Assembly (NCBI RefSeq): GCF_030525615.1
Contig: NZ_JAUNEJ010000001.1
Coordinates: 558,001-622,000, forward strand
DNA from: Cutibacterium sp.
GTDB taxonomy: Bacteria; Actinomycetota; Actinomycetes; Propionibacteriales; Propionibacteriaceae
Direction: 5' to 3'
DNA length: 64,000 bases
Both the position numbers and the translations under genes were made by a program. The notes under the pieces were generated by a model. That model did no database searches. It was not told where the DNA came from and worked only from the letters and a program-made list of their open reading frames with translations. Each line of letters starts with the position of its first letter. Positions within the stretch are counted from its first letter, which is position 1. Positions 1 through 64,000 of this stretch are shown here, piece by piece.

Positions 1-1
1 G

Positions 2-2119
2 ATCACCAAGGCAATGCCCCCGGATGTCATGGGCAAGGGAGTGCCGCTAAGCAAGATCTTCGACCCCACGCACGAGAGGTACGGGGAGGGTCAAGAGTTT
101 CGCCAGCTGGTTGCCGATAACCCGGACGTCGCCAAGGTCGTTGAGACCGCGAAAGGCCTTGAAGGTCTGATTCGCGGTACCGGTGTACACGCGTGTGCTT
201 TCATCCTGTCCAGCGCCCCACTGCTCGATCTCGTGCCGATGCATAAGCGCGACAAGGACGGCATGATTATCGCCGGTTTCGCCTACCCCCAGCTCGAGGA
301 GATGGGGCTCATGAAGATGGATTTCCTGGGCCTGCGAAACCTCGGCATCATGGATCACTGCATTAAGATCATCAAAGAGAATCGGGGGATCGACGTCGAT
401 CTCAACAGCCTGTCTCTCGATGACAAAAAGACTTACGAGATGCTGGCCCGGGGTGACACCCTGGGTGTTTTCCAGCTTGACGGCACAGCCATGCGGTCTT
501 TGCTGCGGCTCATGGGTCCAACGTGTTTCGACGATATCGTTGCCGTCCTAGCCCTGTACCGACCTGGCCCGATGGGTGCCAATGCGCATATCTCCTATGC
601 CCAACGCAAAAACGGCCGGGAACCGATCATTCCAATCCATCCCGAGCTCAAGGACGACCTCGACGAGATCTTGGCTCCGACGTATCACCTCATCGTGTAC
701 CAGGAGCAGATCATGTCGATCGCGCGAAAGCTCGCTGGCTACACGCTGGGTGGCGCTGACCTCCTGCGTCGTGCCATGGGCAAGAAGAAGAAGCACATCC
801 TGGAGGAGAACTTCATTCCATTCCAGGCGGGTATGCGCGAGCATGGCTATTCCGACGACGCCATTCAGACCTTGTGGGACGTTATGGTCCCCTTCGCCGG
901 ATACGCATTCAACAAGTCGCACGCTGCTGGTTATGGACTGGTGTCCTACTGGACGGCCTACCTCAAAGCCAATTACCCAGCCGAATATGGTGCCGCCCTG
1001 CTGACCAGCGTCGGTGATGACAAAGACAAAATGGCGATGTACCTGGCCGATATGAGGTCCCAGCACATCAACGTCTTGCCCCCTGATGTCAATGCATCAT
1101 CGCTGGAGTTCACTGCTGTTGGCGACGACATCAGATTCGGTCTTGGAGCTATCCGAAATGTCGGTGCCAACGCCGTTGCCGAGATTATCCGAGCCCGTGA
1201 GGAGAATGGTCCGGCCACGGATTTCTTCAGCTTCCTCGATCAGGTCAGCCTCACGGTGTGCAACAAGAGGCTTATCGAGTCGCTTATTAAGGCCGGGGCC
1301 TTCGATTCCATGGGCCATTCCCGACGCGGGCTGATGGCGGTCTATGAACAAGCCGTGGACGCTGTCATCGACATCAAGCGAAATCAAGCCAATGGTCAGG
1401 ACGATCTCTTCGGTATGGGGGACGATTCAGAACCCGCCCAGTTGGGTGTGGAACGAGTGGTTCCGGAGGACGACTGGGATCGCAGCACAAAACTCGCCTT
1501 TGAGCGCGAGATGTTGGGTCTGTACGTGTCCGATCACCCGCTGCGAGGTCTGGAAGCTGCGTTGGAGGCCGAATCAGATATTTCGGTGGCCGAACTAGTC
1601 AACCCTGAAGGCCACCATGAAGGGCGCTACACCATCGCGGGTATGGTCACCCAGATCATTCGACGTACCACGAAGAACGGTGATATCTGGGCCTCTGTCA
1701 CGCTGGAGGACCTCGACGCTTCCATCACTATCGCGTGTTTCCCGAAGGTCTATCAGCGAGTTGAACCGCTGCTGGCTGTCGACAGCATTATCAAGGTGCG
1801 AGGATTCGTCCGGGAACGTGACGAGACCGTAGAGATGTCGGCCAATGACGTCTGGCTTCTTGACCTTACCGATGCCGGCAATGCGCCAGTGACGATTGAT
1901 CTTCGCCGTGGACGCTGCACTCGCGGCACCATCGAGAGTCTGCGTGAGGTGCTGCACAATCACCCGGGTAGCTCTGAGGTGAGATTGCGACTCATCGACG
2001 GTAAGTCCACAACGACCTTCCGGCTTGCAGACGAGTTCAAGGTCACCACTGGCCAATCGCTGATGGCCGATCTCAAGGCATTGCTCGGCCCCTCGTGTAT
2101 CCCCAGGAGGCAGTCATGA
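2..2119 (+). CDS. dnaE: DNA polymerase III alpha subunit (3' part)
   Basis: This is the C-terminal 705 residues of the replicative polymerase; the gene begins outside the window and a full family member has about 1180 residues. The visible part holds the end of the palm and fingers (KMDFLGLRNL near position 320), the AFNKSHAAGYG motif near 905, the helix-hairpin-helix region (FGLGAIRNVG near 1137) and the OB-fold segment starting near 1625 (YTIAGMVTQI). It catalyses template-directed DNA synthesis in the replisome. The last bases carry the Shine-Dalgarno AGGAGG of the next gene, whose ATG overlaps the stop. Nothing looks broken. DnaE1-type is more likely than the error-prone DnaE2 type, judged by sequence feel only. 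Confidence 0.95.
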   Translation: MTKAMPPDVMGKGVPLSKIFDPTHERYGEGQEFRQLVADNPDVAKVVETAKGLEGLIRGTGVHACAFILSSAPLLDLVPMHKRDKDGMIIAGFAYPQLEEMGLMKMDFLGLRNLGIMDHCIKIIKENRGIDVDLNSLSLDDKKTYEMLARGDTLGVFQLDGTAMRSLLRLMGPTCFDDIVAVLALYRPGPMGANAHISYAQRKNGREPIIPIHPELKDDLDEILAPTYHLIVYQEQIMSIARKLAGYTLGGADLLRRAMGKKKKHILEENFIPFQAGMREHGYSDDAIQTLWDVMVPFAGYAFNKSHAAGYGLVSYWTAYLKANYPAEYGAALLTSVGDDKDKMAMYLADMRSQHINVLPPDVNASSLEFTAVGDDIRFGLGAIRNVGANAVAEIIRAREENGPATDFFSFLDQVSLTVCNKRLIESLIKAGAFDSMGHSRRGLMAVYEQAVDAVIDIKRNQANGQDDLFGMGDDSEPAQLGVERVVPEDDWDRSTKLAFEREMLGLYVSDHPLRGLEAALEAESDISVAELVNPEGHHEGRYTIAGMVTQIIRRTTKNGDIWASVTLEDLDASITIACFPKVYQRVEPLLAVDSIIKVRGFVRERDETVEMSANDVWLLDLTDAGNAPVTIDLRRGRCTRGTIESLREVLHNHPGSSEVRLRLIDGKSTTTFRLADEFKVTTGQSLMADLKALLGPSCIPRRQS

Positions 2120-2670
2120 ACGAGACGACTCGTATCCGCAGCCTTGCGACTCTGCGGTCGAGCATATTTGTCGTGTGCAGTGGGGTAGTCCTGGGCGGGC
2201 TGGCAGCTCCGATATGGCACGCCACGGTTACCCTTCCGACGTACAAGGTGGGTTCTGACGGTGCAGCATCGATAACCGAGACCGGCCTTACTCAAGTGTT
2301 CGCCACTGACGCCATGTACAGCCTGATCGGTGTCATCGTCGGCTTTATCATTGGCTGTCTGAGCTGGGTCCTGATGCGTCGGCGTGGAGTTTGGGGAGTA
2401 GTTGTTGCCGGGGTGTCGTCCTGTCTTTCGGCGCTGGTTTGCTGGTGGGTCGGTGTGCTTATCGGGCCTGATTCTTTCGCTGAGCGCATTGCCTCAGCCA
2501 AGGAAGGTGAAGTCGTCCCAGTGGATTTTGCCCTCCATACCTGGGTGTCGGTACTGGTCTGGTTACTGGCGACGATGATCCCCATTCTGATTGGATCTCT
2601 TGTCATGGCCTGGCGTCGCTCTCCGCGAGCTGGACGCTCGGAGCCGGCTGCCAAGGCTTCATTAGAATGA
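2116..2670 (+). CDS. four-helix integral membrane protein, possibly DUF2567
   Basis: The product has 184 residues with four predicted membrane helices at about 14-34, 65-85, 93-115 and 145-170. A roughly 30-residue outside loop lies between helices 1 and 2, and the C-terminus is rich in Arg, Ala and Ser. The ATG overlaps the dnaE stop (ATGA) and AGGAGG precedes it by five bases, so translation is coupled to dnaE. No catalytic motif is visible. The topology fits small actinobacterial membrane proteins such as DUF2567, but the family assignment is a guess and no function can be given. Confidence 0.75.
2663..2668 (+). promoter_or_regulatory. -10 box of a leaderless hisD promoter
   Basis: TAGAAT lies six bases before the hisD GTG and there is no Shine-Dalgarno. 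The predicted transcript starts at or next to the start codon. No good -35 box is seen. Confidence 0.6.
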
Positions 2671-2674
2671 CGGT

Positions 2675-3994
2675 GTGCTGAGAATCGTCGATTTGACCGG
2701 TGAAACCACTGGCGACTTGCGTCGCGTCGTGCCGCGCGCAGACTTTGATGTCGATGCTGCGATGGCGGCCGTCATCCCCGTTTGTACTGCGGTGAGAGAC
2801 CATGGCGCTGAAGCGCTGCGTACGTACAGCGAGAAGTTCGATCATGTGGTTCCGGACCATCTCAGGGTTCCGGCCGAGGCGCTGGCTGAAGCTTCCGCCA
2901 ACCTCGACGACACGTTGCGTCAAGCTTTCACCGAGTCGATTCGTCGACGCCGTCAAGTGTGCCGTGAGGCCGAGACGGAAATCTCTTCCGCTCCGGTCGA
3001 GGTGGCTGCCGGAGCTCACGTGAGTCAGCGTATTGTCCCGGTTGGACGGGTCGGTCTGTATGTTCCCGGCGGATTTGCCCCGCTGGCCTCCTCGGTCATC
3101 ATGAACGTCGTCCCAGCCCAAGAAGCCGGCGTGTCCTCAATCGCCGTGGCGTCCCCGCCCCAAGCTGAGTTCGGCGGTCTGCCGCACCCTAATATTCTTG
3201 CCCTATGCCACCTTCTCGGGGTTGATGAGGTTTACGCTGTCGGTGGTGCTCAGGCCATCGCCATGTTCGCCTACGGTGTCGAGGGTTCTGACGAGTCGGA
3301 CTCCTGCCCGAGGGTTGACATGGTTACCGGACCGGGCAATATCTATGTCGTTGCCGCCAAGCGTTATCTGCGCGGCACCGTCGGTATTGACTCCGAGGCT
3401 GGTCCGACTGAGATCGCCATCTTGGCTGACAAGACGGCCAATCCACGTCACGTCGCTGCTGATCTCATGAGTCAAGCAGAACATGACACCCTCGCCGCTG
3501 CTGTGCTCGTCACCGATTCCAGCGAGTTGGCCGAGGCGGTGGAGAAGGAGCTGGCCCCGATGGTCGAGGCCACATTGCATTCCGAGCGTATTCGCACTTC
3601 GCTGACCTCCAAACAATCGGCAATCGTCATGGTGCGCGACATCGACCAAGGTCTCGAGGTCGTCGATGCCTACGCCGCTGAACACCTGGAGATTCAGACC
3701 GCCAACGCTGCCGCCGTCGCGGCGCGGGTCCACAACGCCGGTGCCATTTTCGTTGGTCCATGGTCCCCAGTCTCTTTGGGAGACTACTCAGCCGGATCAA
3801 CCCATGTGTTGCCCACTGCCGGTGCTGCGTGCCACTCTTCGGGACTGTCGGTGCGCTCCTTCATGCGAGCGGTTCACGTCATTGACTACACCGAAGACGC
3901 TCTGCTCGATCTTGCTGATTTCGTTGAGGACTTCGCATTGGCGGAGAACCTGCCTGGCCATGCCAACGCCATCACGGTGAGGAGGCCACGATGA
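2675..3994 (+). CDS. hisD: histidinol dehydrogenase
   Basis: HisD oxidises L-histidinol to L-histidine in two NAD-dependent steps, the end of histidine biosynthesis, as a cytosolic zinc dimer. The protein has 439 residues, normal for the family. Visible motifs are [12 protein letters not shown] (nucleotide region), [10 protein letters not shown] and the catalytic Glu-His pair in [10 protein letters not shown]. The GTG start is chosen because TAGAAT sits six bases upstream, an arrangement seen at many starts here. It opens a histidine cluster, and its TGA overlaps the ATG of hisC. Actinobacterial his clusters also often start with hisD. Confidence 0.97.
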
Positions 3995-5154
3995 CTCAGC
4001 GTCGACACATTCCCCAGGCCCGCCCGGTGGTCAAGCCAAAGCCGAACTCCATTCAGTTGGCGGACCTGCCGCTTCGCCCCGAACTGGTGGGAGAGGAACC
4101 CTACGGTGCTCCACAGCTTGACGTTCCGGTGCGCCTCAACGTCAATGAGAACCCATACCCACCGTCTGAAGCGGTACGCAAGGACATGGCCAAGGCCGTT
4201 GCTCATGCCGCAAAGGGGCTGAACCGATATCCGGACCGGGAAGCCACGGGTCTGCGTGAAGATCTGGCTAGGTACATCGGATTTGGGGTCAGCAGCGATC
4301 AGATTTGGCCGGCTAATGGGTCCAATGAGGTCATGACTCACATCCTGCAGGCCTTCGGCGGGCCAGGGCGTACCTTGCTCACATTCACCCCGGCGTACTC
4401 GATGTACCCCGAGTATGCTCGCAACACCCACACCGATTACGTCACTCGTCCCCGAAACGCCTCCTACGGTTTGACAACCGACGAGATCGTGAGCGCTGTG
4501 GAGGAGGTTGATCCCGACATCGTTTTGCTGACCACTCCGAACAACCCGACTGGCACCACCATCCCAGTGGCGGTCATCGATGAGGTGTGCTCAGCTACCA
4601 ACGCGGTCGTCGTTGTCGATGAGGCTTACCAAGAATTCACTGATACTCCGGAAGACTCTGCGATTGCGCTGCTTCCCAAGCACGGGAAGCTCATCGTTGT
4701 GCGCACGCTATCCAAGGCTTTCGCCCTAGCCGGGGGACGTTTGGGATATGCCATCGCGGCCCCGGCCGTGGTGGACGCTCTGCGAATCGTTCGATTGCCC
4801 TACCACCTGTCTGAGGTGTCCCAAGTAGTGGCGCGGGTGGCGCTCGCACACGCTCCCGAAATGCTCGCTCGAGTCGACGAGCTGCGCGAGACCCGCGCGA
4901 ATCTTGAAGACTGGTTGCGTACGCACGGACTCGACGTTGTTTCCTCTCAGTCGAACTTCCTTTTGTTTGGACGGTTTGCCGACCGGCACGCGGTCTTCCG
5001 TGCGCTCCTCGATCATGGTGTTCTTGTCCGAGAGGTGGGGCCGACGGGCTACCTACGGGTGTGCGCTGGTACGCCTCGTGAGACCGACACCTTCCGGGCT
5101 GCGCTACTTGATGTCCTTCCAACTGCGCGTCGGCTTGACCCGGAGGAGGATTGA
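3991..5154 (+). CDS. hisC: histidinol-phosphate aminotransferase
   Basis: HisC is a PLP enzyme of fold type I that converts imidazole acetol phosphate to histidinol phosphate using glutamate. The PLP lysine is seen in [19 protein letters not shown] and the substrate-binding segment [12 protein letters not shown] are also present. At 387 residues it is slightly longer than usual because of about 35 N-terminal residues before the core. The start overlaps the hisD stop (ATGA) and GAGGAGG precedes it. The same family can serve as an aromatic aminotransferase, but the his context settles the role. Confidence 0.96.
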
Positions 5155-5774
5155 TGACTCATCGCTGCGCTCATATTCACCGTGAGACCTCTGAGTCCAA
5201 CGTCGACGTTTCCATCGACCTTGACGGTTGTGGAGAATCAACTATTTCCACCGGGGTCGGTTTCTACGACCACATGCTGACAGCTCTCTCAAAGCACTCA
5301 GGCATCGATATGACGATCACCACGAGCGGTGATATCGACGTCGACGGTCATCACAGCGTTGAGGACACTGCTATAGCCTTGGGGCAGGCCTTGTCCCATG
5401 CCCTCGGTGACAAGCGCGGGATCACCCGCTTCGGTGACGCTCTAGTTCCGCTCGACGAAGCCCTCGCCCAGTGCGTCGTGGATGTCGCTGGACGCCCGTG
5501 GGTGGAGTGCAGCGGTGAGCCAGAGGGCCAGATCTATGCTCGCATTGGCGGTTCCGGCGTGCCCTATCAAGGATCCATGACCTACCACGTCGTACAGTCC
5601 TTGGCCCTCAATGCTGGCCTGTGTGTCCACCTGCGTCTGCTGGCAGGACGAGATCCCCATCACATCTGCGAGGCCCAGTACAAGGCGTTGGCACGGGCGT
5701 TGCGGGTGGCTATTGCTCCCGATCCACGTAACGCCGGTCGTGTACCCAGTACCAAAGGGGTTCTTGATGTGTGA
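5154..5774 (+). CDS. hisB: imidazoleglycerol-phosphate dehydratase
   Basis: HisB removes water from imidazole glycerol phosphate with Mn at the active site and assembles as a 24-mer. The 206-residue protein is the monofunctional form, without the phosphatase domain of E. coli HisB. Metal-binding His/Glu motifs are seen in [14 protein letters not shown] and in the C-terminal [15 protein letters not shown]. The ATG at 5154 shares one base with the hisC stop (TGATG) and follows GGAGGA. A TTG one codon earlier is possible but less likely. The C-terminus ends STKGVLDV, typical of the family. Confidence 0.96.
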
Positions 5775-6387
5775 ACCGGCGCGAGTCGGAATCATCGACC
5801 ACGGTTCGGGAAACCTGCACTCGGCTGAACGTGCTCTGCGTAAGGTCGGTGCGATCGTGACCGTCTCGAAGGACCCGGAAGTCTTGCTCGACAATGACGC
5901 TCTCGTCTTGCCCGGGGTGGGTGCCTTGGCAGCATGTATGGCCGGATTGCGGTCCATGGGTGGCGACCAGTTGGTGCGTCGCTGGGTTGATGAGGGACGG
6001 CCCTTACTTGGAATTTGTGTTGGCCACCAAATGCTGTTTGAGCGCGGTAGGGAACGGGGTGTCGATGTTGAATGCCTTGGGGTGCTACCTGGTGCCGTTG
6101 AAGAATTGCCGGCTGACCGTCTGCCCCACATGGGGTGGAATACCGTCCAACCGGCGACCCAGACAACCTTGTTCCAACACGTGAATGGCGAGAGGTTTTA
6201 CTTCGTCCACTCCTATGGGGTACTCGTCGACGGTCCTGACGACCACTTCACAACGGCAACCCATCAAGGTGCAACCTTTGTCGCGGCCGCCGAGGTGGGT
6301 CCGGTGGTATCAACCCAGTTTCATCCCGAGAAGTCTGGAAGTGCGGGCCTTGACCTGCTCGAACGGTGGCTGGCTCGGGTGTGTTGA
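5767..6387 (+). CDS. hisH: imidazole glycerol phosphate synthase, glutaminase subunit
   Basis: HisH hydrolyses glutamine and passes ammonia to HisF. It is a class I glutamine amidotransferase. The nucleophile Cys is in [10 protein letters not shown] and the His-Glu pair is in QFHPEKSG near the C-terminus, so the triad is intact. [12 protein letters not shown] marks the N-terminus. The ATG overlaps the end of hisB by eight bases in another frame, so the two are probably coupled. The length of 206 residues is normal. Its partner hisF is not in this window. Confidence 0.96.
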
Positions 6388-6393
6388 TAAAGT
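6388..6393 (+). promoter_or_regulatory. -10 box of an internal leaderless hisA promoter
   Basis: TAAAGT lies exactly seven bases before the hisA GTG. No Shine-Dalgarno is seen. It starts with the A that follows the hisH stop codon region, so hisA may be expressed apart from hisDCBH. Confidence 0.5.
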
Positions 6394-6400
6394 AAACCTC

Positions 6401-7168
6401 GTGACCAGAGAACTCACACTACTGCCAGCCGTGGACGTCCAGGGCGGGCGAGCCGTCCAGTTGCAGCAGGGGGTGGCTAGTTCCGAGCGGGTGTTCGGTG
6501 ACCCTCTGGAGGTGGCTCTCAAGTGGCGGGGCCTGGGAGCCCAGTGGATTCACCTGGTCGACCTTGACGCCGCTTTCGGGCGCGGAGCCAACACCGAGAT
6601 CATCAGCAATATCGTCGAGCAGATGGACATCAACGTTGAGGTGTCCGGCGGTATCCGTGACCAAAAGAGTCTGGAGTCGGCTCTCTCCGCTGGTGCTACT
6701 CGGGTCAACATCGGTACCGCCGCTCTGGAGAATCCCACCTGGTGCGACGAGGTCGTGACTCGCTATGGCGAACAGGTCGCTATCGGTCTGGATGTCAAAG
6801 GGGACCGACTTGCCGCCCGCGGTTGGACCCGTGAGGGCGGGAAAGTGCTCGACGTCCTGGCCCGGCTGGAAGACGCCGGGTGCAAGCGCTACGTCGTCAC
6901 CGATGTCGCTAGCGATGGTATGTTGACCGGGCCGAATTATGAACTGTTGGGTCGAATCTGCGCCCGAACTCAGGGGACCGTCGTTGCCTCCGGAGGTATT
7001 GCCACCCTTGAGGACCTGCGCCGGCTACGCGGACTGGTTCCGATCGGGGTGGAGGGTGCCATCGTGGGTACTGCCCTTTATGTCGGTAACTTCACCCTGC
7101 CGGAGGCTCTCGAGGTGTGCCGGGCTCCGATCCCGGCAGATTCTGCTCCGGTTCCCAACGCTGACTGA
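6401..7168 (+). CDS. priA: phosphoribosyl isomerase A (HisA/TrpF type)
   Basis: This TIM-barrel enzyme isomerises ProFAR in histidine synthesis. In Actinobacteria the same protein (PriA) usually also does the TrpF step of tryptophan synthesis. The 255 residues start [15 protein letters not shown]. The acid residues are seen in LLPAVDV and VVTDVASDG, and the phosphate loops are GGIRD and [11 protein letters not shown]. The ARGW segment matches the Arg and Trp used for dual specificity in mycobacterial PriA. The GTG start is supported by TAAAGT seven bases upstream. The symbol hisA is equally used. Dual function is inferred from the family. Confidence 0.93.
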
Positions 7169-7222
7169 CGGTCGGCTCATCGTCTGCGCGCTTCGACCCA
7201 ATGTGGCGTCCGGCGGGCAGTG

Positions 7223-7228
7223 TAGAAT
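7223..7228 (+). promoter_or_regulatory. -10 box of the probable yebC-ruvCAB promoter
   Basis: TAGAAT lies about 90 bases before the yebC ATG. The leader holds a small GC hairpin (GGCCC, CGCT, GGGCC near 7269) and a good GGAAGGGAG ribosome site. Confidence 0.4.
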
Positions 7229-7318
7229 GCCCGATTGTGTGCGCGGGTTCGTCCTGCGCCGAATGCTTGGCCCCGCTGGGCCGAAAACTGCGACATTCGA
7301 GGAAGGGAGACACCGTCT

Positions 7319-8113
7319 ATGAGCGGTCACTCCAAGTGGGCCACCACCAAGCACAAGAAGGCGGCTATCGACGCCAAGCGTGGCAAGCTGTTCGCCCGCC
7401 TTATCAAGAACATCGAAGTGGCGGCACGCCTCGGTGGTGGAGACCCGTCAGGTAACCCGACTCTCTACGACGCCATCCAGAAAGCGAAGAAGAGTTCGGT
7501 CCCCAACGACAACATCACCCGCGCCGTCAAGCGTGGCTCTGGCGAGGGGGCAGACGCGGTCAACTACGAGACCATCATGTACGAGGCTTATGGCCCCGCT
7601 GGTGTCGCCATCCTCATCGAGTGTTTGACTGACAACCGCAACCGCGCCGTCTCCGACGTTCGTGTCGCCGTCACCCGTAACGGTGGCACCATGGCCGATG
7701 GTGGCTCGGTGCAGCGTCTCTTCCAGCGCAAGGGCGTTGTGGTGGTCTCGAAAACCTATGAGGTCGAAGAGGGCCGTAAGACTGAGACTCGTGAGGTGGA
7801 CGAGGATCAACTCATGGAGGCCACCATCGACGCCGAGCCCGAGGACATCGTTGATGAGGGCGACGTCTTCGAGATCATCTCTGACCCCAACGCCGTCGTT
7901 GACGTGCGCAAGGCCGTGCAGAACGCTGGCATTGACTACGACTCCGCCGAGGTTTCATTCAAGCCGGACTTCACTCAGCCTGTGGAGCTCGACGATGCTC
8001 GCAAGCTGTACAAGATCCTCGACGCTCTGGAGGATCTTGACGACGTTCAGAACGTCTTCTCCAACGCAGACATCCCCGCCGAGGTTGCTGCGGCTCTTGA
8101 CGAGGAGGAGTGA
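7319..8113 (+). CDS. yebC: YebC/PmpR family protein
   Basis: The 264-residue product begins with the signature [14 protein letters not shown] and has the three-domain YebC layout. The C-terminal part is acidic and about 15 residues longer than in E. coli. Family members act as transcription regulators next to ruv genes, and newer work links YebC proteins to translation of proline-rich stretches on ribosomes. The ATG is set by the family N-terminus and the ribosome site GGAAGGGAG. Its TGA overlaps the ruvC GTG. The position before ruvC is widely conserved. Confidence 0.95.
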
Positions 8114-8694
8114 GCATTCCAGCCCCCAGCTCGCGGGTAATCCGTGTCATGGGGGTGGACCCCGGTTTGACGCGGTGTGGGGTAGGCGTTGTGGAAGGCG
8201 GCCTTGGAGCTCCACTGAGGTTAGTTGCTGTCGGCGTCATTCGTACCCCTGCCGATTTGGATCGCGGTCATCGTCTGTTACGCATTCACGATGGGTTGGA
8301 GGAGTGGCGAGATCACACTCGTCCTGACACCATCGCCGTTGAGCGGGTATTCGCCCAGCACAACCGCAACACTGTTACGGGCACTGCCCAGGCAGCCGGT
8401 ATCGCGATGATGATCGCTGCTCGTCATGGTTTGCCCGCCACTCTCTACACCCCTAGCGAGGTGAAGGCGGCGATTTCCGGATCGGGGCGTGCCGACAAAG
8501 CCCAGGTAGGTCTGATGGTTGCACGGGTGCTTCGCCTGTCGGCTCCTCCGAAACCTGCTGACGCTGCCGACGCCGTGGCCCTGGCGATTTGTCATGTGTG
8601 GCGCGGCGGAGCCGCTCATCGCGTCGAAGCCGCTGTGGCTGCCCAGCGACGCGGCCGTCCGGTACCTCGTTCTTGGAAGGATTATGCCCGGTGA
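8110..8694 (+). CDS. ruvC: Holliday junction endodeoxyribonuclease RuvC
   Basis: RuvC cuts four-way DNA junctions as a dimer at the end of recombination repair. It has an RNase H fold. The catalytic acids are visible in [10 protein letters not shown], in AVERVF and in [13 protein letters not shown]. The product has 194 residues, including a short basic tail after the core. The GTG overlaps the yebC stop (GTGA), and the yebC end supplies GAGGAGG as ribosome site. It stands first in a ruvC-ruvA-ruvB set. Confidence 0.96.
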
Positions 8695-9296
8695 TCTCTC
8701 ATCTTTCCGGTGCTGTGACCGCTGCCGGCCCGACCTGGGTCGTACTCGACGTCCATGGGATCGGTATCAAGGTGCTGTGCCCTCCTGCTACGGCTGCGAG
8801 CGCACGTATCGACCAGCCGATGACCCTACAGACCTCCCTGGTCGTTCGGGAGGACTCACTGACCCTTTACGGGTTCGTCGAGGCTGATGACCGCGACGCT
8901 TTCGAACTCGTTCAAACGGCTTCTGGAGTCGGCCCTAAACTCGCCGCTGCCATCATGAGTGTCCTGGACGCCAGTCAGCTTGCGGCAGCGATCAGTGGCG
9001 AGGATGAGTCGACGCTGTGCCGTGTGCCTGGGATTGGTCGCAAAGGGGCCGCGAAGATGATCCTTGAGCTCAAGGACAAGATGGAAACATTCGTACCGGG
9101 GGGAACTGCCTCTGTTGGCACCAGCCAACCCGTGGCGGCGTGGCGGGAACAGGTTGCTGACGGTCTCATCGGTCTGGGATGGTCGACCAAGGATGCCGAA
9201 AAAGCTGTTGAGGAGGTGGCCGCCCTCAAGGAGGCTGATCCGTCGATGACGATCGGCAACCTGATGCGGGCAGCCCTGCGTAGTTTGGCCCGATAA
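8691..9296 (+). CDS. ruvA: Holliday junction branch migration protein RuvA
   Basis: RuvA is the DNA-binding tetramer that holds the junction for the RuvB motor. The 201 residues show an OB-fold domain 1, two helix-hairpin-helix motifs in domain 2 (TASGVGPKLAAAIM and VPGIGRKGAAKMI) and a C-terminal domain 3 for RuvB contact (ALIGLGW-like segment VADGLIGLGWS). The GTG overlaps the ruvC stop (GTGA). Confidence 0.96.
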   Translation: MISHLSGAVTAAGPTWVVLDVHGIGIKVLCPPATAASARIDQPMTLQTSLVVREDSLTLYGFVEADDRDAFELVQTASGVGPKLAAAIMSVLDASQLAAAISGEDESTLCRVPGIGRKGAAKMILELKDKMETFVPGGTASVGTSQPVAAWREQVADGLIGLGWSTKDAEKAVEEVAALKEADPSMTIGNLMRAALRSLAR

Positions 9297-9349
9297 GTTG
9301 TCGGACTGGCCTGGCACACTGACAGGTGTCGTCAGAAAGGAGAACCTCG

Positions 9350-10372
9350 GTGGAGCATTCGCCCGTCGATCCGTGGGCCGAGCCTCCTGAGAAGGCTGAA
9401 GAGGCTGCTCTGCGCCCTGGTGCCCTGGCGGAGTTCAGAGGGCAGCAGCGTGTTGCCGAGCAACTCGGTCTTGTCTTGGCTGCCTCGAAGTCACGCGGCA
9501 CAACTCCCGACCATGTCTTGTTGTCCGGTCCTCCCGGGCTTGGGAAGACTACCTTGGCCATGATTATCGCCGCCGAGATGTCGGCTCCGATTCGCATTTC
9601 CTCCGGACCCGCTATCCAGCACGCCGGAGATTTGGCTGCGATCCTGTCATCTCTGGTTCCCGGTGAGGTGTTTTTCCTTGACGAGATCCACCGAATGTCC
9701 AAGCCAGCAGAGGAAATGCTCTACCTGGCAATGGAGGATTTCCGCGTCGACGTCGTCGTCGGTAAGGGACCCGGGGCCACCGCGATCCCGATAGATATTC
9801 CGCCATTCACCCTTGTCGGTGCGACAACTCGTGCTGGGCTGCTTCCCGGCCCACTGCGCGACCGATTTGGCTTTACTGCCCAGCTCGACTACTACGACGT
9901 CGCCGATCTGGAGAGGATCGTCACTCGCTCGGCTGGCGTCATTGGCGTTGACCTGGCTGAAGGAACTGCTCATACCATTGCCTCCCGCTCGCGCGGAACA
10001 CCCCGTATCGCCAACCGCCTGTTACGACGGGTGCGCGACTGGGCTGACGTCAATGACGAGTCCCCGGTGACCCCGAAGGGAGCGGAGACGGCTCTGGATC
10101 TCTACGAGGTCGATCCTCTTGGCCTTGACCGCCTAGACCGTGCCGTGCTCAATGCTGTCTGTCACAAATTCGGCGGGGGACCGGTTGGCTTGTCTACCCT
10201 CGCCATCAGCATTGGTGAGGAGCCTCAAACCGTCGAGGAAGTTGCCGAACCTTTCCTGGTTCGGTTGGGTTTCCTAATGCGTACTCCGCGCGGGCGTGTT
10301 GCAACCGACAGAGCATGGCGTCACCTCGGCCTCGAACCACCTACCAGCAGTGCCGGTGACGGACTGTTCTGA
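9350..10372 (+). CDS. ruvB: Holliday junction DNA helicase RuvB
   Basis: RuvB is the AAA+ ATPase that drives branch migration as a hexamer on RuvA. Walker A is GPPGLGKTT, Walker B is FFLDEIHRM, sensor 1 is GATTRAG and the arginine finger region is [10 protein letters not shown] winged-helix domain lies at the C-terminus. The start at 9350 is chosen because AAAGGAG lies seven bases upstream; a GTG at 9326 in the same frame has no ribosome site. This gives 340 residues. A gap of 53 bases separates it from ruvA, unlike the tighter joins before. Confidence 0.95.
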
Positions 10373-10432
10373 CGATATTCGCCGCGCCGGGGTAGCATGA
10401 CCCCGGTCGCACTCATAGACAAGGAATTATCT

Positions 10433-10864
10433 ATGCCTCTTCTCGCCAGCCAGATGGGCGGTTTCATGCCGCTCCTGATTCTGTTCATCCTCCTGATCGC
10501 CTTTACCGTGTGGCAGGGCAAAAGACAGGCCAAGAGACAGCAGGAGGAGCGGGCCAAGCTTGAGTCGAACCTCCAGGAGGGCAGCCGCGTTATGCTCAGC
10601 AGCGGTCTGTTTGTGACGGTCACCCATCTTGGTGACAAGCAGGCCGTGGTCGAGCTGGCCCCGGGCGTCGAGGTCAATGTCCTCAAGCAGGCGATTGTCC
10701 GAGCTGCCGGTGACGAGGAAGAATTCGCGTTTGCTGACGACGCCCCGGCACAGACTGCTGCGGCTGACGATCTCACTGCCGATTCGGTAGTTGACAATCC
10801 GACTGAGAACTCGACTGCCGAATCGACCGACGCTGCTGTGACTGACCAACAGCCTCGGGCCTGA
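10433..10864 (+). CDS. yajC: preprotein translocase subunit YajC
   Basis: YajC is a small inner-membrane partner of SecDF. One membrane helix (about 10-29, PLLILFILLIAFTVW) is followed by the conserved YajC core with the pattern EGSRVMLSSGLFVTV and then a long acidic Ala/Thr/Asp tail of about 50 residues. The ATG at 10433 has AAGGA eight bases upstream and gives 143 residues; an ATG at 10397 in frame would add 12 residues. It sits directly before secD and secF, the usual arrangement. Confidence 0.93.
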   Translation: MPLLASQMGGFMPLLILFILLIAFTVWQGKRQAKRQQEERAKLESNLQEGSRVMLSSGLFVTVTHLGDKQAVVELAPGVEVNVLKQAIVRAAGDEEEFAFADDAPAQTAAADDLTADSVVDNPTENSTAESTDAAVTDQQPRA

Positions 10865-10894
10865 CATTTACCAAGACCAAGGAATCTTTTCGAC

Positions 10895-12601
10895 GTGGCA
10901 ACGAAAAAGCGAACACACCATCCAGGCAGAACCCTGGCGATCTTCCTGGTGGTCATCATCGTCATGTACGTGCTTATGGGAGTTATGCGTGCGTGGGTAC
11001 CCAAGCTTGGCTTGGACTTGAAGGGCGGCACATCTGTCACCCTGACGGCCCAGACCGAGGATGGCAAGGCTCCTACCGCAACGAGCCTTGAGCAGGCGCG
11101 TCTCATCATCCAGCAGCGCGTTAACTCGCTGGGCGTAGGTGAGTCATCGGTGAAGACGATGGGGGATCGCAACATCGTCGTCTCGGCACCGAACGTCAAG
11201 AGTTCCAAGCTCGTCGAGATGGTTGGTCAGACCGCCCAGCTCGGATTCCGGATGGTTTATGCCGAGGAGCCGCTGGGTACGAATAGTGCGACCCCCGGTG
11301 CGGCAAGGCCTTCTACCCTGCCCACGGCTGATCCGAAAGCCAAGGCTTCACCTAGTGCCTCCGCTAGCTCGGAGGGCGCTTCCGCTGGCTCAACTCCCAA
11401 GGCCAAGGACAGCGGTCCGAAATACAACGAGAAAGATCCGGCATCGGCAGCCAAGATGGTCAAGGATGCCGAGAAGTGGGAGCCTTCCCCAGAGGACATG
11501 CAAACCTTCCAAAACTTCAAGTGCACCAAGTCTGTCGATTCCCCGCCAAATAAGGCCTTGGTGACCTGTGACCGAGAGGGCAAGGCCAAGTATTTGCTCT
11601 CTCCAGTCGCTATCACGGGAACTCAGGTTGAGAGTGCCAACTCGGACATTCCCCCAGGCGAGCTGTCATACGTGGTGAACCTGAAGTTCAACTCAATCGG
11701 CACGACTTCCTTCGGTGAGGCGACGACTTTCTTGTGCTCCCGCCAGGCCCCGCAGAACCAGTTTGCTGTCGTTCTGGACGGCAAGGTTATTTCTGCGCCG
11801 CAGCTGGATGGCAGCAAGGGAAGTTCCTGCCCCATCAATGGTGGACAGGCACAGATTTCCGGTAACTTCACTCAGGACAGTGCGGCCGATCTGGCCAACG
11901 TCCTCAAGTACGGAGCCCTGCCGCTGTCTTTCGACATCTCCAGCGTTGACAATGTCTCGCCAACTCTTGGTGGGGAGCAGCTGCGCGCTGGGATCATTGC
12001 TGGCATTATCGGCCTGATCTTGGTCGCCGCTTACTGTCTGCTGTACTACCGGGGCCTGGGCTTGGTAGCCATCAGCTCACTGCTGATCGCAGGTATCACG
12101 ACTTACGCCGCCATGGTGCTGCTCGGGGAGGCTGTCGGATTCACCCTTTCCTTGGCTGGTATCGCTGGTGCGATCGTGGCTATCGGTGTGACGGCCGACT
12201 CCTTCATCGTCTACTTTGAACGGATTCGAGACGAGATTCGAGAGGGACGTACCCTGCGCACTGCCCTTCAGACCGGCTGGACGAAGGCGCGTGGGACCAT
12301 CCTGATGGCCGACGGCGTTTCGCTGCTGTCCGCTATCGTGCTGTTTCTGCTGTCGGTCGACCAGGTGAAGGGATTCGCCTTTACGCTCGGTCTGACTACC
12401 GCGATTGACCTTTTCATTTGTTTCTTCTTTACTCACCCCATCGTCAGTGTGCTGGGACGTACCAAGTTCTGGGGACAGGGACGACGCGGCTCCGGTCTCG
12501 AGGCTGAGCACATGGGTGTCACGGAAGCGCAATTGCTCGGCCGACGAAGCAGGCGATCTGCCCCACGAGCCCGCCGAGGCATTGATACGGAGGAGGCCTG
12601 A
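10895..12601 (+). CDS. secD: protein translocase subunit SecD
   Basis: SecD uses the proton gradient to help pull secreted proteins out of SecYEG. The 568 residues have one N-terminal helix (about 12-34), a large outside region starting LGLDLKGGTSVTL, and five C-terminal helices from about 350 on with the motif GVTADSFIVYFERIRDE. An insertion of roughly 80 residues rich in Ala, Ser, Pro and Lys near 130-210 interrupts the outside region, as is common in Actinobacteria. The GTG is preceded by AAGGA. Confidence 0.96.
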   Translation: MATKKRTHHPGRTLAIFLVVIIVMYVLMGVMRAWVPKLGLDLKGGTSVTLTAQTEDGKAPTATSLEQARLIIQQRVNSLGVGESSVKTMGDRNIVVSAPNVKSSKLVEMVGQTAQLGFRMVYAEEPLGTNSATPGAARPSTLPTADPKAKASPSASASSEGASAGSTPKAKDSGPKYNEKDPASAAKMVKDAEKWEPSPEDMQTFQNFKCTKSVDSPPNKALVTCDREGKAKYLLSPVAITGTQVESANSDIPPGELSYVVNLKFNSIGTTSFGEATTFLCSRQAPQNQFAVVLDGKVISAPQLDGSKGSSCPINGGQAQISGNFTQDSAADLANVLKYGALPLSFDISSVDNVSPTLGGEQLRAGIIAGIIGLILVAAYCLLYYRGLGLVAISSLLIAGITTYAAMVLLGEAVGFTLSLAGIAGAIVAIGVTADSFIVYFERIRDEIREGRTLRTALQTGWTKARGTILMADGVSLLSAIVLFLLSVDQVKGFAFTLGLTTAIDLFICFFFTHPIVSVLGRTKFWGQGRRGSGLEAEHMGVTEAQLLGRRSRRSAPRARRGIDTEEA

Positions 12602-12602
12602 G

Positions 12603-13760
12603 ATGACTGACGACAACAAGACCTCGTCCCTTACAGCAGAGCGATCTGAGGGGAAGAAGCAGAAGCACGGATTCACCCACGCCCTGTACACCGGTGAAAT
12701 CTCCTACGGCTTCATCCAGCGCCGCAAGCTCTGGTACACCGTCTCCATCATCGTCATCGCAATCTCACTTGTCGGGCTGCTGGTACGCGGCCTGAACCTC
12801 GGTATCGAGTTCAAGGGCGGTGTTCAATTCCGCTCTCCGGCCCACGTCGCTACCTCGACCGTTGACGATGTTCGCAAGGCGGTATTGTCCTCAGGGATCC
12901 CCGACATGGACTCCACCGAGGTCGTCAGTCTCGGCTCGGACAATGTCCAGGTTCAGACGAGGTCCCTCGACAACACTGAGACGACCAAGGTCCAGGAGGC
13001 TATTGCCAAGGCCACTGGTGCCAAGACCGATACCGTGACGTACTCCCAGGTCGGTAGCCAGTGGGGCGAGCAAATCACTGGTAAGGCCGTTAAGGCCTTG
13101 ATCGTCTTCCTGGTCCTGGTGATGTTGCAGATTTGGGCCTATTTCCGGCACTGGAAGATGTCCATCGCCGCAGTGATAGCCCTCATACACGACCTGATCG
13201 TCACCGTTGGCGTCTATGCTCTGGTCGGCTTCACGGTTTCACCATCAACCGTGATCGGTGTCCTCACGATTCTCGGTTACTCTCTCTATGACACGGTCGT
13301 TGTCTTCGACAAGGTGCGCGAAAACGTCCAAGACATTGATAAGCGCGACTACACCTTCGCAGAGGGCGCCAACCGAGCCGTCAACCAGGTGCTGGTGCGC
13401 TCTATCAACACCACTATTGTCGGTGTGCTGCCGGTGGCGGCGCTGCTCTTCGCTGGTGCCTTTGTTCTGGGGTCTGGGCCTCTGGAGGACCTTGGGCTTG
13501 CCCTTTTCGTCGGCATGATCGTCGGTGCATATTCTTCGATCTTCATTGCGACCCCGGTATTCGTTCAATTGAGTGAGAATGAGTCGGCTGTGAAAAAGCA
13601 CACGGAGCGCGTCCTGCGTCGCCGTGAGCGGGCAGTTCAAAAAGGCCCGCAGGTGGTGGCTCAGACTGTGGCCGCGCAAGGACCTGTCGATGTCACGTCC
13701 ATTGCTCAAGGCGAGCGTCGTCAGCCGCGTCGTTCTACTCGCTCTGAGAGGAAGAAATGA
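12603..13760 (+). CDS. secF: protein translocase subunit SecF
   Basis: SecF pairs with SecD in the proton-driven translocation complex. The 385 residues hold an N-terminal helix near 45-65, the motif LGIEFKGGVQF, a short outside domain, and five further helices with GYSLYDTVVVFDKVREN. A basic, poorly ordered tail of about 60 residues follows the last helix. The ATG lies one base after the secD stop and GGAGG lies upstream. Its TGA overlaps the apt ATG. Confidence 0.96.
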   Translation: MTDDNKTSSLTAERSEGKKQKHGFTHALYTGEISYGFIQRRKLWYTVSIIVIAISLVGLLVRGLNLGIEFKGGVQFRSPAHVATSTVDDVRKAVLSSGIPDMDSTEVVSLGSDNVQVQTRSLDNTETTKVQEAIAKATGAKTDTVTYSQVGSQWGEQITGKAVKALIVFLVLVMLQIWAYFRHWKMSIAAVIALIHDLIVTVGVYALVGFTVSPSTVIGVLTILGYSLYDTVVVFDKVRENVQDIDKRDYTFAEGANRAVNQVLVRSINTTIVGVLPVAALLFAGAFVLGSGPLEDLGLALFVGMIVGAYSSIFIATPVFVQLSENESAVKKHTERVLRRRERAVQKGPQVVAQTVAAQGPVDVTSIAQGERRQPRRSTRSERKK

Positions 13761-14290
13761 GTTTACGCACTAATCTCATTGCCGGTTTTATCCGGGATGT
13801 TCCGGACTTTCCGGAGCCGGGGGTGACCTTCAAAGACATCACCCCTTTGCTGGCCAACGCCAATGGATATGCCGCAGCGATTTCTGAACTCGTGGACACC
13901 GCTCCGCGCGGGGTCGATGTCGTTGTCGGGGTGGAGGCTCGTGGGTTCATGTTCGCGGGACCGGTGGCCCTGTCTTTAGGCGCAGGGTTTGTCCCGGTTC
14001 GCAAGCCCGGAAAGCTTCCCGGCGACGTCTACTCCCAGTCCTTTGTGCTGGAGTATGGCTCGGCTACCCTGACGGTTCATCAGGATGCCATTCAACCCGG
14101 ATCGAAAGTCCTTATCGTCGATGACATCCTCGCCACAGGAGGCACGGTCGGTGCTACGGGTGCCCTGATCGAGAAACTTGGTGGCGAGCTTGTCGGTGTG
14201 TCGGTACTCATGGAGCTCTCGGCACTTGGTGGTCGGGAAAAGCTCGACGGAGCTGGTATTGGCCCAGTCAACGCCGCGATTACGGTGTGA
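13757..14290 (+). CDS. apt: adenine phosphoribosyltransferase
   Basis: Apt makes AMP from adenine and PRPP, a purine salvage step. The PRPP-binding motif VLIVDDILATGGT is intact, and GVEARGFMF and FVPVRKPGKLPG match the base-binding and flexible loops. It has 177 residues, typical for the family. The ATG overlaps the secF stop (ATGA). In many Actinobacteria apt stands between secF and rel, as it does here. Confidence 0.95.
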   Translation: MSLRTNLIAGFIRDVPDFPEPGVTFKDITPLLANANGYAAAISELVDTAPRGVDVVVGVEARGFMFAGPVALSLGAGFVPVRKPGKLPGDVYSQSFVLEYGSATLTVHQDAIQPGSKVLIVDDILATGGTVGATGALIEKLGGELVGVSVLMELSALGGREKLDGAGIGPVNAAITV

Positions 14291-15387
14291 TCTTGGTATC
14301 GGAATCGGCGGAGTCATCAGGCCGGCGCAGCATCTTCGAGCAGGCGGCACTGGTCAAGCTGCCCTTTAAGACCACCAAGCCTTTTCGGGAGCTGGTGAAG
14401 AGGCTGGTGTGGTCGGCCATCCTGCTGCTGGCTAGTACGTTGATCGTGTGGATAGATCGGGACTCCTACGTCGATTCCACCGCCGGTGACGGTGTTTCTC
14501 TCGTCGACGCCTTCTACTATTCGACGGTCACCGTGACCACCACCGGTTACGGTGACATCACTCCGGTCGCGACACATGCGCGACTCATCAACGCCTTCAT
14601 CATCACTCCGTTACGCATTACCTTCCTGGTGTTGTTGGTCGGTACCACTCTGGAGATGTTGGCGAACGAGGGGCGACGCGGCCTGCTCGATAGTGCTTGG
14701 AGGAAGCGCATGAGGAATCACACCGTCGTCATTGGGTACGGCACGAAGGGACGCAGCGCGGTCAATACCCTGCGCAACCATGACGTGCCAGTCGAAAAGA
14801 TCGTCGTCATTGACAATCGTCCTTCTGCGGTGGCCGAGGCGAACCGTTCTGGGCTGGCGGCCTTCGAAGGGGATGCGACAAGGCGCGACCTGCTGAGGCG
14901 AGCTGAGATCAGCAAGGCGCGGGAGGTCGTCATCACCCTCAACCGAGACGATTCGGCCATTCTTACCACGCTGACGGTGCGGCAGCTCAATCCGCGCTGC
15001 CATATCGTCGTGTCTGGCCGGGAGGACGAGAATCTTCCGCTGTTGCGCGAGTCCGGCGCGGACGCCGTTGTCACCTCTGCGGATGCGGTTGGGCGTCTGC
15101 TTGGCCTTTCGTCGGTCAATCCGCACGTTGGTACTGTCGTCGACGACTTGCTGTCCAGTGCGAAAGGTATGGAAGTCGTTCAGCGGATGGTTTCCAAGTC
15201 CGAAATTGGTGCTCGCCCAGCCGATATTCAGAACGAGCGGGTTCTGGCGGTCATTCGCAATGACGTGCTACGTAATTTCTACGATTCGTCGATCGGCAAG
15301 CTGCAGGCTGGTGATGTCATCGTTGTGGTGCGCAAAGCTGTCCCTCGCACCTCAGGCTCTCAAGCAGAAGCTGATCTAGTGCGCTGA
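14287..15387 (+). CDS. two-helix potassium channel with RCK domain
   Basis: This is a predicted K+ channel of the Kch/MthK kind. The 366 residues have a membrane helix at about 40-57, a pore loop with the selectivity filter TTTGYGD near 84-90 and a second helix near 105-122. A cytosolic RCK/TrkA-N Rossmann domain from about 145 (VVIGYGTKGRSAV) follows, and then a TrkA-C-like end. It would gate K+ flow in response to a ligand. The GTG overlaps the apt stop, so it is probably cotranscribed with apt. The first 30 residues before the helix are unusual in length but not informative. Confidence 0.9.
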   Translation: MILVSESAESSGRRSIFEQAALVKLPFKTTKPFRELVKRLVWSAILLLASTLIVWIDRDSYVDSTAGDGVSLVDAFYYSTVTVTTTGYGDITPVATHARLINAFIITPLRITFLVLLVGTTLEMLANEGRRGLLDSAWRKRMRNHTVVIGYGTKGRSAVNTLRNHDVPVEKIVVIDNRPSAVAEANRSGLAAFEGDATRRDLLRRAEISKAREVVITLNRDDSAILTTLTVRQLNPRCHIVVSGREDENLPLLRESGADAVVTSADAVGRLLGLSSVNPHVGTVVDDLLSSAKGMEVVQRMVSKSEIGARPADIQNERVLAVIRNDVLRNFYDSSIGKLQAGDVIVVVRKAVPRTSGSQAEADLVR

Positions 15388-15483
15388 GAAGAGCAAGAAT
15401 TCCGGCAGAGGTAATAGAGGAATCAGTATCGGCCTTAACCGATGATCGTTGCGGGCAGTCGGCATGGAGGTGGTAAAAACCAC

Positions 15484-15489
15484 TAGAAT
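15484..15489 (+). promoter_or_regulatory. -10 box of a probable rel promoter
   Basis: TAGAAT lies about 30 bases before the rel ATG. The AGGAGG ribosome site lies between. A small hairpin (GTGGT, AAAA, ACCAC, 15470-15483) lies directly upstream. No -35 box is clear. Confidence 0.45.
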
Positions 15490-15519
15490 AAAACGTCCAA
15501 CGTGCCAGGAGGTGCCCCA

Positions 15520-17841
15520 ATGACCGACGACAGCGTCTATGGTCCTTATCGATCGGGCAAGGCGACATTGGGCAAGCCGAAACCTGACCAGAAGCGTCCT
15601 CAGCCTCGTATGAGTATGCGCGAACGCATCGTCCGGTGGGGTACCCCGAAATCCTCAGGGCCGACTCACAGCGTCACAGAACCGCTCATCTCAGTGGTGT
15701 TGGCCAACCATCCGAAGGCTGATACTGCCGCCATCGAGCGGGCATATCGCACGGCTGAGCATTACCATCGTGGCCAGACTCGTAAGTCTGGTGATCCCTA
15801 CATCACCCATCCGCTTGCGGTGGCGATGATCCTTGCCGAACTCGGAATGGATGAGCAGACCTTATGCGCCGGGCTGCTCCACGACACCGTTGAAGACACC
15901 TCGTATACCCGTGAACAGTTGACGGTCGATTTCGGTGAAGAAATCGCGCTGCTCGTCGACGGAGTGACAAAACTCGATAAAGTGCAGTACGGCGATTCGG
16001 CCAAGGCTGAGACTATCCGCAAGATGGTGATCGCGATGAGCCGCGACATCCGAGTCCTGGTCATCAAGCTCGCCGACCGGCTGCACAATATGAGGACCTT
16101 GGGGTTTCTTCGCCCGGACAAGCAGAACCGGATCGCCAAGGAAACTCTTGAAATCTTCGCTCCGCTGGCTCATCGCCTCGGTATGAATGCCATCAAGTGG
16201 GAGCTTGAGGATCTGTGCTTCTCTACTCTCAATCCTAAGCTCTATGACGAGATCGTCCACATGGTTGCCGAGCGGGCCCCGCAGCGGGAGGCTCAGCTTA
16301 AGAATGTGATCGAGATTGTCCGTCAAGACCTCGCGGACGCTGACATCAAAGCAACCGTCTATGGGCGTCCAAAACACTATTACTCGATTTATCAGAAGAT
16401 GGTGGTGCGCGGTCGGGACTTTTCCGACATCTATGATCTCATTGGTCTGCGCATTCTCGTCGATACTCCGCGCGACTGTTATGCCGCGCTTGGGGTCATG
16501 CACGTGCGCTGGAACCCCCTTCCCGGGCGGTTCAAGGACTACATCGCCATGCCAAAATACAATATGTACCAGTCCTTGCACACCACCGTGCTTGGACCCG
16601 GAGGCCAGCCGGTCGAGTTGCAGATTCGCACTCACGAGATGCACCGTCGTGCCGAGTATGGTGTTGCCGCCCACTGGAAATACAAAGAGAATCCGAATGC
16701 CGTCGGCAAAGGACTTCAGCCTGATGGGGCTGACCTGTCCTGGGTGCAGTCGCTCAACCAGTGGTCCAAGGAGGAGTCCGACCCTGGCGAGTTCTTGGAT
16801 TCCCTGCGCTTCGAGATCAACTCTTCGGAGGTATACGTCTTTACCCCCAAGGGTGACGTCATGGCCCTTCCACAGGACGCCACCCCTGTCGACTTCGCCT
16901 ATGCGGTCCACACCGAGGTTGGCCACCACTGCATTGGTGCCCGTGTCAACGGCAAACTCGTCACCCTCGACACCAAACTGGCGAATGGTGATGTCGTTGA
17001 CATCCTCACCTCAAATGCCTCGGATGCTGGACCAAGCCGGGATTGGCTGAAGTTCATCTCTTCCCCGCGTGCGCGCTCCAAGATCAAGTCATACTTCACC
17101 AAGGAGCGACGCGAGGAGTCAATCGAGGCCGGTAAAGACGCGATAGCCAGACAGCTGCGCCAGGTCGGTGTGCCTCTGCAGTCCTTACTGACGGTGGAGT
17201 ATCTCACTGCGGTGGCGGATGATCTCCGGATACCGGGTATCAACGCCTTGTACGCCGCAGTGGGGGAGCACAACGTCAGCGCCCAATCGGTCGTCGAGAA
17301 GCTCGTCGCTCTCGGTGGCGGTCCGGAAGAGACGACGGCTGACGTCGAGGAGGAGCTTCCCGTCGGGGTCAAGGCCCCTCGCCTTCACACGAGCGAGACG
17401 GGAGTTATCGTCGACGGCGACCCTGACATGCTAGTGAAACTAGCTCGGTGCTGTACCCCGCTGCCGGGGGACCCCATCATGGGCTTTGTCACTCGCAACG
17501 ACGGTGTGTCGGTACACCGTACAGACTGCTCAAATGCCAAGAATCTCCTTGAGCACCCTGAGCGGATCGTGCCCGTGTCATGGTCTGAAGATCAACAAGA
17601 GGGCTACCAGGTCACTATCCAGGTCGAGGGTCTCGATCGTGCTGGGCTGCTGCTAGACACCTCGCGCGTCCTCGCCGAGCAGGGGGTTAGCCTCCTGTCG
17701 GCCAATATGAGTGCTTCCAAAAACCATCTGGCTCGACTTCGACTCACCTTTGAGGCTCCCGACCCGACTCACCTCAAACATCTGGTTGAGTCGATCCGGC
17801 GGATCTCGGGCGTCTATGACGTCTTTCGTGTGAAGTCGTGA
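15520..17841 (+). CDS. rel: bifunctional (p)ppGpp synthetase/hydrolase Rel
   Basis: Rel makes and destroys the starvation alarmone (p)ppGpp. The 773 residues have, in order, an HD hydrolase domain with HDTVEDT near 121, a synthetase domain with GRPKHYYSIYQKM near 281, a TGS domain near 440 (VYVFTPKGDVMALP), a zinc-finger-like segment (KLARCCTPLPGDPI) and an ACT domain near 695. Both catalytic halves look intact, as expected where it is the only long RelA/SpoT homologue. The ATG has AGGAGG at eight bases. A strong hairpin follows the stop. Confidence 0.96.
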   Translation: MTDDSVYGPYRSGKATLGKPKPDQKRPQPRMSMRERIVRWGTPKSSGPTHSVTEPLISVVLANHPKADTAAIERAYRTAEHYHRGQTRKSGDPYITHPLAVAMILAELGMDEQTLCAGLLHDTVEDTSYTREQLTVDFGEEIALLVDGVTKLDKVQYGDSAKAETIRKMVIAMSRDIRVLVIKLADRLHNMRTLGFLRPDKQNRIAKETLEIFAPLAHRLGMNAIKWELEDLCFSTLNPKLYDEIVHMVAERAPQREAQLKNVIEIVRQDLADADIKATVYGRPKHYYSIYQKMVVRGRDFSDIYDLIGLRILVDTPRDCYAALGVMHVRWNPLPGRFKDYIAMPKYNMYQSLHTTVLGPGGQPVELQIRTHEMHRRAEYGVAAHWKYKENPNAVGKGLQPDGADLSWVQSLNQWSKEESDPGEFLDSLRFEINSSEVYVFTPKGDVMALPQDATPVDFAYAVHTEVGHHCIGARVNGKLVTLDTKLANGDVVDILTSNASDAGPSRDWLKFISSPRARSKIKSYFTKERREESIEAGKDAIARQLRQVGVPLQSLLTVEYLTAVADDLRIPGINALYAAVGEHNVSAQSVVEKLVALGGGPEETTADVEEELPVGVKAPRLHTSETGVIVDGDPDMLVKLARCCTPLPGDPIMGFVTRNDGVSVHRTDCSNAKNLLEHPERIVPVSWSEDQQEGYQVTIQVEGLDRAGLLLDTSRVLAEQGVSLLSANMSASKNHLARLRLTFEAPDPTHLKHLVESIRRISGVYDVFRVKS

Positions 17842-17868
17842 GGTTCGGACCAGCCCTGGACGTGACAA

Positions 17869-17897
17869 ATGGCCTCGGTCCAGAAGACCGAGGCCAT
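17869..17897. terminator. bidirectional terminator between rel and the DUF349 gene
   Basis: A perfect 12-bp stem (ATGGCCTCGGTC and its complement) with a five-base loop lies between two convergent genes. There is no long T run on the plus side; on the minus side a short TTT follows. Confidence 0.75.
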
Positions 17898-17904
17898 GAG
17901 ACAA

Positions 17905-19149
17905 TCAAGCGCTGAATTCGTCGAGGGCTTTCTGAGCTTCCTCCAACCAGGTCTGGTAGGTCTTGACTGACTCGCGAACTTTGTCAGCATCCTTGGTGCG
18001 ACCAGCGCTCTCAGCCTTCTCAGCCTGAGCGCTGAGCTTGTCGATCTGGGCAGTGAACATATCCACGGTTGCGCGGGCACGCTCGCGAGCCTGCGGATCA
18101 GTGCGCTTCCACTCCGCCTCTTCAGCCGAATGAACCTGTCGTTCCAAGTCACGAACGCGGGCGTCGATGCGCTTCATGGCGTCCCGAGGGACCCGACCGA
18201 CGTCGTTGAACTTCTCCAAGAAGGAACGGAACTTGGCTTTGGCCTCCTCGATGTCCGTGATCGGCAGGATGTCCTTTTCGGCCTCGTCGAGAAGCTTCTC
18301 CTTGACCTCTTGGTTGCCGCGGTACTCCTCGTCTTGCTGATTCTGAGCAGCATTGCGGGCGTCGAAGAACTTGTCTTGAATGGCGCGGAACTCCTTCCAC
18401 AGCTTCTCGTCGATATCGCGCGGAGCTGAACCGGCAGCCTTCCAACGGTTCATGAGATCGCGGAACTGACGGGAGGTCTCTCCCCAGGCAGTCGAATCGG
18501 CCAGGGGACGAGCCTCCTTGATGATCTGTTCCTTGAGCACGCGGGCCTTTTCGCGCAAACGATTCTGCTCGGCCATGTGCTGCTTGCGACGACGGGTGAA
18601 GGCAGTGCGAGCCCCGGAGAAGCGGTGCCACAGTTCATCATCGGTGGTTTTGTCGATACGGGGCAGATGACGCCACTCTTCGAGCAAATCGCGGAACTTG
18701 CCAATGCCACCGCGCCAGTCGGTGCCGCTCGCGATGGCCTCCGCTTTGGCGACCATGTCCTCTTTGGCCTGTTTGGCGCGGGCCTTGGCCTCGGCCCTCT
18801 CTTCCCTGCGGCTTTCTGCCTTGGCCTCGATCGTGGGGCTGAGAGCCTCCACCCGAGCTGCCAGCGATTCCAGGTCGCCGACCGCATTGGCCTCACGGAT
18901 GGCCGTGACGAGTTTGCTCGCGGCCGTGCGAGCCTCCTCCGGTGAGGCGGTCCCGGAGTTCACTCGTGATTCCAGCAGCGACACCTCGGTCTCGAGGGCA
19001 TGATAGCGGCGCACGAAGAATTCAAGGGCTTCCTCGCTGGTGGAGTCCGGCACCTGGCCGACAGGCCTCTCCCCGTCACTGGTTCGGACGTAAACGGTGC
19101 CGTCATCATCGACGCGGCCGAAGGACTGCGGAGCTTCTACGTGACTCAT
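17905..19149 (-). CDS. DUF349 domain protein
   Basis: This is a 414-residue, highly charged and mostly helical protein made of repeated DUF349 units, each with the pattern W.....FR.L...W (for example WRGGIGKFRDLLEEWRHLP and WGETSRQFRDLMNRWKAAG). It is rich in coiled coil. No signal or membrane helix is seen, so it is probably cytosolic. The molecular role is unknown; the repeats suggest a scaffold or nucleic-acid contact. The ATG at 19149 has GGAG five bases upstream; earlier in-frame starts up to 19221 would run into the divergent gene. The rel neighbour is conserved in many Actinobacteria. Confidence 0.9.
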   Translation of the reverse strand: MSHVEAPQSFGRVDDDGTVYVRTSDGERPVGQVPDSTSEEALEFFVRRYHALETEVSLLESRVNSGTASPEEARTAASKLVTAIREANAVGDLESLAARVEALSPTIEAKAESRREERAEAKARAKQAKEDMVAKAEAIASGTDWRGGIGKFRDLLEEWRHLPRIDKTTDDELWHRFSGARTAFTRRRKQHMAEQNRLREKARVLKEQIIKEARPLADSTAWGETSRQFRDLMNRWKAAGSAPRDIDEKLWKEFRAIQDKFFDARNAAQNQQDEEYRGNQEVKEKLLDEAEKDILPITDIEEAKAKFRSFLEKFNDVGRVPRDAMKRIDARVRDLERQVHSAEEAEWKRTDPQARERARATVDMFTAQIDKLSAQAEKAESAGRTKDADKVRESVKTYQTWLEEAQKALDEFSA

Positions 19150-19167
19150 AGGCTCCATCTTGCCCGA

Positions 19168-19173
19168 TAAAAT
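19168..19173 (+). promoter_or_regulatory. -10 box of a leaderless promoter for the MBL hydrolase
   Basis: TAAAAT lies exactly seven bases before the GTG at 19181. No Shine-Dalgarno is seen. The box lies in a short divergent gap with the DUF349 gene. Confidence 0.55.
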
Positions 19174-19180
19174 GCCAAAC

Positions 19181-19858
19181 GTGTTCATTGTGTCCTTCAT
19201 CACTGGTCCTTTTCGGGCCAATTGCTACCTTTTGGCGCGCGAAACAGGGGCCGAGTGTGTCGTCATCGACCCTGGGATGGGTGCCGAAGAGTTCCTCGGC
19301 GACGCGCTGAAGACCCACCATCTGACCCCGGTGGCGATTGGGCTCACCCACGGCCACATCGACCACGTTGGATCTGCCCGTCACGTCGCAGATGAATACG
19401 GCATTCCGGTGCTATGCCCGCACGATGATCGTCATCTGCTCACTGACCCCATGGCAGCTTTGGCTGATTTTGCTCGCCCTCTCATCGAGCAGTGGTATGG
19501 ATCGACAACCCTGCGTGAGCCTGAAGAAGTCCTCGACGTGGAGCCATTCTCACACCACGAGTACGCCGGTCTCGATCTGGAATTCCTCCATGCCCCGGGT
19601 CACACCCCCGGGAGTTCGATGATTCGCATGATTGACCCCGAGCACGGCCCGATCGTCATGTCTGGTGACGTCGTCTTCGCTGGGTCCATCGGACGTACAG
19701 ATATGCCCGGGGGAGACCCGGCGCAGATGTCACGCAGTCTCTCCGATGTCGTGTGGCCCCTTGACGACTCCACCCACCTACTTCCCGGGCACGGAGAACC
19801 GACGGCGATGGCCCAGGAGCGGATATCCAACCCGTTCCTCAATCGTCCCACTGGATAG
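19181..19858 (+). CDS. metallo-beta-lactamase fold hydrolase, glyoxalase II-like
   Basis: The 225-residue protein carries the binuclear-metal signature THGHIDHVG, then APGHTPGS, GDVVFAGSIGRTD and LPGHGEPT, all in the usual spacing of glyoxalase II-like MBL proteins. It probably hydrolyses a thioester; the true substrate is unknown, because the family also includes persulfide dioxygenases and others. The GTG at 19181 is chosen from the -10 box TAAAAT seven bases upstream and because the family start is a short MFIVSF-type strand. Starts at 19160 and 19172 are also in frame. It lies before hisS, as in many Actinobacteria. Confidence 0.85.
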   Translation: MFIVSFITGPFRANCYLLARETGAECVVIDPGMGAEEFLGDALKTHHLTPVAIGLTHGHIDHVGSARHVADEYGIPVLCPHDDRHLLTDPMAALADFARPLIEQWYGSTTLREPEEVLDVEPFSHHEYAGLDLEFLHAPGHTPGSSMIRMIDPEHGPIVMSGDVVFAGSIGRTDMPGGDPAQMSRSLSDVVWPLDDSTHLLPGHGEPTAMAQERISNPFLNRPTG

Positions 19859-19963
19859 TCTCATCGAACAGCGGTGAATGAGATCTATTGTCCTCAGACT
19901 GGCAGAATGGCCCCTGCGGGGTAACCCGCTGACAAACCCACGTTTTTCGAAGGATCGTGTCCA

Positions 19964-21328
19964 ATGGCCCGTCTCAAGCCCCTGTCCGGTTTTCCCGAGT
20001 TCCTGCCCTCAGGACAGATGGTCGAGAACCATGTGACCCGGATTCTTGAGGAAACTTTCGAGCTTCATGGTTTTGCGCCGATCCACACCCGCGCTGTCGA
20101 ACCCATGGAGCAACTGACTCGTAAAGGGGAGATTGACAAGGAGGTCTACGTCGTCGATCGGCTGCACGCCGACCCGCGCGAGTCCCGGTCGGAGAAAGAT
20201 CGTCTAGGGCTGCACTTTGATCTCACCGTTCCCTTCGCTCGCTACGTACTGGAAAATGCTGGACACCTGCACTTCCCGTTCCGTCGCTATCAGATTCAGA
20301 GGGTGTGGCGCGGCGAACGTCCTCAGGAGGGCCGATACCGCGAATTCACCCAGGCTGATATCGACGTTGTTGGTGACCAGACGCTGGCCGAGCACCATGA
20401 TGTTGAGACCCCTTTGGTCATGCTGTCGGCCCTTGAACGCTTGCACACCGAGTTGGGTTTCCCGACGGTCACCATGCACGTCAACAATCGCAAGCTTTCC
20501 GAAGGTTTCTACCGAGGGCTGGGTATTGAGGATCCCATGGCCGTTCTCCAGCGGGTCGACAAGTACGACAAGATCGGCCCGGACGCGGTGCGTGAACTTC
20601 TCACCGACGAGCTCGGCCTGTCCGACGAGGTTGCTGGAAAGTGTGTTGCCCTGGCTTCGATTCAGTCTGCCGACGATTCTTTCATCTCGAGAGTGCGAGA
20701 ACTCGGGGTCTCCAATGACCTGCTCGAGGAGGGGCTGGATTCCCTTAATCGTGTCGTTACGGCTGTCAACAAGATCGTCCCGGGACGTATGGTTGCCAAC
20801 CTCAAGATCGCCCGTGGCCTGGACTACTACACCGGCACCGTGTACGAGACGGAGCTCTCCGGGCACGAGTCGATGGGTTCGGTGTGTTCGGGCGGTCGCT
20901 ACGAGTCCCTGGCCTCCGACGGTAAGCATGTCTACCCGGGAGTGGGGATTTCGCTGGGTCTGACCCGTCTGTTGGCTCCGATTATTTCCCGGGGGGAGCT
21001 GACGTCTTCCCGGGCGGTTCCGTCGGCTGTTCTGGTGGCCGTCAACACGGAGGAGGATCGCGCCAGCTCGGAGGCCGTCGCCCACCTGCTGCGTTCTCGC
21101 GGTATCCCCTGCGAGGTGGCTCCCAAGGCTGACAAATTTGGCAAACAGATCAAACATGCTGACCGTCGCGGAATTCCCTTTGTGTGGTTCCCGGGCGCTC
21201 AACACAGCGATCATCGTGACCACGACACTGTCAAGGACATTCGCTCCGGCGATCAGGTGGAGGCCGACGCCGCGAGCTGGAACCCACCGGCAGAAGATTT
21301 GTATCCCGGTGTTGTCGGTTCCTGGTAA
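19964..21328 (+). CDS. hisS: histidyl-tRNA synthetase
   Basis: HisRS attaches histidine to tRNA-His as a class II dimer. The 454 residues show motif 2 (RYQIQRVWRGERPQEGRYRE), the histidine motifs FTQADIDVVG and RGLDYYTGTVYE, and motif 3 (GVGISLGLTRLL). The C-terminal anticodon-binding domain is present. ATG with GAAGGA nine bases upstream. The leader of about 100 bases holds two overlapping GC hairpins that cannot form together (19911-19921 and 19916-19929). A strong terminator follows the stop. Confidence 0.96.
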   Translation: MARLKPLSGFPEFLPSGQMVENHVTRILEETFELHGFAPIHTRAVEPMEQLTRKGEIDKEVYVVDRLHADPRESRSEKDRLGLHFDLTVPFARYVLENAGHLHFPFRRYQIQRVWRGERPQEGRYREFTQADIDVVGDQTLAEHHDVETPLVMLSALERLHTELGFPTVTMHVNNRKLSEGFYRGLGIEDPMAVLQRVDKYDKIGPDAVRELLTDELGLSDEVAGKCVALASIQSADDSFISRVRELGVSNDLLEEGLDSLNRVVTAVNKIVPGRMVANLKIARGLDYYTGTVYETELSGHESMGSVCSGGRYESLASDGKHVYPGVGISLGLTRLLAPIISRGELTSSRAVPSAVLVAVNTEEDRASSEAVAHLLRSRGIPCEVAPKADKFGKQIKHADRRGIPFVWFPGAQHSDHRDHDTVKDIRSGDQVEADAASWNPPAEDLYPGVVGSW

Positions 21329-21341
21329 GACAGCCCAACAA

Positions 21342-21373
21342 GACGGCTCCCTGGTACTCACCAGGGAGCCGTC
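21342..21373. terminator. bidirectional terminator after hisS
   Basis: A perfect 14-bp stem with a four-base loop (ACTC) lies between the converging hisS and GNAT genes. The stem starts GACGGCTCCCTGGT. There is no T run. Confidence 0.8.
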
Positions 21374-21379
21374 GCCTCA

Positions 21380-21985
21380 TCAGATGGTCGAGCGCTGTTG
21401 AGCAGAATGTTCCGAGGTGGAGCCGCGCTGATGGAGTTTCCATTCGCTGGCAAGGATGCCGTGGTAGAGCTGGTCACGGATAGTCGATCCACTCAGACAA
21501 GAAGCTCGACGAAGCCCTTCGGTCACCAGTCCTGCCTTCTCCATGACTCGTTGTGAAGCGACATTGGCCGGATCATGACTGGCCTCCACCTTGTTCGCCT
21601 GTGCGACGGAAAACAGATAGTCCATTACCGCGATCAAGGCCTCGGTGCAATAGCCCTTGCCCCACCATCGCCGTCCGATGACATAGCCGACATTGACCAA
21701 GCCGACGCTGAGCTTCGTTTCGACGACCGAGGTCTGCCCGATGAGGATCCCATCCTCAATCAGCTCGATACCCCAGTTGAAAGTTCCTGGGTCGTCGTAA
21801 GATTCGACCCAGGAACCGACGACGGAACGGCTCACGTCGACGCTGGAATGGGTGGGCCAGGTGAGGAATGTGGTTACTTCCGGATCACTGGCCCAGTTGT
21901 CGTACATTTGTTGGGCATCGTCGACCGTCAACCGACGAAGCACGAGCCGATCTGTTGTGAGCCGTTGAGTGCCAGTCAAGTACAT
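21380..21985 (-). CDS. GNAT acetyltransferase, RimJ/RimL type
   Basis: The 201-residue protein starts like RimJ/RimL family members (TTDRLVLRRLTVDDA) and has the acetyl-CoA loop GRRWWGKGYCTEAL and a C-terminal MEKAGL segment. It probably acetylates an alpha-amino group or a small amine; the substrate cannot be told. The ATG is supported by TACCGT seven bases upstream on the minus strand and no Shine-Dalgarno, a leaderless layout. It faces hisS across a terminator and is read in the same direction as the activase gene 34 bases upstream. Confidence 0.85.
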   Translation of the reverse strand: MYLTGTQRLTTDRLVLRRLTVDDAQQMYDNWASDPEVTTFLTWPTHSSVDVSRSVVGSWVESYDDPGTFNWGIELIEDGILIGQTSVVETKLSVGLVNVGYVIGRRWWGKGYCTEALIAVMDYLFSVAQANKVEASHDPANVASQRVMEKAGLVTEGLRRASCLSGSTIRDQLYHGILASEWKLHQRGSTSEHSAQQRSTI

Positions 21986-21992
21986 GGCGGTG

Positions 21993-21998
21993 ACGGTA
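21993..21998 (-). promoter_or_regulatory. -10 box of a leaderless promoter for the GNAT gene
   Basis: TACCGT on the minus strand, seven bases before the ATG at 21985. No ribosome site is seen. Confidence 0.45.
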
Positions 21999-22019
21999 CC
22001 ATCCGCTGTCGAAGGCCAA

Positions 22020-25000
22020 CTACACGTGCAAAGACATCTGCATGACCGGGGTCCCGTTGAGGTCTAGACGTGGCGCTGTCTGCGGGGAGGTGGGGATGTC
22101 CTCACCCGGCTCGGGGCGCACGGCCTCGTTGGCGTCGAGCTTTTCGGCATCGTTGCGATCGTGCGCGGTGGCAGCCATCAACTTGATTCGGTTGAGCTGG
22201 TTGACCTGGGACGCACCGGGATCGTAGTCAATTGACACCACATTGGCGTGTGGGAACTGACGGCGAATCTCACGGAAGATACCTCGCCCAGTGACGTGGT
22301 TCGGCAAGCAGGCAAACGGCTGAACGACGGCGATGTTCGGGACCCCCCCACGAATCATGTCAACCATCTCACCGACGAGGTACCACCCCTCACCGGCCTG
22401 GTTACCGAGCTGGACTATGCGTTGGGCGTCGTCCATGAGTTCGGTGATCGGGGTTGGAACCTCAAACCGAGTGGACCTCTTCAGTGCCGCAGTCACCGGC
22501 TTCTGGTATTGCATCAGTAGGCCACGGAAGGCTTTCTTGAGGTGACGACTCCACTTGTCGGTACCGAAGGTCTTGTAGTTGTAATCTCCTGCCGACAGGC
22601 AGTTGTAGACGAACCACATGAGGCCGGGGAGAACGGCCTCACAGTCCTCGGATTCGATGGTATCGATGATGTGGTTGTTGGCGTCGGGATGGAACTGCAC
22701 CAGGATTTCGCCGAGGACCCCGACACGTGGCTTGCGCGGGCCGTCGACGAGTCCGAGGTGTTCGAAGTCGTCGACGATGCCGTTGATGATCGCCTTGTAC
22801 GAGGTGCGTCGCCCCCATGTCTCGGAATGGCCGTGGTGAAGGAAATGCTCCCTGGCAATAGCTGTCCAGCGGTGCATGAGCTCGTCAGCAGACCCCGGAA
22901 CCGCCTCATAAGGACGAGTACGCAGGTGTACTTTTTGCAGCAGGTCACCGATGGTGACGGCCTGTACCACGCGGTGAACCAGGGGAGCGGTCAGGGAGAA
23001 GCCCGGGTTGTCCTCGACGCCCTGGAGGGAGGCCGCAATGACCGGGATGTTTCCGAATCCGGCGTCTTTGAGCGCCTTGCGCAGCAGACCGATGTAGTTG
23101 GTGGCACGGCACATACCACCGGTCTGGGTGAGGAAGAGGGTGGTGTGATCCAGGTCGTACTTGCCCGACTTTAGCGCCGAAACAAGCTGCCCAATGACGA
23201 CAATCGCTGGGAAGCACGCATCATTGTTGACCACCGACAAGCCGCAGTCGATGTTCTCTCGCGACGCTTGCTCCAACACCTCGACGTTGTAACCGGAGGC
23301 CTGCAGAGCTGCCTCGGCGACCGATGTCTGATATGGGGCTAGCTGGGGCACCAAGATGGTGTGTGTGGCCTTCATCTCCTTGGTAAATGGCACTCGCTCG
23401 TCGGACAGAGGGTGTGTCACCAGCTTGCGGTTGTGACTGGCGCGTTCCTTCGCGGCAGCCTGCAGGGAACGCATCCGAATACGAGCTGCCCCCAGGTTCG
23501 ACACTTCGTCGATTTTGAGGGTGGTGTAGATGCGGTCCCGCGCAGCCAGGATCTCGCGAACTTGGTCAGTCGTGATCGCGTCCAGACCACATCCGAAGGA
23601 GTTCAGCTGGACGAGCTCAAGATCGGGACGCGACCCTACGAAGGCGGCAGCCTGATAGAGCCGAGAGTGGAACATCCACTGGTCTCGTACCCGCAGCGGG
23701 CGCTCCAGCAGGTCAGCTCCCAGATGAGCCACGGAATCCTCGGTGAGGACCGCCATCCCCAACGAATTGACCATCTCAGGAATGCCGTGGTGAATCTCGG
23801 GATCGACGTGGTAGGGCCGTCCTGCCAGCACAATCCCGGGCACGTGGTGTTCGGCCATGTAGGCCAAGGCGTCTTCACCCATCTTGCGGACGTCGTCGTG
23901 GAACGCCTTGTCTTCCTCAAGACCTTTGGTGACGGCCTGGCGGGCTTCCTCGACGGTGACCCCGTCTTCGACGAAGATCTCGGACAGCCTCTCGGCTAGC
24001 TTGTCCGGGTCGGCCAGGGAGAGGAAGGGGGAGATGAGTTCGACGTTCTTCTCGCGCAGATTCTCCACATTGGCGCGGATGACTTCGGGGTAGGAGGCCA
24101 CGACTGGGCAGTTGAAGTGGGCGTCGGCGTCAGCCACGCTGACTTGCTCGAAACGGATGCAGGGGTCGAAGATCCGCTTGACGCCGCGCGCGATGAGATC
24201 CTCGACGTGACCGTTGTTGAGTTTGGCGGGATAGCAGATGTTCTCGCTGGCGATCGACTCCATGCCCTTCTCGAACAAGGCATGGGAGGAGCGTCCCGAG
24301 ATCATGACGCGATAGCCCAGAGCCGAGAGTGTCGTAAACCAGAACGGGTAGTTCTCGTACATATTGAGGGCCCGAGGCAGCCCCAGATCGCCACGGAACG
24401 CTTTCTTGGCGGTGAGACGTCGGTAGCTGAAGAGTCTCTTGTACTTGGCCTCGAATACGTTGGGCAGCTCGGACTTTGGCAGCTTGGCCATCTTTCGGTT
24501 GTTGACTTCGGCGCCACGGTCGCACCGGTTGCCCGAGACAAAGACACGTCCGTCCGAAAAAGTGGCGATGGTGCGCTGGCAGTGGTTCTGGCACAGGGTG
24601 CAATCGTCGCGATGGGTTTCGACGGCAAATCCATCGAGTTCGGAACGCTCCCGCAGACCGCTAGAGGTGGTGGGTTCACCGGCATGGAACCGGGCCCGGG
24701 CCGTCAAAGCGGCTCCGTAGGCACCCATCAGGCCGGCTTCAGCAGGACGGACAACCTCACGCCCGGTGAGCTTTTCGAAGGCACGCAACACGGCGTTGTT
24801 GAGGAAAGTGCCGCCCTGGACGACGATCTTGTCACCCAACTGAGCCGGGTCGGTCAGTTTGATGACCTTGTACAAGGCGTTGCGAACCACCGAATAGGAC
24901 AGCCCGGCAGCGATGTCAGCGGGGGAGGCTCCTTCTTTCTGAGCCTGTTTGACCGAAGAGTTCATGAACACGGTGCAGCGACTGCCCAGATCGACAGGAT

Positions 25001-26453
25001 GTTGGGCGAGCAAACTCATCGAGGCGAACGACTCGATGTCGGTGTCCATACCGGCGGCGAAAGTTTGGAGGAAGGACCCACACCCTGACGAGCAGGCCTC
25101 GTTGACGGAGATGGAGTCAATGACCTCGTCAACGACGCGCAGGTACTTCATGTCCTGGCCACCGATGTCAATGATGGCGGTGACTCCTGGGAGCAGGTGA
25201 TCGGCAGCCCGGTAGTGGGCCATCGTCTCGACCTCGCCATCCTCGGCACCCAAGGCGGCTTTGACAAGCCCCTCTCCGTAACCGGTGGTGCAGGTGCGGG
25301 CAATGGTGGCCTCGGCGGGCATGGTGTCGTAGAGATCGGCCAGGATCTGCACTGCGGCGCTCACCGGGTCGCCCTCGTTGGAGGCGTAATGGGAGGCCAC
25401 GATGTTGAGTGACTCGTCGATGAGAACCGACTTGATGGTCGTAGAGCCGGCGTCGATTCCCAGAAAGAGGTTGCCGCGGGCGTTATGCAGCGGAAGATGG
25501 GGGAGCTTGGCCTGAGAATGACGCTTGGCGAATGCGGCCAGCTCGTCCTCATTCTTAAACAGCGGCGGCATGGACTGGGAGATGCCGTTGTGGGTACGAG
25601 CGTGACGGGAACGCTCAGCGATATCAGCAAGGTCAACAGGCTTGGAGATTGAGCTCAGAGCTGCTCCCAGGGCTACGTAGAGCTGGGCGCGCTCCGGAGT
25701 GATGTACTCGTCAACCTTGCCTTCGAGGACGCGGGCGAAGGCGTCGCGCAGGGTCGGCATGAAGTGCAGGGGACCACCGAGGAAGATGACTTTGCCGCGA
25801 ATCGGACGTCCACAAGCCAAACCGGCGATGCACTGGGTGGCAACGGCCTGCATAACCGAGGCCGCAAGGTCCTCGTGACGCGCGCCCTCGTTGATGAGGG
25901 GTTGGAGATCGGATTTGGCGAACACACCGCAGCGGGAAGCGATCGGGTGGATGGTCTGGGCTCGCGACGCCAGATCGTTGAGTCCCGGGGCGTCAGTGTG
26001 GAGCAGGGTCGCCATCTGGTCGATGAAGGCACCCGTACCGCCGGCGCAGGAACCATTCATGCGCTGCTCTGGAACTGGTTTGAGGTAGGTGATCTTGGCG
26101 TCCTCGCCGCCGAGCTCCAGAAGGACGTCGGCGTCGGGATTCCAGTGTTGGACGGCTGCGGTCTCGGCCATGACCTCTTGAATGAAGGTGAGATCGAGGG
26201 CCTCGGCAGTTCCTAGACCGGCCGAGCCGGTGACCGTCGCGCTTACCTTGGCGCCGGGGAGGGCTTGGGCGGCGTCACCGAGCAATGAAGCCATACTGCC
26301 GGTAATATCGGCATGGTGGCGTCGGTAGTCCTCGAAGAGAATCTTCTCATCGCGGCCCAGGACGACGGCCTTAATGGTCGTCGATCCAACGTCGAGGCCC
26401 ATGCGAAGGTCCTGGTCGGTCAGTGGAATCGCAGTGCCATGATATGCGTCCAT
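22020..26453 (-). CDS. giant acyl-CoA dehydratase activase-related protein
   Basis: The 1477-residue protein fuses several parts. An ASKHA ATPase (GLDVGSTTIKAVVLG, near 17) with the cluster Cys in GSCAGGTGAF is followed by a second ASKHA ATPase (GIDAGSTTIKSVLI, near 330) with SSGCGSFLQ. A Cys-rich DUF2229 segment (CTLCQNHCQ, near 617) comes next, and then an HgdB/BcrC-like region with Cys in NNDACFPA (near 1076), GGMCRATNY and QPFACLPNH (near 1376). Such activases use ATP to fire low-potential electrons from a 4Fe-4S cluster into 2-hydroxyacyl-CoA dehydratases or benzoyl-CoA reductases. The reaction of this fused form is unknown. It probably needs anaerobic conditions. The start ATG follows GGGGG; a divergent TetR gene lies 86 bases away. 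Confidence 0.88.
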   Translation of the reverse strand: MDAYHGTAIPLTDQDLRMGLDVGSTTIKAVVLGRDEKILFEDYRRHHADITGSMASLLGDAAQALPGAKVSATVTGSAGLGTAEALDLTFIQEVMAETAAVQHWNPDADVLLELGGEDAKITYLKPVPEQRMNGSCAGGTGAFIDQMATLLHTDAPGLNDLASRAQTIHPIASRCGVFAKSDLQPLINEGARHEDLAASVMQAVATQCIAGLACGRPIRGKVIFLGGPLHFMPTLRDAFARVLEGKVDEYITPERAQLYVALGAALSSISKPVDLADIAERSRHARTHNGISQSMPPLFKNEDELAAFAKRHSQAKLPHLPLHNARGNLFLGIDAGSTTIKSVLIDESLNIVASHYASNEGDPVSAAVQILADLYDTMPAEATIARTCTTGYGEGLVKAALGAEDGEVETMAHYRAADHLLPGVTAIIDIGGQDMKYLRVVDEVIDSISVNEACSSGCGSFLQTFAAGMDTDIESFASMSLLAQHPVDLGSRCTVFMNSSVKQAQKEGASPADIAAGLSYSVVRNALYKVIKLTDPAQLGDKIVVQGGTFLNNAVLRAFEKLTGREVVRPAEAGLMGAYGAALTARARFHAGEPTTSSGLRERSELDGFAVETHRDDCTLCQNHCQRTIATFSDGRVFVSGNRCDRGAEVNNRKMAKLPKSELPNVFEAKYKRLFSYRRLTAKKAFRGDLGLPRALNMYENYPFWFTTLSALGYRVMISGRSSHALFEKGMESIASENICYPAKLNNGHVEDLIARGVKRIFDPCIRFEQVSVADADAHFNCPVVASYPEVIRANVENLREKNVELISPFLSLADPDKLAERLSEIFVEDGVTVEEARQAVTKGLEEDKAFHDDVRKMGEDALAYMAEHHVPGIVLAGRPYHVDPEIHHGIPEMVNSLGMAVLTEDSVAHLGADLLERPLRVRDQWMFHSRLYQAAAFVGSRPDLELVQLNSFGCGLDAITTDQVREILAARDRIYTTLKIDEVSNLGAARIRMRSLQAAAKERASHNRKLVTHPLSDERVPFTKEMKATHTILVPQLAPYQTSVAEAALQASGYNVEVLEQASRENIDCGLSVVNNDACFPAIVVIGQLVSALKSGKYDLDHTTLFLTQTGGMCRATNYIGLLRKALKDAGFGNIPVIAASLQGVEDNPGFSLTAPLVHRVVQAVTIGDLLQKVHLRTRPYEAVPGSADELMHRWTAIAREHFLHHGHSETWGRRTSYKAIINGIVDDFEHLGLVDGPRKPRVGVLGEILVQFHPDANNHIIDTIESEDCEAVLPGLMWFVYNCLSAGDYNYKTFGTDKWSRHLKKAFRGLLMQYQKPVTAALKRSTRFEVPTPITELMDDAQRIVQLGNQAGEGWYLVGEMVDMIRGGVPNIAVVQPFACLPNHVTGRGIFREIRRQFPHANVVSIDYDPGASQVNQLNRIKLMAATAHDRNDAEKLDANEAVRPEPGEDIPTSPQTAPRLDLNGTPVMQMSLHV

Positions 26454-26527
26454 ACCCCCATTTCATCACTGTCGAAATAATCGTGCAGCTGGTGGGCCCC
26501 GTTTTTCCGAAAGATTTTGGGAAGTAG

Positions 26528-26533
26528 TACGGT
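26528..26533 (+). promoter_or_regulatory. -10 box of a leaderless promoter for the TetR gene
   Basis: TACGGT lies six bases before the ATG at 26540. The 86-base divergent gap should also hold the activase promoter and a TetR operator, but I see no clean palindrome. Confidence 0.4.
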
Positions 26534-26539
26534 CATGCC

Positions 26540-27193
26540 ATGTCCGTCCCGAGTCAGTCCCAGTGCGCTCACGCGGTCCGACGTGGGCCACGCAGTGAAG
26601 CCGGAGCTGCCCGAGCATCGATTCTGACAGCCGCCAGGAAACTCTTCCTCGCCGGTGACTACCAGTCGGTGAGTCTGCGAGCCATTGCTCGAGAAGCTGA
26701 GGTGGACACGTCACTGGTGAGCTACTACTTCGGCTCCAAGCAGGCCCTCTACAACGAGGCGATGTCGCTGCCGAACGGACCGCACCGGATCATTGCCGAG
26801 GTGTGCTCGCGCACTGACCCGGACCATCTGGGGGAGGCCCTAGTGGTGGCTTTCATCGAAGCTTGGGATGGTCATCTCGGGCTGGGCGAACCGGACCCGC
26901 AGATGCAGGGGGTCGTTCAGGCACTCCTGTCTCAGCCTGACGCCTTTGATGCGGTGCGTGAGTTCTACACCGACCACATCTTGGCGCCGGTCGTCAATCT
27001 CTTGGCACCTCGGTTCGGGGAAGAGGAGGCAGGGGTTCGGGCCTCACTGGGACTCACGCAGTTGCTGGGAATCTTCACGGCCCGTTACGTCGTCGGGTTG
27101 CGACCGCTGGCAAACCTATCCGCCTCGGAGCTCGTGGTTCGCGAGGCTCCTACCCTGCAGAAGACTCTCACCGGGACAGTGCCCAGGGGATAA
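26540..27193 (+). CDS. TetR family transcriptional regulator
   Basis: The 217-residue protein has an N-terminal helix-turn-helix of TetR type (ILTAARKLFLAGDYQSVSLR, then AIAREAEVDTSLVSYYFGSK, near 28-68) and a helical ligand domain resembling the TetR_C group with the segment LLGIFTARYVVGL. The ligand is unknown. Divergent placement from the giant activase gene suggests it controls that gene and itself. The ATG fits a leaderless start with TACGGT six bases upstream. Confidence 0.88.
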   Translation: MSVPSQSQCAHAVRRGPRSEAGAARASILTAARKLFLAGDYQSVSLRAIAREAEVDTSLVSYYFGSKQALYNEAMSLPNGPHRIIAEVCSRTDPDHLGEALVVAFIEAWDGHLGLGEPDPQMQGVVQALLSQPDAFDAVREFYTDHILAPVVNLLAPRFGEEEAGVRASLGLTQLLGIFTARYVVGLRPLANLSASELVVREAPTLQKTLTGTVPRG

Positions 27194-27316
27194 CACATCC
27201 TTTTTGTGTTTCGGGCTGTCACTTCGCCCACCGCAGTCCCACGGCCGGCGTTAGAGTGATACCCACAAACTTGGCGCACAGCCGCGCCACCGCCCACGCG
27301 TAACGGGAGATGACCA

Positions 27317-28387
27317 ATGACCATCGCAATCAAGATGGGTTTCCTCGATGGTGGCCCTATCGTTGACGACCAGGGCCGACTTATCGGACGAGGAGGCGGA
27401 ACAGCGCTGGTTGAGCGACTTCTCCACATGTATCCGGGAGCCGTCGTTATCGACCACGAGGACCGTAAGTGCAATGGTTTCGAGGCGAAAACGTTGACGA
27501 GCCTTGATCCGCTGGAAACCCTCGTCATCAACCTCGACGTCATCGACTCGGTCGGTGTTTTCCAGACAATGCACCGTGAAGGTGCTGAACCAAAGATCCT
27601 CAATCTGCAATGGCTACCGCCGTCTCATTACCACCACAAGGTGAATTTTGCGGCTATGGGGCTGTCCTACGCCCTCTTCCCGACCCTGTGCTCGGGTGAG
27701 CGCACGGCCGGTGAGGTGACTGAGCTGGTTCGGCGCTGGACCATCTCCCCGCTGGCACACCAGGCCCGGATCGCCTGGATCCAGCCTGGTATTCGTGATG
27801 ATCTGGTCCGAGAGCACGTCGATTCAGAAGTGCCGACCGTCTTGTACCCGTCGATTCATCTGACTGACAACAAGCGTCCGAAGGTTTTCCTTGACGTCAT
27901 GAACCGTGTTGCCTCTGAGATGGATGTGCGCATGGAGGCCCGCCTGGGCCAGCGTGACCTCGCCAGCGTCATGGCTATGAAGATGTCCTCGCCGAAGTGG
28001 GCCTCGGTCGGCCCGCTATTCGGTCAGCGTGAGGAGTACTGGGAGTCCTTGGCTCGCATGACGGCTTTCCTTGCGACCGCGAAGAATGAGGCCTACGGCT
28101 TCGAGTACCTGGAAGCCCTGGTCGCTGGCGCAGTCGGTGTCTTCCCAGATAGTGCCTGGGCCCGCAAGACTGTTCCTGAAGACTACCCGTACTTCTACCG
28201 CACCTCCGATGAGGCAGTGTCAATGTTGAAGGACGTCTTAAGGGATCCCGAGACGGCGCGAAACGCGATCAATGACGCTGCCGGAGGCTCCCTGCGCGAA
28301 TGGATCCTCGACAACAACAAGCGTTCTGGTGGTAACGAGGCCATGCGCAAGCAAATCCACGAGTGGTTCCCAGAGATTGAGGCCTGA
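27317..28387 (+). CDS. glycosyltransferase-like protein (GT-B fold?)
   Basis: I do not recognise this 356-residue family by name. No signal peptide or membrane helix is seen. The segment NEAYGFEYLEALVAGAVGVF (near 256-275) resembles the E-x7-E nucleotide-sugar motif of GT-B glycosyltransferases such as GT4. The N-terminal half (KMGFLDGGPIVDDQG) does not look like a standard GT4. A transferase of sugar to a cell-envelope acceptor is possible, but unproven. GGGAG lies seven bases before the ATG. It stands alone between the TetR gene and aspS. Confidence 0.65.
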   Translation: MTIAIKMGFLDGGPIVDDQGRLIGRGGGTALVERLLHMYPGAVVIDHEDRKCNGFEAKTLTSLDPLETLVINLDVIDSVGVFQTMHREGAEPKILNLQWLPPSHYHHKVNFAAMGLSYALFPTLCSGERTAGEVTELVRRWTISPLAHQARIAWIQPGIRDDLVREHVDSEVPTVLYPSIHLTDNKRPKVFLDVMNRVASEMDVRMEARLGQRDLASVMAMKMSSPKWASVGPLFGQREEYWESLARMTAFLATAKNEAYGFEYLEALVAGAVGVFPDSAWARKTVPEDYPYFYRTSDEAVSMLKDVLRDPETARNAINDAAGGSLREWILDNNKRSGGNEAMRKQIHEWFPEIEA

Positions 28388-28408
28388 TTCCCCGCGATGA
28401 CCCTGTTG

Positions 28409-28436
28409 CCCCGCTTGTATTTAGCGCGGTGCGGGG
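28409..28436 (+). terminator. possible terminator after the glycosyltransferase-like gene
   Basis: A 6-bp CCCCGC/GCGGGG stem with a 16-base loop follows the stop; a second CCCCGC copy at 28390 could pair instead. There is no clear T run. Confidence 0.3.
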
Positions 28437-28562
28437 ATTGCCGTCACGGCGCTCTTCTGCTGTTCCGGCGATTTTCCCGGATGACGGTTGAGGTGGCTGT
28501 CGGTATGCTGGTCGGCGGCCCGTACCGTCTATACGTGGCCTGCGACAACGGAAGGATGAGAC

Positions 28563-30377
28563 GTGCTGCGAACCCATGACGCCGGAACCCTGCGAGCCAG
28601 TGATATCGGCAAGGAGGTGACTCTCGCTGGATGGGTCGGGCACCGACGCGATCACGGCGGCGTCGCCTTCATCGATCTTCGCGATGCATCAGGTCTGGCC
28701 CAGGTCGTCATTCGTGACGAAATCCTGGAGTCCTCGGGCGCCCACGATTTGCGCAACGAGTACTGCATCAAGGTGACAGGTGTCATCGAGGCTCGTCCCG
28801 AGGGCAACGCCAACCCGAACCTTCCCACCGGTGAGATTGAGGTCGCGATCTCCGAACTCGAGGTTCTCAATCCGTCAGCCCCGCTGCCTTTCCAAATCGA
28901 CGAGCATGTCACCGTCGGAGAAGATGCCCGACTCAAGTACCGCTACTTGGACCTGCGCCGCCCGCGTCAGCATGAGGCCCTGGTACTACGCTCGAAGGTG
29001 ACTCACGCTATTCGAGAGGTTCTCGACCGCCACGATTTCTACGACATCGAGACCCCAACCTTGACGCGATCCACCCCTGAGGGTGCCCGTGACTTCCTCG
29101 TCCCGGCTCGTCTGGCCCCAGGCTGTTGGTACGCCCTGCCGCAAAGCCCTCAGCTGTTCAAGCAGCTGCTCATGGTGTCGGGCATGGAGCGCTATTACCA
29201 GATCGCCCGCTGCTACCGCGACGAAGATTTCCGCGCTGATCGGCAGCCTGAGTTCACCCAGCTCGATGTCGAGATGAGCTTCGTCGATCAAGATGACGTC
29301 ATTGCTCTCGCCGAGGAGGTCATGGCGGCCTGTTGGAAGATCATCGGTGTCGATATGCCGACTCCGCTGCCGCGTATCACCTGGCATGAGGCGATGGACC
29401 GTTATGGCTCTGACAAGCCAGATTTGCGTTTTGGCAACGAGATCACTGAGGTCACCGACTTCTTCGCCAATACTCCGTTCCGGGTGTTCCAAGCTCCCTA
29501 CGTCGGTGCCGTCGTCATGCCTGGTGGAGCCTCGCTTCCGCGCCGCCAGTTCGATGCCTGGCAGGAGTGGGCCCGTACGCGCGGCGCCAAGGGGCTGGCC
29601 TACATCACCGTTTCTGACGAGGGTGTGCTTGGCGGCCCGGTTGCCAAGAACATCTCTGAAGAAGAGAGGGCCGGCATTGCCGAGAAGGTCGGTGCCAAAC
29701 CCGGTGACGCTATCTTCTTTGCCGCCGGTCCAAAGACCCCCTCCCAGGAGTTGCTCGGTGCGGCTCGGCTGGAGATCGGTCGTCGCTGTGAGCTCTTTGA
29801 TCCGGCTGATTGGGCCTTCTGCTGGGTTGTGGACGCTCCGCTGTTCAAGCCGACGAAGGAAGCTGAGGCCTCCGGTGACGTCGCGGTTGGCAGTGGTGCC
29901 TGGACAGCTGTTCACCACGCTTTCACCAGCCCGACCCCCGAGTGCATGGATACTTTCGACACCGATCCGGGTTCGGCCCTCGCCTATGCCTATGACTTCG
30001 TCGTCAATGGCAACGAGGTTGGCGGCGGATCTATTCGTATCCACCGCCGTGACGTTCAGGAACGCGTGTTCAACGTTATGGGTATCGGCCCCCAAGAGGC
30101 TCAGGAAAAGTTCGGATTCCTCCTTGACGCTTTCAAGTTTGGTGCCCCGCCGCACGGCGGTATCGCCTTCGGTCTGGACCGCCTTGTCATGCTGCTCGGC
30201 GGTTTCGAGACCATCCGTGACGTCATCGCTTTCCCGAAGACCGGCAATGGCTACGATCCGCTGACGGCTGCTCCGGCCCCCATTACCCCGGCTCAGCGTC
30301 GCGAAGCCGGCGTGGACGCCAAGCCGAAGAAGAGTTCCGAGGGGCACAACGACAAGGGAGGTACGCCCAAGAAGTGA
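28563..30377 (+). CDS. aspS: aspartyl-tRNA synthetase, probably non-discriminating
   Basis: AspRS charges tRNA with aspartate. The 604-residue class II enzyme has the OB-fold with [19 protein letters not shown], motif 2 ([20 protein letters not shown]), a bacterial GAD insertion and motif 3 ([13 protein letters not shown]). Residues His31 and Gly81 match the pair that makes Pseudomonas AspRS accept tRNA-Asn as well, so the enzyme may serve an AsnRS-free route with GatCAB. The last 40 residues are a basic tail. The GTG has GGAAGGATGAG upstream. A terminator follows the stop. Confidence 0.95.
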
Positions 30378-30396
30378 TGGTGCTCAGCTGAGGACG

Positions 30397-30436
30397 GGCG
30401 GCGACTGTCTAGGCAGTTGCCGCCTGTTCTTTATTG
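30397..30436 (+). terminator. intrinsic terminator after aspS
   Basis: An 11-bp stem (GGCGGCGACTG with CAGTTGCCGCC, one G-T pair) has a six-base loop and is followed by the T-rich stretch TGTTCTTTATT. Confidence 0.85.
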
Positions 30437-30474
30437 CGAACATCCGTGGGTGCCGAGGTGTCGCAGCACGGCGA

Positions 30475-30480
30475 TATGGT
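30475..30480 (+). promoter_or_regulatory. -10 box of a leaderless rarA promoter
   Basis: TATGGT lies six bases before the GTG at 30487; no ribosome site is present. Confidence 0.6.
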
Positions 30481-30486
30481 GGCACG

Positions 30487-31878
30487 GTGAGTGAGGATCT
30501 CTTTGGCAACGTCGGGTCGGCACAGCCCGACGCGACCAGCGGCGGGTCCCTGGATACTCCCAACCCCGACGCACCACTGGCCGTTCGACTGCGTCCCCGC
30601 ACCATTGACGAGATCGTCGGTCAACAACACCTGCTGACCCCCGGGTCGCCGTTGCGACGGCTGGCTGAAGGTACCGGAGCTATGAGCGTTTTTCTGTGGG
30701 GTCCGCCCGGGGTCGGAAAGACGACGATTGCCTCGGTGGTGTCTCATTCCACGAACCGGCGATTTGTTGAAATCTCGGCCGTCACTGCCGGGGTTAAGGA
30801 CGTTCGTCGAGAACTCGATACCGCGCGTCGCCAGTTGGCGCTGGGCAAACCGACCGTCCTCTTCGTCGATGAGGTACACCGGTTCTCCAAGGCGCAGCAA
30901 GACGTCTTGCTGCCCGCAGTCGAGAACAGAACTGTGACTCTTATTGCTGCTACCACGGAGAATCCATCCTTCTCGGTGATCTCTCCGCTGCTGTCGCGAT
31001 CCTTGCTGCTGACGCTTAAGCCACTCACCGAGGCTGACGTCTCCACCCTCATCGATCGTGCCTTGAGCGATCCGCGCGGGCTGCGCACCGAGGCCGACGG
31101 GTTCTACACCCTTGACGACGAAGCTCGAGCCGATCTGCTGCAGCTGGCTGGAGGAGACGCTCGGCGTGCCCTGACCTATCTCGAGGAAGCTGCTGCCGGG
31201 GCAAAGGCGGCTGGCACTGACACCATCACCAGCCACATCGTCTCATCGGCGGTGGACCGGGCCGCAGTGCGTTACGACCGTGACGGCGACCAGCACTACG
31301 ATGTCATCAGCGCGTTCATCAAGTCGGTACGAGGGTCTGACGTCGACGCTGCCGTGCACTATCTGGCCCGAATGATTGAGGCAGGGGAGGACCCCCGGTT
31401 CATCGCACGACGTCTGGTGATTCTGGCCAGCGAAGATATTGGTATGGCGGCACCGAGTGTGCTGCAGACCTGCGTCGCTGCGGCCCAGGCCGTCCAGCTC
31501 ATCGGGATGCCGGAAGCCCGGCTTAACCTGGCTCAGGCGACGATAGCCGCAGCCACCGCGCCGAAGTCCAATGCTGTTATCACCGCCATTGACGGTGCCT
31601 TGGCCGACGTCCGCGCTGGCAAGGGCGGAGAGGTCCCACCACATCTGCGTGACGCGCACTATTCATCGGCTCACGATCTGGGCCACGGGGTCGGATACCG
31701 TTACGCCCACAACTTCCCGCACGGGGTGGCTGAACAGCAGTATCTGCCCGACGACATCGCCTCAACGCGGTACTACCACCCGACTGACCATGGGAACGAA
31801 GCTGCCATTTCACAACGTCTGAGCCAGATACGAGTGCTGCTCGGGCGAGACACCACCGAGGAGAAGAAGAAGTCATGA
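30487..31878 (+). CDS. rarA: replication-associated recombination protein RarA
   Basis: RarA (MgsA/WRNIP1 family) is a clamp-loader-like AAA+ ATPase that acts at stalled forks. Walker A is [10 protein letters not shown], Walker B is LFVDEVHRF and sensor 1 is AATTENPSF. The C-terminal half has the family pattern DIGMAAP and [14 protein letters not shown]. It has 463 residues. The GTG start fits TATGGT six bases upstream. The TGA overlaps the next ATG. Confidence 0.95.
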
Positions 31879-32324
31879 CTCTGGGTCAGATCGCCGGACT
31901 CATCGCTGCTCTCGCGGCGGTGGTCCTTGTCGCGTTGTGCGCCGTGCCATTGCTCAAACTTGGTGGCGTCCTTGACGAGGTGCGCAAGACCGTCCGTGAC
32001 GTGGATGAGTCTACGGTTCCTATCCTGGAGGAGCTGAAAGGAACGGTTGTCATTACCAACGGAGAGATCTCCAAGCTCGACCAGGTCATCGAGGACATTC
32101 ACACGATTTCCGAACACGGCACCGTCGTTACGGGTCAGGCTGCTCAACTCGCTCAGACATTCACCCAAACTGTGGGGACCCCAATGGTCAAGGCGGCTGC
32201 GTTCGGTGAGGGAGTGAGACGTACTATTCGTCGCCCCAAACGCCGTAAGCGTCGATCTCAGATCGACAATGAGGCCGCTGCGGCCGAGGTGAGTAGCGTT
32301 GACAACATCGACAGGCAGAAGTGA
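31875..32324 (+). CDS. DUF948 membrane protein
   Basis: The 149-residue protein has one N-terminal membrane helix (about 5-28, [20 protein letters not shown]), a helical middle part with the pattern of DUF948 proteins, and a basic stretch [11 protein letters not shown] near 121-131. The role is unknown. The ATG overlaps the rarA stop. The order rarA, DUF948, alaS, ruvX, mltG, aroE is widely kept in Actinobacteria. Confidence 0.85.
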
Positions 32325-32505
32325 TCTTCAACCAGATTGTGCTCTCAGCCGCCAACCCGCTCTCCTGTCATCCCGCTCTATTCGGTGACGTGCTGAGGTG
32401 TGGCCTGCCGCTAGGGCTAGTAGGGTTAGGACGCGGTGTGTCCTGAGATCTGACGGGACGACCGCCACAGGCCACAACCAGCGACCACGTCAAGAAGGAC
32501 CAGGC

Positions 32506-35184
32506 ATGAGAACAGCGGAGATCGGACAGCGCTTCGTCGACTTCTTCAACAGTAAGGGTCACGCAGTGGTGCCGAGCGCTTCGCTGCTGTACAACGACCC
32601 CACCCTGCTGTTCGTCAATGCCGGTATGGTGCCGTTCAAGCCCTACCTTATGGGCACTGAACCTTCCCCATGGAAGCGTGCCACCAGCATCCAGAAGTGC
32701 GTTCGTACCCTCGACATCGACGAGGTCGGCAAGACCACCCGTCACGGCACTTTCTTCCAGATGCTGGGAAACTTCTCCTTCGGCGACTACTTCAAAACTG
32801 AGGCCATTCAGTATGCCTGGGAACTCGTGACCAACCCTGCCGATCAGGGCGGATTTGGCTTCGACCCAGCCAACATCTGGGTGACAGTGTTGGGTCCAGG
32901 GTTTCACCCGGATTACCCCGAGGGTGATGTTGAGGCTCGCGAGGCCTGGCGCGCAGTTGGGGTTCCCGAGGACCACATCCAGGGCCGGTCTCTCAAGGAC
33001 AACTATTGGCACATGGGTATTCCTGGACCGGGCGGTCCATGTTCTGAAATCTACATTGACCGTGGTCCGGCATATGGCCCCGACGGCGGCCCGGAGGCCG
33101 ATGAGGACCGCTACTTGGAGATCTGGAACTTGGTTTTTGAGACCGAGGACCTGTCCGAGGTGCGTGCCAAGGACGACTTCGACATCGCCGGCCCACTGCG
33201 CAGTCTCAATATCGACACCGGCGCCGGTCTGGAGCGGATCGCTTACCTGCTCCAGGGAGTCGACAATATGTACGAAATCGACCAGGTGTTCCCCGTCATC
33301 GAGAAAGCCTCGGATATGTCGGGCAAACACTACGGTGCCAACCACGACGACGACGTTCGGTTGCGCGTGGTCGCTGACCACGTCCGTTCCGGTCTCATGC
33401 TCATGACCGACGGCGTTACCCCCGGTAACGAAGCCCGTGGCTACGTGCTTCGACGCCTGCTACGTCGCGTCGTGCGAGCCATGCGTCTGCTGGGGGTGGA
33501 AGACCCAGTACTGCCGGAGCTGCTGCCGGTCTCCCGTGACCTCATGTCTGCCTCTTTCCCCGACGTCCTGACTCAGTGGGATCGCGTCATCGGGGCCGCC
33601 ACCGCTGAGGAAGAGACTTTCCGACGCACCCTCAGCGCTGGCACTGCGATGCTTGACGCGGCGGTAGCCGAAACCAAAGCCGCTGGTTCTAAGACGCTGT
33701 CTGGTGACAAAGCCTTTCAACTTCATGACACGTACGGTTTCCCGATCGACCTCACTCTGGAGATGGCAGCGGAGCAAGGACTGCAGGTTGACCGTGACAA
33801 GTTCACCACTTTGATGGCCGAGCAGCGTGCCCGAGCGAAGGCAGACTCCAAGGCTAAGAAAGGTTTGCTTACCGACCCCGAGGCGTATTCCCAGGTGCGC
33901 GCTCTCGGGGAGACTCCCTTCCTTGGCTACACTGATCTGACCGTTGAGACCACCGTCACCGGCATTATCGCCAACGGTGCCTCGGTTACAGCTGCCGAGT
34001 CGGGATCGGTCGTCGAGGTTGTGCTCGCCGAGACGCCGTTCTATGCCGAGATGGGCGGCCAGGATTCCGATTCCGGTCTCATTCGCGCCAATGGTTTCGA
34101 TCTGGAGGTTCTCGACGTTCAGCGTCCGGTTCCCGGCCTCATTGTCCACAAGGTGCGTCTGGACGGTGATCTAGCCGTGGGCGACCAGGTGACGGCTCAG
34201 GTGAACCCGACCACTCGGTTCGGTGCGTGCCAAGCTCACACCGCCACCCACATCATCCACGCCGCGTTACGCGAACTCGTCGGTCCGTCAGCCACCCAGG
34301 CCGGCTCCTACAACAAGCCCGGTTATTTGCGCTTCGACTTCTCGGCCACCAAGGGGCTTTCGGATTCCCTCAAAGATGAGATTGAGGAGCGGTGCAATGC
34401 CGCGATTCATGACGATTTCGAGGTGACTGATACCCAGATGCCGCTGGAGGAGGCGAAGGCCATGGGGGCGATGGCCATGTTCGGTGAAAAGTATCCGCCG
34501 ATAGTGCGTGTCGTCGAGTTGGCCGGTCCATGGTCGCGGGAGTTGTGCGGTGGTACTCACGTGGCTTCCACCGGTCGTATCGGTATGTTGAGCCTGCTGG
34601 GCGAACAATCGGTAGGTTCTGGAACTCGTCGCGTCGAAGCCCTGGTCTCCACCGACGCGTTCCACCACATGGCTGCCGAACGTGCTCTGGTCAACGAACT
34701 CACGGGAATGCTCAAGGTTCAACCTGACCAGCTTGCCGACCGTGTTGCCAAGCTTGCTGCCGATCTCAAGAAAGCCGAGCGCAAGTTGGCCGCCGCCCGT
34801 ACTCGCGAGCTGATGGGACAGGTTGACGACATCGTGGCCGGGGCAGCCGCAGCCGGGGCCTTCGACCTTATCGCGGCCAAGGTGCCAGGGGTGGTGGGTA
34901 ACGACCTGCGCACTCTAGCCTCTGAGGTTCGGGTTCGCGTCAAGGAGCGTCCGGCCGTCGTCACTCTCATCGGAGGTACTGACGACAAGCCCGCCATCAT
35001 CGTTGCAACGACCGAGTCCGCTCGAGCTGCCGGAGCCAAGGCAGGTACCCTCATCAAGGCCGGTACCGGCCCCATTGGTGGTCGCGGAGGCGGTAAGGAC
35101 GACATGGCCCAGGGCGCTGGCAGCGACTCGTCTGGCATTGACGCAGCCCTTCGCGCTATCAACACCGAGCTGACTGCGCTGTGA
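32506..35184 (+). CDS. alaS: alanyl-tRNA synthetase
   Basis: AlaRS charges tRNA-Ala and removes mischarged Ser or Gly. The 892 residues hold the class II core (FNSKGHAVVPSASLL, RTLDIDEVGKTTRHGTF), the editing domain with zinc-ligand motif HTATHIIHA and CGGTHVAST, and the glycine-rich C-Ala end GGRGGGKDDMAQGAG. AAGAAGGA lies eight bases before the ATG. The 180-base leader has a TAGGGT box near 32421 that may be the promoter. The TGA overlaps the ruvX GTG. Confidence 0.96.
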   Translation: MRTAEIGQRFVDFFNSKGHAVVPSASLLYNDPTLLFVNAGMVPFKPYLMGTEPSPWKRATSIQKCVRTLDIDEVGKTTRHGTFFQMLGNFSFGDYFKTEAIQYAWELVTNPADQGGFGFDPANIWVTVLGPGFHPDYPEGDVEAREAWRAVGVPEDHIQGRSLKDNYWHMGIPGPGGPCSEIYIDRGPAYGPDGGPEADEDRYLEIWNLVFETEDLSEVRAKDDFDIAGPLRSLNIDTGAGLERIAYLLQGVDNMYEIDQVFPVIEKASDMSGKHYGANHDDDVRLRVVADHVRSGLMLMTDGVTPGNEARGYVLRRLLRRVVRAMRLLGVEDPVLPELLPVSRDLMSASFPDVLTQWDRVIGAATAEEETFRRTLSAGTAMLDAAVAETKAAGSKTLSGDKAFQLHDTYGFPIDLTLEMAAEQGLQVDRDKFTTLMAEQRARAKADSKAKKGLLTDPEAYSQVRALGETPFLGYTDLTVETTVTGIIANGASVTAAESGSVVEVVLAETPFYAEMGGQDSDSGLIRANGFDLEVLDVQRPVPGLIVHKVRLDGDLAVGDQVTAQVNPTTRFGACQAHTATHIIHAALRELVGPSATQAGSYNKPGYLRFDFSATKGLSDSLKDEIEERCNAAIHDDFEVTDTQMPLEEAKAMGAMAMFGEKYPPIVRVVELAGPWSRELCGGTHVASTGRIGMLSLLGEQSVGSGTRRVEALVSTDAFHHMAAERALVNELTGMLKVQPDQLADRVAKLAADLKKAERKLAAARTRELMGQVDDIVAGAAAAGAFDLIAAKVPGVVGNDLRTLASEVRVRVKERPAVVTLIGGTDDKPAIIVATTESARAAGAKAGTLIKAGTGPIGGRGGGKDDMAQGAGSDSSGIDAALRAINTELTAL

Positions 35185-35663
35185 AACCCGAAGAACGCCC
35201 TGACACCACCCTGCGCGGGGTGAGGATCGCTGTGGACTGGGGAAAAGCACGGATCGGTGTGGCGGCGAGCGATCGCGACGCCATCCTGGCGTTCCCGGTT
35301 GAGACGGTGCAGACCGCGAACAGACCGTTGCAGCGGTTGGCTGAAATCATTGGCGAATATGAGCCCGTCGAGGTCATCATGGGTCTTCCCGTGGCCCTCG
35401 ACGGTACCGAACAGATCGCCGCGCGGGACGTTCGGGAAGCTGGACGACAGCTGGCTAAGATCATCAGTCCCATTCCGGTGCGCTGGGTGGATGAGCGAAT
35501 GACCACCCGAACGGCCGCTCGCGCTCTTCACGACGCCGGACGCACCGCGCGCAAGCAGCGTGGCGTTATTGACCAAGCCGCTGCGGTGGCCATACTGGAG
35601 CACGTGTTGGAGCAAGTCCGGTCGGCTCGATCGGCGACGATGACAGGAGAGGCGGAGTCGTGA
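35181..35663 (+). CDS. ruvX: RuvX/YqgF, pre-16S rRNA nuclease family
   Basis: The 160-residue RNase H-like protein has the family motifs IAVDWGKARIGVAASD, IMGLPVALDGTE and RWVDERMTT, with a C-terminal DQAAAVAILEHVL. YqgF in E. coli finishes the 5' end of 16S rRNA; other members cut Holliday junctions. GTGA overlap with alaS and a following GTGA with mltG show tight coupling. Confidence 0.94.
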   Translation: MKPEERPDTTLRGVRIAVDWGKARIGVAASDRDAILAFPVETVQTANRPLQRLAEIIGEYEPVEVIMGLPVALDGTEQIAARDVREAGRQLAKIISPIPVRWVDERMTTRTAARALHDAGRTARKQRGVIDQAAAVAILEHVLEQVRSARSATMTGEAES

Positions 35664-36769
35664 GCGGACCGTTTGACGAGCACGATGACCCCAAGGCGGA
35701 GTTCTGGTACCGAGTTCGCAGCGCTGTGGCGGTCATTTTGTCCTTGGCGGTCCTCGTTGGCGGGTGTGTTTTCGTCGGCGTCAAGGTCTATGACGCGTAC
35801 ATTTCGTACAAGTCGGTCGACGATTACATCGGTGATGGCGAGAAGGACATCTTGGTGCGCGTACCCGTAGGGGCGTCGGTGAGCGAGGTGGGTTCGATTC
35901 TGCTCGACAACGACGTCATCAAGTCGACCAAGGCCTACAACAAGGCCATTCGCGACTCAGAGTCCGATATCACGATTCAGGCCGGCCAATACAAACTCAA
36001 GACCCATATGAGCGCTGCCAAGGCTGTATCCATCGTGGGTAACCCAGATAACATCCAGCGCACCCGCGTCACCCTGCCTGAAGGGCTGACGACCGAAGAG
36101 CAGTTCGCCATCATGGCCAAGGGCACCACGATGCCCGTTGCCAAGTTCAAAGCCGCCTACAAGCAGACCAAGAGCCTGGGTCTGCCGGGGTGGGCCAAGG
36201 GCCGCCCCGAGGGATTCCTCTTCCCCGACACCTACGAGGTGGGGTCCAACCCGACGCCGATGGAGATCTTGCAAATGCAGACGACCCAGTTCGTCAAACA
36301 GGTCAACACCATGAATTTCACGGGCCAGGCTCAGACGATCAAGCGCAGCCCGTATGACGCTCTTATCGTCGCCTCCATTCTGGAGAAAGAAGCCAAGGAT
36401 CCCAAGGACATGAGGATGGTCGCCGGTATCATCTACAACCGACTTAATCAGGGTATGAAGTTGGAGTCGGATGCGACGGTGCTGTATGCCAACCATGCGG
36501 AAGGTAAGCTGACGACGACTGACGAGCAGCGTGCCAAGGATTCTCCCTACAACACGTACCTTTACGAAGGTCTCCCGCCGACTCCCATCAATAACCCTGG
36601 CGCGGCCTCGATGGAGGCAGCGGTCACCCCGATCAAGAGCGATTATCTGTTCTGGGTCGTCACCGATCCCGAAAAGGGGACCACGGCTTATGCCAAGACA
36701 CTGGCGGATCACGAGAAGAACGTGGAGAAGTTCCAGGCATGGTGCCAAGCACATAAGGGCAAGTGCTGA
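35660..36769 (+). CDS. mltG: endolytic murein transglycosylase MltG
   Basis: MltG is a membrane-anchored lytic enzyme that cuts nascent glycan strands and ends their growth. The 369 residues have one N-terminal helix (about 22-45), a LysM-like part and the YceG domain with catalytic Glu in ASILEKEAKDPKDMRMVAG and the motif GLPPTPINNPG. The fold faces outside. It overlaps ruvX (GTGA). The product ends with a Cys, KGKC, which is unusual but not informative. Confidence 0.94.
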   Translation: MSGPFDEHDDPKAEFWYRVRSAVAVILSLAVLVGGCVFVGVKVYDAYISYKSVDDYIGDGEKDILVRVPVGASVSEVGSILLDNDVIKSTKAYNKAIRDSESDITIQAGQYKLKTHMSAAKAVSIVGNPDNIQRTRVTLPEGLTTEEQFAIMAKGTTMPVAKFKAAYKQTKSLGLPGWAKGRPEGFLFPDTYEVGSNPTPMEILQMQTTQFVKQVNTMNFTGQAQTIKRSPYDALIVASILEKEAKDPKDMRMVAGIIYNRLNQGMKLESDATVLYANHAEGKLTTTDEQRAKDSPYNTYLYEGLPPTPINNPGAASMEAAVTPIKSDYLFWVVTDPEKGTTAYAKTLADHEKNVEKFQAWCQAHKGKC

Positions 36770-36786
36770 TCTTGGGGGAGTTGACG

Positions 36787-37593
36787 ATGCGTTGCGCGGT
36801 CATTGGCCACCCGGTAGCCCATTCCCTGTCCCCGGCGATCCACCGGGCTGCGTATCGAGCGCTCGGACTGAACTGGTCTTACGACGCCATTGACGTTGAG
36901 CCTGGAGGGCTGCGTGCCTTTGTTGATGGACTCGATGATTCGTGGCGTGGCCTGTCAGTGACGATGCCTCACAAGGTTGACCTCATCGAGTTAGGTGAGA
37001 TCGACGAGACCGTCGAGTTGCTGGGGGCGGCGAATACCTGGGTGCGCAAGGATGGAAGGACCATCATCCGTAATACAGACGTCACCGGCGCAAAAGCTGC
37101 CCTTGAATCCCGAGGTGTTACTGAGCTTGGCACGGTGGTCATGCTTGGAGCGGGGGCGACGGCACGATCGGGTCTTGCCGCAGCGGTCCAGCTGGGGGCA
37201 GACGAGGCCATTATCATGTCGCGCTCGCATGATCGGTCGACTGAGATACTGGACCTTGCCGAACGCCTCGGTGTCCGCGTCGCGTGGGTACCGTTCGAAT
37301 CCGAGCCGCCACGGTGTGACCTCATCGTGTCGACTGTGCCACCGGGGTCAGTCCTGGATCGTGCCGAAGATCTTGCGGCCCGTGCTCGCGCTGTCTTCGA
37401 CGTCATCTACGATCCGTGGCCGACGCCGCTGACGGTGGCTGGGAAGGATGCTGGTCTTACGGTCATTGATGGACTCGACCTGTTAGCCGCACAGGCCGTC
37501 GATCAGGTGCGACTGATGACGGGACATGACGTGCCCATGGAGGTGTTACGGTCCACAGCGCAGAACGGTCTGGCTGAGCGCGTCCGCCTTTGA
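36787..37593 (+). CDS. aroE: shikimate dehydrogenase
   Basis: AroE reduces 3-dehydroshikimate with NADPH. The 268 residues hold HPVAHSLSPAIH, the catalytic Lys in TMPHKVD and Asp in NTDVTGA, and the nucleotide loop GAGATARSGLAAA. In that loop Thr-Ala-Arg stands where many AroE have Gly-Ala-Ala or Gly-Ala-Ser. GGGGGAG lies six bases before the ATG at 36787; a GTG at 36763, overlapping mltG, would add eight residues. aroC, aroK and aroB follow. Confidence 0.93.
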   Translation: MRCAVIGHPVAHSLSPAIHRAAYRALGLNWSYDAIDVEPGGLRAFVDGLDDSWRGLSVTMPHKVDLIELGEIDETVELLGAANTWVRKDGRTIIRNTDVTGAKAALESRGVTELGTVVMLGAGATARSGLAAAVQLGADEAIIMSRSHDRSTEILDLAERLGVRVAWVPFESEPPRCDLIVSTVPPGSVLDRAEDLAARARAVFDVIYDPWPTPLTVAGKDAGLTVIDGLDLLAAQAVDQVRLMTGHDVPMEVLRSTAQNGLAERVRL

Positions 37594-37605
37594 GAGACTG
37601 GACCC

Positions 37606-38802
37606 ATGCTGCGTTACCTCACTGCTGGGGAGTCCCACGGCCCTGCCCTTGTCGCGACGATGGAGGGTATTCCAGCCCATGTTCGCGTTGGGGCCGAGGA
37701 GATTTCAGAGGAGTTGCGACGTCGTCGTCTCGGAGTGGGTCGTGGGGCCCGGATGTCCTTTGAGGCCGATGAGTTGGAGCTGATCGCCGGATTCCGACAT
37801 GGCGAGACCTTGGGCGATCCCATCGCCATTCGCATTGGGAATTCTGAATGGGACAAATGGCGCACGGTGATGGCTGCTGGACCTGTCGATGCCGAAGAGT
37901 TGGCCGGGCAGGCTCGCGGGGCTGCCCTGACGCGACCTCGCCCGGGACACGCTGACCTTGCCGGTATGCAGAAATACGATTTTGATGAGGCTCGTCCAGT
38001 TTTGGAACGTGCGTCCGCCCGAGAAACTGCTGCGAGAGTGGCTCTGGGAGCTGTCGCCAAGGCCTTTCTCAAGCAGGCCCTCGATGTCGAGATACTCTCC
38101 CATGTCGTTTCCCTTGGGCCGGTCGTGTGTCCTGAGGGTTTGCGTCCCGAGCCGGGAGATCTCGCCCGTATCGACGCCGATCCGGTGCGGTGCGCTGACC
38201 CTGCCACGAGTGAGCGAATGGTCGCCGAGGTAGAGGCGTGTCGCAAGGAGGGCGACACCATGGGGGGTGTCGTCGAGGTGCTGGCATACGGGGTACCCGC
38301 CGGTTTGGGGTCGTACAGTCAGGGAGACCGACGACTCGACGCTCGTTTGGCCGGGGCTCTGATGGGAATCCAGGCCATCAAGGGAGTCGAGTTGGGGGAC
38401 GGGTTTGAGCTGGCCCGGCGTCGTGGCTCGCAGGCTCACGACTGGATGGAGCCAACGAAGGCTGGTATCCATCGCATGAGTGACCACGCTGGGGGCACCG
38501 AGGGCGGAATGTCGAATGGACAGGTGTTGCGGGTACGCGCGGCAATGAAACCCATCGCCACGGTTCCTCGCGCCCTGCCGACGATTGACACCACCACCGG
38601 CGAGGCTGCCAAGTCTCATCATCAGCGTTCTGACGTGTGTGCGGTCCCGGCAGCTGGTGTCGTGGCTGAGGCGATGGTTGCGCTGGTTGTGGCCGAGTGC
38701 GCTCTGGAGAAGTTTGGTGGAGACTCGGTAGCTGAGACCCGTCGCAACGCTCAGGCGTATCTGGGGCGTCTGGCTGAACGTGGGTTGGTGGTGGCCCCGT
38801 GA
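37606..38802 (+). CDS. aroC: chorismate synthase
   Basis: AroC turns EPSP into chorismate with reduced FMN as cofactor. The 398 residues hold [12 protein letters not shown], the conserved Arg-rich segment [23 protein letters not shown] and the C-terminal [11 protein letters not shown]. All the conserved His residues appear to be present. There is no Shine-Dalgarno; GAGACT lies six bases upstream, close to the leaderless layout but lacking the first T. The TGA overlaps the aroK GTG. Confidence 0.96.
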
Positions 38803-39314
38803 GCGTCATCGTTCTCATTGGTGCCCCCGGATCGGGTAAGTCGACTGTGGGTCCGCTGCTGGCCGATCGTCTCGGGGAGAAGTTCGTAGACGTTGATTCC
38901 GTTATTGAAGACGTCGAGGGGCGCGATATTCCCGAGATCTTCCTCGCTGAGGGAGAGCCGTACTTTCGCCAGGTGGAAAGGCGAGAGACACTTGCGGCGA
39001 TCGAGGGCGGTGGCGTGGTCTCCCTGGGTGGGGGAGCACCGGTTGACGCCGAGGTCGGCAAGGCCCTGGACCAGGTATGCGTCGTGTGGCTCGACGTCTC
39101 GGCCCGCACTGCGGCTGACCGGGTCGGGCTGAAGGATACTGGCCGCCCGCTGTTGGGAAGTCAGGTGCATTCGCAGCTGGTACGTCTTATGAAGGAACGT
39201 CGAGCCGTGTACGAGCGCCCGGCAACCATCCGGGTCGCCACTGACAAGCTCACCCCCGATCAGGTTGTGGAGGTAATTGTGGGCGAGTTGGCTGACTTGG
39301 AGGGAGAGTCGTGA
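38799..39314 (+). CDS. aroK: shikimate kinase
   Basis: AroK phosphorylates shikimate at O3 using ATP. The 171 residues have Walker [12 protein letters not shown], the shikimate-binding Asp-Arg segment [14 protein letters not shown], and GGGAPVD. The C-terminal helix region is typical. GTGA overlaps join it to aroC on one side and aroB on the other, so the three enzymes should be made together. Confidence 0.95.
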
Positions 39315-40387
39315 ATCGTGTCGAGGTAGCGACGGCACATCCCTACCAGGTGCTCATCGGGTCCCGTGCAGTGGAGGGATTAGTCGGTTTAGTGGCAGGA
39401 CGCCGGGTCGCAGTGGTGTGTCCCCAACCGCTTCTGGGCCTGGTAGACCGGCTTCGGCTTGATGATCCGATCCTTATTGAGGTGCCAGATGCTGAGGCTG
39501 CCAAAACCCCTCAGGTCTTGGTCAATGCCTGGCAGGACCTCGCTGAGGCGGGCATGACCCGTGGCGATATCATTGTGGGTCTCGGTGGGGGAGCCACCAC
39601 TGACCTGGCCGGATTCCTAGCTGCAACGTGGATGCGCGGGGTCGACGTCATTCAGATTCCCACCACAGTGCTTGCCATGGCTGACGCCGCGATCGGTGGC
39701 AAAACGGGTATCAACATCCCGGCTGGGAAGAACTTGGTTGGGGCTTTCCACGAGCCGACGGCAGTCCTGTGCGACACCGATCTCCTGACATCCCTTCCTA
39801 TTCGTGAAGTGCGCTCTGGGCTTGCAGAGATCGTCAAGTGTGGGTTTATCAATGACCCCGTGATTCTCGATGTCGTCGAGGGACAGGATGTTCTCGATGT
39901 CACTTCGCAAGCCTTTGTTGAGGTCCTGACACGGGCAGTTGAGGTGAAAGCTGGAGTTGTCAGTGATGATCTGCATGAGCGGATCTCGTCACATGGCCGG
40001 GTTGGCCGCGAGAGATTGAACTACGGGCACACCCTGGCCCATGCCGTCGAAGCTCACGAGCACTTCACCTGGCGACATGGCGAGGCGGACGCTGTCGGGA
40101 TGGTTTTCGCCGCAGAGTTGTCTCGACGTTATCTAGGACTATCCGACGAGGTCGTAGCTCGCACCCGGGCGATTCTGTCAGGGATTGGGCTACCTATCAC
40201 CTTTGACGAGGTTGAATGGGCGGATCTGCGCGAGACGATGAACCTCGACAAGAAGACCCGGCTCGATCCTGAGACCGGACGGCGGATACTGAGGTTCGTC
40301 GGTATCAGTAAGCCCGGTGAGGTTGCGATGATTGTTGATCCCAACGAAGACGTGCTGGTCGAATGCTACGAGAGGTTACAGGATTAA
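39311..40387 (+). CDS. aroB: 3-dehydroquinate synthase
   Basis: AroB closes DAHP to 3-dehydroquinate using NAD and a divalent metal. The 358 residues show GLGGGATTDLAGFLAATWMR, DAAIGGKTGINIPAGKNLVG, and the metal His in NYGHTLAHAVE and WRHGEADAVGM. The GTG overlaps the aroK stop. It is the last gene of the shikimate set here; aroQ or aroD, needed for the next step, is not in the window. An accessory island starts right after the stop. Confidence 0.96.
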   Translation: MNRVEVATAHPYQVLIGSRAVEGLVGLVAGRRVAVVCPQPLLGLVDRLRLDDPILIEVPDAEAAKTPQVLVNAWQDLAEAGMTRGDIIVGLGGGATTDLAGFLAATWMRGVDVIQIPTTVLAMADAAIGGKTGINIPAGKNLVGAFHEPTAVLCDTDLLTSLPIREVRSGLAEIVKCGFINDPVILDVVEGQDVLDVTSQAFVEVLTRAVEVKAGVVSDDLHERISSHGRVGRERLNYGHTLAHAVEAHEHFTWRHGEADAVGMVFAAELSRRYLGLSDEVVARTRAILSGIGLPITFDEVEWADLRETMNLDKKTRLDPETGRRILRFVGISKPGEVAMIVDPNEDVLVECYERLQD

Positions 40388-40473
40388 GCGTCGCGGATGG
40401 GCGGTGCGGGAAGGCTCGGCGTGCGAGTCCCGGTCGCTATCCCGCGCTGCTGCGGCATGAACCCCTCCTCGCC

Positions 40474-41100
40474 CTATCTGGGAAGAGCTGAGTTGAGCAA
40501 CCTGTCTATCTCCAGCTCGGGAATCGACCGCGCCGCGAGTGTGATGTCAGCAAGGGCGGTATCGACGTGGGAGATCGGGTACCGGCCTGTCAGGCTCTTA
40601 CGAGCCTCGCAGCAGGTTTCGGGGGTGACGAATCGTTGTCGCAGGGCTTCAGCGGCCCATTCCCATTCCTCCTGGATAGCCAGTACCAGAACCGAGACCT
40701 CAGGAGTAGCGAGATGGATATTCCCCCGCACAGTGATGAATCGGTGCGGCATGTGCCAGCGGTGAACACGAATTCTTGGCCGCATAAGGGTGCGGGTTGG
40801 CGAGAAGGCTTCGATTTCATCAATGCTTCGCCAGTCCATCGGTTGAGTCGTTCCAGGGGCCGTCATCCCGAGCAGGACGAGGGCTGCCTTGCCAAGAAGG
40901 ACAACATCGCGATGCCATAAGGAAAGGGCCCGGATGAGTGTTTGAGGGTCGCGGGCAAGGGAGGCGGCAGCAACAACTCCGGGCAGGACTCGTACCGCTT
41001 CTCCGCGCGCCACTGCGCGGTCGGCCTGACCTCGCATATCGCTGCGACGGTCAATCTGGACAACTCCACGGCGCTTGATCTGGTCTTGAAACGTTCTCAT
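40474..41100 (-). CDS. AbiEi/DUF559-type protein lacking its nuclease domain
   Basis: The 208 residues resemble the front part of large actinobacterial AbiEi/DUF559 proteins: a wHTH start (RRGVVQIDRRSD, then AVARGEAVRVLPGVVAA), a middle segment (RIRVHRW, then HLATPEVSVLVLA for the usual TTPARTLLDLA) and ARSIPELEIDRLLNSALPR. In relatives the last segment leads straight into the Vsr-like DUF559 nuclease; here a stop follows and no nuclease piece is visible in other frames before aroB. It may be a remnant or a free regulatory domain. The ATG is chosen from the family start; no good ribosome site exists. Longer in-frame starts up to 41382 run through transposon remains. Confidence 0.5.
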   Translation of the reverse strand: MRTFQDQIKRRGVVQIDRRSDMRGQADRAVARGEAVRVLPGVVAAASLARDPQTLIRALSLWHRDVVLLGKAALVLLGMTAPGTTQPMDWRSIDEIEAFSPTRTLMRPRIRVHRWHMPHRFITVRGNIHLATPEVSVLVLAIQEEWEWAAEALRQRFVTPETCCEARKSLTGRYPISHVDTALADITLAARSIPELEIDRLLNSALPR

Positions 41101-41668
41101 ACTTTCAGTTGTCGTCGAAGACCACCGAAATCCGTCAGGAAATTCCAGATCTGTGGATAAAAACCGAATACCCGTACTAGTTGTGGACAAACTGGCTCTT
41201 CGTGAACGAGGGTGGAGACGGATGACCGCGTGGCGGAGTTGGGATGGTGATTCATCGGCTACAAAAGTGCCACCACCGAAGGGGTCCCTGAGGCGGTGGT
41301 GGTCATGGACCTGTTTCATGTGACCCGTGTGACCGGCAAGGTCCTGGACCTGTGCCAGTTTCAACAATGGCTGCATGGTCATCGTGGACGTGCAGGTGAT
41401 CTGCTCTGCAATCCTTCATACTGGCGCTGACCTGCTGACACCCCGGCAACGCAACTGTTTGGAGCACGTGTGTGGTATAGCGATGGGGTTGGGCAATCTG
41501 TGGCTCACGGCATCACCTCATGACTGCTGGAAACCGAACCCCGTCTACTCCCTCAAGCATGAACAGCCGACGTCCCGCAGCACTTCACCTGCGCACCTAT
41601 ACGGCGGCGGAAGCCCCGATCGCCGCGTCATCACGCACTCCACGCCAAGGCCGGCACCTCTAAAAGAA
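41101..41668. other. degenerate intergenic DNA around the ISL3 remnant
   Basis: Besides the transposase remnant at 41251-41470 I see no gene. The last 50 bases (about 41620-41668) resemble bases 43162-43200 that follow the DUF3800-type gene, suggesting that an earlier copy of such a gene ended here. Confidence 0.5.
41251..41470 (+). pseudogene. ISL3-family transposase remnant
   Basis: In frame from 41251 the translation reads FIGYKSATTEGVPEA, then VVVMDLFHVTRVTGK, then HGHRGRAGDLL, and stops at 41428. From 41411 the next frame continues ILHTGADLLTPRQRN. Together these match the catalytic middle of ISL3 transposases (the GFK...VMDPFHVV...HRGRAGDPLY...LHTGADLLT order). One frameshift and the loss of both ends show it is dead. 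No terminal inverted repeats were found. Confidence 0.7.
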
Positions 41669-41939
41669 GGGCCTCACCTGAACCCAGATGAAACCCTCCA
41701 CACACAAAAGGATCCCCCGGCTTCGGTCCACATCACGTCGGACAATCCACCGGGGGCCGTGTTGGCTATCACGCAGATTCCAACTCCGTTTTTCCTAAAA
41801 TAAACAGTACACCACGTGCGTTCATCTGTGCAAGTAAGGAGAATCCCTTATGGCACCCGGTCTGTCATGGATCGTCACCGATCCTCAAGTACGCGACCTC
41901 TACGAGAACCGTCCTGGATTGGTGGCTTTCGTTGACGAA
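41669..41939 (+). repeat. tandem repeat unit, copy 1
   Basis: This 271-base unit is repeated directly at 41940. It holds an outer stem CCCCCGG/CCGGGGG (41714-41720 with 41750-41756) around an inner GTCC/GGAC stem, a T run near 41789, a TAAAAT box, AAGGAG and the first 30 codons of the DUF3800-type gene. The hairpin comes before the -10 box, so it could end transcripts from upstream while the box starts new ones. Confidence 0.9.
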
Positions 41940-41978
41940 GGGCCTCACCTGACCCCAGATGAAACCCTCCACACATAA
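41850..41978 (+). pseudogene. truncated front copy of the DUF3800-type gene
   Basis: The ATG opens 30 codons that match the intact gene at 42118 (MAPGLSWIVTDP onward to AFVDE), then crosses the duplication joint at 41939/41940, adds 12 unrelated residues and stops. Its promoter box and ribosome site are intact, so a 42-residue peptide could still be made. Confidence 0.8.
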
Positions 41979-42207
41979 GGATCCCCCGGTGTCGGTCCAC
42001 ATCACGTCGGACATCCCACCGGGGGCCGTGTTGGCTGTCCGAAGACTCCAACTCCGTTTTTCCTAAAATAAACAGTACACCACGTGCGTTCATCTGTGCA
42101 AGTAAGGAGAATCCCTTATGGCACCCGGTCTGTCATGGATCGTCACCGATCCTCAAGTACGCGACCTCTACGAAAACCGCCCCGGGTTGGTGGCTTTCGT
42201 TGACGAG
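41940..42207 (+). repeat. tandem repeat unit, copy 2
   Basis: This is the second direct copy, with scattered base changes and small gaps against copy 1. It carries the working promoter and start of the DUF3800-type gene. Both units meet at a GAAGGG shared by the joint, which suggests a recombination or slippage event at that short match. Confidence 0.9.
42064..42069 (+). promoter_or_regulatory. -10 box for the DUF3800-type gene
   Basis: TAAAAT lies 48 bases before the ATG. The 5' leader carries AAGGAGA seven bases before the start. The same box occurs in copy 1 at the matching place. Confidence 0.5.
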
Positions 42208-43017
42208 TCTTATCGCACGATCCCCCAGGTGGGCTCGATCTACCTCATGACAGCCGTGATAGCCGACACCCGAGACCTCAACGACTACCGGCGCACCCTT
42301 GTCCAAGGAATCGGCTCTAACACCTTCCACGCCGCACCAGACCAACACCGCAACCCTCAAGGCCGCGACAATATCGACATCATCAACGCGCTCACCGCAC
42401 AACGCAGCCCCACCCTGGCATCGGTGTATCTAGGCCACGACAACCTCAACAACGAGACCGTCAACATTCGTATCCGCCACGGGGTGTTACGGTCCTTAGC
42501 CATCGAACTACACCACACCTATGGCGTAGACACGATCATCGCCGACCACCTGTTCGATGCCCGACGTCACCGCCACGACGATGCCGCTATCGCCCAAGCA
42601 CGCCAGACCACCAGGGCCGATATACAGCTTCTCCACTCCCACCCGGGCCGTGAACAAATGCTGTGGGCCGCAGACGCCACCGCATGGGCCATCCAACACG
42701 ACCTGGCGACACCGGCACCCCGTAATTGGGAAAACCGCACAGGCATCCTTGGTGATGCTCTCACCATCATGAACGCTCACACTCGACGCACCATGGCCAG
42801 GCCAGTCGCACCAGCCCCCGATACGCCCCAGAAATACCCCTTGTTGAGGCAGGCGTTGCGTACTCAAGCCAGCGCCACTATCGCCGCTCAAGCCCGAGCA
42901 GCCGAACAGCACTGCCGCGAGATGGACCACAAACGTCGACGACGCGCCGCCGAGAATGCACGCCAGCGGCGACCGCGTATCGGTGGTGGCCGGGCCCGCA
43001 GACTCAAACCCCGCTAA
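42118..43017 (+). CDS. DUF3800-type protein, RNase H-like fold suspected
   Basis: The 299-residue protein begins with the DUF3800 hallmark, a hydrophobic strand ending in Asp-Glu-Ser (VAFVDES, residues 26-31), and has a later Ala-Asp pair in MLWAADATAWAI where family members have QxAD. These acids fit an RNase H-like nuclease, but activity is unproven. The C-terminal 60 residues are Arg-rich (RRRRAAENARQRRPRIGGG), so nucleic-acid binding is plausible. DUF3800 genes are common on mobile elements. It is the only full gene in the repeat-rich island. The start is fixed by AAGGAGA and the duplicated front end. Confidence 0.7.
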   Translation: MAPGLSWIVTDPQVRDLYENRPGLVAFVDESYRTIPQVGSIYLMTAVIADTRDLNDYRRTLVQGIGSNTFHAAPDQHRNPQGRDNIDIINALTAQRSPTLASVYLGHDNLNNETVNIRIRHGVLRSLAIELHHTYGVDTIIADHLFDARRHRHDDAAIAQARQTTRADIQLLHSHPGREQMLWAADATAWAIQHDLATPAPRNWENRTGILGDALTIMNAHTRRTMARPVAPAPDTPQKYPLLRQALRTQASATIAAQARAAEQHCREMDHKRRRRAAENARQRRPRIGGGRARRLKPR

Positions 43018-43219
43018 TGGCGTTACCCCAGGCCAGGCCCCTCAGGGACCAGCCCCAACGATCCCGTCTGAGCAGTAGCAACCGGAAACGCCGCACGCGA
43101 GGCGTCTTGACCGCCACAGCACATCCAACTCGCCAACCACAACCGCCCCGGCCCGCGACGCCCGCGCCATCACGCACCCCACGACTCCACCGGCACCTCT
43201 AATACCACACACCATAAAA
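43018..43219. other. non-coding, GC-rich spacer after the DUF3800-type gene
   Basis: No gene is supported in these 202 bases. The end resembles bases before repeat copy 1 (shared CGGCACCTCTAA and CATCACGCAC), so the spacer is part of the repeated gene module. Confidence 0.5.
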
Positions 43220-43355
43220 GGGCCTCACCTGAACCCAGATGAAACCCCACACATAAAAGGATCCCCCGGCTTCGGTCCGCATCACGCTGGACAATCCACC
43301 GGGGGCCGTGTGGGCTATCCGCAGACTCCCACTCCGTTTCTCCTATCTTTTATAG
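43220..43355 (+). repeat. repeat module, copy 3
   Basis: This copy matches the first 120 or so bases of copies 1 and 2: GGGCCTCACCTGAACCCAG, the CCCCCGG/CCGGGGG hairpin, then CACTCCGTTTCTCCTATC. It lacks the ribosome site and gene front. It ends a few bases from the truncated LPXTG gene on the other strand. Confidence 0.85.
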
Positions 43356-43374
43356 TACAACAACGACGCATCAC

Positions 43375-43944
43375 TCACACTCCCGTCCGAGGCAAAGCCC
43401 CACCACTACGATCATCAACGTCAACGGCACCGCTAGAGGCACCCGCCTCTAGGCGGCCAGACTCCGCCGCCACCCGGCCAGAGCGGCCATGTGTGCCCAC
43501 CCCGACAGTCGGTGTGCCAGAAGCCGTCACGACAGACGTGGCCGAAGAGGCACCCGGTTTGCTCGACGTACTCGGGCGAACTGTGGGCTTATGGGCGGTG
43601 AAATCAACCGAGCACTCATCGGTGACCTGATCGTCGTTCAACCGGTCAAAATGCATCGTCCACGGCTGAGACCCAGACCCGTGATACACCTCGTCAGAAA
43701 CCAGGTCACCGTAATGGAACACCAAGTCATAGCCGACCTCGCCAGGATCAGACACCTCAACGGCCACAAACCCCGACACGGTCCCGTCATCCTGGACGAC
43801 ATGACCACACTCGGTCACCTCGTACGACGGACCCGCCGAGGCCGGACTATCAGCCCACGCAACCGAACCAGCAGCCACACCAGCGGCCGCCACCACAGCC
43901 GCGACAGCCACCCCGGCCACGCGACGGTGAACATCACACATCAT
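43375..43944 (-). CDS. secreted LPXTG protein without its membrane anchor
   Basis: The 189-residue product has a signal peptide (basic HRR at 6-8, hydrophobic 9-28, probable AWA cleavage after 31), a small domain of about 75 residues with two Cys (Cys near 45 and 107, possibly a disulfide), a Ser/Thr/Pro/Gly-rich linker, and LPRTG at 184-188 followed by one Val and a stop. Sortase substrates need a hydrophobic helix and basic tail after LPXTG; both are missing. The end lies next to repeat copy 3, which may have cut it. ATG at 43944 has AAAGGA six bases upstream. The role of the domain is unknown. Confidence 0.65.
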   Translation of the reverse strand: MMCDVHRRVAGVAVAAVVAAAGVAAGSVAWADSPASAGPSYEVTECGHVVQDDGTVSGFVAVEVSDPGEVGYDLVFHYGDLVSDEVYHGSGSQPWTMHFDRLNDDQVTDECSVDFTAHKPTVRPSTSSKPGASSATSVVTASGTPTVGVGTHGRSGRVAAESGRLEAGASSGAVDVDDRSGGALPRTGV

Positions 43945-43991
43945 CACTGTTCCTTTCACGGCGCGGAATATGTGCCACGCCAACCACAAAC

Positions 43992-44228
43992 TCAGCAACA
44001 CACGGCCACCCGACGCTCAACCGGGGCAGCCAGCGGACGTTCAACCGGGGCAGCAAACGACGGCTTAACCGCCGCGATCAACGCGTGAATCCGCGCCCTG
44101 CACTCCGGATCAGACCGCTCAGCCTTCACCCGCGCGTCATACCGTGCCTGCTCGGCACGCCACGCCTCAGAAACCACCTCAGGACTCGCAGTCCGCTCAT
44201 GATCAACCGAGGCCGTGTTGGCTATCAC
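43992..44228 (-). CDS. small hypothetical protein, doubtful
   Basis: This is a 78-codon frame with a GTG start inside repeat copy 4. The product is charged and helical (EAWRAEQARYDARVKAE) and ends with two near-copies of AAPVER, encoded by a 19-base direct repeat. No motif is known. It may be the tail of a larger lost gene, fused to a repeat end that supplies a start. No firm ribosome site is seen. Confidence 0.3.
   Translation of the reverse strand: MIANTASVDHERTASPEVVSEAWRAEQARYDARVKAERSDPECRARIHALIAAVKPSFAAPVERPLAAPVERRVAVCC
44012..44054. repeat. 19-base direct repeat
   Basis: Two near-identical copies (44012-44030 and 44036-44054, one mismatch) at a 24-base period, containing TCAACCGGGGCAGC. 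They encode the doubled APVER stretch of the small frame. Confidence 0.8.
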
Positions 44229-44250
44229 GCAGATTCCAACTCCATTTTTC
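44211..44250. repeat. repeat module, partial copy 4
   Basis: Forty bases match the middle of copy 1 (GGCCGTGTTGGCTATCACGC and onward to CAACTCCATTTTTCC). The hairpin half before it is lost. A perfect TTAGCT-ATA-AGCTAA inverted repeat follows at 44252-44266. Confidence 0.75.
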
Positions 44251-44331
44251 CTTAGCTATAAGCTAACCCCGGGGGTACACCTCTGGTAAGAACAGACGTA
44301 AAAACCGTCACTGCTCAACTGCAAAGAGCCA

Positions 44332-44550
44332 CTACACGGCCTTCGTGGCCGGAGATTTGGCAGGCGACGACTTCAGGGGTGACTTGTGGGGTCTCGTAGC
44401 AGCCGGTGACACTGTTCGTGGTGTCTGTGACGTGGTGGATGCGGAGATGGGGACACCAGTATCCTCGTCAAGAGATGTTGCTGCGCACCCGCACGTCATA
44501 AGTCCAGCTGCCAGAACTACGACCAGCAGTCTTTGCCGGGCTTGCTTCAT
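44332..44550 (-). CDS. small lipoprotein-like protein after ppk2
   Basis: The 72-residue product has a basic start, a hydrophobic stretch (LLVVVLAAGLM) and Cys at 20 and 22 (TCGCAATS), looking like a weak lipobox, then a Ser/Thr/Pro/Lys-rich end with KSPLKSSPAKSP. It is probably exported and anchored outside. GGAG lies seven bases before the ATG, which directly abuts the ppk2 stop, so it is coupled to ppk2. The lipobox is not canonical. No function can be given. Confidence 0.6.
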   Translation of the reverse strand: MKQARQRLLVVVLAAGLMTCGCAATSLDEDTGVPISASTTSQTPRTVSPAATRPHKSPLKSSPAKSPATKAV

Positions 44551-45501
44551 TCAGTCTCCATCCATGTCTCGGGCTCGGTGAACCAACCGAGGATCGGGTT
44601 GGCCGACGACCTCTTCATCTTTTCCGGCATAATCATATTTCGACAAGAAATATCTCATTGCATTCAGACGAGCGCGTTTCTTGTCGTTGGACTTGATGCA
44701 AATCCAGGGTGCCGCGTCAGTGTCTGTAGCAGCGAACATCTCCTCCTTGGCACGGGTGTAATCGTCCCAACGCCCCAAGGATTCCAAATCCATGGGGGAC
44801 AGCTTCCACCGGCGCACTGGGTCAAGCTGTCGAATTGCGAACCGAGTGCGCTGTTCTTGACGTGTCACGGAGAACCAGAATTTGGTGACGTGAATCCCCG
44901 ACTCAATCATCATCTCTTCGAGAATCGGAGCCTGGTGCAGGAAAATCCGGTGTTCTTCGTCAGTGCAGAATCCCATGACCCGCTCGACACCGCCACGGTT
45001 GTACCAGGAACGGTCGAACAGCACGATCTCGCCGGCGGTAGGGAAGTGTTGGATGTAACGCTGGAAGTTCCATTGACCGAGTTCGCGGTCTGAAGGCTTG
45101 TCAAGGGCGACGGTACGGCAGCGACGCGGATTGAGGTGCTCGCTGAATCTCTTGATCGCGCCACCTTTTCCGGCGGCGTCGCGACCTTCGAAGATGATGA
45201 CGTGACGCTCTCCGGTGTCGTCAATGGAGTATTGGAGCTTGAGAAGCTCGATCTGCAACAACCTTTTCTGAGTTTCGTACTCGCGCCTGTCCATGAGAGT
45301 CGGATAGGGGTAATCTTCATGCCAGGTCTCCACGGCGGAACCGTCAGGAGCGATAAGTTCCGGATCATCACCATGTTCATCGGAGTCAACGACGTATCCA
45401 GCATCAGCAACTAAGTCAATGAATTCACGCAGCGAATGCTGGTCGGAATCCGTCGCAGGATCAAAGTGGGCGCGCAGCTCAGCGGGGTCGAAGTCGTGCA
45501 T
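44551..45501 (-). CDS. ppk2: polyphosphate kinase 2
   Basis: PPK2 moves phosphate between polyphosphate and nucleotides, usually to make GTP or ATP. The 316 residues have one PPK2 domain with Walker A FEGRDAAGKGG (105-115), the segment LNPRRCRTVALDKP, Walker B LFDRSWYNRGGVERVMGF and the lid region WKLSPMD. Length and layout fit class I. The ATG at 45501 is chosen because TAACGT lies seven bases upstream on the minus strand; a GTG at 45540 is possible. A small lipoprotein gene follows at once. Confidence 0.93.
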   Translation of the reverse strand: MHDFDPAELRAHFDPATDSDQHSLREFIDLVADAGYVVDSDEHGDDPELIAPDGSAVETWHEDYPYPTLMDRREYETQKRLLQIELLKLQYSIDDTGERHVIIFEGRDAAGKGGAIKRFSEHLNPRRCRTVALDKPSDRELGQWNFQRYIQHFPTAGEIVLFDRSWYNRGGVERVMGFCTDEEHRIFLHQAPILEEMMIESGIHVTKFWFSVTRQEQRTRFAIRQLDPVRRWKLSPMDLESLGRWDDYTRAKEEMFAATDTDAAPWICIKSNDKKRARLNAMRYFLSKYDYAGKDEEVVGQPDPRLVHRARDMDGD

Positions 45502-45508
45502 GATGGCA

Positions 45509-45514
45509 ACGTTA
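45509..45514 (-). promoter_or_regulatory. -10 box of a leaderless ppk2 promoter
   Basis: TAACGT on the minus strand lies seven bases before the ATG at 45501. No ribosome site is seen. Confidence 0.45.
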
Positions 45515-45653
45515 CTGAACAGGTGTCCGGCCAAGGTCACAATGTCGTAAATGGTACGCGACGAGATGATTTCCTGCCGGTATCGAGCTGTTCGCGACGG
45601 CGTGTCATGGAACGCCTACGGCCCAGCGATAGAGAGTGGTGCCGTCAGTCCGC

Positions 45654-45659
45654 TAGACT
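45654..45659 (+). promoter_or_regulatory. -10 box of a probable efp-nusB promoter
   Basis: TAGACT lies 75 bases before the efp GTG, giving a leader of about 67 bases with AAAGGGA near its end. No gene is seen in the 232 bases between ppk2 and efp. Confidence 0.35.
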
Positions 45660-45733
45660 TGGGCGGGATGTCGGCCAGCGTGCCCCCATCCCGATCCGTG
45701 ATAAACGCAACCCATCTCGAAAGGGACCGACCT

Positions 45734-46303
45734 GTGGTTATTTCCACCAATGACATCAAGAACGGCACCGTTCTCGACCTTGACGGCCAGCTGTGGACGG
45801 TCATCTGGTTCCAGCACCACAAGCCGGGTAAGGGCAATACCGTCGTTCGTACCAAGCTCAAGCATGTGCTGAGCGGCAAGGTCGTTGACAAGACGTTCAA
45901 CTCTGACGTCAAGATCGAATCGGCTGAGGTCGATCGTCGCGATATGCAGTACCTGTACCAAGATGGTGATGCCTACGTCTTCATGGACGAGACCAGCTAC
46001 GAGCAGCTGCCAATTCCTGCTGAGGTTGTCGGGGACGCCAAGGATTTCATGCTCGAGAACCAGACCGCCACCGTTGCCCTGCATGAGGGCAATCCGCTGT
46101 ACATTGATTTGCCTGCCTCCGTGGAGCTCGAAATCACCTACACGGAACCGGGTCTGCAGGGTGACCGCTCTACTGGAGGCACCAAGCCCGCGACTCTTGA
46201 AACCGGCCGTGAAATCCAGGTCCCGCTTTTCATCACCACTGGTGAAAAGGTCAAGGTTGACACTCGTTCCGGCGAGTACCTCGGTCGTATTTCCGAAAAG
46301 TGA
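45734..46303 (+). CDS. efp: elongation factor P
   Basis: EF-P relieves ribosomes stalled at proline runs. The 189 residues have three OB-like domains; the tip loop is [12 protein letters not shown], with Lys at the place that is modified in some bacteria. No EpmA or EarP gene is seen nearby, so the loop may act unmodified or by another route. The GTG follows AAAGGGA. The TGA overlaps the nusB GTG. The pair efp-nusB is widely kept. Confidence 0.96.
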
Positions 46304-47085
46304 GCACGAACACCACCTCCACGCCTGACGACGAGGGTCCTATCGAGAGGATCGGGGATCTGGAAGTCAGGCGTGTCAGCGGAGATATTCAAAAACACGC
46401 TGACCTCTCGACGCGCTCCAAGGCCCGCAAGCAGGCCCTCGACATCCTGTTTGAGGCCGATCTTATGGGCACCGACCCCCTCGATGTTTTGGCAGCTCGC
46501 CCAAGTGTGTTCACCAATCCGGTGCGGCCCTTCGCGGCTGATCTGGTTCGAGGTGTCGTCGCGTCGCAGGCGGGTGTGGACTCTGTCCTTAGCGACTGTC
46601 TGTCTGAGGGGTGGACGTTGGCCCGTATGCCAAGGGTCGATCGCGTTCTTGCTCGGCTGGGTGCCTTCGAGATTCTGCACACGGATACCCCGAACCCTGT
46701 CATCATCTCTGAGGCCATTGAGCTGAGCGAGGAGTTTTCAACCGATGACTCGGTGCCATTCCTTAACGGCTTGTTGAACGCCGTTATCGCTCATGGTCCG
46801 GCACGTGTGGAAGATGTGTCAGCCGAGGCTGCGGACACCGACCATGCGGCTGATGAGATGTCAGAGGACGAGGGTTCGCACGAAACCGAGTCGCTGGATA
46901 CGAAGAGTGCCTCAGATCCGGAACGGACCCTTACCGAGGCCGACAATGTGGACACCACTACCGAAAACGCTGCGAGGCCCACGAAATCGGCTGGCGAGGC
47001 GGATCTGGACTCGGAAGAACATCCGACATCCAAAGATCACGAATTGGACACAGATATCGACAAATCGGACCCAAACGCGGGCTAA
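46300..47085 (+). CDS. nusB: transcription antitermination factor NusB with acidic tail
   Basis: NusB joins NusE/S10 in the antitermination complex for rRNA operons. The helical NusB domain covers about 38-165 ([41 protein letters not shown]). A further tail of about 95 residues is strongly acidic and poorly ordered. An N-terminal piece of 35 residues is also extra. The total of 261 residues is nearly twice that of E. coli NusB. The GTG overlaps efp. A strong hairpin follows. Confidence 0.93.
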
Positions 47086-47100
47086 GCGGACTAGTGTGCC

Positions 47101-47134
47101 GAAGGTCTCCACTGGGGTACTGGTGGAGACCTTC
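47101..47134 (+). terminator. terminator hairpin after nusB
   Basis: A perfect 12-bp stem (GAAGGTCTCCAC and its complement) has a ten-base loop and no T run. Confidence 0.65.
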
Positions 47135-47175
47135 CGTACTGTTCGGAAGAGCTGCGCACTTGATCGGAGGGGCTC

Positions 47176-47496
47176 GTGTCCATACCCACTCTTTCACCAC
47201 AACAGCTTTCGGCTGCTCGTGAAGCAGCGACACGGGCGAGGAGGGTCCGAGCAGAATTTAAGGCGAAGGTTCGCGCCGGCGAGCTGTCGTTGTCAGCGGC
47301 CTTGGATGAGGCGGCCAGGGATGACGTGCTCGCTCACGTCAAGGTTGTTGATCTGCTGAAGGCCCTTCCCCGCGTGGGTGAGAAGCGGGCTGCCGAGATC
47401 ATGGAGCGTCTTGAGATTGCCCCGAACCGCCGTATCCGTGGGCTGGGACGTCATCAGATTTCCGGCTTGCGCGCCGAGTTTGATCGTCGCCCCTGA
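47176..47496 (+). CDS. mihF: actinobacterial integration host factor mIHF
   Basis: The 106-residue nucleoid protein binds and bends DNA. It is unrelated to the enterobacterial two-subunit IHF. The helix-two-turn-helix segment VKVVDLLKALPRVGEKRAAE and the end RIRGLGRHQISGL match the mycobacterial mIHF and Streptomyces sIHF families. The GTG is preceded by GGAGGGG. It sits just before gmk, the conserved place in Actinobacteria. Confidence 0.94.
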   Translation: MSIPTLSPQQLSAAREAATRARRVRAEFKAKVRAGELSLSAALDEAARDDVLAHVKVVDLLKALPRVGEKRAAEIMERLEIAPNRRIRGLGRHQISGLRAEFDRRP

Positions 47497-47532
47497 CGTC
47501 CTTCGCTGCGGCACGATGTCGCCATGGGCGAT

Positions 47533-47538
47533 TATGGT
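47533..47538 (+). promoter_or_regulatory. -10 box of a leaderless gmk promoter
   Basis: TATGGT lies exactly six bases before the ATG at 47545. No ribosome site is seen, and this box decides between two in-frame ATGs. Confidence 0.6.
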
Positions 47539-47544
47539 ATTGCC

Positions 47545-48144
47545 ATGAGCAGCGACCCTGTCATTCCACAAGCCCGTGGCATTCGCCGTAACGGCCCCGT
47601 CAAGGTGGTCGTTGTCTCTGGCCCAACAGCTGTTGGCAAGGGCACTGTGGTTAGCGCGTTGTCGCGCAAACATCCAGAGATCGTCATTTCGCGGTCGGTA
47701 ACGACTCGTCCACCTCGTCCCACCGAGCGCGACGGCATCGATTACGACTTCATTACCCCGGAGCAGTTCGACGACCTTGTTGACGGTGATGGGTTGCTGG
47801 AATGGGCCGTCGTCCATAACAGTCATCGTTACGGAACCCCGCGCAAGCCGGTTGAGAAGGCGGTCGCCGACGGTCGCACTGTCATCCTTGAGATTGATCT
47901 TCAAGGCGCTCGTCAGGTGCGCAAAACCTATCCGCAGGCTACCCAGGTGTTCCTCGCCCCGCCTTCCTGGGATGAACTTGTTCATCGTTTGATAGGTCGG
48001 GGGACTGAGACTCCCGAAGAGCAGGAGCGTCGGCTGCAGACGGCCCGGGTAGAGTTGGCGAACGCCGATGAGTTTGATGCCGTTGTCGTCAACGACACCG
48101 TAGACCACGCTGTCGCGTCTCTGGTAGAGTTATTAAGTCTGTGA
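47545..48144 (+). CDS. gmk: guanylate kinase
   Basis: Gmk phosphorylates GMP to GDP. The 199 residues show the P-loop [11 protein letters not shown], the GMP-binding segment [19 protein letters not shown] and the motif [13 protein letters not shown]. About 20 extra N-terminal residues precede the core. An ATG at 47524 is also in frame, but TATGGT six bases before 47545 favours a leaderless start there. The TGA overlaps a possible GTG of rpoZ. Confidence 0.94.
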
Positions 48145-48164
48145 CCACACTGGGAGGACATTCC

Positions 48165-48512
48165 TTGACCGAGACCACACCTGAAGGCATCGTCAACCCG
48201 CCCATCGATGAGCTCCTTGAGCGCGTCGACTCGAAGTATCGCCTCGTTCTTTTTGCTGCGAAGCGGGCCCGTCAGATCAATGCGTACTACTCGCAGCTGG
48301 CGGAAGGTTTGCTCGAGAACGTTGGCCCGCTGGTGGAGACCACCAACCAGGAGAAGCCGCTGTCCATTGCCATGCGCGAAATCCATGCCGGCGTCGTTGA
48401 GGCGCACGAGATGGACGCTGAAGAGATCGCTGCGCAGGCCGCTGCGGCCCAAGAGGCTCCGGCCATTGAGCTCGACGATCCCTTTGCCGATCTCGCTGAT
48501 CCCAACGCCTGA
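48165..48512 (+). CDS. rpoZ: RNA polymerase omega subunit
   Basis: Omega helps the beta' subunit fold and join the polymerase. The 115 residues have the core [20 protein letters not shown] and [10 protein letters not shown], then [12 protein letters not shown], and an acidic Ala-rich end. The TTG start is chosen because GGAGGA lies six bases upstream; a GTG at 48141 overlapping gmk has no ribosome site. It stands between gmk and coaBC, as in most Actinobacteria. Confidence 0.93.
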
Positions 48513-48524
48513 TCTGAGCCTGGC

Positions 48525-49757
48525 GTGAGTGTTGTCGTCCTCGGTGTCGGAGGAGGAATCGCCGCATATAAAGCATGTCTGCTTTCGCGGCTACTCTCTG
48601 AGGCCGGCCATGAGGTCCACATTGTGCCTACCAGGGCCGCCCTCGAATTCGTGGGGCGTCCGACCTGGGAAGCACTGAGCGGACACCATGTCCACACCGA
48701 GGTTTTCGATGATGTGCCTGGCGTTGAGCACATTCGGCTGGCCGAACGAGCTGACGTGGTTGTCGTTGCCCCAGCGACCGCCGACCTGATGGCGCGAGTG
48801 GCTGGTGGTCATGCGGATGACCTGCTGACCACGACGATTCTCGCTACGTCAGCGCCTGTGGTGTTTGCTCCTGCGATGCACACACGGATGTGGCAAAATC
48901 CCGCCACTGTCGACAACGTGAAGACCCTCCGGCGTCATGGCATCGTTGTTAAGGACCCGGCATCCGGGCGCCTCACCGGTCGAGATTCCGGACCCGGACG
49001 GCTGCCTGATCCTGAAGAGATCGCCGAGTTGGTACAACTTTTATTGACCTGCCCGGGTGCCGCAGACGCGATGTGCCGTCAAGATCTTGCCGGAAAACGT
49101 GTCGTCGTCTCGCTGGGAGGTACTCGCGAAGCCATCGACCCCGTGAGATATCTGGGCAATTCCTCGTCTGGGCGGATGGGTAAAGCTATTGCCCAGGTGG
49201 CTGCTGCTCGAGGTGGCAATGTTCACGTGGTTGCTGCCCATACCGATGTCGCCGTGCCGTCTTGCGTTGGGGTGACACGGATTGACAGTACTGAGGATCT
49301 TGCAGAGGTCATGGATACTCTGGCACCACACGCTGACGTCGTCATCCAGGCAGTTGCCGCAGCTGATTTCGCGCCGGTGAAGACTGATATCAAGATCAAG
49401 AAGTACGAGGGAGATTCTGTCGTAGGTGAGATGACGTCTCTCGAACTCCACCAAACTCCCGATGTCCTGGCCCGTATCTGTGCCCAATCGGTACCGAATC
49501 GGGTCGTTGTCGGATTTGCCGCTGAAACCGCACCTGACCGCACTCAGCTGCTTGAGCTGGCGCAGGCCAAGCTCGCCCGCAAGGGATGTGACTTGCTGGT
49601 CGTCAATGATGTGAGCGAGGGGAAGGTGTTTGGCGAGGTTGGCACTGACGTCACCGTAGTTCACCAGCAGGGACTCGGTCGACGCATTACTGGATCCAAG
49701 TCGCTGGCGGCGGTAGCCATCCTCGACGAGGTACAGAAGCTGCTGGCCACTCAGTAA
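48525..49757 (+). CDS. coaBC: phosphopantothenate-cysteine ligase/decarboxylase
   Basis: The fused CoaBC makes 4'-phosphopantetheine for coenzyme A. The N-terminal flavin part (1-180) has the catalytic His in [12 protein letters not shown] and the motif PAMHTRMW, where His replaces the Asn of the usual PxMNxxMW motif; I recall the same change in actinobacterial proteins. The clamp [13 protein letters not shown] is present. The C-terminal synthetase part starts [16 protein letters not shown] and has KIKKYEGD. Total 410 residues. The gene follows rpoZ by 12 bases. Confidence 0.95.
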
Positions 49758-49798
49758 CACAATGCGCGGCTTGTGGCCGTGCGGACAGGAAACACACC

Positions 49799-50992
49799 AT
49801 GCCCACTCGTCTGTTCACATCTGAATCGGTGACAGAAGGCCATCCCGACAAGATTGCTGACGCGATCTCTGATGGCGTTCTCGACGCTCTCCTTGCCGAG
49901 GACCCCCACTCGCACGCCGCAGTGGAAACAGTCGTGACGACCGGTCAGGTCATGGTCTGCGGCGAAGTCACTACGGAGGCCTACGTCGACATCGCGGGTA
50001 TCGCTCGTTCCCGTATCCTCGACATCGGCTATGACTCATCCGCCAAGGGTTTCGATGGTGCTTCGTGCGGGGTTTCAGTTGCGATTGACGCTCAAAGCCC
50101 CGACATTGCTCAAGGCGTGACCTCGGCCTACGAAACCCGGCACGGGTCCACTGACCTCATTGACGCGCAGGGTGCCGGTGACCAAGGCATGATGTTCGGA
50201 TACGCCTGCACGGATACCCCGTCTCTTATGCCCCTTCCTATTGACATGGCTCATGCCTTGTCCCTGCAGCTGACGAAGGTCCGCAAGGAAGGCGCACTGG
50301 ATTACCTGTGCCCTGACGGCAAGACTCAGGTGACTATCCGGTACGACGAGAACGACAAACCCGTGGCGGTGGACACCGTCGTTGTCTCTAGCCAGCATCG
50401 TGACGGCATTGACATTGACGGGACGATGACTCCTGATCTGCGTCGCTTGGTGATCGATCCAGTGCTGGAGCGTTATGACCTTGAGCACAAGGACATCAGG
50501 GTGCTCGTGAACCCGACTGGCAAGTTTGTTATCGGTGGACCCATGGGCGACGCCGGTCTCACTGGCCGCAAGATCATCGTTGACACCTATGGTGGCATGG
50601 CGCGCCATGGTGGCGGGGCATTCTCAGGAAAGGATCCCTCCAAGGTCGACCGTTCTGCTGCCTACGCCATGCGTTGGGTGGCTAAGAACGTTGTCGCAGC
50701 CGGGCTGGCTGATCGCTGTGAGTGCCAGGTGGCCTATGCCATTGGCGCCGCGCACCCGGTGGGATTCCGTATCGACACCTTCGGGACCAACCACGTTCCC
50801 GATATCGAGATTGAGCGTGCAGTCAATGAGGTTTTCGACCTGCGTCCCGGTGCGATCATCAAGGACCTCGACTTGTTGCGTCCGATCTACTCTCAGCTGG
50901 TGGCCGGAGGTCATTTCGGACGCGAGCTGCCGGGCGTGACCTGGGAATTGACAGACCGCGCGGATGCCTTGGCCGCAGCTGCCCACCTTTGA
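49799..50992 (+). CDS. metK: S-adenosylmethionine synthase
   Basis: MetK makes AdoMet from methionine and ATP as a tetramer. The 397 residues hold the start [19 protein letters not shown], the ATP motif [12 protein letters not shown], the P-loop [16 protein letters not shown] and [14 protein letters not shown] lies eight bases before the ATG. No SAM riboswitch fits in the 41-base gap after coaBC. Methionine could come from the metH gene in this window. Confidence 0.97.
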
Positions 50993-51031
50993 GAGAACAC
51001 CAGCTTCTGATACCTCGTCGGTGGTGGATCG

Positions 51032-51037
51032 TAACAT
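51032..51037 (+). promoter_or_regulatory. -10 box of a leaderless promoter for the PriA gene
   Basis: TAACAT lies seven bases before the ATG at 51045; no ribosome site is present. Confidence 0.55.
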
Positions 51038-51044
51038 CAGTCGC

Positions 51045-53054
51045 ATGACCGAACCGCTACTGGAATCGACCTCATGGATAGCCCATGTTGCCGTTTCCTC
51101 TGGTCTGGCCCATCTCGACCGGCCTTTTGATTACCTCATCCCCGACGAGCTTGTCGATCGTGTGCAGGTGGGCGTGCGGGTGCGGGTGAAACTCGCTGGT
51201 CGGCTGTGCGACGGCATCGTGGTGTCGGTCGATCATGAGCAGGAACCAGGAGTCAAGCTGGTGCCGGTCGTGAAGCTCGTCTCCGATCAGGTTGTCTCGA
51301 CCCCAGACCAGCTCAGGCTGGCACGTAAGGTTGCCGATCACTGGGCTGGCACCCTCGATGAGGTGCTCAGATGGGCGATCCCGAGCCGCCACGCGACGAC
51401 CGAAGCTTCACATCCACCGCCGTGGCCGGCGCCATCCGGGGCCATGCCTTCTGGCACCTTGCGCGTGCTGTCCGGGGGACGTCATTTCCTAGATTTGGTC
51501 GCGGCTGGTGAGCGCCCAAGAGTGCATTGGCGCGTCACGCCGGTATGCGGACCGGGAGATGACGAGGGGGTGGGAGACTGGGCCAATGGCCTGGTTCAGG
51601 CTGTGTGCGCCACCCTTGCCTCGGGCCGCAGCGCGATCATCTGCTGCCCGACACTTGAGGACGTCGCCACTCTGCGTGCCAGGATCGAGGCCGTCCTGGG
51701 ATCGGGAACGGTTGCCGTCCTCGACGCTAACCAACCTGCCTCGACGAGGTGGCGGCACTACCTGGCCGTTATCCGAGGCTCGGCCAAGGTTGTCATTGGT
51801 ACCAGGTCAGCGGTGATGGCTCCTGTTGCAAATCTTGGATTGATTGCGGTGTGGGGTGAAGGGTCTGACCTGCATGACGAACCGCGAGTCCCCTACCCAA
51901 ACACTCGAGATGTCGCCGCCCTGCGGTCCCAAAGTGATCGCTGCGCCTTGTTATTGGCGAGCTATTCCTGCTCGGTTCGCAGTGCGTCATGGTTGGAGTC
52001 AGGGTGGCTCGTCGGTATCGGGGCAGACCGTCAAACGATAAGGTCCGTGTGCGCTCCCGTACGTATTCCTGGTGACTCCGACATTGCCTTGGCCCGCGAT
52101 CCGTTGGCGCGATCGGTACGTGTGCCCGATTTAGCCATGGCAACAATTCGTGACGGTCTGCTGCGTGGACCTGTTCTGGTCTCAGTGCCCAGAGTTGGCG
52201 ACTTGTTGTCCCCGTCGTGCTCACGGTGTCGGACATCCGTGAAGTGCCCTTCGTGTGGCGGTCCGGTGACGGGACGGCGAGTTGAGACAGGGGTTGAGCT
52301 GCATTGCAGCTGGTGCGGTAACCGTCTCAGTCCGTGGCGTTGCCCTGAGTGCGGTTGTAAGGAGGTCCGATCCGGGATCGTGGGAGCGACCACAACGGCG
52401 AGCGAGCTGGGGCGAGCTTTCCCGGACGTCCCGGTGGTCGATTCCTCGGGCAGCCATGTGCGGGACAACGTGGATTCGCTTCCCCGACTGGTTATTGCAA
52501 CACCGGGCGCTGAGCCGGTGCCGGCATCTGGGTATTCCTGCGCAGTCATCCTTGACGCGGTGTCCTCCCTATCACGACCAGGACTGTCGACGGTTGAGCA
52601 GACCGTGGGTCGTTGGATGACGATTCTCGCTCTTGTCAGGTCAGTTCGTGACGGGGGGAGGGCAGTCATCGTCGGCCCCTCGGAGGATGCCGCATTGCAG
52701 GCCATGGTCCGAAATGACCCGATCGGTTGGGCAGCTGGAGAACTCAAAGACCGCCGAGAGGCTCAGTTCCCGCCAGCCACCCCTTGTGGGATCGTCGAGG
52801 GGGAGCCACAAGCGGTTGTCCTGGCAAGCGAGCGGCTGAAGGAGGCTATGGGGGACAAGCTTGAGATATTGGGCCCTGTCCCTCAGCTACGGCGAGCCGG
52901 AGAGAACGAACGCGACCGTATCGTCGTTCGTGCGCTGGGGCGAGTAACAGTGGGGGAGCTGTCGACGGCTCTGTTCAGTCTGCGTTCCAAGCACACCATG
53001 AACCACGAGCAGGGCATCCTGCGTGTCGTTATCGACCCTGCGAATCTCTTGTAA
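51045..53054 (+). CDS. priA: primosomal protein N' (PriA), helicase motifs lost
   Basis: The 669 residues keep the PriA DNA-binding front (IAHVAVSSGLAHLDRPFDYL), the helicase-like body and a zinc-binding Cys set (CSRCRTSVKCPSCGG, CSWCGN, CPECGC). A Walker A is absent (the expected GxGKT place is not found) and the DEEH box is replaced near WGEGSDLHDEPRVPYP. This is the known actinobacterial type, thought to lack helicase activity but to help reload the replisome. The ATG follows TAACAT by seven bases. The name clashes with the isomerase PriA of the his cluster. Confidence 0.9.
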   Translation: MTEPLLESTSWIAHVAVSSGLAHLDRPFDYLIPDELVDRVQVGVRVRVKLAGRLCDGIVVSVDHEQEPGVKLVPVVKLVSDQVVSTPDQLRLARKVADHWAGTLDEVLRWAIPSRHATTEASHPPPWPAPSGAMPSGTLRVLSGGRHFLDLVAAGERPRVHWRVTPVCGPGDDEGVGDWANGLVQAVCATLASGRSAIICCPTLEDVATLRARIEAVLGSGTVAVLDANQPASTRWRHYLAVIRGSAKVVIGTRSAVMAPVANLGLIAVWGEGSDLHDEPRVPYPNTRDVAALRSQSDRCALLLASYSCSVRSASWLESGWLVGIGADRQTIRSVCAPVRIPGDSDIALARDPLARSVRVPDLAMATIRDGLLRGPVLVSVPRVGDLLSPSCSRCRTSVKCPSCGGPVTGRRVETGVELHCSWCGNRLSPWRCPECGCKEVRSGIVGATTTASELGRAFPDVPVVDSSGSHVRDNVDSLPRLVIATPGAEPVPASGYSCAVILDAVSSLSRPGLSTVEQTVGRWMTILALVRSVRDGGRAVIVGPSEDAALQAMVRNDPIGWAAGELKDRREAQFPPATPCGIVEGEPQAVVLASERLKEAMGDKLEILGPVPQLRRAGENERDRIVVRALGRVTVGELSTALFSLRSKHTMNHEQGILRVVIDPANLL

Positions 53055-53078
53055 AACCGATGAGCGTTGCCCGACCGA

Positions 53079-53084
53079 TAGGCT
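53079..53084 (+). promoter_or_regulatory. -10 box of a leaderless fmt promoter
   Basis: TAGGCT lies six bases before the GTG at 53091. The spacer GGAAAG could also act as a weak ribosome site for longer transcripts from upstream. Confidence 0.5.
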
Positions 53085-53090
53085 GGAAAG

Positions 53091-54023
53091 GTGAAATTAC
53101 TCTTCGCTGGCACTCCGGACGTAGCCGTTCCCGCCTTGACGGCTCTGGCTGACGACCCGAACCATGAGGTTGTTACCGTCTTGACTCGGCCTGACGCTGC
53201 AGTCGGACGTCATCGCACTCCGCGTCCCAGTCCGGTTGCCAAGACTGCCGAAAGGCTCGGAATCCCTGTTATTAAGGCCACCAGCGTGAAATCCGGCGAG
53301 GGGCATGACGCAGTTGCATCTCTTGATGTTGATGTCGCCGTGGTTGTCGCCTATGGCGGACTCATCCCTGCGGATCTGTTGAATGGGCCGAAACATGGGT
53401 GGATCAACTTGCATTTTTCCCTGTTGCCGCGATGGCGGGGGGCTGCCCCTGTGCAGCGGGCCATCATGGCCGGTGACGAAGAGACCGGAGCCTGCGTCTT
53501 TCGCCTGGTTGAAGACCTCGACGCGGGTCCCGTATATCGCTCGATGAATGTGCCGATTGGCGAGGTGACGACGGCTGGTGAGCTTCTTGACGAGCTGGCC
53601 CAGGCTTCGACACCGCTTGTGACTCAGGCTCTCGAGGACATCGAAGCTGGGGTCGAGCCAAAACCACAGGCAGAAGGAGTGACGGTTGCCCCGCAAATTC
53701 ATCCCAACGACGTCCGTATTGATCTGACCGCATCCGCCGAAGAGATCGACCGCCTTGTTCGGGGGACATCTCCTGCCCCAGGTGCATGGGCTGAACTCGA
53801 TGGCAAGCGGTTCAAGGTACTGAGGACCCGCCGCCTTGGTGCCGATGAAGTCGTTCCCACTGCCCAACCTGGACAACTCGTCGCTACTCGCAAAAAGCTG
53901 TTTCTCGGGACCGGTTCGCGACCACTTGAACTGCTCCAGGTACAGGCTTTCGGAAAGAAGGTCATGAATGGTGCAGATTGGGCGCGCGGTGCCAAGATCG
54001 ATGCCGGGACCAGGCTGCGATGA
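53091..54023 (+). CDS. fmt: methionyl-tRNA formyltransferase
   Basis: Fmt formylates the initiator Met-tRNA with 10-formyl-THF. The 310 residues have the formyltransferase core (LFAGTPDVAVPALTAL), the catalytic Asn-His pair in WINLHFSLLPRWRGAAPVQ and Asp in EDLDAGPVY, then a C-terminal OB-like domain. The GTG is preceded by TAGGCT at six bases. The TGA overlaps the rsmB ATG. Confidence 0.96.
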   Translation: MKLLFAGTPDVAVPALTALADDPNHEVVTVLTRPDAAVGRHRTPRPSPVAKTAERLGIPVIKATSVKSGEGHDAVASLDVDVAVVVAYGGLIPADLLNGPKHGWINLHFSLLPRWRGAAPVQRAIMAGDEETGACVFRLVEDLDAGPVYRSMNVPIGEVTTAGELLDELAQASTPLVTQALEDIEAGVEPKPQAEGVTVAPQIHPNDVRIDLTASAEEIDRLVRGTSPAPGAWAELDGKRFKVLRTRRLGADEVVPTAQPGQLVATRKKLFLGTGSRPLELLQVQAFGKKVMNGADWARGAKIDAGTRLR

Positions 54024-55384
54024 GTCAGCGGCACGGCCAGAAACGCCGTAAGGCTGATCCGGCGCGACGAGTGGCATACACCGCGCTGTTGGCCGTCGAG
54101 ACTCGTGGGTCCTATGCCAACCTAGCCTTGGCAGATCAGCTGCGTGCTGCCGGTATGACCGGACGTGACGCGGCATTCGCGACCGAACTGGTCGACGGTA
54201 CCTCGCGCGGAACGGGGACCTGGGACCGCATTGTTGCTGCTGCGTCAGGACGAGATCCTGCCAAACTTCAGCCGGGAGTCCGTGTCATCCTGCGGATGGC
54301 TGCTCACCAGATCCTTGCTATGAGAGTTCCTACCCGAGCCGCCGTAGCGTCATCAGTTGACTTGGCCGGCCAGGTTATCGGGGAAAGAGTGACAGGTCTT
54401 GTCAACGCGGTGTCACGGCGTATCAGCACCCACAGCTTAGAAGAATGGGCCAGCAAGATCGGTGGAGACAAGAATGCCGATGTCTTGGCTTTGCGAACCC
54501 TGCACCCGATCTGGATCGTCAAGGCCTTCCAAGACCGCCTTGGAACTGACGAGGTGGAAGCGGCCCTGCTAGCCGACAACGATCCGCCAGTGCCAACCTT
54601 AGTTGTTCGCCCCGGGCTGGCTGATCGTCAGGAGCTCCTTGTGGATGGAGGGACTGCGACGCCGTACTCGCCATGGGGAGTTGTCCGGTTAGGTAACCCG
54701 GCTGACTTGGACGTGATTCGACAGGGGCGCGCCGGTGTTCAGGACGAGGGATCCCAGCTCGTCGTCCTTGCACTGCTGAGAGCCGCAGAGAGTCACGGTT
54801 GTTACGGGCAGTGGCTTGACCTGTGTGCCGGACCTGGTGGTAAAGCAGCGTTGCTAGCCAGCGTGGCCGCCCAGCACAATTCCTCTCTGACGGCGATTGA
54901 AATCCATCAGCACCGAGCTGAACTCGTCGAAAAGGCACTTGCCCCGATTCCAGGAGATCATCGGGTACTCACCGCCGACGGCACCAATCCTCCCTTGCCC
55001 GCGCAATCATGTGATGTCGTACTGGCTGACGTGCCATGTTCGGGTTTGGGATCGTTGCGGCGTCGGCCTGAGTCCAGATGGCGTCGTACGCCTGCAGACA
55101 TCCGGGAATTGACTCAGCTTCAGCGTCGGTTACTGACCTCGGCGGTAGATCTCACGAAATCAGGGGGTGTTATCGGGTACGTCACCTGCTCGCCTCACCG
55201 TGACGAGACCCTCAACGTGATCGATTTCGCGCAGCAAGATTTCCCCGTTGATCTCCTGGACGCTCCAGCCATGATTCCTGAGGTTCCCGACATCGACGAT
55301 GGCTCGGGGACAATCCAGTTATGGCCCCATAGGCACGGCACCGACGGCATGTTCTGCGCACTGTTCCGCAAACGCGATTCGTAG
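54020..55384 (+). CDS. rsmB: 16S rRNA m5C967 methyltransferase RsmB
   Basis: RsmB methylates a cytosine in 16S rRNA using AdoMet. The 454 residues have an N-terminal NusB-like RNA-binding domain (RVAYTALLAVETRGSYANLA), the AdoMet site LDLCAGPGGKAALLA, and two catalytic Cys in ADVPCSGLGSLRRRP and YVTCSPHRDET. The N-terminus is basic. The ATG overlaps the fmt stop (ATGA). The fmt-rsmB pair is common. Confidence 0.95.
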   Translation: MSQRHGQKRRKADPARRVAYTALLAVETRGSYANLALADQLRAAGMTGRDAAFATELVDGTSRGTGTWDRIVAAASGRDPAKLQPGVRVILRMAAHQILAMRVPTRAAVASSVDLAGQVIGERVTGLVNAVSRRISTHSLEEWASKIGGDKNADVLALRTLHPIWIVKAFQDRLGTDEVEAALLADNDPPVPTLVVRPGLADRQELLVDGGTATPYSPWGVVRLGNPADLDVIRQGRAGVQDEGSQLVVLALLRAAESHGCYGQWLDLCAGPGGKAALLASVAAQHNSSLTAIEIHQHRAELVEKALAPIPGDHRVLTADGTNPPLPAQSCDVVLADVPCSGLGSLRRRPESRWRRTPADIRELTQLQRRLLTSAVDLTKSGGVIGYVTCSPHRDETLNVIDFAQQDFPVDLLDAPAMIPEVPDIDDGSGTIQLWPHRHGTDGMFCALFRKRDS

Positions 55385-55464
55385 ACTCAGGGCCTGCCGT
55401 CGTGATTAGATGTCTGTGACCGTGAGGCAAATTCTTCCGAATACGTATACCAGGAGATCTCAGG

Positions 55465-56244
55465 ATGACTACAGCGCTGATGAAGACCTGTCTACTTGGC
55501 ATGGCAGGCGTCATGACCATCGGCCTAGCCGCGTGTGGAGATGACTCATCATCGACCTCATCGACTAACGCCACCTCGGCATCCGTCAGTGCATCGGCTA
55601 ACGCCGGCTCAGCGTCCACCAGCGCGAACCCTACATATCAGCAGTCTGCGGGACTCAAGCGCTTGAGCACGGATGATGTCACCAACGCGATCTCGGAGAA
55701 CAAGATCAACAATCAGACATTTACTGTCGTAAATAGCTCCCAAATCTCCGACCAAACTGACCAGGTACTCAAATCTATGGACCAGGCTAAGGTTTCTCCT
55801 GCCAAGTGCGGAGACATCATTAAAAATGCCACTTCCGGTATCACCGATAGCGAATTAAACAATACCGTGTCGGCGCTCGGCGGAGATCAGTCATCACCTG
55901 TCGCACTCACGTTCATTACGTCCATGTCAGACCGTCTTAAGAAGTCGTATGAGACTGAAAATGAGCAGTTCTCTCAGTGTGGCAAGGTCACCATGGAATT
56001 GCAGGGTCACAAGACGGAGATGACTATGAAGATGAGCCCTGTCAAGGGCTATGAGTCTGTGGCGAAGAGGGCAGGTTTGTCCACTACTGTCAGCTCGAGT
56101 GATGGTGGACCTGAGATAACCTTGCATCAGGCATATGTTTGGCTCAACAACGATCAGCTGATACAAACTTCTTCCCTGAATGCAAAAACTGCCCAGACCA
56201 CATTGGCGTCGGCAGTTGAGGCACTTGGCATTTCGAAGAAATAA
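55465..56244 (+). CDS. secreted lipoprotein of unknown function
   Basis: The 259-residue product has a lipoprotein signal (MKTCLLGMAGVMTIGLAAC, Cys at 24), a Ser/Thr/Ala/Asn-rich linker of about 35 residues and a mixed domain with two further Cys (in AKCGDII and SQCGKVTM). This resembles the PknH-C-like sensor domains of mycobacterial lipoproteins, but the match is weak. It is probably fixed to the outside of the membrane. A GGAG lies eight bases or so before the ATG. It stands alone between rsmB and rpe, with more A and T than its neighbours. Confidence 0.8.
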   Translation: MTTALMKTCLLGMAGVMTIGLAACGDDSSSTSSTNATSASVSASANAGSASTSANPTYQQSAGLKRLSTDDVTNAISENKINNQTFTVVNSSQISDQTDQVLKSMDQAKVSPAKCGDIIKNATSGITDSELNNTVSALGGDQSSPVALTFITSMSDRLKKSYETENEQFSQCGKVTMELQGHKTEMTMKMSPVKGYESVAKRAGLSTTVSSSDGGPEITLHQAYVWLNNDQLIQTSSLNAKTAQTTLASAVEALGISKK

Positions 56245-56310
56245 GACGTGGCAAGCAGTGATATTCAACAAGACGTGAGATTGGGGTGTGGCTGGCCCGG
56301 CATGACCCTC

Positions 56311-56316
56311 TAGGCT
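56311..56316 (+). promoter_or_regulatory. -10 box of a leaderless rpe promoter
   Basis: TAGGCT lies six bases before the ATG at 56323; no ribosome site is present. Confidence 0.6.
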
Positions 56317-56322
56317 GGCACC

Positions 56323-56994
56323 ATGACAGTTCGTATTACGCCGTCAATTCTCAACGCCGATCTGGCCAATCTTGCGAGTGAGGTGGAGCGAATCCCGTCG
56401 GCTGACGGTCTTCACATCGACGTCATGGACGGTCACTTCGTGCCGAATCTCGTCATGGGGGCACCGTTCGTTGAGTCTTTGCGTCGGACCACCGATCTCA
56501 TGTTTGACGTTCACCTCATGATCGAGGACCCCGACAGGTGGGCACCGCACTATGTTGAGGCCGGTGCCCAGTCGGTCACATTCCACCTGGAAGCTGCCAC
56601 CGCACCGATCAAGCTGGCTCGCGAACTTCGGGCCATGGGGGCACGAGCAGCGATCGCGCTGCGTCCGGCTACCCCAGTCGAACAGATTGCCGATTACCTC
56701 GCCGAATTCGACCAAGTCCTTCTGATGACCGTAGAACCTGGATTTGGTGGCCAAAAATTCCTTGACCCCGTGCTCGCCAAGATCCGTCGGGCGCGCAAGC
56801 TCATCGACGCCTCTGGGGCCGATATTTGGCTGCAGATTGACGGCGGAGTCTCGGCTGACACCATTGCGCGTGCCGCCGAGGCCGGGGCTGACACTTTCGT
56901 GGCCGGTTCTGCTGTCTACCGCTCTGATGACCCGGACCAGGTCGTCACCTCACTGCGCGCTCAGGCCCTGGCTGCCCAAGGACCTCACCGGTGA
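56323..56994 (+). CDS. rpe: ribulose-phosphate 3-epimerase
   Basis: Rpe swaps ribulose 5-phosphate and xylulose 5-phosphate in the pentose phosphate pathway. The 223-residue TIM barrel has [17 protein letters not shown], the metal motif [34 protein letters not shown] and the phosphate site QIDGGVS. All ligands look intact. ATG follows TAGGCT by six bases. It ends two bases from the converging PAC2 gene, with no terminator visible between. Confidence 0.96.
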
Positions 56995-56996
56995 CT

Positions 56997-57818
56997 TCAA
57001 TTTGTGCGATGCCGCAGGTACGACTGGAATTCCACCGCCAGGACGTCGCCGGTAAGCCCCTCAGGTAATGCGGCATCCTGCTCAGTCTCAAGGGACGTGA
57101 CGTACTCGACCAGTTCTGGGTGCTCGGATAACGCCTCGTCGATGGCCTCAACCCAGTCCCGCTTGTCCTCATCGAGACCGGCCTGCGGCACGGCAATCCC
57201 AGTGAGTTCCTCAATGCGGACCAGAAGCGCCTGTACAGCTGGTGGACACGGGGATTCACACGCGTACTGTGGCACCCCAACCCACAATCCAAGAGCATTG
57301 AAGTTGAAACGTCGGGCCTGTGTCACAAGGACAAAGGGGATACCCGTCGGCCCGTCGTATTCGAGTTTTTCGGCCCCCAGCGTGCTGATGAGACTCGGGT
57401 CGCTCGTCGAGACCATCACCGGCAGTTGTCGAGTGTGAGCGACGTCGGTGGCCATCGCGCCGAGAACCACGAGACCCGCCGGATTGAGCTTGTGTAGTTG
57501 GCGCAGCAGGCGGAAGCAGTAGGTTCGCCAGCGGAAACTCGGCTCTGGCCCGGTGACGACGACGACCTGCTGGCCTTGCCAGCTGCCGATACGGATTGTC
57601 GTGCGTGGCCAGTTGACGATTTCGACGTCGTTTCTAACTGTGATGGCGGGTCGGGCCTGACGAAAGTCATGGAATTCCTCGCCATCGATAGTTCGCCAAG
57701 TCTTCGCCTGCGAATACTCAGCGATGAGGGTAGCGGCTTGGGTGGCGGCCGAGCCGGCGTCGTTCCAGCCGCTGAAGGCCACTACGACCCATGGCCGGTC
57801 CATGTGTCGAAATCGCAT
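56997..57818 (-). CDS. PAC2 family protein
   Basis: The 273-residue protein starts with the PAC2 pattern VVVAFSGWNDAGSAATQAA. It belongs to the family related to proteasome-assembly chaperones (PF09754), common in Actinobacteria. The core includes VVVTGPEPSFRWRTYCFRL and GLWVGVPQYACESPCPPA. The bacterial role is unknown; relatives lie near mpa and proteasome genes, not visible here. The ATG follows TAGCCT by seven bases. It is divergent from metH with a gap of only 36 bases. Confidence 0.9.
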   Translation of the reverse strand: MRFRHMDRPWVVVAFSGWNDAGSAATQAATLIAEYSQAKTWRTIDGEEFHDFRQARPAITVRNDVEIVNWPRTTIRIGSWQGQQVVVVTGPEPSFRWRTYCFRLLRQLHKLNPAGLVVLGAMATDVAHTRQLPVMVSTSDPSLISTLGAEKLEYDGPTGIPFVLVTQARRFNFNALGLWVGVPQYACESPCPPAVQALLVRIEELTGIAVPQAGLDEDKRDWVEAIDEALSEHPELVEYVTSLETEQDAALPEGLTGDVLAVEFQSYLRHRTN

Positions 57819-57825
57819 AGTGCCA

Positions 57826-57847
57826 AGGCTAGTCCGAGACCTAGGCT
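57826..57847. promoter_or_regulatory. divergent leaderless -10 boxes for PAC2 and metH
   Basis: TAGCCT on the minus strand (57826-57831) lies seven bases before the PAC2 ATG, and TAGGCT on the plus strand (57842-57847) lies seven bases before the metH ATG. The two boxes are ten bases apart, so polymerase binding to one likely blocks the other. No B12 riboswitch fits here. Confidence 0.6.
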
Positions 57848-57854
57848 GGAAACC

Positions 57855-60800
57855 ATGACCCTTCGCACCGCTTTGTCACAGCAGGTTCTCGTCATTGATG
57901 GCGCGATGGGCACGATGTTGCAGAGCAGCGACCTCACAGTAGATGACTTCCAAGGACTTGAAGGCTGCAACGAGATCCTCAATATCACCCGTCCCGACGT
58001 GATATCCGGCATCCACGACGCCTACCTGGACGCTGGTGCCGACATCATCGAGACCAATACTTTCGGCGTGAACCTACCGGCGTTAAACGAATACGGAATC
58101 GCTTCGCGTGCTGTCGAACTGGCGTCAGCTGCTACCGAATTGGCTCGGGAGGCCGCCGACAAGCGCACTGACAAGCCGCGTTACGTCGTGGGGTCGATTG
58201 GGCCGGGAACCAAACTGCCAACCCTGCGTCAGATTGGTTTTGCAGCCATTCGCGATGTTTATCAACAGGTTATCGGTGCCATGATTGACGCCGGTGCCGA
58301 CGGAGTACAGATCGAGACCTGTCAGGACCTGCTGCAAGCCCGAGCCGCCATTATTGGAGCGCACCGTGCCGTAGCAGAGCGTCATGCTGACTTACCGGTC
58401 CTTGTCGACTTCACCGTCGAGACCACCGGAACCATGCTCATGGGTTCAGAGTGCGGTGCTGCCTTGACAGTGCTGGAATCTCTCGGAGTCGATGCTATCG
58501 GGCTGAACTGTGCCACCGGACCGGCGGAGATGGTTGAGCATTTGCGCACCCTGTCCCGTGGCGCGCGGGTGCCGATCATGTGTATGCCGAATGCCGGCTT
58601 GCCTGAGATCACGGCTGAGGGGGCGCGCTATCCGCTCGGGCCTGACGATCTTGCCCCTGTCCTCGATGATTACGTCGATCGTTACGGTTTATCGGTCGTC
58701 GGGGGCTGCTGTGGCACGACTCCTGACCACATTCGCGCCATTGCCGATCGAGTATCTGGGCGTCGGGTCCCCGAGCGCGAGGTTCATCACGTTGACGCTG
58801 TGGCCTCCCTGTACAACGATGTCCCGCTCAGCCAGGACACCGCTTATCTGGCTATTGGTGAGCGAACCAATGCCAACGGTTCGAAGGCCTTCCGCGAGGC
58901 CATGCTGGCCCACAACTGGGATGAGTGCGTCGATATCGCCAAGGCTCAAATCCGCGACGGAGCCCACTTGCTCGACCTGTGTGTCGATTACGTCGGCTGC
59001 GATGGTGTAGCGGATATGTCGGAGCTGAGTGCTCGGCTGGCTACTGCTTGCACTCTGCCGATCATCCTTGACTCGACCGAACCTGACGTCCTGGCAGCTG
59101 GGCTAGAACATCTGCCTGGCCGCTGCATTATCAACTCAGTGAATTTCGAGGACGGGGATGGTCCTGGATCGCGCTACCAGCGCGTCATGCCAATGGTCGT
59201 GGAAAACGGTGCTGGAGTTGTCGCACTCACCATTGACGAGCAGGGCCAGGCCCGTACCGCTGAATGGAAGGTTCGAGTGGCCTCCCGGCTGATCGACGAC
59301 CTCGTCGGTAACTGGGGCATGGACATTGGCGACATCCTGGTCGATTGCCTGACCTTCCCCATTGGCACCGGCCAAGAGGAAACCCGCCGCGACGGTTTGG
59401 AGACCATCAACGCCATAGCGCAAATCAAGAAGCGATACCCGGGAGTGCGAACCACCCTCGGTGTTTCGAACATCTCTTTCGGTCTCAACCCGGCTGCCCG
59501 TATCGTCCTTAACTCGGTTTTCCTGCACGAGGCCGTTAAGGCCGGGCTGGATTCTGCCATCGTCCACACCGCAAAGATTCTGCCCATTGACCGTATCCCT
59601 GACGATCAGCGTCAGGTTGCCCTTGACCTGGTATACGACCGTCGTCATGACGGTTACGACCCGCTCAATCGGTTCCTGGAACTGTTTGAGGGAGTGACGG
59701 CTGCTTCCATGCGTGCTGAGCGCGAAGCTGAGCTGGCTGCCATGCCGCTATTCGAGCGCCTCAAGCAACGTATCATCGACGGCAACGCCAAGGGGTTGGA
59801 GGACGACCTCGACGAGGCCATGGAATCCAAACCTGCCCTCGACATTGTGAACGAGGACCTGCTGGCCGGTATGCAGGTCGTGGGTGACCTCTTCGGATCT
59901 GGCAAAATGCAGCTGCCCTTCGTGCTGCAGTCAGCGGAGGTTATGAAGACTGCCGTCGCCCACCTCGAGCCTCACATGGACAAAACTGATACCTCTGGCA
60001 AGGGCACCCTTGTGCTCGCCACGGTCAAGGGCGACGTTCACGACATCGGCAAGAACCTCGTCGACATCATCGTCTCGAACAACGGGTACCACGTCGTCAA
60101 TCTCGGGATCAAGCAACCGGTGACCGCGATCATCGAGGCTGCCGAAACCAATCATGCCGACGTCATTGGCATGTCCGGGCTGCTGGTGAAGTCGACGATG
60201 GTCATGAAGGACAACCTCCTCGAGTTGAACCGAGCAGGGTTGGCATCGAAATACCCGGTTATGCTCGGCGGTGCAGCTCTGACACGGACATTTGTCGAGG
60301 AGGACCTCAACGACCTGTTCGATGGTGAGGTGCGTTACGCTAAGGACGCTTTCGAGGGACTTCGCCTGATGGACTCGGTGATGGCTGTCAAGAAGGGGGT
60401 TCCGGGAGCTGAGCTTCCGGCACCTCGACGTCGACGTATCAAGGTCAGGCAGGCTGTTGTCGAGGACGTCGAGACGACCTCAGACGGCCATGACTCTCGC
60501 GCCGATGTGGCGCGACCGGTTCCCGGGTCAGTCGAGGTCCCCACTCCGCCATTCTGGGGTTCTCGGATCTCGAAGGGAATTCCATTAGCTGACGTGTTGG
60601 TGTGGCTTGACGAGCGTGCGACTTTCATGGGGCGCTGGGGTCTCAAGGGTTCGCGTAGTGACGGGTCGTGGGACCGTATGGTCAATGAGGTTGCCCGACC
60701 GCGTCTGCGCCTTCTACTGGATCGCATCCGCCAGGAGAATCTCGCCCAGTTCAGTGTGGTTGACGGCTATTGGCCGTGCTTGTCCCACGATCATGATCTC

Positions 60801-61340
60801 ATCATCTTAGATCCTGAGGACACCTCGACAGAACTCACGAGGTTCACATTTCCGCGTCAGAGCAACGGCCGGAAACTGTGCCTGGCCGACTTTTTCCGCG
60901 ATGCCAATGAAGCCGGAGAATATGGACCTGACGTCATCAGCTTCCAACTGGTGACGATGGGCAAAGCGGTCTCGGTTGCCACCCAACGTCTCTTCGAGGC
61001 CAACTCCTACCGGGAGTATCTCGAATTGCATGGACTGTCCGTTCAGCTGACCGAGGCTCTTGCTGAGATGTGGCACGCCCGCGTGCGTCATGAATTAGGT
61101 ATTGACTATGACGATTCCTCTGTCGCCGATGCCATCGATCACCAGACCTATCGCGGCTGCCGGTACAGTTTTGGATACGCCGCCTGCCCGAATCTCGAAG
61201 ACAGGGCCAAGGTGGTGAAACTGCTCAACCCGGCGAGGATCGGTGTGGAGCTGTCGGAGGAGTTCCAACTTCACCCCGAACAGTCCACTGACGCCTTCGT
61301 CGTCCACCATCCGGAGGCCAACTATTTCAACGCCAAATGA
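57855..61340 (+). CDS. metH: B12-dependent methionine synthase
   Basis: MetH methylates homocysteine via methylcobalamin. The 1161 residues have, in order, the homocysteine domain (DGAMGTMLQSSDL; zinc Cys in GLNCATG and GGCCGTTPDH), the pterin domain (IGERTNANGSKAF near 333), the cobalamin cap and binding domains with DVHDIGKN near 726, and the reactivation domain with the end RYSFGYAACPNLEDR. All domains are present, so the enzyme should be self-sufficient with a flavodoxin or similar donor. The ATG follows TAGGCT by seven bases. The HAD-TrmI gene starts one base after the stop. Confidence 0.96.
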   Translation: MTLRTALSQQVLVIDGAMGTMLQSSDLTVDDFQGLEGCNEILNITRPDVISGIHDAYLDAGADIIETNTFGVNLPALNEYGIASRAVELASAATELAREAADKRTDKPRYVVGSIGPGTKLPTLRQIGFAAIRDVYQQVIGAMIDAGADGVQIETCQDLLQARAAIIGAHRAVAERHADLPVLVDFTVETTGTMLMGSECGAALTVLESLGVDAIGLNCATGPAEMVEHLRTLSRGARVPIMCMPNAGLPEITAEGARYPLGPDDLAPVLDDYVDRYGLSVVGGCCGTTPDHIRAIADRVSGRRVPEREVHHVDAVASLYNDVPLSQDTAYLAIGERTNANGSKAFREAMLAHNWDECVDIAKAQIRDGAHLLDLCVDYVGCDGVADMSELSARLATACTLPIILDSTEPDVLAAGLEHLPGRCIINSVNFEDGDGPGSRYQRVMPMVVENGAGVVALTIDEQGQARTAEWKVRVASRLIDDLVGNWGMDIGDILVDCLTFPIGTGQEETRRDGLETINAIAQIKKRYPGVRTTLGVSNISFGLNPAARIVLNSVFLHEAVKAGLDSAIVHTAKILPIDRIPDDQRQVALDLVYDRRHDGYDPLNRFLELFEGVTAASMRAEREAELAAMPLFERLKQRIIDGNAKGLEDDLDEAMESKPALDIVNEDLLAGMQVVGDLFGSGKMQLPFVLQSAEVMKTAVAHLEPHMDKTDTSGKGTLVLATVKGDVHDIGKNLVDIIVSNNGYHVVNLGIKQPVTAIIEAAETNHADVIGMSGLLVKSTMVMKDNLLELNRAGLASKYPVMLGGAALTRTFVEEDLNDLFDGEVRYAKDAFEGLRLMDSVMAVKKGVPGAELPAPRRRRIKVRQAVVEDVETTSDGHDSRADVARPVPGSVEVPTPPFWGSRISKGIPLADVLVWLDERATFMGRWGLKGSRSDGSWDRMVNEVARPRLRLLLDRIRQENLAQFSVVDGYWPCLSHDHDLIILDPEDTSTELTRFTFPRQSNGRKLCLADFFRDANEAGEYGPDVISFQLVTMGKAVSVATQRLFEANSYREYLELHGLSVQLTEALAEMWHARVRHELGIDYDDSSVADAIDHQTYRGCRYSFGYAACPNLEDRAKVVKLLNPARIGVELSEEFQLHPEQSTDAFVVHHPEANYFNAK

Positions 61341-61341
61341 G

Positions 61342-62970
61342 ATGTCCGCCCGCGCCTTGACTGCTGACCGTTTTGCAGCGGTCCTGTGGGACTTCGACGG
61401 GACCCTCGTCGACACAGAGCCTCGATGGGTCGAGGCAGAACTGGCGATTCTAGCCGCGCACGGAATCGTGTGGGAGACCGAAAAGGCTAGTCGCTTCACA
61501 GGTGGGCCGATGACCGACGTCTGCGAGGCGATAGTCGCAGACATTGGTGAAGAGGTAACCGTCGACGATGTGCGCCGCCAGCTCATCGCGATGGTTTCAA
61601 CCTTCAACCGGGAACGTGATGTTCCATGGCGTCCGGGCGTGCTGGAGCTGCTGACCGAGATACGCGATGCTGGCATTCCCATGGCGATCGTTACCGGATC
61701 GACGTACGCCGTCGTCGAGCCGGTGCTCAAAGCCGTTCACGAGCGGTTTGGCAACCTGTTCGACACTGTTGTGACCTTCGATGACGTCACTCCGGAGACG
61801 ACCAAGCCAGCTCCCGAGCCATATTTGCTGGCCGCCGAAAGGCTTGACGTGGATATCACTGAGTGCCTGGCGATCGAGGACTCCTCAAAGGGGGCAGCCT
61901 CAGCGACGACCGCCGGGGCTGCTGTGCTCACTGTCGACGGCCTGTCCGAGGCCGGTCCTGGCCCGCGACGTGTCCACCGGCCCGATCTAGCCGGCCTGTC
62001 ACTGGCCGACGTGGTCACCTTGTGGCACCTCGCCAGCGAACCTGCTGCTCCGGTAGCCAATGGAGGTGGAGGAGTCCTGCGCGCCGGGGAGCGGATTACT
62101 CTCACTGATCCCAAGGGACGCAAGCACTCGATCGTCCTACAGCCCGGTGGCGTCTTCCACACCACCAAGGGGGCAGTGCGACACGACGACCTTATCGGTG
62201 GGCCTCAAGGGGTCGTCGTCACTTCCGTTGGAGGTCTTGAATTCCTGGCCATGCGGCCCATTCTCAGCGAGTTCACCGTCTCTATGCCTCGTGAGGCCGC
62301 GATTATTTATCCCAAGGAAGCAGCCCAGATCACCATGTGGGCCGACATCTTTCCCGGGGCGCGGGTACTTGAGGCCGGAGTCGGGTCTGGTGGATTGTCG
62401 ATCCCGCTACTGCGCGCCATCGGGCCGAACGGACATTTGTATTGCTACGAGAGGCGTCAGGATTTCGCGGACGTCGCGCGGAAAAACGTCGAGTCCTTCT
62501 ACGGTGAGGTGCCGTCAACCTGGGATCTCAGGGTCGCTGATGTGGTAACCGGAATCACGTCAGAGCCGATCGATCGCGCGGTTCTGGACATGCTTGCTCC
62601 GTGGGAGTGTGTCGAGACGGTCGGCAAGGTGCTGGTTCCAGGCGGGGTGTTGTGCTGTTACGTCGCGACCACAACTCAGATGGGGCGAGTAATGGATACT
62701 CTTCGTGCTGATGGGGGTTGGACTGAGCCTCACGCAACCGAAACAACAACCCGCGACTGGCACGCCGAGGGTTTGGCCATCCGTCCGGCTCACGGCACGA
62801 CGGGCCACACCGGGTTTCTGGTGATTTCTCGTCGTCTTGCCCCTGGTGTGATGGCACCAATGCGCAAGCGTCGACCTGCCCCCGGTGCCTACGGCCCTGA
62901 CTACCACGGTCCTCGTCCACGCAATATCACTGAACACGACCAGTGGCGATTGCCGAAAGAAGAGAAATAG
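61342..62970 (+). CDS. HAD hydrolase fused to tRNA m1A58 methyltransferase TrmI
   Basis: The 542-residue protein combines two enzymes. Residues 1-235 are a HAD hydrolase with VLWDFDGTLVDTEP (motif I), VTGSTY (motif II), TKPAPEPYLLA (motif III) and AIEDSSKGAASA (motif IV). A Gly-rich hinge follows, and then from about 245 a TrmI-like methyltransferase (AGERITLTDPKGRKHSI, IYPKEAAQITMW, VLEAGVGSGGLSIPLLRA, AVLDMLAPWECVETV). TrmI normally stands as its own protein of about 280 residues. The frame is open throughout, with no ATG, GTG or TTG start near the joint. It methylates A58 in tRNA; the HAD part may act on a sugar phosphate. It is likely cotranscribed with metH. Confidence 0.88.
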   Translation: MSARALTADRFAAVLWDFDGTLVDTEPRWVEAELAILAAHGIVWETEKASRFTGGPMTDVCEAIVADIGEEVTVDDVRRQLIAMVSTFNRERDVPWRPGVLELLTEIRDAGIPMAIVTGSTYAVVEPVLKAVHERFGNLFDTVVTFDDVTPETTKPAPEPYLLAAERLDVDITECLAIEDSSKGAASATTAGAAVLTVDGLSEAGPGPRRVHRPDLAGLSLADVVTLWHLASEPAAPVANGGGGVLRAGERITLTDPKGRKHSIVLQPGGVFHTTKGAVRHDDLIGGPQGVVVTSVGGLEFLAMRPILSEFTVSMPREAAIIYPKEAAQITMWADIFPGARVLEAGVGSGGLSIPLLRAIGPNGHLYCYERRQDFADVARKNVESFYGEVPSTWDLRVADVVTGITSEPIDRAVLDMLAPWECVETVGKVLVPGGVLCCYVATTTQMGRVMDTLRADGGWTEPHATETTTRDWHAEGLAIRPAHGTTGHTGFLVISRRLAPGVMAPMRKRRPAPGAYGPDYHGPRPRNITEHDQWRLPKEEK

Positions 62971-63000
62971 TTTCCGGGGTCGCACCATCCTCGTAGCGCA

Positions 63001-63056
63001 GCGAGTGTGAACGCCGATCCCGGCGGATGATTCCCGTCGGCCCTTGTCACACCCGC
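63001..63056. terminator. probable terminator between HAD-TrmI and the DUF3054 gene
   Basis: An outer 10-bp stem with one mismatch (63001-63010 with 63047-63056) surrounds a CGCCG-ATCC-CGGCG hairpin (63012-63025). It lies between converging genes and overlaps the DUF3054 stop. Confidence 0.4.
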
Positions 63057-63439
63057 TGCTTATGACGACGTAACGACCTAACTCCAATCAATACGGCTCG
63101 CCAACCGATGAGAGTCAAGGCCAGGAAGCTTGCCGCCACGATGATGAAGGGTACGGCTATTCCTTGGTCCGTGAAGTAGCGAATCCCCATTCCAACGATG
63201 AGAGTTGACGCCCACACGACCAGTCCAGCCACCCACCGCTGTGCCGGAAAACGAGCCGTCACGACGATGACCCATCCCACGGCCAGACCGAAAACAAACG
63301 GGGTTCCGGTTCGCAGCAGGCCGCCAGGGGAGAGGGCCTCCCCGTGGCTGGCCCGTCCAATTGTTGCGAAAAGGATCACGCACACGATGTCGGCGACAAG
63401 GGTCCTCCGTACCAAGGGCGATGCCAAGTCGTCATTCAT
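63047..63439 (-). CDS. DUF3054 membrane protein
   Basis: The 130-residue protein has four predicted membrane helices (about 13-27, 46-64, 72-90 and 95-117) and the family signature DIVCVILFATIGRASHGE, followed by a Pro-Gly segment. Its role is unknown. It overlaps the upstream gene on the same strand (stop and ATG share bases), so the two may form one unit. Confidence 0.9.
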   Translation of the reverse strand: MNDDLASPLVRRTLVADIVCVILFATIGRASHGEALSPGGLLRTGTPFVFGLAVGWVIVVTARFPAQRWVAGLVVWASTLIVGMGIRYFTDQGIAVPFIIVAASFLALTLIGWRAVLIGVRSLRRHKQRV

Positions 63440-64000
63440 CGCGGCCTCACTGAGAAGGCGAAGTCAGCCGTCGAGGTCGAGGTAATCATCGGCGGGTGCA
63501 GGTCACGCATACGGAATAGCTTATGACGATAGACAAGGCTCAAGGTGATGATCGTCGAGATGATGAGAATGCCACCTTGGACAGCGAATCCAACCGCCAT
63601 CGTCGACATCGGTCCACCTGATATGAGGACGCGGAAAGCATCAACGGAATACTTCATCGGCATGACAACGGCCAACTTCTGGTAGATCGACGGCAACATC
63701 GTCACGGGGAAGGTTCCGCCACATGTTGGCAGCTGCAGCACCAAAAGGATGAGGAAGATAGCTGTCTGAGGCGAACCAAAAATAAGCCGCATCCAGAAGG
63801 CCAGCATCATCCACGCCAGGGATGTCAATGTGACAAAGCCTAAGAAGTACCAGGGGTGGACGGGATCCAATTCCAAGGCCAACCAGACGCCGAGGGCCAT
63901 CAGGTAGGAACCGGTCAAGGCGATGATCGCAGGTGGGCCGAAGCCGACGAGTGCGATTGACAGGGAATTAGCTCTACCCGTCATGGCGCGACCAGAGAAG
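63436..64000 (-). CDS. YhgE/Pip or ABC-2 type membrane protein (3' part)
   Basis: This is the C-terminal part (about 187 residues) of a larger membrane protein whose start lies past the window end. Five or so membrane helices follow a pattern as in YhgE/Pip proteins, with the typical VLQLPTCGGTFPVTMLP and MKYSVDAFRVLISGG. Such proteins are ABC-2-like exporters or phage-infection proteins; some are parts of type VII secretion effectors' export. The frame stays open up to the window edge, so the Met at 63984 is not the start. Confidence 0.8.
   Translation of the reverse strand, partial: FSGRAMTGRANSLSIALVGFGPPAIIALTGSYLMALGVWLALELDPVHPWYFLGFVTLTSLAWMMLAFWMRLIFGSPQTAIFLILLVLQLPTCGGTFPVTMLPSIYQKLAVVMPMKYSVDAFRVLISGGPMSTMAVGFAVQGGILIISTIITLSLVYRHKLFRMRDLHPPMITSTSTADFAFSVRPR

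Follow-up and report, generated by a model that had tools for sequence, protein, structure and literature searches.

The long reverse-strand gene in the window (the 64 000-nucleotide stretch of Cutibacterium DNA analysed here) is best explained as encoding a single-chain anaerobic plasmalogen synthase, PlsA. We assign this reading a probability of about 0.87, on the basis of sequence and of published work on homologues. In anaerobic bacteria PlsA makes plasmalogens by converting the ordinary ester bond of a phospholipid to a vinyl ether. The enzyme itself is of a known kind, the single-gene form of PlsA, and a claim of novelty for it falls; what is likely to be new is the predicted operator of the neighbouring TetR-family regulator at plsA, a modest regulatory novelty.

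PMC9702350 credits Jackson et al. (2021) with the discovery of PlsA/PlsR and also reports orthologues from Propionibacteriales, Bifidobacteriales and Actinomycetales. The single-gene PlsA proteins of Bifidobacterium longum, Enterococcus faecalis and Lactococcus cremoris make plasmalogens in Escherichia coli, while Clostridium perfringens has a two-gene plsA–plsR form (PMC12838417); we use the domain names Act1, Act2, Red1 and Red2 from that work. The product and chemistry proposed here are taken from this literature on homologues. Our literature search found no report of plasmalogens in the host genus.

The sequence-only reading had described a giant fused activase with two ASKHA domains, each with cluster cysteines, a fused DUF2229 and a dehydratase-like end, and this description holds. 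The gene is one unbroken reading frame of 1477 residues (Table 1). The same chain is present in all nine genomes of the genus and in hundreds of others, and on this ground we rejected a chance reading frame or an assembly fusion. In a genome-wide scan PF01869 matched two stretches of the protein, at 67.9 and 121.6 bits, both above the cut-off, and TIGR00241 also matched twice, best at residues 330–583. A profile search placed DUF2229 at residues 690–908 (E = 4e-79), and the order Act1–Act2–Red1–Red2 thus lies in a single chain. No other DUF2229 protein occurs in the genome. PF06050 (HGD-D) matched neither this protein nor any other in the genome, in agreement with the earlier remark that no other dehydratase gene is near.

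Table 1. Features of the plsA-like locus (positions in the window)
Feature	Position	Strand	Remarks
plsA-like gene	22020..26453	-	1477 aa, Act1–Act2–Cys linker–Red1–Red2; full-length homologues
Act1, first activase (ASKHA) domain, ~aa 18–285	25600..26402	-	Second PF01869/TIGR00241 stretch; ligands C136, C175
Act2, second activase domain, ~aa 330–586	24696..25466	-	PF01869, TIGR00241; ligands C454, C493
Four-Cys linker, aa 618–645	24519..24602	-	C618-x2-C621-x3-C625-x18-C644, invariant 78/78
Red1, dehydratase/reductase domain 1 including DUF2229, ~aa 690–1010	23420..24386	-	PF09989; C740, C782, C955
Red2, dehydratase/reductase domain 2, ~aa 1027–1440, corresponding to separate PlsR	22130..23375	-	C1080, C1115, C1382
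Predicted TetR operator ATTTCATCACTGTCGAAAT (ATTTC-N9-GAAAT)	26460..26478		7–25 bp upstream of plsA start
Divergent TetR-family regulator, 217 aa (TetR_N + TetR_C_16)	26540..27193	+	Orthologues adjoin plsA in two genera

Fifteen cysteines are invariant in all 78 homologue sequences compared and are also kept in the Listeria, Haliovirga, Collinsella and Fusobacterium copies. They include the cluster pair of each activase half and, in Act2, a further cysteine, C458, beside C454 and C493; the latter two align with conserved cysteines of the structures 4eht and 1hux. The motifs G-x-D-x-G-S-T and GGQD/GGED are conserved in the activase part, which therefore carries the ASKHA ATP-binding motifs and the two cluster cysteines per half of HgdC-type activases. 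The linker cysteines form a candidate site for an additional [4Fe–4S] cluster.

Far from being a rarity, as had been implied, the protein has relatives in more than 589 genomic stretches, and the best 80 of these are nearly all single full-length polypeptides. Matches occur in 84 of 148 sampled genomes of the family, some of them fragmentary. Full-length identity to the single-chain homologues of Bifidobacterium, Enterococcus, Clostridium and Listeria is 50–60%. In the tree the protein clusters with Bifidobacterium PlsA and other actinobacterial copies with a support of 1.0. The Bifidobacterium partner in the tree and in the identity comparison (57% aligned identity) is the homologue from B. 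psychraerophilum; the proven activity is that of B. longum PlsA (PMC12838417). In Fusobacterium the chain is split at the equivalent of residue 1004, the Red1/Red2 boundary, and a separate reading frame of 404 residues spans the equivalent of residues 1027–1430, i.e. Red2. Database entries for such proteins are still labelled `2-hydroxyacyl-CoA dehydratase' or `acyl-CoA dehydratase activase'.

Act2 has relatives in the PDB (4eht, 1hux, 9gai and 7yyl), and Act1 was modelled by AlphaFold with a pLDDT of 87.8. For the C-terminal half, the sequence-profile search against the PDB found no significant match to a HadBC or benzoyl-CoA reductase (BCR) structure, and a profile search found no significant relation of Red1/Red2 to E. 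coli YjiM; Red1 and Red2 therefore form a separate branch. With Foldseek, the model of Red1 plus Red2 matched DCCP, benzoyl-CoA reductase and the HadBC dehydratase subunits (E values of 4e-5 to 8e-4, probability 1.00). The kinship of this half to the HGD-D dehydratases is thus visible by fold alone, as judged from the predicted model. A new class of dehydratase was considered and rejected.

Two other kinds of enzyme were considered. The protein might be a soluble ATP-driven 2-hydroxyacyl-CoA dehydratase or a benzoyl-CoA-type reductase acting on acyl-CoA, given that Act2 is clearly an activase of the HgdC/HadI type and that the BCR/HAD fold is seen in the C-terminal half. This is very improbable in our view, with the profile results for Red1/Red2 just described, the lipid product demonstrated for homologues of the same architecture and the absence of linked acyl-CoA pathway genes, the gene lying between hisS and aspS. 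A Ger-type glycerol ester reductase, the same machine with the reduction continued past the vinyl ether to a saturated alkyl ether, is somewhat less remote but still improbable. Ger is a PlsA-like homologue, and PlsA and Ger are not distinguished with certainty by primary sequence, no sequence signature having been published (PMC13274423). The 1477-residue protein has two activation domains, as do the Ger proteins that have been validated (PMC13274423, PMC11150832), and if a pair of activase domains were typical of Ger, as PMC13274423 suggests, alkyl ethers would be expected. However, the relatives from Bifidobacterium, Enterococcus and Clostridium also have two PF01869 stretches, so the number of domains does not discriminate. 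In addition, the protein sits on the branch of Bifidobacterium, a genus with a PlsA proven to make plasmalogens (PMC12838417).

For a plasmalogen synthase we infer the following mechanism. Act1 and Act2, both HgdC-type activase halves, would pair within the chain as a pseudo-dimer with one [4Fe–4S] cluster between them, held by C136, C175, C454 and C493. ATP hydrolysis would drive low-potential electrons, perhaps via a cluster at C618, C621, C625 and C644, into the Red1/Red2 pair, in which each domain may carry one three-cysteine site. This pair would act on a diacyl phospholipid of the membrane, reducing its sn-1 ester and eliminating water to give the alk-1'-enyl (vinyl) ether. The earlier idea of a self-contained ATP-driven reductase stands to the extent that activator and dehydratase modules share one chain, but its substrate need no longer be called unknown. 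Since close homologues of the same architecture make plasmalogens in E. coli (PMC12838417), the expected substrate is a membrane phospholipid, at its sn-1 acyl ester, in place of the acyl-CoA esters previously proposed as ligands.

The divergent TetR gene noted in the sequence-only reading is present, but it is less of a curiosity than it seemed: a TetR/AcrR gene is reported next to and upstream of the pls gene in E. faecalis (EF1326/EF1327; PMC9702350). We considered and rejected an accidental adjacency. The palindrome ATTTC-N9-GAAAT, located on the plsA side of the intergenic region, occurs only once in the 2.26 Mb genome. It is present in all nine genomes of the genus and at 14 of 14 loci with this TetR, from two genera, and is absent from the 27 other plsA loci checked, which are without this TetR. 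In a third genus, Actinomyces mediterranea carries the palindrome in duplicate at the plsA start, with an adjoining TetR that is related (62 of 189 residues identical). A local repressor would need a conserved palindromic operator at its target promoter, and the predicted operator at plsA is such a site; this TetR therefore probably acts locally, as a repressor dedicated to plsA. It would bind the palindrome and repress plsA and probably, since the site is within the shared intergenic region, its own gene as well; a low-oxygen or membrane-lipid-state signal may relieve the repression. That the regulator leaves plsA alone, the palindrome being a promoter element or serving tetR only, is unlikely. 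A weak sigma-70-like pair, ATGAAA-16-TATCAT (26466–26439), does overlap the palindrome, and binding by TetR is a prediction, but the link to this TetR, the position at the plsA end and the duplication in A. mediterranea argue against it.

The generic dehydratase and activase labels can now give way to a specific role in lipid synthesis, the regulator has a testable predicted operator and the locus offers a one-target system for the on/off control of bacterial plasmalogen synthesis. Different TetR subfamilies appear to have been recruited beside plsA by lineage (Enterococcus, Actinomyces, Collinsella and syntrophs). This pattern suggests that the regulators respond to oxygen or to the state of the membrane lipids, and that bacteria exposed to oxygen have repeatedly been selected for control of their ether-lipid content. 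We would give even odds to this wider proposal, in which aerotolerant actinobacteria place plasmalogen synthesis under a dedicated one-target TetR switch at ATTTC-N9-GAAAT.

Among known systems, the single-gene PlsA proteins of B. longum, E. faecalis (EF1327) and L. cremoris are closest, with a colinear full-length Act1–Act2–Red1–Red2 chain of similar length and all 15 cysteines kept in the homologues examined; the present host belongs to a different, actinobacterial family. The E. faecalis locus also has an adjoining TetR gene, but the Enterococcus relative's regulator has a TetR_C_8 domain whereas that described here has TetR_C_16. The C. perfringens plsA–plsR operon (CPE1194/1195) would have the same modules in the same order, judging from the split pair of Fusobacterium, with Red2 as a separate protein (PlsR) rather than fused. 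Ger of Thermotoga maritima and Desulfatibacillum alkenivorans is alike, from published descriptions rather than sequences, in being PlsA-like, in its two activation domains and in its ester-to-ether reduction, but it yields saturated alkyl ethers. HgdC/HadI with HadBC, DCCP:DCCP-R and benzoyl-CoA reductase share the activase fold, the cluster cysteines and the dehydratase-type C-terminal fold; in these systems the proteins are separate and soluble and their substrates are acyl-CoA or small molecules, and HadBC/BCR-type systems have no detectable sequence match to Red1/Red2.

The gene for the window protein is real, biochemically sensible and of an already known kind. The sequence-only reading described it correctly, as a fusion of two activase domains with a DUF2229 domain, beside a divergent TetR gene. 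TIGR00241 and PF01869 each match in two stretches, both PF01869 stretches lying above the family cut-off in the genome scan, and DUF2229 matches at residues 690–908. The accompanying impression of an exceptional fusion was mistaken. A scan of species genomes gave at least 589 relatives, and the best 80 of these, whose sources include Clostridia, spirochaetes, Bifidobacterium, Actinomyces and Enterococcus, are nearly all full-length. At 77 of the 79 loci where a PlsA-like ORF was found it occupies one frame of at least 1350 aa. All nine genomes of the window's genus carry a homologue (81–100% identity), and family-wide 84 of 148 sampled genomes match, some only in fragments. In several family genomes (G032, G096, G040 and G112) one or two stop codons interrupt the match, representing either pseudogenes or sequencing errors. 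The whole genome encodes no second DUF2229 protein and no HGD-D protein.

Features of the window and invariant cysteines of the PlsA-like protein
Feature	Position	Strand	Details
plsA-like gene	22020–26453	minus	single open frame, 1477 aa, 4,434 bp including stop
Predicted TetR operator	26460–26478		7–25 bp upstream of plsA start; conserved intergenic block
TetR gene	26540–27193	plus	divergent from plsA
Unannotated gene	27317–28387	plus	356 aa, 124 bp downstream of tetR
ORF	42118–43017	plus	299 aa; no Pfam match
ORF	43489–44088	plus	199 aa; no Pfam match
ORF	61243–62970	plus	575 aa; HAD hydrolase domain (47–231), TrmI-type tRNA methyltransferase (277–508)
Act1 Cys	C136, C175		78/78
Act2 Cys	C454, C458, C493		78/78
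Linker Cys	C618, C621, C625, C644		78/78
Red1 Cys	C740, C782, C955		78/78
Red2 Cys	C1080, C1115, C1382		78/78

Published work on homologues provides the function: plasmalogen synthesis in anaerobes is carried out by PlsA, either by itself or together with PlsR. The domains of PlsA are named Act1, Act2, Red1 and Red2, and oxygen-sensitive [4Fe-4S] clusters are presumed (PMC12838417). Exactly 15 of the 22 cysteines in the window protein are invariant across 78 of 78 sequences, and these are also kept in the Listeria, Collinsella and Fusobacterium proteins and in that of Haliovirga abyssi (L137, a locus whose product is 34% identical over the full length). C454 and C493 line up with conserved cysteines of HadI (4eht) and HgdC (1hux); the [4Fe-4S] assignments are putative. 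AlphaFold models of the two protein halves are confident (pLDDT 87.8 and 88.7). Foldseek matches the N-terminal half to activators of the HgdC/HadI type (E 3e-19) and the C-terminal half to DCCP, BzdNO and HadBC chains (E 4e-5 to 8e-4, probability 1.00), a relation to dehydratase/reductase proteins that is seen in the fold search and not by sequence profile.

Act1 and Act2 would form an internal pseudo-dimer with a shared cluster, from which ATP binding and hydrolysis would drive an electron to the Red pair. The latter would reduce a diacyl phospholipid at its sn-1 ester, one electron at a time, with protonation and dehydration then giving the vinyl ether. Jackson et al. proposed this ester-to-vinyl-ether scheme, which PMC8788747 summarises.

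Alternatively, the product could be the saturated alkyl ether of a Ger-type enzyme, and sequence gives no sure distinction between the products of PlsA and Ger (PMC13274423). Two activase domains, a proposed mark of Ger, fail to discriminate because the Bifidobacterium and Enterococcus homologues have two as well. In a FastTree phylogeny of 25 sequences the window protein shares a clade (support 1.0) with the Bifidobacterium copy and four more from actinobacteria, and the single-gene PlsA of E. faecalis, L. cremoris and B. longum subsp. suis all yield plasmalogens in E. coli (PMC12838417). The H. abyssi protein and a Paraclostridium bifermentans match (H9, 23.5% over 78%) are distant members annotated merely as acyl-CoA dehydratase activase; they may be sister enzymes with a different product.

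For the locus read as plsA, what remains of interest is the operator and the repeated association with TetR. The block ATTTCAWCACNRTSGAAAT, a 19 bp imperfect palindrome, is the one conserved block in the tetR–plsA intergenic alignment of 14 loci; coming from two related genera, these loci are not independent of one another. It stands at the same place in 9/9 genomes of the genus, two of which have one further two-mismatch site elsewhere. Bare ATTTC-N9-GAAAT has a single site in the 2.26-Mb genome as a whole (its two strands counted as one). Actinomyces mediterranea, from an independent third genus, has a related TetR (62/189 identical, both TetR_C_16) divergent from plsA, and the pattern is present twice in 20 kb against 0.01 expected, both copies at the plsA start. 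None of 27 other plsA loci checked, which lack a nearby TetR or have one of another subfamily, carries it upstream (one offers only 140 bp). Given this conservation, uniqueness and absence elsewhere, the window TetR is very likely a dedicated local repressor. A single cysteine, near its residue 89, conserved in 14/14 orthologues from the two genera and not in A. mediterranea, could be a redox-sensing thiol.

The genus, like a second one, keeps the order hisS, plsA, tetR, unannotated gene, aspS, and thus plsA has no other lipid gene linked to it. The unannotated gene is conserved downstream of tetR in both (66–94% identity) and could be co-transcribed with it; its product, which has no Pfam or NCBIfam match, looks by eye like a GT-B glycosyltransferase. 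Elsewhere in the window, the 575-aa ORF is a possible fusion of its two domains.

TetR genes adjoin plsA in other lineages also. That of Enterococcus raffinosus is TetR_C_8, those of several others have no recognised C-terminal family, and what they share with the window TetR is for the most part the DNA-binding half, a pattern that looks like repeated recruitment. Collinsella aerofaciens (locus L139, 530–6033) offers another such pairing, its TetR-like gene being separated by 11 bp from a fused plsA downstream on the same strand.

In Fusobacterium animalis the homologue is split into adjacent genes encoding 975 and 404 aa, which align with window residues 17–1004 and 1027–1430 and so place the break, by alignment, at the Red1/Red2 boundary. 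The pair corresponds to plsA–plsR of C. perfringens, and Red2 is therefore the PlsR part. Members of Propionibacteriales, Bifidobacteriales and Actinomycetales carry pls genes; in E. faecalis the pls gene EF1327 is immediately preceded by the TetR/AcrR gene EF1326, and other facultative anaerobes likewise have such a gene directly upstream of pls (PMC9702350). The window gene resembles single-gene plsA (4,248 bp in E. faecalis, 4,311 bp in L. cremoris and 4,920 bp in B. longum subsp. suis; PMC12838417) in length, domain order and TetR neighbour.

Follow-up and report, generated by a model that had tools for sequence, protein, structure and literature searches.

The window analysed here, a 64,000-nt stretch of a Cutibacterium sp. 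genome, holds in its aroB-ppk2 interval an intact gene for a 299-aa protein (42118-43017, plus strand, ribosome binding site AAGGAG), which is assigned below to the DUF3800 type and is the sole such gene of this genome. The gene stands between copies 2 and 3 of a repeat unit. The 145-nt repeat family comprises 41669-41813, 41938-42082 and 43218-43362, and its aligned core is 85–91% identical. On the minus strand, the cores were located at 41703-41796 (copy 1; 109.9 bits with the covariance model R1, and alignment A3), 41972-42064 (copy 2; 111.9 bits) and 43252-43344 (copy 3; 115.7 bits), with predicted transcript 5' ends at 41796, 42064 and 43344, respectively. Copy 4 (44202-44252, minus strand) is truncated and retains only the promoter and the first hairpin, P1; it is 92% identical to copy 1 over 52 nt, scored 44.2 bits and continues into a 78-aa open reading frame (ORF). 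The covariance-model E-values of the window copies ranged from 3e-32 to 4e-11, and the repetition was far above chance. The unit in four copies described in the initial annotation was recovered where it had been placed, as three complete copies and a partial one.

The copy number in the window is explained by a 268-bp tandem duplication together with one older duplication. The tandem duplication (41666-42206, plus strand) carries copies 1 and 2 in two units that are 94% identical (41666-41938 and 41937-42206), and it extends over the start of the DUF3800-type gene, of which 36 codons recur as a 5' fragment at 41850-41957 (plus strand; tblastn 86%, 1e-14). The 3' flank of copy 1 (41614-41663, plus strand) recurs behind copy 3 at 43153-43202. 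The similar bases previously noticed before copies 1 and 3, CGGCACCTCTAA, were confirmed as part of this longer common flank of ~50 nt, which is 78% identical and reached an alignment score of 18, whereas shuffles averaged -6 and none of 300 scored as high. An older duplication of the gene flank and the module behind it is partly supported by this common 3' flank. A second DUF3800 gene remnant was sought to the left of copy 1 and was not found. The extra RNA copies may be mere remnants.

Across the genus, the stretch between aroB and ppk2 varies: the two genes are nearly joined in one genome (G001) and separated by differing inserts in others. At the left edge of the island, a decayed transposase pseudogene was detected with a C. 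timonense transposase (41251-41500, plus strand; tblastn, 3e-12), which we take to be of the ISL3 type. At the right edge lies the N-terminal remnant of a CapA-like lipoprotein gene (44332-44550, minus strand; tblastn with an intact sister-species copy, 2.5e-9); the island cuts this gene short, and in sister species it is intact between ppk2 and aroB (L099:4781-6070 and L101:4751-5992). The copies of the unit appear to have arisen by duplication within this variable, IS-scarred interval.

Two further ORFs of the island lie on the minus strand. The ORF at 43375-44001 encodes a secreted, LPXTG-like protein that ends in LPRTGV without a membrane anchor and is cut off near the copy 3 promoter. It is preceded by the 78-aa ORF (43992-44228), which starts inside the truncated copy 4, and the promoter and P1 hairpin of this copy may now act as the leader of both ORFs. 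No relatives of either ORF were found on plasmids.

Strand, structure and putative promoter of the repeat unit

Read on the minus strand, all copies present the same order of elements: AGGAAAA, hairpin P1, hairpin P2 and ATCCTTnTGT. The RNA unit is ~95 nt long and consists of the two hairpins followed by a U-rich tail. P2 is a long, interrupted hairpin made of the CCCCCGG/CCGGGGG arms with GTCC/GGAC nested inside them; these pairings had been seen in the initial annotation together with a T run, and all of them are present, the T run being the complement of the AAAAA at the 5' end of the RNA.

The structural alignment comprised only six rows, 73–91% identical and with most pairs invariant, and in these rows 143 of the 144 pair cells (99.3%) were standard and two compensatory pairs were observed, GC to UA in P1 and GC to AU in P2. 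The covariation score was matched by 2 of 500 shuffles, and slid controls scored far lower. The wobbles were asymmetric, since nine cells pair on the minus strand only (as G-U) and one on the plus strand only. Additionally, a candidate closing helix, P0 (AGG/CCT), showed one compensatory change and two breaks in G003, and single-sequence folding gave modest z-scores (-1.3 to -2.7).

The sequences that precede AGGAAAA show little or no relationship between loci. A TAnnnT hexamer, outside the conserved part at every site, was found exactly 13 nt before AGGAAAA at five independent loci (copies 1/2, copy 3, copy 4, G008 and G002), and 12 nt before it at a sixth (G003). In the window these putative -10 hexamers, all on the minus strand, are TACTGT at 41804-41809 (copy 1) and at 42072-42077 (copy 2), TACTAT at 43352-43357 (copy 3) and TAGCTT at 44260-44265 (copy 4). 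The positioned hexamer was the sole TAnnnT within 60 nt, save in copies 1/2, where a second one occurs. The chance of each coincidence is 1–3% by composition and ~1e-9 over the five loci, for a hexamer that was picked after seeing the data. The -35 boxes were weak, and no promoters were called at the RNA copies by a strict promoter scan. Furthermore, a terminator-like hairpin with a T run lies behind copy 3 (43219-43248, minus strand), and a shorter form of it behind copy 1 (41669-41685).

The presence of TAnnnT at a fixed spacing indicates that transcription starts where the conserved sequence begins, on its 5' side. Together with the covariation and the G-U wobbles, it assigns the transcript to the minus strand, and the repeat unit is very probably a small RNA gene on that strand, predicted to be transcribed separately from its own putative promoter and ended by its own putative terminator. 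The succession of hairpin and -10 box had originally been read on the plus strand, as the end of one transcript and the start of the next. A plus-strand motif of the -10 type is indeed there, but it is the complement of the minus-strand -10 or overlaps it, and the plus-strand reading was rejected on the covariation, the wobbles (nine against one) and the positioned -10.

Distribution of the unit in Cutibacterium

The genus Cutibacterium comprises skin bacteria and their relatives. The unit is not confined to the window: the RNA was present in four of the nine Cutibacterium genomes and absent from the other five, with one to four copies per genome. Its relatives were found in three further species, namely C. 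timonense (G008, two copies), G002 and G003. When 198 genomes of the family were searched with R1, convincing matches were obtained in Cutibacterium only. The best two of the weak matches in other Propionibacteriaceae lay inside coding genes; the others scored lower and were taken as chance. A pattern scan of 84,980 species, a set that may omit records near the window, gave the C. timonense record NZ_LR027558 as the sole true match. DNA and protein searches of plasmids, phages and viral contigs gave nothing, and no Rfam family was found for the unit on either strand at relaxed E-values. Among the genomes searched, the RNA thus appears to be restricted to Cutibacterium.

The sites are unrelated across the four species, and the RNA sits beside different sequences in each of them, so the unit does not resemble a plain transposon end. 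The two copies of C. timonense belong to a ~4 kb block of nested IS elements that is duplicated with 99.7–99.9% identity (L017:4508-8238, and L018) and has Ns nearby; the second copy may be an assembly artefact. An ORF of this species with internal repeats and a basic tail (L017:6272-6688, plus strand) ends 40 nt from the convergent RNA and shows weak similarity (E 0.007) to the tail of the window protein, being either a possible gene remnant or a similarity of composition only. The RNAs of G002 and G003 (L019:6740-6813 and L020:5603-5676) have a tRNA gene ~0.3–0.8 kb away; tRNA genes are a usual landing site of mobile DNA.

A divergent DUF3800-type protein

The 299-aa window protein had no match in Pfam (PF12686 included) or NCBIfam, and searches of PADLOC and of PDB sequences returned no meaningful relative. 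With a profile of seven relatives (A4), homologues were detected in 74 of 392 related genomes, and the 28 aligned members (A5) share DE(S)...Y...R...E...D...LW.(P/A)D, with VDES...LW.AD as the family signature. When this family was compared by hhalign with eleven genuine DUF3800 proteins from the same bacterial family, the match reached a probability of 96.1% (E 3.3e-9, 162 columns) and extended over the complete domain, with the DES motif at the N terminus and the D..A motif at the C terminus. A bridge gene, G320:C185, matched both the window-protein profile (4.8e-30) and PF12686 over its cut-off. PF12686 was also matched by 4 of the 28 members below the cut-off.

The profile comparison and the bridge gene indicate that the window protein is a divergent member of the DUF3800 type. 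Hence, 42118-43017 would encode a divergent DUF3800-type protein with a probable nuclease fold. The AlphaFold2 model of the protein, made from the single sequence, had a pLDDT of 35. An RNase H fold has been reported for DUF3800 (PMC10910872; PMC12669027).

Probable pairing of the RNA with the DUF3800-type gene

DUF3800 genes accompany putative ncRNAs according to a passage of PMC10910872 that cites Weinberg et al. (2017), and several DUF3800-associated RNA families are listed in Rfam (PMC11701678). DUF3800 proteins are also found in CRISPR loci (PMC10910872; PMC12669027). This habit was observed close to the window species: G002, another Cutibacterium genome, has a DUF3800 gene that passes the Pfam cut-off (L053:1399-2304, minus strand) and, directly at its 3' end, a convergent DUF3800-IX RNA (L053:1324-1392, plus strand). 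Three further DUF3800 genes in this bacterial family have DUF3800-XI on their upstream side, once over the gathering score and twice below it. In the window, copy 3 is convergent with its gene, like DUF3800-IX in G002, and copy 2 is divergent from it.

Support for the pairing comes from the single locus at which the RNA and a DUF3800-type gene coincide, and from what is known of DUF3800 genes elsewhere. In C. timonense, G002 and G003, the ~6 kb around the RNA contained no intact relative of the window gene. In other genera, no RNA of this kind and no Rfam DUF3800 RNA was found within 1.5 kb of the window-protein relatives. The tie between the copies and a DUF3800-type gene that had been supposed at the outset is, like the older duplication of flank plus module, partly supported: copies 2 and 3 adjoin such a gene in the window, and no intact gene was found at the loci of the other species. 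With the evidence considered together, a functional pairing of the RNA with the DUF3800-type gene is likely, and the overall reading, that of a new class of DUF3800-associated sRNA acting as partner of the neighbouring protein, is favoured with somewhat greater reserve.

The alternative that survived best is a small RNA that acts in trans and on its own, belonging to Cutibacterium itself or to its mobile elements, unrelated to the DUF3800-type protein and brought beside it by chance in a rearranged island. This would account for the three other species, in which the RNA has no intact relative of the gene close by, and for a site that differs per species and has, in two cases, a tRNA gene less than 1 kb away. 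It is nevertheless unlikely: the genome has a single gene of this type, and three copies of the RNA surround it. Moreover, the 3' flank common to copies 1 and 3 looks like the product of a joint duplication of gene end and RNA, and DUF3800 genes generally have structured RNAs alongside.

A transposon end or a non-autonomous mobile hairpin element (MITE/REP-like) would agree with a sharp-edged unit at unrelated sites and with the IS remnants around it, both here and in C. timonense, where the two copies belong to one duplicated IS block. However, no obvious inverted ends and no constant transposase partner were found at the four loci, there are only one to four copies per genome, and a positioned -10 precedes the 5' edge at every site, which makes this explanation very improbable. 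Weaker still is the spacer with terminator and promoter proposed in the initial annotation, part of an array of gene modules recombining through their spacers. In its favour, the stem and the T run after it make sense on the plus strand too, and the 268-bp tandem duplication implies that recombination takes place in the repeats or around them. Against it, wobbles, covariation and the fixed -10 favour the minus strand, the window has only one DUF3800-type gene plus a short duplicated piece of it, the copies are not followed by an array of alternative cassettes, and other genomes have no array, their unit being single (or double in C. timonense, through one duplicated IS block).

Under the favoured reading of an sRNA paired with its neighbouring protein, RNA polymerase would start at the conserved AGGAAAA on the minus strand, transcribe P1 and then the long interrupted P2, and stop after P2 at the U-rich tail, behind which the window locus has a second terminator-like hairpin. 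The DUF3800-type protein, with its probable RNase H fold, would bind the RNA and would most likely be restrained by it, as RCd22 restrains AbiF; alternatively, the RNA might direct the protein. We infer transcription in the cell, the binding between RNA and protein and the antitoxin-like or guiding role from the sequence and by analogy. A more daring extension, which we regard as doubtful, is a Cutibacterium-specific module whose several RNA copies act as antitoxins or guides for a single DUF3800-type nuclease. It would be a new defence system or selfish element under RNA control, and the orphan RNAs in the sister species would be leftovers of it or protection against it. These results bear on the question of why DUF3800 proteins accompany many unrelated structured RNAs. 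Since the locus is a compact pair in culturable bacteria, with natural RNA duplicates and RNA-only sister species, binding, toxicity and the role of the orphans are directly testable.

Integron-like gene cassette arrays likewise show a gene followed by a hairpin-forming repeat; in contrast to them, the window has no integrase recognised among the neighbouring ORFs and no array of different cassettes, and its repeat would be a promoter-driven RNA on the opposite strand. The model for the function of the pair is AbiF/RCd22 of Clostridioides difficile, in which a structured ncRNA also adjoins the gene of its protein partner and neutralises the toxic protein through direct binding (PMC12373285). 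The window protein family is unrelated to that of AbiF (Abi_2/AbiD/F), as are the RNAs, and binding and toxicity are conjectural for the window pair. The closest parallel is offered by the DUF3800-associated RNAs DUF3800-I (RF02969), DUF3800-IX (RF02968) and DUF3800-XI (RF02975), which are short structured sRNAs beside a DUF3800-type gene, as copies 2 and 3 are in the window. The window RNA matches no Rfam family in sequence or structure on either strand, and its two hairpins in a row differ from the three-way junction of DUF3800-IX. Several RNA copies surround one gene in the window, and the protein lies outside the Pfam cut-off. The window RNA, which fits none of the described DUF3800 RNA classes, would hence represent a new one.
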